From contig NZ_BLZO01000166.1 of NCBI RefSeq assembly GCF_014132355.1, positions 1 through 34,521 on the forward strand: 34,521 nucleotides of DNA. The letters run 5' to 3'. Both the position numbers and the translations under genes were made by a program. Under the pieces are notes generated by a model that saw only the letters and a list, made by a program, of their open reading frames with translations, searched no databases and was not told the origin of the DNA. Below are positions 1 to 34,521 of the stretch, in pieces (the stretch's first letter is position 1; each line of letters opens with the position of its first letter). Source of the DNA: Okeania sp. KiyG1 (GTDB taxonomy: Bacteria; Cyanobacteriota; Cyanobacteriia; Cyanobacteriales; Microcoleaceae).

Positions 1-725
1 CTTTGTTTGCCACGAGTCCTGATGAAACAAAACAAGTTTTAACAGGGGTACATTTAAAGGTACAAAAAGATGGTTTGGAATTTGCAGCAACTGATGGTCA
101 TAGATTAGCAATTGTTAAGACTGAAAGTGTGGCACCAGAGGGTGAGTTAGAAGTAGAAGAAATTGAGGAGTTTGAAGTAACAATTCCTGCAAAAGCTTTA
201 CGAGAAGTTGAACGAATGATTGGAATGGATCAATCATCTGAAGCTGTTGCTTTGAGATTTGATGAAGGTCAGGTAATTTTTGAGCTAGGAGAACAATGTT
301 TAACTAGCAGAAAATTGGAGGGTCAATATCCAGCTTACGGACAATTATTACCTGATAAGTTTACTAATCAAATTAATGTAGATAGGAAAGAATTTTTAGG
401 AGCGGTGGAAAGAATTGCTGTTTTGGCTGACCAGAAAAATAATATTTTGAAGTGTTCTATTGATAGTGTTAATCAGGAGATTTATTTGTCTGTAGATGCT
501 CAAGATGTTGGTAGTGGTAGAGAGTCTATGGCAGCACAAATTTCTGCTGATGAGCCGAATGAAATTGCTTTTAATGTTAAGTATTTGATTGAAGGTTTGA
601 AGGCTATTCCTTCAGCTTCGGAGATTTCTATTCAGTTAAATACTGCTACAAGTCCGGTGGTTTTAAATCCATTGGGTGGGGTGAAAATGACTTATTTAAT
701 TATGCCTGTTCAGTTGAGAAATTAG
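1..725 (+). CDS. dnaN: DNA polymerase III beta sliding clamp, C-terminal part (5' end outside window)
   Basis: This is the processivity clamp that encircles DNA and tethers the replicative polymerase. About 240 residues are visible, roughly the last two thirds of a normal clamp of about 375 residues. Recognisable clamp segments are FATSPDETKQVLTGVHL near the cut edge, the ATDGHRLAIV strand, and the terminal YLIMPVQLRN, which is the usual C-terminus and shapes the hydrophobic cleft that binds polymerase and other partners. The reading frame runs off the left edge, so the TTG at position 3 is not the start. The frame is intact with no homopolymer breaks, unlike the accessory genes downstream. 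I see no promoter because the 5' end is missing. The identification is confident. Confidence 0.96.
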   Translation, partial: LFATSPDETKQVLTGVHLKVQKDGLEFAATDGHRLAIVKTESVAPEGELEVEEIEEFEVTIPAKALREVERMIGMDQSSEAVALRFDEGQVIFELGEQCLTSRKLEGQYPAYGQLLPDKFTNQINVDRKEFLGAVERIAVLADQKNNILKCSIDSVNQEIYLSVDAQDVGSGRESMAAQISADEPNEIAFNVKYLIEGLKAIPSASEISIQLNTATSPVVLNPLGGVKMTYLIMPVQLRN

Positions 726-755
726 TTGCTTCAAGTGATTTTTAAATCGTAAGTT

Positions 756-1004
756 GTAAGCATTTAGCCGTCAGCTATTAGCTAGCCTCCTACGGAGGAA
801 CTACGTTAACAGCTATTAATTTTGGGGAAGGTAAAAATAATTGAGAAATTGAGACAAAATGAGACAAAATAAAAATTACTGTTAAAGTTCCTTTCCTAAA
901 CCTTAGAAGTAATTGTTCATTACTAATTGCTGTTTGCGTAGCATGACCTAGGAATAGCGGACTGCTAATAGCTGTTTGCGCAGCAGTCCGCAGGAAATGC
1001 TTAC
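756..1004. mobile_element. MITE copy 1 (GTAAGC termini, 8-bp target duplication)
   Basis: A 249-bp non-coding element starts GTAAGCATTTAGCC and ends AATGCTTAC. It is flanked by CGTAAGTT (748-755) and CCTAAGTT (1005-1012), an 8-bp target duplication with one mismatch. The interior is built from CAGCTAT-like words and carries two small palindromic inserts, one with CCTCCTACGGAGG and one of the GCTGTTTGCG...CGCAGGAA type. No transposase is encoded. Ends beginning GTAA plus an 8-bp duplication resemble IS66-family elements, so mobilisation by an IS66 transposase elsewhere in the genome is inferred. Confidence 0.75.
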
Positions 1005-1096
1005 CCTAAGTTTATCGTGGCAGATTGGATGATTTTATATGTCTAAATTTGCCCGATTTTTTTTAAGGGAGTATCTGCTAAATATAGTCATATTAT

Positions 1097-1304
1097 GTAA
1101 GCATTCAGCCGTCAGCTATCAGCTATCAGCTATTTATTTTAGCTTGAAAGAAAACCTTTATTAATGAGGTGAATTGAATTTTACTATAAAAGCCGATTTT
1201 TAAAGGCTATATTCATTTAAAACCCCTCCTTAAGATTTAGATAGGGTTTGCTGTTTGCGTAGCATTCCGCAGGAAGAGCTGACCGCTAATAACTGAATGC
1301 TTAC
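1097..1304. mobile_element. MITE copy 2 (same family)
   Basis: A 208-bp element starts GTAAGCATTCAGCCG and ends CTGAATGCTTAC. Flanks are CATATTAT (1089-1096) and CATATTCT (1305-1312), a 7-of-8 target duplication. It includes a TTTGCGTAGCATTCCGCAGG small repeat near its right end. Its right end lies directly before the antitoxin gene and supplies an ATG at 1297 that is in frame with that gene, but this ATG belongs to the element. Confidence 0.78.
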
Positions 1305-1344
1305 CATATTCTTCACGATGCAGATTATAGTAAATAATTACAAT

Positions 1345-1602
1345 ATGGAACAACTTACTGTCGATCAATTTGGTCGTATCGAAATCCCTGGAAAAATACG
1401 CCAACAATTAGGAATTAATAATCAAACTAAGTTATCCCTAAAAGTTGAAAATGGTCAGCTTATTCTTCAACCCTTAAAATCAGAATTAGAAACCTACTAT
1501 GAAGATGGAATATTAGTTTTTAAAGCTGAACCGATAGGTAATACAGAAACAATTATTGATGAAGTGAGAACAGAAATAATTAATGAATTAACATCGTGTT
1601 AA
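1345..1602 (+). CDS. AbrB/MazE-type antitoxin
   Basis: A small protein of 85 residues starting MEQLTVDQFGRIEIPG, with a SpoVT/AbrB swapped-hairpin DNA-binding domain. The pattern of a strand, the xGRIxIPxxIRxxLGI loop and the LxLKVExGxLILxP strand is typical of antitoxins paired with PIN toxins. The frame is open further upstream, to an ATG at 1297 and another at 1318, but 1297 lies inside a MITE end, so I prefer 1345. The next gene is a PIN-domain remnant on the same strand, which fits a VapBC-like pair. The role is to neutralise the toxin and repress its own promoter. The frame is intact although the toxin is broken. Confidence 0.82.
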   Translation: MEQLTVDQFGRIEIPGKIRQQLGINNQTKLSLKVENGQLILQPLKSELETYYEDGILVFKAEPIGNTETIIDEVRTEIINELTSC

Positions 1603-1757
1603 TTAATGGATAATGGATAATTGATAATTGATAATTACCTCTGGTTAAAACCGCTCTTGATTGAATATAAGGAGATATTATTTCTTTTTTTCCTCTTAAA
1701 AGGGGAGGCTTTAAACCAGAATTATTTAATTATTAATAATTAATAATTAATAATTAG
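1603..1757. other. AT-rich spacer separating antitoxin and toxin remnant
   Basis: This 155-bp stretch has GATAATTGATAATTA words at one end and repeated TTAATAA words at the other, with a short oligopurine segment between. VapBC genes usually overlap or nearly touch, so this spacer looks inserted. I see no clear target duplication. Confidence 0.4.
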
Positions 1758-2192
1758 GTAAAAGCTTTATTTGATACAAGTGTTTTGGTTGCTGAATTAT
1801 GGACTAATCATCCTAAACATTCAGCTTGTCTTTCAAGATTAAAAAAAGTTAAATCTGGAAATTTTCAAGGAATAATTTGCACTCATACTTTAGCAGAACT
1901 CTATTCTGTTTTAACTCGCGTTCCTATAAAACCTGGTGTTTACCCACAACTTGCACAACAATTTATCGGAGAAAATTTAGGATAATTGGAAGTAATTTCT
2001 CTTTCTACTGAAGATTATCAAACTGTTATTAATAAAATGGTAACTTTAAATTTAATAGGAGGCGGAATTTACGATGCTGTAATTGCTCAAGTTGTTTTTA
2101 AAGTAGAGGTAAATTGCTTACTTACTTTAAATCCTAACCATTTCATACGTCTTGATGAAGAAGTCACAAAATTAGTAGAAGTACTGACATAA
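1758..2192 (+). pseudogene. PIN-domain (VapC-like) toxin, degraded
   Basis: The frame reads VKALFDTSVLVAELW at its start, the classic first PIN strand with the catalytic aspartate in FDTS. It continues with the TLAELYSVLTR helix carrying the conserved glutamate, then GGIYDAVIAQ and LLTLNPNHF, where D and N fall in the third and fourth PIN motifs. Two lesions are visible. The codon where the start should be is GTA, directly preceded by TAG, so no start precedes the catalytic D; the first usable start, TTG 1785, lies after it. An in-frame TAA sits at 1983-1985. Joined length is about 144 residues, normal for VapC. A functional ribonuclease is unlikely. Confidence 0.8.
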
Positions 2193-2340
2193 AATTTACG
2201 GCGACTTTATAATACCGATTTTCCAACTAATCCGCACTAACGCAAGTTAGTCTAGTCGGGTGTGTTTTTTGCGCTTCGCAAAGCAGAGGGTAAGGCACCA
2301 TTTTAGACAATAATTCATTAAAATATATCATAACCTAATA

Positions 2341-2418
2341 TACCCAAAAAGAAACTGGGTTTATAGCCCTAATTATTTCCCATCAGGAAATTTTCTGTAT
2401 CGACCCAGTTTCTGGGTA
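2341..2418. repeat. Inverted repeat with ACCCAGTTTCT arms
   Basis: TACCC...AGAAACTGGGT at 2341-2360 pairs with ACCCAGTTTCTGGGTA at 2403-2418 around a loop of about 42 nt. It lies upstream of the Uma2 gene. It is either a small dispersed cyanobacterial repeat or the terminator of the preceding unit. No coding content is seen from 2193 to 2454. Confidence 0.5.
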
Positions 2419-2454
2419 ATTTCTAATATTTGTAAACATCATTAAAAGGTAATT

Positions 2455-3015
2455 ATGTCTGTAGAATTAAAACGGCGACAATTTACTGTTAAAGAATACG
2501 ATCTAATGGTAGAAGCAGGTATTCTTAGAAACGATGACAGAGTAGAATTAATAGCAGGAGAAATTATTCAAATGGCACCTATGGGTTCGCGTCATGCTTC
2601 TTGTTTAAGACGTTTAGATAGGATTTTTAATAAACTATTGTACAGCAAAGTAATAATTGACACTCAAATTCCTATCCAGTTAAATGATGAGAGTGAACCT
2701 GAACCAGATTTAATTCTATTACAATTGCGTGATGATTTTTATGAGGAAAAACATCCCGAATCAGAGGATATATTTTTATTGGTAGAAGTCGCAGATTCAA
2801 CTATTAAATATGACCGAGAAATCAAGATACCTTTATATGCTGAAAATGGAATTTCTGAGGTGTGGCTGATAGATATCAATCAACAATTAGTAGAGATTTA
2901 TCGGCAAACAAAAGGGAATAGTTATCGGGATGTGCAGCAATTTTTTCGAGGAGATATTTTAACTATTGAAGCTTTTGATGATATTAATTTAACTGTCGAG
3001 CAAATTTTGGGATAA
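2455..3015 (+). CDS. Uma2-family (DUF820) putative endonuclease
   Basis: A full-length protein of 186 residues. The N-terminus FTVKEYDLMVEAGIL, the RVELIAGEIIQMAPMGSRH segment, EPEPDLILL (about residues 82-90), FLLVEVADST (about 107-116) and the block YAENGISEVWLIDI (about 128-141) are the Uma2 signature. The fold is a restriction-endonuclease-like PD-(D/E)xK domain, with D of EPDL and E of VEV as probable metal ligands. Such genes are present in many copies in cyanobacteria and have no settled function. The gene starts at ATG 2455 and ends just before a rho-independent terminator, so it is probably monocistronic. Confidence 0.88.
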   Translation: MSVELKRRQFTVKEYDLMVEAGILRNDDRVELIAGEIIQMAPMGSRHASCLRRLDRIFNKLLYSKVIIDTQIPIQLNDESEPEPDLILLQLRDDFYEEKHPESEDIFLLVEVADSTIKYDREIKIPLYAENGISEVWLIDINQQLVEIYRQTKGNSYRDVQQFFRGDILTIEAFDDINLTVEQILG

Positions 3016-3060
3016 TGTTTATTTTTGAAATCATATCAGTAAATTTTTCTTTTGATAAAG

Positions 3061-3102
3061 AAACAAGCTTAAATGTTTTGAATGTTTAAGCTTGTTTTTT
3101 TC
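3061..3102 (+). terminator. Rho-independent terminator after the Uma2 gene
   Basis: AAACAAGCTTAAA (3061-3073) pairs perfectly with TTTAAGCTTGTTT (3085-3097) around an 11-nt loop, followed by a T run. Confidence 0.85.
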
Positions 3103-3153
3103 TAACTTATACCAATTTGATAAATCTTTGTTACAAATAGTTAGGTTATTTCT

Positions 3154-3184
<31 letters not shown>

Positions 3185-3496
3185 AATGAATGTCTTCAAT
3201 AACAGTTTTGAGTTAGGATATTCTCTTTTTTTGTCAAAAAGACATCTCCTCTAAAGTCTTTATATTGCACCTATTATTCGTAACATTCTTTTTTCAAAAC
3301 GGTATTACAACCCTAATTAACTTGTCAAAAATATAGCTAGGAAAGAATTGCTTAGAAAATTGACTAATGATGAATCTTAGACTAGAAAATGTTTTTCTAA
3401 CTGTTCTCTATTCCCTGTTCCCTGTTCCCTGCTATATCAACAAAAGTCTTTATATTTAATCTTAGTTATGACTCGTTTTCCAGCACGATTAAACAA

Positions 3497-3634
3497 TTAT
3501 TGCTGAGGTTTCATAATCAAAACTTCTGCCATAAATTGCTTATTTTCTGTTATGCGAGAAGTGAAACCTTGTTTAGCAAATTCTACTGCTTTATCGAGGG
3601 AACCAATACCAACTATTGGTACAATTTTAATAGT
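3497..3634 (-). pseudogene. Possible gene remnant, family not recognised
   Basis: On the minus strand a stretch of about 44 codons reads like protein (IVPIVGIGSLDKAVEFAK, then AEVLIMKPQQ and a stop). It has no start and no open frame upstream. The sequence looks like the end of a Rossmann-type or barrel enzyme, but I cannot name the family. It is probably a 3' fragment left by the insertions seen next to it. Confidence 0.3.
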
Positions 3635-3690
3635 TCACCAAAATATAGTCAAATATAAACAAGACATGGATTCTATTTCAAAAATCCCCT

Positions 3691-4800
3691 TCATTTTGGC
3701 TTTGAGAGATTAATTCTCCTTGGGTGAACTACGCACCTCTCTATCCCATAGCAGAACGCATTTGGGAATGCTTTTCTTAAGATATTATAAGAACTTAAAA
3801 TATCCGACTGACAAAAGATACCCGTCTGAGTCCGGTAAAGACCTCTTGTGATTCTTTTTCCCGTAAAAGTCGGTTTTTCTTGGCTTTCCCCATAAACCGG
3901 AAGCTCATCTAAGTTGAAAAAGTTCGACTGGCTGGTGTAACTTTCTTCGGTGATGACCACTTTAATCCCCACTAATTGACATTTATAAGTCAACATGGCA
4001 ATCAGACGGTTGAAAGGAATCGCTACAAACTTTTGATTGTTGACTTTTCCCATGTTGGTCTTCTGTTTCCAACCTTCATTTTTGCCAATGACTAAAGTGG
4101 TGATATTTTTCGACCGTAACAGATTCACCAGATAACGACTGGCCAGATGAAGGTAGTTCTCAACTTTCTGATTTCGACATCGAGTCAGACGTTTGATTCT
4201 CTTAGATGTTTGCCGATTTCCTTTCAATTGAGATTGGAGAATGGCTTTGCGTTTATTGTAGAATTGATTCAGGCTTTTTAAGGGTCTGCCATTTATCAAC
4301 AAAGGGATAAATCCCGGTTGATTGGAAGTTACAGCCATTAAAACATTGACTCCTAAATCCACACTCACTATCCATTCATTTGGGTTTAATGTCTTTTCCG
4401 ATTGCTCATAAATCACCTCAATTACATAACAGTCGCATCTCGGAACGATTCTCACCTCCGCTACTTTTTCGGACACAGATGTCGGAAACTCGATATTGGT
4501 CTTTGAGAGTCTGATTTTCCCTTGTTTTAAAGGCACTTTACTGATTGCTTGTTGGGTATATACCAATAAGTTTCTCCCTTTTTGTGGGTTTTTATATTTG
4601 GGAATTTTAGGTTTTCCCAAAAACTTACTTGCGTCTACCTTGTAGGCTTTATTGGCTTCAAAAAAGGATTTCCAGTTTTTTTCTAATCCTCGTAACACCT
4701 GTTGAGAGACTTTCGCTGGTAAGGCTTGATATTGTTCCGTCTTCTGCATTAATTTATCCATTTTGGTGTAGCTCAAATAGCCATGACCGTAGTTGACATC
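3691..4800 (-). pseudogene. tnpB: TnpB-like RNA-guided nuclease, N-terminally truncated, fused to the preceding TnpB
   Basis: This is the C-terminal two thirds of a second TnpB of the IS200/IS605 superfamily. Visible landmarks are HGYLSYTKMDKLM, ALPAKVSQQVLRGLEKNW, the first RuvC aspartate in IVSVDLGVN, the RuvC glutamate in IGKNEGWKQ, and a last-motif region SDILSSYNILRKAFPNAF. The zinc-ribbon cysteines are absent; the segment ESYTSQSNFF has replaced them, as in a known sub-branch of this family. The canonical N-terminal 40 or so residues are missing. Instead the frame runs on without a stop from the TnpB encoded at higher coordinates, making one 514-codon ORF (3691-5235). No start of its own exists, so an independent product is unlikely. 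Confidence 0.75.
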
Positions 4801-6095
4801 CTCCAGACGCTGCACTTGCGTGACAGCGCGGGATTCCTTAACATCACTGTTAGGGGCTTTCTGTTTCATAGCACCCGCCTTCCGGGATTTACTCCCTTCA
4901 GGTCTTACGGTCGCTCCACAGACTGACACTGCGAGTCCCGCAGCCAAAATGTTTATACTTGCGTTGATGTCCCTGTCATGGTGACTACTACATTCAGGGC
5001 AATCCCACTCTCTAATATTTAGAGGTAATTTTTCTACTACATGACCACAACTAGAGCAACGCTTAGAACTAGGAAAATATCTATCAATCTTGATTAATTC
5101 CCGTCCATACCATTGAGCCTTGTACTCTAATTGCCTGACTATTTCTCCCCAGCTAGCATCACTTATTGCTCTGGCTAACTTATGGTCTCTTGGTGCGCGT
5201 TCCGCAAGCGAGCTGGCGTCGTCGCGGGGTCGCACCGCTTTTTGACCATGTTTTTTACTGCCAAGTCCTCAACTACAACAGTTTGATTGTCTCTGATTAA
5301 TTGAGTAGTTAGCTTATGGGTATAATCAAGCCTTGAATCTTTAATTTTTGCGTGTATCCTGGCTACTTTTAACCTAGCTTTTTGATAGTTATTTGAGGCT
5401 TTAGTTTTACGAGAAAGTGATTTTTGAGCTAACCTTAGTTTTTTGTGTAACTTATTCAAATTTTTAGGATTAGCAAATGTTTTACCATCACTTGTAGTTA
5501 ATAAGCTGGTGATTCCCAAATCAATACCTAATTGTTTCAGTATTGGTTTTAACTTTAAATCTCTAGGGTCGTTAATTCTCAAAGACACAGACCATCTACC
5601 AGAGGGGTCGAGTTTCACTGTAATTGTGGTTGGTACACAGTTTTGTGGTAATTCCCTACTCCATCTAATAGGTAATGGTTCAGTACATTTAGCTAAATAT
5701 ACTTGACCATCTTTCCACTTAAATGCCGATCTGGTGAATTCAGCACTACCACCGTTACGCTTTTTCTTGAAGTTTGGGTATTTAGTACGCCCACTAAAAA
5801 AGTTCGTGTTTGCGCAGCATTCCGCAGGAAAAGCAGTCTGTAGATGTCTTAAACCTTGCTGCAATGGGACACTGCTGACTTCTGTAAGAAAGTCTAAATC
5901 TTCCTGTTTTTTCCAGCTCGTCAGCATAGCAGAAGTTTGCTTATACCCGACTCGCTCTTTGTTCTCATACCAAGCTTGAGTTCTAACAGCTAAAGCTTTG
6001 TTGTAGATCAGGCGTACACATCCCAAGGTTTTCCTCAACAGATTTTCCTGTTCTGGAGTTGGGTAAAACCTAAATTTGTACGCTTTTTCAACCAC
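4800..6095 (-). pseudogene. tnpB: TnpB of an IS607-type element, frameshifted by a small GC-rich insertion
   Basis: The frame begins at ATG 6095 with AYKFRFYPTPEQENLLRKTL, the typical TnpB N-terminus. It has the RuvC D in LGIDLGITS and the RuvC E in VVVEDLAVKNM. After MVK the frame is broken at about 5195-5250 by roughly 53 bp of GC-rich sequence; the expected continuation HKLARAISDASWGE resumes in another frame. The zinc ribbon (CSSCG, CPEC) and last catalytic D (DRDINASINI) follow, then KAGAMKQK, the usual C-terminal end. A second small insert, 24 bp and in frame, adds about eight residues after LQTAF (about 5813-5836). All catalytic residues are present, so the gene was active before the insertion. 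It lies next to an IS607 recombinase remnant, which indicates the element type. The exact 3' end is uncertain because the ORF continues into the neighbouring TnpB. Confidence 0.82.
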
Positions 6096-6194
6096 CTATA
6101 TTATTTGCTAATTAAATTTTTACACTTTAACACATTTTCTATGAAGTATCAACATTGATTGCGATTCCCATCCCTCCGCTCCCTTGATAGGAGA

Positions 6195-6390
6195 GCGCGG
6201 GTCTTCTCGCAACATCTTGATAAAGACGAGAACAAAATGAAGTAATGATAGCAATTAAATCTTCCATCAATTCATCTTGTTTGTTCTCAGTATGATTGAC
6301 AATCTCAACGGTTTTTCCCATCTCTTTTAACAGGAGTTCGAGGTAATTTTTCCCAAACCTTCTGGTAAATAATTTCCTCCATAATGTAAC
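6195..6390 (-). pseudogene. tnpA: IS607-family serine recombinase TnpA, C-terminal remnant
   Basis: Reading on the minus strand gives (R)FGKNYLELLLKEMGKTVEIVN, then ELMEDLIAIITSFCSRLY, which is the end of the resolvase catalytic domain of IS607 TnpA. The N-terminal DNA-binding and catalytic serine parts are gone. After CSRLY the expected basic tail is replaced by GC-rich sequence (about 6160-6205) with an imperfect hairpin. The gene order, tnpA then tnpB on one strand, matches IS607. It is non-functional. Confidence 0.7.
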
Positions 6391-6520
6391 CTTATTTTAG
6401 TATAAAAATTACAAAATAGTTATCTATGTTAACTAGATAGAATTACTTTTGAAAATTTATTTTTTGGGAAGAGTTCAGATAAATCTGGGATAATTGTTGT
6501 TAAAATAACAAATAAAAAAA

Positions 6521-6526
6521 GGAGAG
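6521..6526 (+). promoter_or_regulatory. Ribosome binding site of ATPase 1
   Basis: GGAGAG lies 10 nt before ATG 6537, a good Shine-Dalgarno match. It supports this start as the head of the long accessory block. Confidence 0.7.
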
Positions 6527-6536
6527 TTTTTAATAA

Positions 6537-7851
6537 ATGGCAAATCAAAGAGAGTTATTGAAAAGATTATACAATGCTTTTAAACCTTTTGAACCTCTAA
6601 AACCTGATAGTCCAGTATATGTTGATTGTCGGGAAGTTCGAGGGGATGGAGATGTTATTACAGATTTAGCTGACAATATTGAATATTCTGATAATAATAC
6701 TTGTCAACTTTATGCCGGACATCGAGGTGCGGGTAAATCAACTGAACTTTTACGACTTAAAAAATACCTAGAAGATAACGGATATTTTGTAGTTTATTTC
6801 GCTGCGGATGAAAAGGATATTAATCTAGAAGATACGGAATATGCTGATATTTTGTTGGCTTGTACGAGACATTTATTAGAACAATTAACGCAGGCTAATC
6901 CTAAACCACTATTAGATTGGTTAAAATATCGGTGGGAAGATTTAAAAGATTTAGCAACTACAGAAATATCTTTGGATAGTTTGGCAGTTGAATCACAAGT
7001 TGGTCAATATGCAAAACTTACGGCGAATCTTAGAGCTGAACCTACTTTAAGAAAAAAATTAGAGAAAGAGTTAATCCTTATACTGAAAGTTTAATTGATG
7101 GAATAAATGCTTTTATTCGTGATGCTAGAAATCAACTAGAATCTGGTGCTAAATTGGTAATGATTGCTGATAGTTTAGACCGCATTACACCAAATATTCA
7201 GCCAGATGGACGTAGTAATCACGATGAAATTTTTATTGATCGTAGTGCCCAATTAAAAGGTTTAGATTGCCATACAATTTATACGATTCCTATTTCAATG
7301 GCTTATTCTAATCAAGCTCCTAATCTGAAAGTTGAATATGATGATTCTCAAGTTTTACCGATGATTATGGTGGAGACTTTGGGAGGAGAAGCTTATGAAT
7401 TAGGAGTTGCTAAAATGAGGGAAATTATTTATAGACGGCTTAAGGATGTTAAGTCAGATTTATCTTTAGAAACAGATTTATTTGAAAGTCGAGAAGTCTT
7501 GGATAGAGTTTGCTTAGTGAGTGGAGGTCATGTTCGAGATTTAATGTTTTTGATGCAAAGTGTAATTAAACGTGCTGGAGGTCAATTACCTATTTCTGCT
7601 AGAGTTGTACAAAGAGCAATTACGGAAGCAAGACTTCCTTATCAAAGGTCTGTTCAAGAAAAAGAATGGCAAGTATTGGTAGATGTTTTTCGTTCTAAAA
7701 AGGTTTTAAATAATCAGCAGCACCGTAGTTTATTATTTAATCGTTGTTTACTAGAATATACTTACTTTAATGAAAAAAAGAAAAGAAAGTTTGGTATGAT
7801 GTTCACCCATTGATTAAAGGAATGGAAGAGTTTCAGGAGTTGGCGCAATGA
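6537..7851 (+). CDS. P-loop ATPase 1 of a two-gene ATPase/TPR module (two -1 frameshifts)
   Basis: Frame-corrected length is about 438 residues. Walker A is GHRGAGKSTELLRL (about residues 62-75). The Walker B-like strand is LVMIADSLDRI, followed by the TNHD/SNHDEIFIDRS block and a sensor-like SGGHVRDLMFLMQS segment. It resembles ORC/KAP/STAND-like AAA+ ATPases. The frame breaks twice, each time by -1 at an A7 run (7052-7058 and 7773-7779). Adding one A at each restores the same protein as the paralogue at 12211, ending in WYDVHPLIKG. The corrected stop TGA (7849-7851) overlaps the next ATG as ATGA, which strongly supports the corrected frame and implies translational coupling. Uncorrected, only a 185-residue Walker A fragment would be made. 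Role inferred: NTP-dependent sensor or switch partner of the TPR protein. Confidence 0.8.
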
Positions 7852-10800
7852 TAGGAGAAAAAATTATTTCGGAAGAGGATTTATCATTAACATTTGCAGA
7901 GGAATATCAAGTTTTAGTAGAGACTATTAGATTTACTGAAGGTTTTAGTTTATTGTTTGTGGAATGTTCCCCTGCACAGGGAACAAAAATTATGGAAAAA
8001 ATTCGCCTGGATATTCCACGGGAAAGAGCGGAAGTTTTGGCTTTAGATAAGAGTGTTTATAATTTTTATAATCTAGTTAAAGAATTACCTAATCTGAAAA
8101 AGATTGATATTTTGTTTGTGACTGGTTTGGAAAATTCTCTCTATGAATATGAGGGTGAAATGAGAGAAAGAGGTTTGGATAATCAAGAGATTATTTCTAT
8201 TAGTAGGAGGGGAGTTCCTCGTGTTTTAATGAATTTGAATCAGCAGCGAGAAAGGTTTAGGGATAATTTTGATATTTGCTTTGTGTTTTTATTGCCTAGA
8301 TTCGCGATAGATTATCTGATTAATCGTGCGCCAGATTTTTTTGATTGGCGTTCTGGGGTGTTTCGGTTTCCTATGAATAAGGAAATTTTCGATGAGGAAT
8401 TTTTAAAAGTTTCTACCAAAGAATTAGAGGATTATATAGAGCTTCCCCAGAAAGAATGTAAGGGTGAGTTGTTGAAAATTAAAGGTTTGCTTGATGAAGA
8501 TTTACTTCCTGTCGGGCAAAAAGCAAATTTGTTAATCAGAAAGGCTGCTCTAGACAGAAAGTTTAAGCAAAATGAAGAAGCAATATTAACTTGTGATGAA
8601 GCTTTAAAAATAGAAGCAAATAATTACAAAGCTTGGCACAATAAAGGCAATGCTCTGTCAGATTTAGGTGAATATGAAGAGGCAATTTCTGCTTTTGATA
8701 AAGTTCTAGAAATCAAACCAGATTATCACGAAGCTTGGTACAATAAAGGCAATGCTCTGTTAGATTTAGACAGATATGAACAGGCAATTTATGCCTTTGA
8801 TAAAGTTCTAGAAATCAAACCAGATTATCACGAAGCTTGGTACAATAAAGGCAATGCTCTGTTAGGTTTAGACAGATATGAACAGGCAATTTCTGCTTTT
8901 GATAAAGTTCTAGAAACCAAACCAGATTATCATGAAGCTTGGTATAATAAAGGTAATGCTCTGTTAGGTTTAGACAGATATGAACAGGCAATTTCTGCTT
9001 TTGATAAAGTTCTAGAAACCAAACCAGATTATCATGAAGCTTGGTATAATAAAGGTAATGCTCTGCGGAATTTAGGCAAATATGAAGAGGCGCTCGCTGC
9101 TTTTGAAGAGGCGCTCGCTGCTTTTGAAAAAGCTTTAAAAGAAATTGAACTAGACGACCTCAATAACTGGTACTTGAAAGACATGACTCTGTCAGATTTC
9201 AACAGATATGAAGAGGCAATTTCTGCTTCCATAAAATCTTTAAAAATTAAGTTAAAATATTTAGAAATTCAAATAAAATACTGCTCTGCATGGTTTCTTA
9301 GAGGCGTTACTCTGTCAAGTTTAGGCAGATATGAAGAGGCAATTTCTGTTTTTGATAAAGCTTTAGAAATTAAACCAGATAACTCAAATTACTGGTACTG
9401 GAAAGGCATTGCACTGAGAAAATTAGAAAGATATGAAGAGGCGATTTCTGCTTTTGATCAAGCTCTAGAAATTAAACCAGACAACAACGATGCTTGGTAC
9501 TTTAAAGGCATTACACTAGAAGATATGGGCAGATATGAAGAAGCAATTTCTGCTTTTGATCAAGCTTTAGAAATTAAACCAGACAACAACGATACTTGGC
9601 TCTTTAAAGGCATTACACTGAGAAATTTAGGCAGGTACGAAGAGGCAATTTTTGCTTTTGAAAAAGTTTTAGAAATTAAACCAGACCAATACGAAGGTTG
9701 GCACAATAAAGGCTATACTCTATATCGTTTAGGCAGATATGAAGAGGCGATTTCTGCTTATGATCAAGCTCTAGAAATTAAACCAGACCAAGGCACAGGT
9801 TGGAACAATAAAGGCTACACTCTGTTATCTTTAGGCAGGTATGAAGAGGCAATTTTTGCTTATGATAAAGCTCTAGAAATTAAACCAGACCAATACCAAG
9901 CTTGGCACAATAAAGGCACTGCTCTACATAATTTAAACAGATATGAAGAGGCAATTTTTGTTTATGATAAACTTCTAGAAATTAAACCAGATAAACACTA
10001 TATTTTGCACAACAAAGGCAATGCTCTCTTAGATTTAGGAAGATATGAAGAGGCAATTGTTGCTTTTGATAAAGCTTTAGAAATTAAACCAGACAATGAC
10101 AATATTTGGAATAATAAAGGCAATGCTCTCTTAGATTTAGGAAGATATGAAGAGGCAATTGTTGCTTTTGATAAAGCTTTAGAAATTAAACCAGAAAACG
10201 ACGATACTTGGTACTTTAAAGGTGTTACTTTGTCAAATTTAGGCAGATATAAAGAGGCAATTTATGCTTTTGATAAAGCTTTAGAGATTCAACCAGGCGA
10301 CGACAATACTTGGTACTTTAAAGGCGTTACTCTGTCAAATTTAGGTAGGTATGAAGAAGCAATTTATGCTTATGATAAAGCTCTAGAAATTAAACCAGAC
10401 AAATACCAAGCTTGGCACAATAAAGGCACTGCTCTGTTAGATTTAGGAAGATATGAAGAGGCAATTTTTGTTTATGATAAAGCTCTAGAAATTAAACCAG
10501 ACAAATACCAAGCTTGGCACAATAAAGGCACTGCTCTGTTAGATTTAGGAAGATATGAAGAGGCAGTTGTTGCTTTTGATAAAGCTTTAGAAATTAAACC
10601 AGAAAACGACGATACTTGGTACTTTAAAGGCGTTACTCTGTCAAATTTAGGCAGATATGAAGAGGCAATTTTTGTTTATGATAAAACTCTAGAAATTAAA
10701 CCAGACCAATACCAAGCTTGGCACAATAAAGGCACTGCTCTGTTAGATTTAGGCAGATATGAACAGGCAATATCTGCTTATGAAAAAGCTTTGGAAATTC

Positions 10801-12191
10801 AACCAGATAGCGACATTACTTGGTACTTTAAAGGCGTTACTCTGTCAAATTTAGGTAGGTACGAAGAGGCAATATATGCTTATGATAAAGCTTTAGAAAT
10901 TCAACCAGACTATCACAAAGCTTGGAACAATAAAGGCAATGCTCTGTTAGATTTAGGCAGATATGAACAGGCAATTACTGCTTTTGATAAAGCTTTAGAA
11001 ATTCAACCAGACTTTGACACAGCTTGGCACAATAAAGGCTATGTACTGAAAAGTTTAGGCAGATATGAACAGGCAATTACTGCTTTTGATAAAGCTTTAG
11101 AAATTGAACCAGATAACGACAATACTTGGTACTTTAAAGGCGTTACTCTGTCAGATTTAGACAAGTATGAACAGGCAATTTCTGCTTATGATCAAGCTCT
11201 AGAAATTAAACCAGACTTTGACCAAGCTTGGGACAATAAAGGCAATGCTCTGTTAGATTTAGGCAGATATGAAGAGGCAATATCTGCTTTTGATAAAGCT
11301 TTAGAAATTGAACCAGACAACTACGATGCCTGGAAAAATAAAGGTAATGCACTGTCAAACTTAGGCAGATATGAAGAGGCAAAATTTGCCTTTGATAAAG
11401 CCTTAGAAATTCAACCAAAACACTGCTATTTTTGGTGCTTTCACGGCGTTGATATGTCAAATTTAGGCAGATATATAGAGGTAATATATGCTTTTGAAAA
11501 AATTTTAGAAATTCAACCAAAAAACTATAATGCCTGGTGCTTTAAGGGAATTGCCCTGTCGCACTTAGGCAGATATGAAGAGGCAATATCTGCCTTTGAT
11601 AAAGCCTTAGAAATTCAACCAAAAAACTATAATGCTTGGTACTTTAAAGGCATTACCCTGCCAAACTTAGGCAGACATGAAGAGGCAATTGCTACTTTTG
11701 ATAAAGCTTTAGAAATTCAACCAGACGACCACTATGCCTGGTACTTTAAAGGCATTGCCCTGTCAAACTTAGGCAATTATAAACAGGCGATCGCTGCTTT
11801 TGATAAAGCTTTAGAAATTCAACCAGACGACCACTATGCCTGGTACTTTAAAGGCATTGCCCTGTCAAACTTAGGCAATTATAAACAGGCGATCGCTGCT
11901 TTTGATAAAGCTTTAGAAATTCAACCAGACGACCACTATGCCTGGTACTTTAAAGGCATTGCCCTGTCAGATTTAGGGAGATATGAAGAGGCAATATCTG
12001 CTTATGATCAAGCTCTAGAAATTAAACCAGATGACCACTATGCCTGGTACTTTAAAGGCATTGCACTTATAAAATTAGAAAAAGGGGAAATATCTAGTCA
12101 AGCCATAAAAAATATTCTTACTAAAATAGGGTGGTATAAATTGAAAGAAACTTTTCCTAAACTTTTGAGAATTATAGGTGTAAGAACCTGA
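7848..12191 (+). CDS. Large TPR protein 1 with degenerate NTPase-like N-terminal domain
   Basis: An intact protein of 1447 residues starting at ATG 7848, which overlaps the ATPase stop. Residues 1 to about 200 form a domain shared with the protein at 15189: GFSLLFVECSPAQGTK, IDILFVTGLENSLYEYE, a GVPRVLMNLNQQRERFRD helix, FVFLLPRFAIDYL and PDFFDWRSGVFRF. The pattern resembles a STAND-type NTPase core in which the Walker A lysine loop has become ECSPAQG, so it is probably inactive (inference). From about residue 220 to 1400 there are about 34 TPR units of 34 residues (consensus AWYFKGxALxNLGRYEEAIxAFDKALEIKPD). Two adjacent units near 11740-11945 are identical at DNA level. Unit 6 has an eight-residue internal duplication. 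The superhelix probably binds a protein or nucleic-acid ligand. Cytosolic; no signal peptide. Confidence 0.88.
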   Translation: MIGEKIISEEDLSLTFAEEYQVLVETIRFTEGFSLLFVECSPAQGTKIMEKIRLDIPRERAEVLALDKSVYNFYNLVKELPNLKKIDILFVTGLENSLYEYEGEMRERGLDNQEIISISRRGVPRVLMNLNQQRERFRDNFDICFVFLLPRFAIDYLINRAPDFFDWRSGVFRFPMNKEIFDEEFLKVSTKELEDYIELPQKECKGELLKIKGLLDEDLLPVGQKANLLIRKAALDRKFKQNEEAILTCDEALKIEANNYKAWHNKGNALSDLGEYEEAISAFDKVLEIKPDYHEAWYNKGNALLDLDRYEQAIYAFDKVLEIKPDYHEAWYNKGNALLGLDRYEQAISAFDKVLETKPDYHEAWYNKGNALLGLDRYEQAISAFDKVLETKPDYHEAWYNKGNALRNLGKYEEALAAFEEALAAFEKALKEIELDDLNNWYLKDMTLSDFNRYEEAISASIKSLKIKLKYLEIQIKYCSAWFLRGVTLSSLGRYEEAISVFDKALEIKPDNSNYWYWKGIALRKLERYEEAISAFDQALEIKPDNNDAWYFKGITLEDMGRYEEAISAFDQALEIKPDNNDTWLFKGITLRNLGRYEEAIFAFEKVLEIKPDQYEGWHNKGYTLYRLGRYEEAISAYDQALEIKPDQGTGWNNKGYTLLSLGRYEEAIFAYDKALEIKPDQYQAWHNKGTALHNLNRYEEAIFVYDKLLEIKPDKHYILHNKGNALLDLGRYEEAIVAFDKALEIKPDNDNIWNNKGNALLDLGRYEEAIVAFDKALEIKPENDDTWYFKGVTLSNLGRYKEAIYAFDKALEIQPGDDNTWYFKGVTLSNLGRYEEAIYAYDKALEIKPDKYQAWHNKGTALLDLGRYEEAIFVYDKALEIKPDKYQAWHNKGTALLDLGRYEEAVVAFDKALEIKPENDDTWYFKGVTLSNLGRYEEAIFVYDKTLEIKPDQYQAWHNKGTALLDLGRYEQAISAYEKALEIQPDSDITWYFKGVTLSNLGRYEEAIYAYDKALEIQPDYHKAWNNKGNALLDLGRYEQAITAFDKALEIQPDFDTAWHNKGYVLKSLGRYEQAITAFDKALEIEPDNDNTWYFKGVTLSDLDKYEQAISAYDQALEIKPDFDQAWDNKGNALLDLGRYEEAISAFDKALEIEPDNYDAWKNKGNALSNLGRYEEAKFAFDKALEIQPKHCYFWCFHGVDMSNLGRYIEVIYAFEKILEIQPKNYNAWCFKGIALSHLGRYEEAISAFDKALEIQPKNYNAWYFKGITLPNLGRHEEAIATFDKALEIQPDDHYAWYFKGIALSNLGNYKQAIAAFDKALEIQPDDHYAWYFKGIALSNLGNYKQAIAAFDKALEIQPDDHYAWYFKGIALSDLGRYEEAISAYDQALEIKPDDHYAWYFKGIALIKLEKGEISSQAIKNILTKIGWYKLKETFPKLLRIIGVRT
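8620..12060 (+). repeat. 102-bp coding tandem repeat (TPR array)
   Basis: Units of 102 bp encode the 34-residue TPRs. Neighbouring copies are very similar at DNA level, with identical synonymous codons in blocks, which indicates recent recombination or unit duplication rather than old divergence. Confidence 0.85.
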
Positions 12192-12210
12192 TAACGTTAG
12201 ATTTATTATT

Positions 12211-13755
12211 ATGACTAATCAAAAAATAGACATAAAAGAACTTCTAACAAACCTCCACAACTCCTTCGATCCATTTCAACCATTACCCGCAGGAGACCCT
12301 CTTTATGTTGACTGTAAAAAAGTCAGAGGAGATGGAGATGTTTTAGTAGATTTAGGCAGAAAAATTAAGCGTTCAAATAGGATGACTTGTCAACTTTATG
12401 CGTAAGCATTCAGCTATTAGCTGTCAGCTCTCAGCAACAAGACTCTCTATTATGGGACAGTGTTTAAATTAGCAACTGACTTTAAGGGCAAGGGAGCCAA
12501 CTTTTGTAGTAAGACAATTAATAGAGCTTTTATCCTCAATTAAAAGCAATAGCTGATAGCTGATGGCTGACGGCTGAATGCTTACCTTTATGCTGGTCAT
12601 CGAGGGGCAGGAAAATCTACAGAATTACTCAGACTTAAACAATATCTAGAATCACAGAAAATATTTGTGGTTTATTTTGCTGCGGATGAACAAGATATTG
12701 ATGCGGAGGATGCGGAATATACAGATATTTTACTGGCTTGTACTCGTCATTTATTGCAAGATTTAAAAGATGTTGCTGAACCTAATTCTGTAGTTAATTG
12801 GTTAAAAGATCGTTGGCAAGAATTGAAGGATTTAGCTCTGACTGAAATTGACTTTGAGAAGGCAACTATTGATGTGAAAATATCTGCTTTTGCTAAACTA
12901 ACAGCAAATTTAAGAGCAGTACCAACTCTTCGTCAGCAAATTAGGCAGAAAATTTATCCCCACACTGTTACTCTGATTAAAGTTTTAAATGAATTTATTG
13001 ATGATGCTAAGAAAAATTTACCTAATGGTTGTACAGAATTAGCAGTAATAGTTGATAACTTAGACCGAATAGTGCCTGTTATTCAAGAAGATAAACGGAC
13101 TAATCACGACCATATTTTTATAGACCGCTCCGAACAATTAAAAGCATTAAATTGTCACATTATTTATACAGTTCCTATTTCTATGGTCTACTCCCATAGA
13201 GCAGCAGATTTGAGAGAATTTTATACAGCTCCCCAGGTTTTACCGATGATAATGGTGCAGAAACCTGATGGTAGTAAATATGAACCAGGATTTAATAAAA
13301 TTAAGGAGTTAATTATCAAGCGAGTGGAAATATTTGCTCCTAATATTTCCCTAGAAACAGACTTATTTGATAGTGAAGAAACTTTGAATCAACTCTGTAT
13401 AATGAGTGGCGGTCATGTGCGGAATTTACTATTATTAATTCAGTCAGCTTTTGACTATACGGATGATTTACCTATTCCGAGAAATGCTATCCGCAGGTCA
13501 ATAACAGATGCTAGAGATATTTATCGGAAAACTGTGGATGATAATCAATGGAAAAGGTTAGCTGAAGTGGCATTTTCTAGGGAAGTTCCTAATGATGATA
13601 ATTACCGTAGTTTAATGTTTAATCGCTGTATTTTGGAATATTGTTATTATGATGATGAGGGAGAAAAGCGACGTTGGTATGATGTTCATCCGTTGATTAA
13701 GGGAACTCCTGAGTTTAAGAAAGCTGTTGAAAGTATTAGTCAGAAAGTTCAGTAG
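12211..13755 (+). pseudogene. P-loop ATPase 2, split by a MITE insertion
   Basis: A paralogue of the ATPase at 6537, beginning 19 bp after TPR protein 1 and so in the same transcription unit. The N-terminal part (12211-12405) ends with RMTCQLYA and a TAA supplied by the terminal repeat of a 184-bp element. The rest resumes in the same frame with LYAGHRGAGKSTELLRL (Walker A), then LAVIVDNLDRI (Walker B-like), SGGHVRNLLLLIQS and a C-terminus at 13755. Removing the element plus one target copy (192 bp, 64 codons) gives an intact protein of about 450 residues. Without excision the downstream part has no normal start before Walker A; the first plausible start, GTG 12667, makes a 362-residue piece without it. 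Probably inactive in this strain. Confidence 0.85.
12402..12585. mobile_element. MITE copy 3, inserted in ATPase 2
   Basis: A 184-bp element with perfect 13-bp terminal inverted repeats GTAAGCATTCAGC / GCTGAATGCTTAC. It is flanked by a perfect 8-bp direct duplication CTTTATGC (12394-12401 and 12586-12593). The intact paralogue at about 6714 shows the uninterrupted target sequence, so the insertion is certain. No coding capacity. Confidence 0.95.
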
Positions 13756-13759
13756 TATA

Positions 13760-15123
13760 TGGAATTTTTTCTACTATTGCGTATAGGGCAATCATTAATT
13801 CATTTTCTGAAGCACCATAACTTGAGAGGTGAGTAGGGAAATTTTTCTACTATTACGTATAGAGCAATCATTAATTCATTTTCTGAAGCACCATAACTTG
13901 AGAGGTGAGTAGGGAAATTTTTCTACTATTGCTTATAGAGCAATCATTAATTCATTTTCTGAAGCACCATAACTTGAGAGGTGAATATGGGATTTCTCTT
14001 CTATTGCGTATAGAGCAATCATTAATTCATTTCCTGAAGCACCATAACTTGAGAGGTGAATATGGGATTTTTCTACTATTGCGTATAGAGCAATCATTAA
14101 TTCATTTTCTGAAGCACCATAACTTGAGAGATGAATATGGAAATTTCTCTACTATTACGTATAGGGCAATCATTGATTCATTTTCTGAAGCACCATAACT
14201 TGAGAGGTGAATATGGGATTTTTCTACTATTGCTTATAGAGCAATCATTGATTCATTTTCTGAAGCACCATAACTTGAGAGGTGAGTAGGGAAATTTCTC
14301 TTCTATTGTGTATAGAGCAATCATTGATTCATTTTCTGAAGCACCATAACTTGAGAGGTGAATAGGGAAATTTCTCTACTATTACGTATAGAGCAATCAT
14401 TGATTCATTTTCTGAAGCACCATAACTTGAGAGGTGAATAGGGAAATTTCTCTACTATTACGTATAGAGCAATCATTGATTCATTTTCTGAAGCACCATA
14501 ACTTGAGAGGTGAGTAGGGAAATTTCTCTTCTATTGTGTATAGAGCAATCATTGATTCATTTTGTGAAGCACCATAACTTGAGAGATGAGTAGGGAAATT
14601 TCTCTTCTATTGTGTATAGAGCAATAATTAATTCATTCTCTGAAGCACCATAACTTGAGAGATGAGTAGGGAAATTTCTCTACTATTACGTATAGAGCAA
14701 TAATTAATTCATTCTCTGAAGCACCATAACTTGAGAGATGAGTAGGGAAATTTCTCTTCTATTGTGTATAGAGCAATCATTGATTCATTTTGTGAAGCAC
14801 CATAACTTGAGAGGTGAATATGGGATTTTTTCTACTATTGCTTATAGAGCAATCATTGATTCATTCTCTGAAGCACCATAACTTGAGAGATGAGTAGGGA
14901 AATTTTTCTACTATTGCGTATAGAGCAATCATTGATTCATTTTATGAAGCACCATAACTTGAGAGGTGAGTAGGGAAATTTTTCTACTATTGCGTATAGA
15001 GCAATCATTGATTCATTTTATGAAGCACCATAACTTGAGAGATGAGTAGAGAAATTTTTCTACTATTGCTTATAGAGCAATCATTAATTCATTTTATGAA
15101 GCACCATAACTTGAGAGGTGAAA
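13760..15123. repeat. 76-bp tandem repeat array, about 18 copies
   Basis: Each unit contains GCACCATAACTTGAGAGGTGA and a small hairpin, ATTGC-GTATAGA-GCAAT. Copies start about every 75-77 bp from 13811 to 15101, judged by the CACCATAACTTGAG core. The unit length is not a multiple of three, so no long protein is encoded. Variation is limited to a few positions: GTGTATAG, ACGTATAG and CTTATAG loops, and TTTTCTG, TTTGTG or TTATG. There are no unique spacers, so it is not CRISPR. It fills the whole gap between ATPase 2 and TPR protein 2, genes that overlap in the first module. Each unit has an AGGTGA Shine-Dalgarno-like word; in five or so it is followed by ATG. Confidence 0.92.
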
Positions 15124-15183
15124 ATGAAGCAAGCGATCGCTCACAATAAAACTAACAAATTAATCAGTATATTCGTGGCATAA
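15124..15183 (+). CDS. Possible 19-codon leader ORF
   Basis: Directly after the last repeat, GAGAGGTG is followed by ATG 15124 and 19 codons starting MKQAIAHNKTNK, with a stop at 15181-15183, just before TPR protein 2. It contains a HIP1 octamer. The good ribosome site and position suggest a leader peptide, but length and lack of comparison make this uncertain. Confidence 0.25.
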   Translation: MKQAIAHNKTNKLISIFVA

Positions 15184-15188
15184 TCCGT

Positions 15189-17219
15189 GTGAGTATCTCA
15201 AAAGCTATGAACCAAGATTTAACAGACTGGGATGAGAATTTATTGAAAGACCCAGAAACAGAATATAAAGCTATAGTTAGGTCTCTCAAAAGAACGTCTG
15301 GTTTTAGATTATTGTTTGTAGAATGTTCTCCTGCAGAAGGAAGCAAATTAATTGAGAAAATTAAGGAAGATATTCCTCAGAAAAAAATCGAAGTTTTGCG
15401 GTTAAATGAACCAACAAATAATTTATATAATTTGGTTGCTGGTTTGCCCAATAGACAGGATATTAATATTTTATTTGTGACAGGACTGGAAAATTCTCTG
15501 TATGAATATGAGTTGAATAAACTGAAAAATGGTTGGAGTAGTAATGAGAGATATAATTACAGTGAAAAGGGTGTACCTCCGATTTTAAGTCACCTCAATC
15601 AACATCGAGAAAAATTCAGAGATGACTTTAATATTTGCTTTGTTTTTATCCTGCCTGTGTATGCTTTGAAATATTTTATTCATCGTTGTCCAGACTTTTT
15701 TGATTGGCGTTCTAATATATTTGAATTTAAGTCTGACCCAGAGTTAATAGCTCAAGAATCATCTCGAATTATTCAGGAATCAGATTATGAAAAATATCAG
15801 AGTTTAACTTCTGAAGAAAGAAGGCAAAAGTTTTTGGAGATTCAAGATTTAATCGAAGATGAAAATAATAGTGATGAAGAGAAAGGAAAGCTATTATTGG
15901 AACAGGGATTAATACTAACATTAGAAAGTAAAAATGAAGAGGCGATATCTGTTTGTGAAAAAGCTTTAGAATTTAAACCAGACTATCACAGAGCTTGGAA
16001 TGCTAAAGGTATTGCTCTGAGAAATTTAGAAAGATATAAAGAGGCGATCGCTGTTGATGAAAAAGCTCTAGAAATTAAACCAGACTATCACCATTCTTGG
16101 AACAATAAAGGCATTGGTCTGTATTATTTAGGTAGATATGAACAGGCGATTTCTGCTTCTGATAAAGCGATAAAAATTAAACCAGACTATCACCAAGCTT
16201 GGTTTATTAAAGGAGTTGCTCTGAGAAATTTAGAAAGATATGAAGAGGCGATCGCTGCTTGTGAAAAAGCTTTAGAATTTAAACCAGACTATCACAGAGC
16301 TTGGTTTATTAAAGGCATGGTACTGAAAAATTTAGGCAGATATGAACAGGCGATTTCTGCTTATGATAAAGCTTTAGAAATTCAACCAGACCATTATACT
16401 TGGAACGATAAGGGAGATGCTCTATTAAATTTAGAAAGATATGAAGAGGCACTTGCTGCTTATGATAAAGCTCTTGAAATTAAACTAGACTACCACTATG
16501 CTTTGGGAAATAAAGGAGATATTCTGTATTCTTTAGGCAGATATGAAGAGGCGATTACTACTTTTGAAAAAGCTATAGAAATTAAACCAGACTATCACTA
16601 TGCTTGGAATTTTAAAGGTTTTGTACTAGAAAAATTAGAAAGATATGAAGAAGCGATTACTGCTTATGAAAAAGTGATATAAATTAAACCAGACGATGAC
16701 TATGCTTGGAAAAACAAAGGAGATGCTCTGTCAGATCTAGGCAGATATGAAGAGGCGATCGCTGCTTATGAAAAATCTATAGAAATTAAACCAGACTATC
16801 ACTATGCTTGGTATGGTAAAGGTAATTTATTCTTACAGTTAAAATTTTATCAACAAGCAATAGTTGCTTATGAAAAATCTCTAGAAATTAAACCAGACTA
16901 TGAAAGTTCTATTACTAATATTGGCTTAGTTAAATATGAAATGGGAAAAATAGATGAAGCAATAGAACATTGGCAAGCTCGAACTGAAATTAATAACCAA
17001 TTTGTAGAACCTAAATTAGCAATAGGAGTTGCCCTCTATAACAAAGGCAAAATTACTGAAAGTTTAATAATAGCTGAAGCAGCACTAAAATTAGACAAAA
17101 GTTGGGGAAACTTGCAGCGTCTCAAAAAAGAACTTTGGGGCGACAAGCTATTAGAAGATGCAGCAAAATTATTAGAAAATCCTCAGATAAAAGTCTTACT
17201 ATCAGAGAATGAAGAGTAG
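15189..17219 (+). CDS. TPR protein 2 with degenerate NTPase-like N-terminus (one in-frame nonsense codon)
   Basis: A paralogue of TPR protein 1. The N-terminal domain (residues 1 to about 195) repeats the same blocks: GFRLLFVECSPAEGSK, INILFVTGLENSLYEYE, LNQHREKFRDDF, CFVFILP and PDFFDWRSNIFEF. About 12 TPRs follow, then the tail LLEDAAKLLENPQIKVLL. The frame is broken by a single TAA at 16680-16682, where the repeat consensus has GAA (E of the EIKPD block); the same frame continues to 17219, for 676 codons in all. As written, a 497-residue protein with about eight TPRs would be made. The start could be GTG 15189 or ATG 15207; no strong ribosome site decides it. Its partner ATPase is also broken, so this second module may be decaying as a unit. 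Confidence 0.82.
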
Positions 17220-17295
17220 GGAGTAGAGAAAGATTATTTTCCTTTTTTTCAAAATTTACTCTTTCTTCCTTCTTCCCTCTTCCTTCTTTCTTCAG

Positions 17296-17728
17296 AAAAA
17301 AGAACTTTGGGGCGACAAACTATTAGCAGACGCAGCAAAATTATTAGAAAATCCTCAGATAAAAGTCTTATTATCAGAAAACAAGCAGTAGGGAGTAGAG
17401 AAAGATTATTTTTTCCTTTTTTTCAATTTTGGGGGATGCACGGGGGTTTGGATGTAGCAAATTTCTCAAACAACCTCTAATGTTGATTAGTTGGAAACTT
17501 TTGGTAGGAATTTTCCCCTAAACTTCCTTTAAAAGTTATTTGACTGATAACTGATAACTGATAACTGAAATTTGCCCCCCTGGCCCCCCAATTCTGGGGG
17601 GAAAAAGAATCCATTATCTTCTAAAAGTTCCCCAATTTTGGGGGATGCGCGGGGGCTTTAATGTAGCAAATTAGACTTCTCAAATAACCTCTCAGATAAA
17701 AGCCTTATTATCAGAGAACAAGGAATAG
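17296..17728 (+). repeat. Two partial copies of the TPR protein 2 gene tail and other short repeats
   Basis: 17296-17391 repeats the last 32 or so codons of the preceding gene (KKELWGDKLLADAAKLL to a TAG), with matching sequence after the stop. 17691-17728 repeats the last dozen codons again. Between them lie ACTGATA x3 (17543-17568), a C6...G6 palindrome (17584-17601), and two copies of a GGGGGATGCxCGGGGG word. No gene of its own is seen from 17220 to 17788. Confidence 0.75.
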
Positions 17729-17788
17729 GGAAGGGTAATTATCCATTATCCATTAATAAAATAATTATTGATTAATAAACAATTAGAT

Positions 17789-20700
17789 ATGGCAAATGAA
17801 TTAAGGGAAGGAGATAATCTAGTTCCCGTTAACTATGACAGTTTGTTAGAACAGATTTTAAAGAAATTATCAGAACAAAATCTGTTTAAAATATCGAGTG
17901 ATCGCCGACGTTTACTGATAAATATTGATGAGGTAGCTGCATCTATTGCTACTACAAATATTCAAAATCCTTTAAGTACTACGAAAGGTGTTCGTGTTGC
18001 TAGTGTAAATTTTGTAAACCGAGAAAAATTTCTGACTCAAATACAAGAAATAAAAGACTATTTGATAACTAATTTAGAATCTACAGAAGGAATAGGAGAT
18101 ATTGCTAGTTTTGTCGATAGTTTAATTGTGAATTTAACAGATTTTCAAGGGCGTGCTAGTAAACTAGGTTTAGCTTATCCTTTTGATGAACAATACACAA
18201 AATTGGAAAAACAAGAGTTAATTTTAGATTCTCAACTTCCTGGTAGTAATTCCTTACTAAAATTTCATAAACTGACAATTACAGTGGGAAATATTACCGA
18301 GTTTCAGTCTCAACTAAAGGAAGGAATTAGACGTAATATTCAAAACAATTTTGATTCGGACGATCCAGAAGATATTGAAGATGTTTATAATCTTTTAGAA
18401 AAAAAATTGAGGACAAAAATTCAGATTTTAACCAACTACAAAGACTGGTAGATGAAGAAACGTTAGGGAAACTGAAAAAAGAAGCAAAAATTATATACCT
18501 CAAACATTTACTAGATAATATTGAAACTAATGATAAGTCAGGAGTTATTTATCTGACAGATTTAATTCGGCGTTTGAGGTTAATTGAGCAATATATTAAT
18601 GATGAGTCTAAAGCGGATGGATATTATGATGTTTCTTATGCTGGAGAAAAATTTAATTACCGGGATATTTTTGCGCGTTCTGAAGTTTTTGACGCACTAC
18701 CAATTATTCCAATTATTGATGGTAATTTGGGAGAAACTACAAATCGAGAAACAGGAGAAACTCAATTTGTTTTGGGTTTGAAAATGAAATTAGATGGCAA
18801 AGTACAAGCTAGGGGTGGAAAAGAAGTATTTGATTATAATTTGGAGATAATTACTCATAATAATCAGGAGGAAAATGAGGAATTAAAGGCTAATCCAGAG
18901 AAAAATAAAACTTGGGCCAGAAAAATATTGACGCGAGCATTTTTATACTATTTTGTATTTTCTTGCCCAGACCCAAATGGAAAGAATTATCATTCCGATG
19001 ATGAGTTAAATTATAAGCCTATCCCTAAATTTGATGAAAATGTTTTGCCTGTATTGAAAGGAGATAATGATGATGAAAAAGATAGTATTTTTCGGAGGTT
19101 GGTAAGAGGATTTAAGAAATATAGGGTGAAGCAAAAAATCGAGAGTTTAAGGATTTTAGTCAGAAACTTTTTAGATAGAGGTAAAAAATTACCTAACTGT
19201 ATAGAAAGGCGGGAAATTTGTATTAATAAAAGAATTATCAAAACTGATGATGATAGTTTGTTTCAAGGTAATTTTTTTCACGATGATTTAAGAGAGAATT
19301 ATAAGAAATGTCTGAGGTATATTTTTCTAGTTAAGGAAGCAACAAATAATCGAGCAGTATGTCAGCTACCTGCAAGTATCAAGATAGAAGATGTCCGTTA
19401 TTTTGAAGGAAGCGATCGCCAAAATTTTCAGTGGGAATATGATGTAAAAGGAATTAAAGCATTACCTGTAATGTGGATACCTGATACAAATCCCTGTTGG
19501 AAAATTTATCACGAAAGTTTTGTGCAGAAAGGATATAAGTTTATTCTGTTTAGTTACAAGAATCAACGTTTAAATCCAGATAAAAATCAATTAAATTCGA
19601 CTCAAGCATTTATCTATCGTTTTACTTGGATATTGTTATCTTATCTTTGCCTACATATTTTATTAGAGCAATATTCAGGAACAGAAAAAGAATTATTTAT
19701 TCCGATGGTGCGACTCCATGAGGGAACCCATGAAAATCCTTTTCCTGCTGAAAAATTTCTAGCTAATCTTGCCAAAACATTAGCTTTTATTTTCAGTAAA
19801 AAATATCGGTGTAACTCTCAAGGATTTCGGGTAAGTAACAGTTATATTAGAAATGGTTTAAACTCCCTATATTCTGTATTGCCAAAAAAGTTTAGCTTCG
19901 AGCATAATTCTGACTCTACCTTATTAGATAAACTGGCAATTATTATTGTCTCAAGTAAACTGAGCGACTCCAGAACAGGTAGTCAAAACCGTAAAGATAG
20001 AATCGCCAATTTATTCGGGGAAGTAATAAGTATTGAACGGTTAAAAAATGGCAGTGTAAAAATTCAACCTTTAACGACATTTTTTGATAATTATCGACTC
20101 CAAAATATGTATGAGGAACCACCTATTTTAATAGATACAATCAGCGAACTTTGTTTACAAGGATATCGACATTTTTTATATGTGGCACAAGCACCTTATA
20201 CCAGTACATTACATATTACTCAACAAGAGGAGGAAGAGAGACTATATTTCATGTCACCTACTATTATTAAAGCCATGAAGCAAAACCGAGATGACATTAA
20301 AATATATCCTGTATTTTTGATAAATATTATGTACACAAATTAAAATTAAAAAAACAGGAGGTGAAATCTTTGTATATTCAAGATACTCGCCAATTAATGA
20401 ATATTGCTGAAGATAGTAGTCAAAAATCAGTGGTATTTTTCAATTTGTTTAATGGCATTTCTGTCGGTGGGAAAAAAACTGAGGATGAGCGATTTTATAA
20501 TGGCGTTGTTTCCTATTCCACTCTGTTAGGAAAATATTATTCTGGGGTGATGGATGATGAGGATATTCGGCAAGGTTTAGTTTATGATAGTGGGTTGAAA
20601 AATGATATTCTTCAATATTTGACTTTTTTCCATTTTTCCCGGTATGAGAAACAGGAGAAAAATAGTAGTAACCTAACTTTAAAATTAGACCCTTATGAAA

Positions 20701-20825
20701 ATATTATTGGTGATGAAGCATTGGGAAGTTTGGCAATTTTTCGTCAGATGACAGAAAGTATTGAGTTTAATGCTTTGGCTTTTTTGACAGAAGTTAATGA
20801 TGCTGTTGATGGAGTTGATTTTTAA
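17789..20825 (+). CDS. Large protein of unknown function, about 1012 residues (two -1 frameshifts)
   Basis: I do not recognise this family. ATG 17789 (MANELREGDNLVPVNYDSLL) is the likely start. The frame shifts by -1 at an A8 run (18399-18406), where one extra A gives LLEKKIEDKNSDFNQLQRL, and by -1 at a T5 run (20314-20318), where one extra T gives IYPVFFDKYYVHKLKLKK and joins it to the frame ending at 20825. Corrected length is about 1012 residues. No P-loop, zinc cluster or signal peptide is visible. A central aromatic and basic region contains KALPVMWIPDTNPCW; the C-terminal third has GYRHFLYVAQAPYTSTLHI and LYFMSPTIIKAMKQN, perhaps an alpha/beta domain. It lies upstream of a helicase on the same strand, so a joint role is inferred. 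A Shine-Dalgarno-like AGGAGGTG at 20357-20364 could allow internal initiation at TTG 20370, producing the last 152 residues separately. Confidence 0.7.
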
Positions 20826-20861
20826 TGGGAGGTGGGAAAAATAAGTTTTAAATAAATAGTA

Positions 20862-22523
20862 GGAATATTTCAAAAAGTGGAAAATTTTGAAGATATCTAT
20901 ATCTATATTTAAGAGCTAGAAAAAATCTGCTTTTACCTGAAATATCTCTGTGAGGTAGACTTTGATACTCTCAGGCAAAATCTCTGAATTTTCGGTAAAA
21001 CTCAGAAAGTGGAAAATTATGAGGATATCTATATTTAAGAATCCGAAAAAATCTGCCTTTACCTGAAATATCTCTGTGAGGTAGACTTTGATACTCTCAG
21101 GCAAAATCTCTGAATTTTTGGCAAAACTCAGAAAGTGAAAAATTTTGAGACTATCTATATTTAAGAATCCGAAAAAATCTGCCTTTACCGAGAAATATCT
21201 CTCAGGTAGACTCCTACATTCTGAGGGAAAATCTCTCAAATTTTGGCAAAATTCCGAAAGTGGAAAATTCTGAGACTATCTATATTTAAGAATCCGAAAA
21301 AATCTGCCTTTACCTGAAATATCTCTGTGAGGTAGACTTTGATACTCTCAGGCAAAATCTCTGAATTTTTGGCAAAACTCAGAAAGTGAAAAATTTTGAG
21401 ACTATCTATATTTAAGAATCCGAAAAAATCTGCCTTTACCGAGAAATATCTCTCAGGTAGACTCCTACATTCTGAGGGAAAATCTCTCAAATTTTGGCAA
21501 AATTCCGAAAGTGGAAAATTCTGAGACTATCTATATTTAAGAATCCGAAAAAATCTGCATTTTCGGTAAAACTCAGAAAGTGGAAAATTCTGAGGATATC
21601 TATATCTAAGAATCCGAAAAAATCTGCCTTTACCTGAGATATCTCTACTAAGTAGACTCTGATATTCTCAGGCAAAATCTCTGAATTTTCGGCAAAACTC
21701 AGAAAGTGAAAAATTTTGAGAATATCTATATCTAAGAATCCGAAAAAATCTGCCTTTACCTGAGATATCTCTACTAAGTAGACTCTGATATTCTCAGGCA
21801 AAATCTCTGAATTTTCGGTAAAACTCAGAAAGTGGAAAATTCTGAGGATATCTATATCTAAGAATCCGAAAAAATCTGCCTTTACCTGAGATATCTCTAC
21901 TAAGTAGACTTTGATACTCTCAGGGAAAATCTCTGAATTTTCGGTAAAACTCAGAAAGTGGAAAATTCTGAGGATATCTATATCTAAGAATCCGAAAAAA
22001 TCTGCCTTTATCTGAAATATCTCTGTGAGGTAGACTTTGATACTCTCAGGGAAAATCTCTGAATTTTCGGTAAAACTCAGAAAGTGGAAAATTCTGAGGA
22101 TATCTATATCTAAGAATCCGAAAAAATCTGCCTTTATCTGAAATATCTCTGTGAGGTAGACTTTGATACTCTCAGGGAAAATCTCTGAATTTTCGGTAAA
22201 ACTCAGAAAGTGGAAAATTCTGAGGATATCTATATCTAAGAATCCGAAAAAATCTGCCTTTATCTGAAATATCTCTGTGAGGTAGACTTTGATACTCTCA
22301 GGGAAAATCTCTGAATTTTCGGTAAAACTCAGAAAGTGGAAAATTCTGAGGATATCTATATCTAAGAATCCGAAAAAATCTGCCTTTACCTGAAATATCT
22401 CTCTCAACTAGACTTTGATATTCTGAGGCAAAATCTCTGAATTTTCGGCAAAAGCCAGAAAGTGGAAAATTTTGAGACTATCTATATTTAAGAATCCGAA
22501 AAAATCTGCCTTTAGCTGAGATA
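20862..22523. repeat. 126-bp tandem repeat array, about 14 copies
   Basis: Units of 125-126 bp share AAGAATCCGAAAAAATCTGC and a hairpin CTCAGAA-loop-TTCTGAG, with a partial unit near 21555. A two-unit block of 251 bp is itself repeated (21037, 21288, 21539), showing higher-order duplication. 126 is 42 codons, and the minus strand stays open across nearly the whole array in three frames (20916-21239, 21236-21490, 21487-22407), with a 42-residue repeat containing KADFFGFLDIDILRIFHFL. Those ORFs lack clear ribosome sites or unique sequence, so they may be a by-product of the period. The array fills the gap between the large protein gene and the helicase gene. There are no spacers, so it is not CRISPR. 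Confidence 0.9.
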
Positions 22524-22580
22524 ATGTTAATTGAAAAACTTGAGTAACCTAAAACTACTATCAATCAAAAGGATAAAAAT

Positions 22581-25500
22581 ATGTCACTTGCTGAAAATTT
22601 AGGACGTTTATTTGAAGTGGGATTTAATATTGGCGTACTTGCTGATATTCAACACCAGAAATATCCAAATTACTTTGGTGATTTATATCATCAAGATTTA
22701 GAGAAACTCAGATTACCAACTTTGGTTAGGAAAATCGCAGATGCAGAGAAAATATCTAGCGAAGGGAGTATTAAAAATCTGGAAAGATGGAGTCAATATT
22801 TTATTCAGAAAGGATTTATTGCTGGATTAAATTTTTTCCGTGAATATATCAAGTCAACTGCTTGGAAACTCCACCTCAGAAAACCGGAAGTTTTATACTA
22901 TCAATGTAGCTTTGATGGAGATAATGCTTTTGGTTGTAACCCCAAGGATAAACAAAAAGTAACTAGAAAATTATTATCTCAATTTTTATCTACTGATATT
23001 TTAGATAGTCAATTAAACAATTACGTTACTAAGTACCACAAAAAAGGAGAGTTTTTACAAGCAGATACTTTAATTTTGTTACGTTATCGGAGAGAAATTA
23101 GAATTATTTGTGTAGATTTGTCGATATTTTCAATCAAGTCAGTGGAAGATTTATTATCACTGGATAATATAGAAGTATTGCGCCGAATCTTGATGAGAGA
23201 TATTAAACATATACGCTCTAAAAGTGTTTTTTCTAAACTGCGAATAGATACAGGAGATGCTCAGGATTTTGGTTTAGAATTTTTCCCAGATTTGAAACGA
23301 TATTTTACTGCTTTTAAACGTAAGGATAAGGAAACGATTAAGTTGATTCAAGCTGGTGCTTATGCTTATAGTTTCTATAATTTTCTCCAGAAAGAAACCG
23401 ATATATTAGATAATTCTAAGTCATTACTTTTTAATGCAGTAGGATATAGCGATCGCAACATTAGTTCTCTCTGTTTACAACCCAAAAATATTAATATTCT
23501 TGAGACTTGTGCAGATATCTATCAAAATGAACCGAAAGAGAAAGAGATAAAAGTTGCTCGTCAGGAAGTATTGGAAAAAATTAAACTTAATGCCAAAAAG
23601 AGTTTTCAAAATGGGAGAAAGTTTGCTCAAGAATTATCTGTAGAAAATATTTATGGGAAGGGGGATAAGATTACTCCAGTAGTTCATCAAGAAAAAATTG
23701 ATGGTTTCTTTAATTCAGTCGGAATTATCCCAGATGAGTTAGCAAAAGAAATGGATGTTACTCCCAAGTTAACTTTAAGAAATGCTCATGCTGAATTAAT
23801 TACAAAAGCTCTGAAAAGTGATAAAACTTATGTATTTTTAACAGGTAATCCAGGTATAGGAAAAACCACAGCGATCGCCAACTTTCTTAAATCTCATATA
23901 GATGGCGGATTTTTATTATTTTATGTTAGTCCTCGCACTCAAGTTAACGTCGATTTAATCAATAAGTTTAAATCTAAAACTGACGATTCTTTATGCAGCA
24001 ATAATATATTTGGTCTCACCACTAATTCCATTCTGATTAAAGAAAATAATGGCAAACCTACAGTTAGTTATCATTCCAATCTCCGTCAAGATAATTTCAT
24101 TAAAAATACTGTCAATTTTATCCATAAGGGTTTAGTTTCCAAACATCCCCAAAAAACTGCCCGTAGAAAGTCGCGATTTTACAGAGAAACTCAAGATAAT
24201 ATTAAAGATGTTGGGGAAAAAAGTGCAGGAGTTCTCGATAGTATCTGCCAGGGAATATCTGCCACTATTAATCAAAATATCTCTAATAGTATTGTCGCTA
24301 CAGTCTCTATTCAATCCTTAAGAAAAACATCAAATGGTGGAGATACTCTTAAGCATTTCCAGAAAATATTTCAAGATGCTTATAACCGAGATACAGGTGT
24401 GATGCCTGAAAAAATGCAAGAAATTTCTCAGAGAATAAAGAATATATTCATCATGATAGATGAAGTAACAGGAGATGATAGTGGGGTAAATTTTTTGCAT
24501 GGAATTAAGGAATTTTTGAAAGATTACGATTTGACTAACCCTGAATTTGGATTTAATACAAAAGTTATTGTCGCTGATGCTTCTATTGTCGAAAAAGAGG
24601 TTATTAAACAACACTTATCTCAGACTTCTCCAGAACCAGATAAAATTTATTTTCGTTCCGTAGGGGCGATTCACGAATCGCCCCTACAAGTCGAGACTTT
24701 TGAATTTAATAAACAATCAGCAATTGCTATTAATGCTAATTCTTATCCTGCTAGTAGTTTAGATATAACTTATAAAGTTTTCCTCGAATGTTATAAATTT
24801 AATGAAGCCAAATTTAAAGATGACAATAAGGAATTAATCAAAAGGGTTCAGGAAAGTATTTTATCCGATATAAATTTATATTTGGATAATTCCGAATCTA
24901 GTCAAATCTTAGTTTATATTCAAGACAAACAGAAATTACAAAAATTAATAGAAAAATTAGTAAGTCTCGAAAATTTGAACAATATACAGACTATCTAGAA
25001 ATACACGCTAATTTATCCGATGAAAAAAAGAGCAAAATTGAAGGATGTAAACAAGACGTCAAAGTTGTATTTATGACATCTTCAGCAAGTCGAGGTTTAT
25101 CCTTTCCTAAAGCCAAAATAATGTTAGTAGAAATTCCTAAATTTCAAATAGAAAGAAATTTAATGGAAATCATACAAGTTATCTATAGAGCACGGGGAGA
25201 ATATTGGGAAAATAACACAGCAAAAACTTTAGATAATCAACCAAAACAAATAACCTTTTATTTGAACGATCGCGCCATTTCTTACCCTCAAGAAGAAAAT
25301 ATATCTCCACAAGAATATACTGAAGAACAAAAATTATCCTTAGCAGAAAGTTTATTAAATATCTGGGATATTTTATTAATTCTCAAATTGTCAATAATGA
25401 CACGAATAACTGGTGCAGGTAGTTTAGGAATGAAACAATTTATGATGATTCCTATTGGTGGAAAATCTATTTCTGCTGCTGGAAATACATTTAGTAGTCA

Positions 25501-26322
25501 AGTGACAAATCTCATTAGAGAATTAAAAAATGAACATCGTCGTCATCCTCAAAAACAAACTCTTAAAGATGTTTATACAAGTTTGACAAAAATTTTTAGT
25601 AGTGCAGATTTTGTCTTACTTGAAGATGAAAATAAATCTAAAAATCAGATTCCCAATATCGTTCTTATCTTTCACTGATAGAATCTTTTAACCAAAAATT
25701 TTCCCACTATTGTCACCGACTTGATAGATTACTAGATTTTGGCAATATCGAAACAGGTCATCTCACAGGCAATTTATTAGTAGTTCATATTTCTGAACAT
25801 AGATTAGAAGAAACTTATTTGATGAAATTAGAATCACAAATTAGACAGTTTGCTAATGATGAATTAGTCGAAAAAATGAAAAAAATTAGCAGAAATAAAG
25901 ATTATCCGCCTAATCTCATATCTGCAATGGAAGGTAGCGTCTTAGAATTTGTTGAATTGCTCAAGGGAGATATTAATAGAACCCAATGGTTTGAACAAAA
26001 TAGTCAAAATTTAGACCAATATTATGCTCTACCATTATTTGTATTTATGAGTCTAGAAGTGATGAGTGAATATTTTAAAACTGAACCTGAAGAAGAAGAA
26101 GAAACAGAATTTAGAACCCTATTATCTAAATATGTTCATGACCTTTATCCCGCATATAATACCCTACCTATTGGTCGAAAATATCGGGAATTTCCATTTA
26201 TCGTTTTTCGCAGTTATAGTTTAGGAGAAATGCGAGAAAAAATTTATAGCGATCGCTATCTTTTAACTTCCAATGAGTTAAATATTCTCAACTTAATTCT
26301 TTGTCGAGATGAGAAAGTCTGA
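22581..26322 (+). CDS. Helicase-like ATPase, about 1247 residues (two -1 frameshifts)
   Basis: It starts at ATG 22581 after AAAAGGATAAAAAT. The N-terminal 400 residues are unrecognised; a segment ADTLILLRYRREIRIICVDL could be a diverged nuclease strand pair, but this is weak. Walker A is GNPGIGKTTAIANF (about residues 421-434); Walker B is IFIMIDEVTGDDSG (about 622-635). A motif V-like FMTSSASRGLSFP lies at about 830, and a motif VI-like QVIYRARGEY at about 862. The order and spacing suit a superfamily 1/2 helicase. The frame breaks by -1 at A5 24952-24956 and at A5 25640-25644; one added A at each gives natural joins (KLIEKISKSRKFEQYTDYLE and NKSKKSDSQYRSYLSLIESF). A perfect 28-bp palindrome (24660-24687) lies within the coding frame. 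Probable role: remodelling nucleic acid together with the 1012-residue protein. Confidence 0.75.
24660..24687. repeat. 28-bp perfect palindrome inside the helicase gene
   Basis: Arms GTAGGGGCGATTC and GAATCGCCCCTAC flank a 2-nt centre. This is a widespread cyanobacterial dispersed palindrome. Here it is read as protein (VGAIHESPLQ) without stopping the frame, between the two ATPase motif regions. Confidence 0.88.
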
Positions 26323-26345
26323 TTCAGCTGCCTAAAGACTAGAGG

Positions 26346-26906
26346 CTAAGATTTTTTCTTTGATTTTCTCAAACATTTCTTCTGAGAAGACTTTTTACTT
26401 TTTTCTTTCTTCTTTTGCCTCTGCTGAGTTACTTCCGGGGGCGGACCGTAATCTCCATCTGAAAAGTAGATTCGCTCTACAATATGTTGTGGTTCAACCT
26501 CAATCCACAGACGAGCTCCGCCTGCTTGACTGTTGTTAGGTTGATGGGGCTGATAAACGATTTGGCAAGGTCCATTAATTTTGAGAGCATGGCAATAATT
26601 TTTCTTACCTCCTACTTTCACAGCAACTGCTGGATGAGAAGTTTTATTGTCTCGGTTATAGTCAATAGTCTTTCGTAAAACATGAATAAAGGTATTGCCT
26701 GTACGTTCAGCCTTGTTCCAGGTTCCTTGAGGACCGCGACGACCAGGTGTAATTTCTGGAACACCTCGGCTGTTAAGAGGAATCATCCAAAATCTTTCTA
26801 CCTTATAAGCTCCTACAACTCTATTTTGTTGGAGTAATATACGCAGTCTACCTGTGGATATATTGAGTAAAAATGCTGCTTCTGTTGTACGAACTTCTGT
26901 AGTCAT
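26346..26906 (-). CDS. Helix-turn-helix (excisionase/MerR-like) DNA-binding protein
   Basis: Starting at ATG 26906, a protein of 186 residues begins MTTEVRTTEAAFLLNISTGR and continues RLRILLQQNRVVGAYKVERF and WMIPLNSRGVPEITPG. This is the winged helix-turn-helix of excisionase-type proteins seen in many cyanobacteria, in which a helix recognises DNA and the wing carries the W. The middle has no clear domain. The last 30 residues are a Lys/Ser-rich tail that may bind nucleic acid non-specifically. The frame is open upstream to a TTG at 26969, but the domain starts at the ATG. It is convergent with the helicase gene, only 23 bp away. Role inferred: transcription factor or accessory DNA-binding protein. 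Confidence 0.75.
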   Translation of the reverse strand: MTTEVRTTEAAFLLNISTGRLRILLQQNRVVGAYKVERFWMIPLNSRGVPEITPGRRGPQGTWNKAERTGNTFIHVLRKTIDYNRDNKTSHPAVAVKVGGKKNYCHALKINGPCQIVYQPHQPNNSQAGGARLWIEVEPQHIVERIYFSDGDYGPPPEVTQQRQKKKEKSKKSSQKKCLRKSKKKS

Positions 26907-27153
26907 AACTAGATCGTTATAGTATTTATTTCTAATATCTATTATGTTGAATATTTTTGATCCTATCAAATTACTCTACATGAAAATGGCTTATGGTTGA
27001 AATTTATCAAAGGCTTATTTTTATATATTTTTGACTTTTGATTTTATTTTTGTTCGTAAAACCAGATAAATTGCATAAGGAAAACCACACTTAAAAATAG
27101 CTGTTTGTAACATTTACATTAAAAAGTGTCACACAATATTAAGCTTTAAAGTC

Positions 27154-27744
27154 ATGTCTCTTATAAAGTTTCTAAAATTTCCTGCCCCCGTTTACAAAAT
27201 TTTCATACCAGGTAGACCGGATAGTGAGGCAGTTGTTTGCAAAGACCAAGAGAAGTTTTTAACCAAACTAGAAGGTTTTATTGAAGTAGGGCATAGATTC
27301 GGTTTTTCAGTACCAAAAAGAGAGCCTGAAGTTTTGGAAAAGGTAAAAAAGATTTTTTCCAAGCATAAAGTTCAGATCAATATACTTCAAGATTCTGAAC
27401 CTGAAGTTGTTGAGTATATTTCGGAAGTTTTTCTACAATCTTCAACGGGAGCTGCTCTAGGTGGTATCGCTGCTTTGAATTTGTATCCGCAGTTGTATCC
27501 AATATTAAAAGGAGGCGAAAAATTACTAGAGGAATCGTTAAAACAATACATTGGTGGAAATAAAGAGATAGATATTGTCGTTCCTGGACTTGGAACAGTA
27601 ATTTCTGTTGGAGCAGGAATAGGAGCATTTATCGGCGCCTTTAAAGGATATAAAACTGTTGAATGGAACCTAAAAACCTACATTAACCATAAACCAGGGC
27701 AAGAAGAACAGATTGTTTTTGATATGTATCCTCAAACAATTTAG
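27154..27744 (+). CDS. Hypothetical protein with glycine-zipper segments
   Basis: A full-length protein of 196 residues, starting MSLIKFLKFPAPVYKIF; I do not recognise the family. Residues 1-90 are mixed alpha/beta and charged. Two Gly/Ala-rich hydrophobic stretches follow: TGAALGGIAALNLYP (about 97-111) and VVPGLGTVISVGAGIGAFIG (about 141-160). The second has the small-xxx-small spacing of a glycine zipper, which can pack in membranes. A membrane-active or pore-like role is possible but only inferred. No signal peptide. No clear operon partner; the preceding 185 bp are AT-rich and may hold its promoter. Confidence 0.6.
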   Translation: MSLIKFLKFPAPVYKIFIPGRPDSEAVVCKDQEKFLTKLEGFIEVGHRFGFSVPKREPEVLEKVKKIFSKHKVQINILQDSEPEVVEYISEVFLQSSTGAALGGIAALNLYPQLYPILKGGEKLLEESLKQYIGGNKEIDIVVPGLGTVISVGAGIGAFIGAFKGYKTVEWNLKTYINHKPGQEEQIVFDMYPQTI

Positions 27745-27872
27745 ACTGAAGGGAATTATCAAGTTGGCTAGAAATAATTTAGGCATTAGGAAAGACTTAC
27801 TAAAAAGTATTGATTTTCTAATTAAATGTCGCTCAAAACCAAATAAATGATGCTTACTTTGAATTTTCTCTT

Positions 27873-27938
27873 GTAGGAGTAGGTTGAAAAATAATCTTTA
27901 CAGCTTCAGCACAAAGAAAAATTCAAACCTCCTCCCAC
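27873..27938. repeat. Imperfect inverted repeat, GTAGGAGTAGGTTGAA type, copy 1 of 3
   Basis: GTAGGAGTAGGTTGAA pairs imperfectly with TTCAAACCTCCTCCCAC around a loop of about 34 nt. Near-identical copies lie at 28118-28183 and 28439-28505, each just beyond a real or copied arsA 3' end. It may act as a terminator for arsA transcripts and was copied with the gene tails. Confidence 0.7.
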
Positions 27939-27953
27939 AAAAAAATAACTACC

Positions 27954-28361
27954 CTAAACTTTTACCGCTTCAGCAAACCTAATCTTAAAATAATCATCCT
28001 CCATTTTTTCCCCCCAGGTTAACGCTGCCAAAGCTTGAGGCAAAACCAAATTCCGACGATGATTACCAATTCTAATATTCAACTCATCCCCAATTTTATT
28101 CAATTGAATTTTCTCTTGTAGGAGTAGGTTGAAAAATAATCTTTACAGCTTCAGCACAAAGAAAAATTCAAACCTCCTCCCACAAAAAAATAACTACCCT
28201 AAACTTTTACCGCTTCAGCAAACCTAATCTTAAAATAATCATCCTCCATTTTTTCCCCCCAGGTTAACGCTGCCAAAGCTTGAGGCAAAACCAAATTCCG
28301 ACGATGATTACCAATTCTAATATTCAACTCATCCCCAATTTTATTCAATTGAATTTTCTCT
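27954..28361 (-). pseudogene. Two tandem fragments of the arsA 3' end
   Basis: 27954-28116 and 28199-28361 (minus) each encode about 53 codons matching the end of the intact ars[19 protein letters not shown], then [17 protein letters not shown] and a stop. They differ from the intact gene at the same positions (ALTWGEKM in place of ALQPAGAKM), so one was copied from the other after diverging from arsA. They have no start. They could be remnants of an ancestral tandem arsA array or repeat-driven copies. Nothing else is seen from 27745 to 28521. Confidence 0.82.
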
Positions 28362-28521
28362 TTTAGAAGTATTGATTTTCTAATTAATTAAATGTCGCTC
28401 AAAACCAAATAAATGATGCTTACTTTGAATTTTCTCTTGTAGGAGTAGGTTGAAAAATAATCTTTACGCCTTCAGCAAAAGAAAAAAATCTAAACCTCCT
28501 CCCACAAAAAAATAACTATGC

Positions 28522-29709
28522 CTAAACTTTTACCGCTTCAGCAAACCTAATTTTCAAATAATCATCCTCCATCTTTGCCCCCGCAGGTTGCAACGCTGCC
28601 AAAGCTTGAGGCAAAACCAAATTCCGACGATGATTACCAATTCTAATATTCAACTCATCCCCAGTTTTATTCAATTGAATTTTCTCTTTAGGAATTCCAG
28701 GCAAATATAACTCCAAATTATAATTCCCCTTCTCTTGCACTACCTTAACAGTATTTTCCTTATAATAAACCTGACTAGGGTCCTCATCTCCATACAAAGT
28801 TTCTTTCAATCTTTCCAAAGCAGCCAAGCCACACATTTCCTCAGAATAAAGAGGCACTTCCTTCACAGGCAAAGGTCTAAAATTATCGTGAATTTCTTGC
28901 CGATATTGCTGTTGATTTTCCTTCCACTTTTTAAAGAAAGGGTCAGTCACAGAATCAGGAATAATCCGATTAGCTACTACTAAATCTGTAGAAACATTAT
29001 ACAAACTTAAATAAGCATGAGCCCGTAAAGACTCCTTAATTACCATCTTTTCAGGATTAGTAACTAACCGCACAGAAGTCTTAGTATTATCAGTCAAAAC
29101 CTTTTCCAAAGCCTCAATTTGCTCATAAAATTCATAAGGAGCATCCATAACTTCCTTATCTGGCAAAGAAAAACCAGTAATAGGTTTAAAAATAGGCTCA
29201 AAAAGAGGTCTTAATGCCACCGACATTCCCTGCAAAGGCTTATAAAACTTCCTCATATACCAACCCCCCACTTCCGGCAAACTCAAAAGTCGCAAAGCAG
29301 TACCAGTCGGAGCAGAATCAATAATTAAAACATCATATTCCCCCTCATCATAGTGACGCTTCATCCGCACCAGACCAAAAATTTCATCCATTCCTGGCAA
29401 AATTGCCAACTCCTCAGCTTGCACACCATCCAAACCCCGCGCCTGCAAAACTTGAGTAATATAACGTTTTACAGCTCCCCAGTTTCCCTCCAGTTCCATC
29501 AAAGCATCCAACTCAGCACCCCAAAGATTTTCCCTAACCTTCCGAGGTTCGTGGCTCATTTCCATATCAAAGCTATCTGCCAGGGAGTGAGCTGGGTCAG
29601 TACTGAGAACCAGAGTTTTATGGCCTAACTCTGCACAACGTAGTCCCGTTGAGGCAGCCACTGATGTTTTGCCAACGCCACCTTTTCCCGTCATTAATAT
29701 TACGCGCAT
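28522..29709 (-). CDS. arsA: ArsA/GET3-family ATPase with C-terminal HSP20-like domain
   Basis: An intact protein of about 395 residues starting at ATG 29709 with [20 protein letters not shown]; the deviant Walker A loop GKGGVGKT is at residues 8-15. Switch I is [12 protein letters not shown], switch II is [14 protein letters not shown], and the A-loop-like [11 protein letters not shown] is present. The C-terminal about 80 residues ([32 protein letters not shown]) form the alpha-crystallin/HSP20-like domain found on cyanobacterial and plant-type ArsA homologues. No arsB, arsC or arsR genes lie nearby, and the metal-binding cysteines of arsenite pumps are not evident, so a role in targeting or chaperoning membrane proteins is more likely than arsenite export. 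The gene is monocistronic on the minus strand. Confidence 0.9.
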
Positions 29710-29835
29710 CAATATTTAACCTTTTCTGAAAAATTTTTACACATCTTAACTTTAGCGGTTTTTTGACTTTTCCAGGATCTAGGGAGGTTTTATATATCAA
29801 AATTGTGTTTTTTGTCAATATATATATCAAAAAAT

Positions 29836-29945
29836 CAGCTAAAAATTATTTAGCTGACCCGCCAATTCATCTCACACCATAATTTTAATTTGGTGTGAGA
29901 TGAATTGGCGGTAAATTAGTGGGAGGAGATGTCCCACCAATTTAC
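29836..29945. repeat. Three consecutive hairpins upstream of arsA
   Basis: 29836-29856 has CAGCTAAA/TTTAGCTG arms. 29859-29911 is a perfect 21-bp inverted repeat (arms beginning CCGCCAATTCATCTC) with an 11-nt AT loop. 29911-29945 is a 14-bp stem with one mismatch (GTAAATTAGTGGGA). The last lies 5 bp from the tnpA remnant and is the likely left-end hairpin of the IS605-type element. The larger palindrome could be a dispersed repeat or terminator. Confidence 0.75.
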
Positions 29946-29949
29946 AATA

Positions 29950-30383
29950 TTATTCTGGGGTTTTCTGGTTTTCAATGTACTTTGTTTAAAGTGGAAATTG
30001 TTACCCCACCGCAATTCGCAATAAAATAGGAACCATTCCAGAGAACATCGCATCCAGTGAATAGCGTTAAAATGTTGCTGAAAATTCTTTTCTTAATCGT
30101 CGGCTTGTAACTGTTTTAACGTTATTAACTAGCTTGCTTAACATCAGGTTGGGATGATACTGAAACTTTTAGGTGAACGTGGTTTTCTTCCCCATTAAAT
30201 TCTACTAAGAACGCATTCCCATTTAATTAATAATTCTTCCAGGATTTCATTTAAGCGAGTCAGCATTGATGCTGTAAAAACATCTTTCCTGTATTTGGTT
30301 GTTAAGATTAAATGGGCTTTTAAATCTGACACTGAACGACCACTTGATACAAAATCCGATTGCATAGTAGTTGTCATTTTCAA
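29950..30383 (-). pseudogene. tnpA: IS200/IS605 Y1 transposase TnpA, multiply frameshifted
   Basis: Switching frames on the minus strand recovers a whole TnpA: VSDLKAHLILTTKYRKDVF, then VEFNGEENHVHLKVSVSSQP with the HUH (HVH) metal site, KLVNNVKTVTSRRLRKEF, and a tail GSYFIANCGGVTIST followed by KYIENQKTPE and a stop at 29950-29952. At least three frame changes and an internal stop are needed, so it is dead. It diverges from the tnpB remnant at 30430, the gene arrangement of IS605/IS608 elements. Confidence 0.8.
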
Positions 30384-30429
30384 AAAAAATTGGTGTTACA
30401 ATAAAAGCATACACTGAGTTAAAGCAGAT

Positions 30430-31690
30430 ATGTGCACTGCCTACCAATACAAATTAAGGCCGAACAAAGAACAAATAGCCACAATAGAACTGTGGTTAGA
30501 ATTGTTACGTTGGCAGTACAACTATAGGTTAGGCGAGCGGTTTTCATGGTGGTCAGAAAACCGTTGTCCGGTTAATGCTTGCCCCTTAGTGATGCCAATT
30601 CCTCAACTAAGAGATAATCCAAATTATTACTCTCAGAAAAAGAATTTGGTCAATACCAAAGATAAATTTCGGGAGTACAAATTAATTCATTCTCAGGTAT
30701 GCCAGGATTGCATTAAACGGGTAAAACTAGCTTTTGTGCTTGTGGTTTAAAACAGATAAAAACGGTCAGCGATTAGGCAAACCAAGGTTTAAAGGAAAAG
30801 GTCGTTATCGTAGTTTTACTTATCCTCAAATCAAACAAGATTGCCTTGAAGGAAACAAGATTAATTTACCCAAAATAGGAAAAGTAAAATTAATTAAACA
30901 TCGACGATTACCAGATGGCTTTCACTCTTAAACTGCTACGATTAGCCGTAAAGCTGATGGGTATTATGTAACTTTATCTTTGGAGGATAAATCAGTTCCC
31001 ACGTTTAATTCTGATGTTAAACCCACAGCATAAAACACCCTAGGCATTGACATGGGATTAAAAGATTTCTTGGTAACAAGCGATGGAGAATCAGTTCCAA
31101 TTCCTCAATACTATCGCTCATCTCAAAAGCGATTAAAGACTTTGCAAAAACGTTTATCTCGAAAGAAAAAGGGAAGTAAAAGGTGGTTAAAGGCTGTAAA
31201 AGCTGTGGCTAAACAACATAAAAAAGTAGCCGATAAACGTAAATATTTTCATTTTAAAACAGCCAATGAATTGCTATCAAAAGCTGAAGTTATCGCCCAG
31301 ACGCGGAGCGGCGTGCCGGAGGCAAACTTAAATATTAAAGGACTAGCAAAGACCCGTTTGAGTAAATCAATTAATGATGCGATTTGGGGGTCAATTCCTG
31401 TCTATTTTGACTGTCAAAGCTGGAAATGCTGGAGGTGAAAACTATAGCTGTGAATCCTCAAAATACCAGCCAAGATTGCTCGAATTGCGGTGAAAAAGTT
31501 CCCAAAGAATTAAACATACGAACTCATTCTTGTCCCCATTGCGGTGTTGTGATTGACCGCGACTTGAATGCAGCAATAAATATCAAAAATAGGGCAGCAG
31601 GGCATTCCGTCCTTAAAGCACGCGCTTGTCCGACGGGGTACCGGGACTGCGAAACGAGAAGCCCACACTATAGCTTCAGCTTAGTGTGGG
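30430..31690 (+). pseudogene. tnpB: TnpB of the same IS605-type element, decayed
   Basis: Four overlapping fragments make one TnpB: the N-terminus YQYKLRPNKEQIATIELWL; an indel near 30740; KPRFKGKGRYRSFTYPQIKQ; in-frame stops at 30929-30931 and near 31031; then [16 protein letters not shown] (RuvC D), a frame change near 31390, and a zinc ribbon CSNCG...CPHCG with DRDLNAAINI (last RuvC D). The region of the catalytic Glu is disrupted by about 24 bp of GC-rich sequence in frame (TRSGVPEA, near 31296-31323). Another GC-rich insert follows SVLKA near 31620. The gene cannot make an active nuclease. Confidence 0.82.
31662..31690 (+). other. Right-end hairpin of the IS605-type element (possible omega-RNA scaffold end)
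   Basis: CCCACACTA pairs with TAGTGTGGG around an 11-nt loop, at the 3' end of the tnpB remnant. In IS605-type elements this right-end hairpin is the TnpA substrate, and the overlapping transcript is the TnpB guide RNA scaffold, with the guide lying just downstream. That role is known for the family; for this decayed copy it is inferred. Confidence 0.6.
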
Positions 31691-31705
31691 AGTATGTCAC
31701 CTACT

Positions 31706-32080
31706 TCACTTGAAAAGCTGTTTTAAAACATCCAGTCGAGAAATATCCCAATAGTCAATATGACTGTTAATCAATCCATCTGCATTGAGTTTCAATTCAC
31801 TCCATCCTGGTATTGCCATTCGAGGCTTCCAAGGCACAGGAGCTGTCCAACTAAGTGTCCAACGGGTTCTAATTAAATCTCCTGAGTGACTAATATCGTG
31901 TAAGTCAAGCTGAATATCATTAAACCAACTCTTAATAAAACCGATCATTTTTTGATAACGGTCAATTCCTCTAAATTTATTTAATGGGTCTTCAAAGTAA
32001 ACATTTTCTGCGTAAATACTGTAAGTTTGATCGACCGGAAATTTTTGATAATCTTGTTTAAGTATTGAAATAATATCCAT
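31706..32080 (-). CDS. DUF2358 protein (NTF2-like fold)
   Basis: A full-length protein of 124 residues starting MDIISILKQDYQKFPVDQTY. The blocks SIYAENVYFEDPLNKFRG, YQKMIGFIKSWF, TRWTLSWTAPVPWKPR and PGWSELKLNADGLINSHIDYW are the DUF2358 pattern, shared by cyanobacteria and chloroplasts and predicted to adopt an NTF2-like cone fold. The function is not established. The frame is intact. Its 3' end is only 15 bp from the IS605 right-end hairpin, so the element probably inserted just downstream without harming it. Confidence 0.9.
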   Translation of the reverse strand: MDIISILKQDYQKFPVDQTYSIYAENVYFEDPLNKFRGIDRYQKMIGFIKSWFNDIQLDLHDISHSGDLIRTRWTLSWTAPVPWKPRMAIPGWSELKLNADGLINSHIDYWDISRLDVLKQLFK

Positions 32081-32110
32081 TTTTTATTTGAATTTTTACT
32101 ACAAAATTAG

Positions 32111-32350
32111 GTAAGCATTTCCTGCGGAATGCTGCGCAAACAGCGGTCAGCTAGCCTCCTGTCGGAGGAACTGCGAACTTCAGCTAGCCTCCTATAGTCG
32201 TAACTACGTTATCAGCTATGAGTTATTAAGTCATTATCTTGGAAGAAGGAATTAGTATTCTAGAAGTGAAATAAGAGTGAAATAGTCCTTTCAGCTAACC
32301 TTGGTCATTGTTTGATTCTTTCTTTCAAAAGCTAATAGTTGAATGCCTAC
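32111..32350. mobile_element. MITE copy 4 (perfect 8-bp target duplication)
   Basis: A 240-bp element starts GTAAGCATTT and ends GTTGAATGCCTAC. It is flanked by AAAATTAG on both sides (32103-32110 and 32351-32358). Inside are one CCTGCGGAATGCTGCGCAAAC small repeat and two copies of the AGCCTCCT...GGAACTACG-type repeat. It lies upstream of the DUF2358 gene. The remaining sequence to 32505 shows no gene. Confidence 0.9.
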
Positions 32351-32505
32351 AAAATTAGAAACTTTCCATCAAATATGAAGTTCTACCCGCCACCTATGAA
32401 ACTTTTATTTATGTTCCCATGATTCGTCTTTTACTCAAACGTCTTGCTACATAAATTATGACTTTTCATAACCCTTCTAAAACCTAACATTTAACATTTT
32501 CTTAC

Positions 32506-33021
32506 TTATGGTTCCACTTCCGGCCATAAACGCTCTAATTGATAACGCCAAGCTGCCAAAGTTTTTTCACGATATTCTGAATTCATATCTATTTCACCCA
32601 TTAAACCTTCTGTATAAAAGCGTTCTAAAGTTTGCATGGTTGCTTCTAAAGTTTGTGCTTGAAGTTTTGCTGCTTTAATTACTTCGACAATCCGATTTTC
32701 TATTACTTCATTAAAATAACTAGATATACCTTGTTCTTTTAAATCAATCAATCTTTGAATAGCTTTACTAAAATCTTCTACTATTAATGTAGAAAAATGA
32801 TGCTGAAATACTCCCCATAATACATTTTCATATAAAGCATAGCGAGTTTCTAAAGTTAAATCAAAGTTAGCTTCAAGTAATTTATCAAGAAATGGTTGAG
32901 CATCTCCTTGAGGAGCAATCGGAATTAATATTCTCAGCCAACTTTTGTCTTCTGAAAGTAGAACTAAAAGTCGAAAATTAACTGTTTCTATTTGCCATGA
33001 AGTAGTAGATGGAATTGCCAA
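32506..33021 (-). CDS. Conserved-looking hypothetical protein
   Basis: A protein of at least 171 residues, acidic, with a mixed alpha/beta first half (WQIETVNFRLLVLLSEDKSW, LRILIPIAPQGDAQPFLDKL) and a helical second half ending LERLWPEVEP. The layout of strand, IPIAPQG loop, helix and LETRYALYENVLWGVFQH resembles YbjN or secretion-chaperone-like folds, but I cannot assign a family with confidence. The TTG at 33021 is the only start-like codon. The frame stays open and protein-like upstream to 33087 (FITDEGIRSNSNIKNLFEES) with no ATG or GTG, so the true start may have been altered or an unusual start is used. Confidence 0.6.
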   Translation of the reverse strand: MAIPSTTSWQIETVNFRLLVLLSEDKSWLRILIPIAPQGDAQPFLDKLLEANFDLTLETRYALYENVLWGVFQHHFSTLIVEDFSKAIQRLIDLKEQGISSYFNEVIENRIVEVIKAAKLQAQTLEATMQTLERFYTEGLMGEIDMNSEYREKTLAAWRYQLERLWPEVEP

Positions 33022-33270
33022 AGATTCTTCAAATAAATTTTTAATGTTTGAGTTACTTCTGATACCTTCATCAGTAATAAATTGATGTTATATAACTTGA
33101 TTACTTTGCTAATTATAGTGGTTTTTACAACAGTAGACTACAGTAAAAATGATAGATATACCTAAAGTTTAATAAGTTGGAGAAATAGTTGTATTCTATG
33201 AAACATAAAAACCTCTATAAATTGCACTGCTGAAGCTTAATATTAACCATTTCTAACTGATTCAATGATA

Positions 33271-33294
33271 AACCCCCGGTAAAGTCCGGGGGTT
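33271..33294 (-). terminator. Probable terminator of the DUF4912 gene
   Basis: AACCCCCGG and CCGGGGGTT arms around a 6-nt loop, followed on the minus strand by TTATC. It lies about 95 bp after the end of the DUF4912 gene. 33088-33390 otherwise shows only a HIP1 site (33314) and no gene. Confidence 0.7.
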
Positions 33295-33390
33295 ATTTAG
33301 CAAGCTAGCAATAAGCGATCGCTACTTATGCCTTAGTTATCAATAGTTAAAACAGAACCTGTTGACTCTACCTCAAAAATATGAGAATTG

Positions 33391-34521
33391 CTATACCCAT
33401 TCCAAAACAGCTTCTTGCTTTGTATTAGTGCGACGTTCGGGGGTTTCACGATTGAACTTCATGTGTATAGAGCGGTTTTGTTCGCCATCGACAGCCACTG
33501 CCATAATAGGATAATCAATTAAACCATCAGGGAAGGCCATCTGGAAACGGAAAGTACCATCAGAGTTGAGTTTAATAGGTCGTCCGCCAATAGTGACAGT
33601 AGCATCCGGTTCCGTTGCACCGTAAATAATAAGTTCGGCATCAGCAACTAACCAGAACTTGCGTGGGCGAACTGGTGGCATAGAAGCAGCAACACCGGAC
33701 ATATTCATGCCCATGCCTGAAGCAGTTAAACCGACACCAGACATATTCATGCCCATGCCGGAAGTGGTTAAACCAATACCAGACATAGTTTGACCTACAC
33801 CTGAAGCAGTTAAACCAATACCAGACATATTCATGCCCATGCCGGAAGCAGTTAAACCAACCCCTGACATACTCATGCCCATGCCCATACCGGAAGTGGT
33901 TAAACCAATACCGGACATAGTTTGACCTACCCCTGAAGCAGTTAAACCAACCCCTGACATACTCATGCCCATGCCCATGCCTGAAGTGGTTAAACCAATA
34001 CCGGACATAGTTTGACCTACACCTGAAGCAGTTAAACCTACACCGGACATAGTTTGACCTACACCTGAAGCAGTTAAACCAATACCAGACATATTCATGC
34101 CCATGCCGGAAGCAGTTAAACCAACCCCTGACATACTCATGCCCATGCCCATACCGGAAGTGGTTAAACCAATACCGGACATAGTTTGACCTACCCCCTG
34201 AAGCAGTTAAACCAACCCCTGACATACTCATGCCCATGCCCATGCCTGAAGTGGTTAAACCAATACCGGACATAGTTTGACCTACACCTGAAGCAGTTAA
34301 ACCTACACCGGACATACTCATGCCCATGCCCATGCCTGAAGTGGTTAAACCAATACCGGACATAGTTTGACCTACACCTGAAGCAGTTAAACCTACACCT
34401 GAAGCAGTTAAACCAATACCGGACATAGTTTGACCTACACCTGAAGCAGTTAAACCTACACCTGACATACTCATGCCCATGCCCATGCCTGAAGTGGTTA
34501 AACCAATACCAGACATAGTTT
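33391..34521 (-). CDS. DUF4912 protein with Met/Gly repeat region (5' end outside window, one frameshift)
   Basis: The C-terminal about 100 residues (PRKFWLVADAELIIYGATEP, VTIGGRPIKLNSDGTFRFQM, GEQNRSIHMKFNRETPERRT) match the cyanobacterial DUF4912 family, a beta-rich domain of unknown function. Upstream is a long low-complexity region made of 8-11 residue units such as MSGIGLTTSG, MGMGMSMSGVGLTASG and VGQT, reaching the window edge. The frame breaks at a C5 run (34194-34198) where all sister repeats have C4; removing one C joins the two halves. The Met/Gly repeats could form a flexible surface or a phase-separating segment (inference). The true start is not in the window. Confidence 0.8.
33660..34521. 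repeat. Met/Gly-coding tandem repeat
   Basis: Short units built from the plus-strand words GAAGCAGTTAAACC, GACATAGTTTGACC and CATGCCCATGCC alternate in irregular order. They encode the low-complexity region of the DUF4912 protein. Copy number and order are likely unstable, and short-read assembly here may be unreliable. Confidence 0.85.

Follow-up and report, generated by a model that had tools for sequence, protein, structure and literature searches.

Do the two very large adjacent genes of this locus form a system, and on what would it act? The window (the whole stretch of DNA analysed: 34,521 nucleotides of Okeania sp. KiyG1) carries both on the + strand. They are named P1 (about 1012 residues) and P2 (about 1247 residues). 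Two frame changes are found in each gene, so that each is read in three overlapping frames: P1 spans 17768-20825 and P2 spans 22581-26322. The original prediction took them for an uncharacterised phage-defence pair, consisting of a protein with no recognisable domain and a large helicase, next to NTPase/TPR modules. This interpretation, as a whole, is partly supported. The features are given below, with residues numbered on L103, an unbroken copy in Okeania sp. SIO2B3 that serves as reference for the pieces.

17768..18451, +: P1 N-terminal piece, open frame; residues 1-217 of the 1022-residue L103 P1
18391..20343, +: P1 middle piece; residues 212-852 of L103 P1
19813-19824, +: MID-like NSQG in the P1 middle piece (motif position)
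19927-19956, +: DKLAIIIVSS, first strand of the PIWI-like region, in the P1 middle piece (motif position)
20301..20825, +: P1 C-terminal piece; residues 853-1022 of L103 P1
20628-20642, 20682-20693 and 20766-20786, +: FHFSR, KLDP and FNALAFL in the P1 C-terminal piece (motif positions)
20900..22523, no strand: 126-bp tandem repeat array, the P1/P2 spacer (repeat detection; also in L103)
22581..24998, +: P2 N-terminal piece; residues 30-822 of the 1277-residue L103 P2
23046-23066 and 23112-23123, +: GEFLQAD and VDLS in the nuclease-like N domain of P2 (motif position, conservation)
23844-23870, +: Walker A GNPGIGKTT in the P2 N-terminal piece (motif position, conservation)
24459-24476 and 24573-24584, +: DEVTGD and ADAS in the P2 N-terminal piece (motif position, conservation)
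24902..25678, +: P2 middle piece; residues 814-1050 of L103 P2
25088-25108 and 25175-25198, +: motif V SRGLSFP and motif VI QVIYRARG in the P2 middle piece (motif position)
25642..26322, +: P2 C-terminal piece, fold not assigned; residues 1051-1277 of L103 P2

Together, the pieces correspond to residues 1-1022 of L103 P1 and 30-1277 of L103 P2. The corrected lengths predicted originally are therefore about right, and little beyond the frame has been lost. The window and L103 share 88-90% DNA identity over the region, array included. Two same-strand genes separated by a tandem array are thus confirmed in the window. The array is not a component of the pair in most relatives, since the gap is too short for it (at most 300 bp) in 52 of 70 loci. 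The dN/dS ratio between the window and L103 is 0.27 for P1 and 0.25 for P2, unlike chance open frames. The coding content of both genes has therefore been under purifying selection over this divergence.

Of the 292 cyanobacterial genomes sampled, 41 contain P2, in 25 of 116 genera (window genome and a distant branch counted). It is present in 4/6 genomes of the window's genus, window genome counted; no match is found in 2/5 genus mates searched, and one genus mate (G294) has a protein 90% identical. The GTDB genome scan gave 233 P2 relatives. The best 80 of these were taken on and are, by title, 79 cyanobacteria and one Ktedonobacter (Chloroflexota). Among 72,556 plasmid records, 11 match P2: seven cyanobacterial, two from Acinetobacter, one from Cupriavidus and one from Acetobacter. 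The P2 query has zero matches in 50,697 phage records, and pattern-based scans of IMG/VR found no relative of P1 or P2. A viral origin of the pair is rejected as far as these records go.

Pairing was scored in the 72 of the best 80 P2 loci (233 in total) where the upstream flank of P2 is 1000 bp or longer. In 70 of them, a whole or partial P1 precedes P2 in the same orientation. A helicase without fixed partner is thereby rejected, and so is the objection that homologues might be found scattered. P1 and P2 form a unit, a widespread gene pair, as the original prediction of a two-gene system had it. P1 and P2 are no more than 20 bp apart (overlaps counted) in 30/70 loci and no more than 3.5 kb apart in 68/70; the distance is larger in L121 and L130. 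No P1 is found upstream in L135 and L163. L163 is the same place as L063, in genome G131; the 670-residue protein upstream there was considered as an alternative partner and rejected, being an RNase II relative, so that this P2 is simply orphaned. A second P1 lies downstream of P2 in L116 and L125, and L116 also starts a second P2. As the loci were picked by P2, P1 genes without P2 would escape this count. A single transposase-like family is found among the listed recurring neighbours of P2 (8 loci, scattered distances).

The pairing extends to a much more distant branch of 11 loci, whose upstream proteins (1055-1207 residues) are also related to P1. The P1 profile finds 7/11 of them with default filters and 10/11 once the filters are switched off (E ≤ 2.1e-14 in this 11-sequence search). 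The eleventh, from Acinetobacter, has a profile E of 0.001 and matches the others by BLAST at 9e-42 at best. P1 and P2 distances are correlated over 66 main-clade loci (r = 0.95; reached by 0/500 label permutations). Such a correlation is also expected from shared descent alone. Canonical Piwi is found in 25/292 genomes. Only G099, G197 and G203 also have P2, on another contig or megabases away; 3.5 are expected by chance (41 x 25 / 292), and carriage of the two is thus not tied.

At the sequence level, P1 indeed has no recognisable domain. Scans against Pfam, NCBIfam, PADLOC and PDB sequences gave just stray sub-threshold matches: Penicillinase_R (Pfam; 3/29 proteins, best 0.005), ZorA2 (NCBIfam; 1/29, 0.0018), JetC and DrmC (PADLOC; 1/29 each, 0.0066 and 0.0076) and PH_SPT16 (a single window piece, 0.0027). 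PF02171 (Piwi) and PF13032 (RNaseH_pPIWI_RE) have no match at E ≤ 0.1 in any of the 29 P1 proteins scanned; PF13032 scores 0.1% in hhalign. No P1 locus is included in the canonical Piwi matches of the 25 genomes. Profile-profile comparison of P1 with canonical pAgos gives a probability of 0.4% in a weak test, as the published relation between pPIWI-RE and PIWI likewise scored a mere 1.2%. The hhalign comparisons of P1 with pAgo, pPIWI-RE, DinG, REase and P2 gave nothing usable, and their positive control was itself weak.

The predicted structure of a relative gives another answer, and the PIWI/RNase H fold that the original prediction proposed to look for in the first protein is seen there. 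The model is that of the homologue L085, not of the window protein itself, and a MID-PIWI fold is found in it by Foldseek and VIA. Its Foldseek PDB matches at E ≤ 0.001 and its top VIA rows are Argonaute, Piwi and short-Ago chains, bar one vaguely titled entry in each of the two lists. The Foldseek TM-scores of the Ago matches are low (0.17-0.36). The link of P1 to Argonautes is thus purely structural, and P1 is assigned an Argonaute fold on the model.

P1 may bind a guide and has probably lost PIWI cleavage. In the MID-like motif, Q is conserved in 81/82 P1 rows and G in 82/82; K718 is conserved in 75/82. A conserved Y-x3-K is absent: position 659 is F in 70/82 rows and Y in 7/82, and position 665 is K in 46/82. 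The expected DEDX sites, placed by strand order without a residue map, hold V/S (first strand), A/S-K/Q-A-P (after strand 4) and F (last helix). The canonical catalytic residues therefore look lost. Conserved acidic residues are nevertheless present: D730 (80/82), E748 (74/82), D839 (74/82) and D963 (78/82). P1 is probably a highly divergent, catalytically dead Argonaute.

P2 is an SF2 helicase, in agreement with the original prediction: its two RecA-like domains carry motifs I, II, III, V and VI. The family motifs include Walker A GNPGIGKT and motif VI Q..YR.RG. Against PDB sequences, P2 matches general helicases alone. The PADLOC matches are mad8 (10/30 proteins, 2.4e-6), MkoA (3/30), PDC-S49 (1/30, 8.5e-7) and, for the window P2 piece, Avs1b (5e-5); they are read as the common NTPase/helicase core. 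The N-terminal 375 residues are a candidate, unproven PD-(D/E)XK-like nuclease. The alpha-beta-beta-beta-alpha-beta topology and E87 (29/30), D158 and D/E175 agree with a PD-(D/E)XK core. The usual D-x-K lysine is absent, VDLS or E-FSYN being found instead; K246/K250 are possible substitutes. Every sequence test of the nuclease reading was negative, comparisons of this domain with Cas4, PDDEXK_1 and REase included, and the positive control, Cas4 against PDDEXK_1, also failed (0.7%). No fold could be assigned to the C-terminus (about 925-1200).

The combination of inactive pAgos with nucleases and helicases is familiar from the published account available (PMC6299218). The pair itself was not found described in open-licence full-text literature; the cyanobacterial relatives in the ApsAB paper may include some of the loci. 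ApsAB of Escherichia coli is the nearest published system. In the available text, it is antiplasmid, has no effect on eight phages, and has relatives in some cyanobacteria (PMC11096173). It likewise consists of two genes, for a large SF2 helicase and an Argonaute-like protein visible by structure only, and has a MID-like motif with QG, also found in P1. It differs in several features, as far as that text describes them (PMC11096173). The helicase gene comes first, whereas the Argonaute-like gene does so in 70/70 P1-P2 loci. The ApsA nuclease is C-terminal with D..DVK, whereas the P2 candidate is N-terminal. The ApsA motifs are GFGKS, DELH, SAT and QAVGRVER, unlike the GNPGIGKT and Q..YR.RG of P2. 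ApsB is described without PAZ and without a PIWI RNase H fold, whereas the P1 relative matches across MID-PIWI. The full Y[X]3K[X]nQG[X]nK motif is not kept in P1. Because of the gene order, the missing Y-x3-K and the different helicase motifs, the pair is not filed as ApsAB.

No Ddm model is among the PADLOC matches of P1 and P2 (the library may contain none), and no DdmDE chain is among the 50 P1 matches listed, where absence proves nothing. DdmE is shorter than P1. In DdmDE, according to the available text, an inactive Argonaute partner recruits a helicase-nuclease, which resembles the arrangement proposed here (PMC12904381). Long and short prokaryotic Argonautes (PF02171) share the predicted MID-PIWI fold with P1 and differ from it by their profile, which P1 (29 proteins) does not match. 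The pPIWI-RE systems are described, also from cyanobacteria, with a PIWI protein of about 1000 residues, an SF2 helicase and a restriction-type nuclease (PMC3702460, available part). Their three genes are in the order REase, DinG helicase, PIWI-RE, whereas P1 and P2 alone recur together in the loci mapped here; 6/8 pPIWI-RE loci fetched from cyanobacteria fit the intact triad by sizes and order. A short match of the P2 N domain to the pPIWI-RE helicase (probability 18.7%, E 0.0013) is a possible likeness, and P2 has no clear relation to the DinG partner (11.3%, a Walker A match). Since neither the PF13032 profile nor the three-gene order is found, the pair is not pPIWI-RE.

The Argonaute shape of P1 and the helicase of P2 suggest that the pair probably recognises foreign DNA and destroys it. 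The best-supported role is one like that of ApsAB or DdmDE, in which a guide-loaded, inactive Argonaute would be combined with a destroying helicase. P1 would carry a small nucleic-acid guide. Once guided, it would direct P2 to foreign DNA, most likely plasmids or other mobile elements and possibly phages. P2, the partner motor, would unwind and cut this DNA, if its N domain is the nuclease that it appears to be. A guide-directed anti-mobile-element system of this composition, a dead Argonaute and a helicase with probable nuclease, is judged rather probable. Phage defence proper, as originally predicted, receives no support here: the P2 query of the phage records and the pattern scans of IMG/VR found no relative, and ApsAB acts on plasmids in the available text (PMC11096173).

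The TPR/NTPase neighbours of the window, originally counted with the locus, lie outside the conserved unit; housekeeping genes are among the neighbours that recur at other loci. The most frequent recurring cluster is a mixed kinase-like family at variable distances. A frequent arrangement in Nostocales is purQ-P1-P2-trpE/psaD, and in Microcoleaceae pheT-P1-P2-bcp-hpf-lipB (gene names by reading of sequences). The 76 rows of the P2 tree comprise 18 at the purQ site, 19 at the pheT site and 39 at neither, some of these on short contigs. About half of the copies (37/76) are thus at two recurring chromosomal sites beside housekeeping genes, which is unusual for defence genes and speaks against an anti-mobile-element role. 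The tree broadly tracks taxonomy. The site labels change 10 times on it, against a shuffled mean of 31.8, and a single clade (SH-aLRT 100) unites 16 of the 19 rows at the pheT site. Some other copies are on plasmids. Nostoc pNPM2 has the pair 4.7 kb from MkoA (8.8e-214), followed by MkoB (4e-67), both Mokosh; farther on comes a gene with the annotation DncV-like nucleotidyltransferase. In the Acinetobacter plasmid scanned, the next gene is PDC-S37/Hhe-like. Trichormus plasmid C has an integrase gene about 1.2 kb upstream. The two genes downstream there have only weak TmtA matches, another point against an anti-mobile-element role. Defence genes are thus near the pair on 2/3 plasmids scanned.

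The recurring sites, the pheT-site clade with its few label changes and the dN/dS of about 0.25 are what would be expected of a chromosome-maintenance pair, whose Argonaute-fold protein and helicase would resolve intermediates of replication or repair and be inherited vertically at fixed chromosomal sites. The cyanobacterial pAgos SeAgo and LrAgo are tied to cell division under topoisomerase inhibitors in the available text (PMC10269773). This explanation is nevertheless unlikely: the distribution is patchy, even within the genus, 39/76 rows are at neither site, and copies are found on plasmids, near defence genes on most of those scanned, and in a Chloroflexota genome. A P2 that derives from, or acts as, a CyRepA1-like plasmid-replication helicase, with the pair serving the replication of a resident element, is very improbable. 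One of 30 P2 proteins matches NF042913 CyRepA1 (2.4e-5), as does one P2 locus (G229, 3e-4), and a weak match (probability 4.9%) spans motifs II to V; however, DinG, an unrelated-partner control, scores similarly against CyRepA1 (3.1%), and many copies lie beside housekeeping genes.

Membership of the ApsAB/DdmDE superfamily itself, as a cyanobacterial branch with rearranged domains, would account for the two-part logic (a helicase with possible nuclease and an inactive Argonaute-like partner), for the QG and for the ApsAB-like systems reported in some cyanobacteria (PMC11096173, available part). It is decidedly improbable, as the reversed gene order, the other nuclease end, Walker A and motif VI, and the MID-PIWI matches of P1 set the pair apart from the published description. 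For the window copy only, and compatibly with any of these readings, a dead remnant without present function is a serious possibility that falls somewhat short of probable. This copy is broken, or badly sequenced: its four frame changes may stem from sequencing errors or reflect recent decay, and the system is inactive in this genome if they are real. The gene is likewise interrupted in a genus mate (G296). Against decay, nearly all residues are kept and dN/dS is 0.25-0.27. Moreover, two further long genes of the assembly, RecQ-like and SNF2-like helicases by reading of sequence, are split likewise while pheT is intact, which fits uncorrected indels.

If the guide-directed anti-mobile-element reading is right, the pair would reveal an Argonaute-fold family of about 1000 residues, its partner gene present in 41/292 sampled cyanobacterial genomes, that is so far unannotated because none of the scanned sequence profiles detects P1. 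The known PIWI world would widen, and a further architecture, with a helicase(-nuclease) under the direction of an inactive Argonaute, would be added. It can tentatively be proposed that P1 represents a third PIWI lineage of bacteria, next to pAgo and pPIWI-RE, which may have entered cyanobacteria early with its own nuclease-helicase. In two large lineages, it may then have stayed at fixed chromosomal positions, as a guided and near-resident anti-plasmid surveillance that did not move like ordinary defence genes; such retention would be unusual for an anti-mobile-element system. The pair would also offer a testable explanation for the poor uptake or maintenance of plasmids that some filamentous cyanobacteria might show.

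The layout of P1 (predicted Argonaute fold) and P2 (SF2 helicase) varies among loci that carry relatives of P2. In Okeania sp. SIO2C9 (locus L091), the stretch between P1 and P2 (5786-7295) contains three repeats of the start of P2, each covering its initial 61-73 codons, at a spacing of about 662 bp. A pattern similar to these recurring P2 starts was seen in one sampled genome (G293). A second P1 lies downstream of P2, in the same direction, at two loci (L116 and L125) and is followed at L116 by the start of a second P2. At three other loci (L121, L130 and L070), P1 and P2 are separated by several kb of other genes; at L121 and L130 these include members of the kinase-like cluster, a mixed family. 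On Trichormus plasmid C (locus L039), the pair is followed by genes weakly matching PADLOC models:

L039 15689-23733: two large genes 3′ of the pair, weak matches to TmtA models.

In the window, P2 is directly followed by a frame for which family searches gave no match; the flank that contains it shares 95% identity with L091.

26346-26969, minus strand: 207-aa frame just downstream of P2.

Tandem repeats are also found in the window outside the pair. The genes carrying the 102-bp arrays resemble TPR genes, as judged by eye; the one carrying the second array is interrupted at 16682.

8629-12064 and 15934-16901: long arrays of a 102-bp unit, within the TPR-like genes.
13761-15121: array of a 76-bp unit, about 18 copies, 93% match.
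27859-28371: two tandem copies of a 245-bp unit, 99% match.
33690-34465: nested 42/90/132/264-bp repeats overlying minus-strand frames, at the end of the window.

The helicase core of P2 weakly resembles, in one of 30 members, CyRepA1, a cyanobacterial plasmid replication protein. Judging from this sequence resemblance, CyRepA1 is a possible evolutionary source of the P2 helicase.
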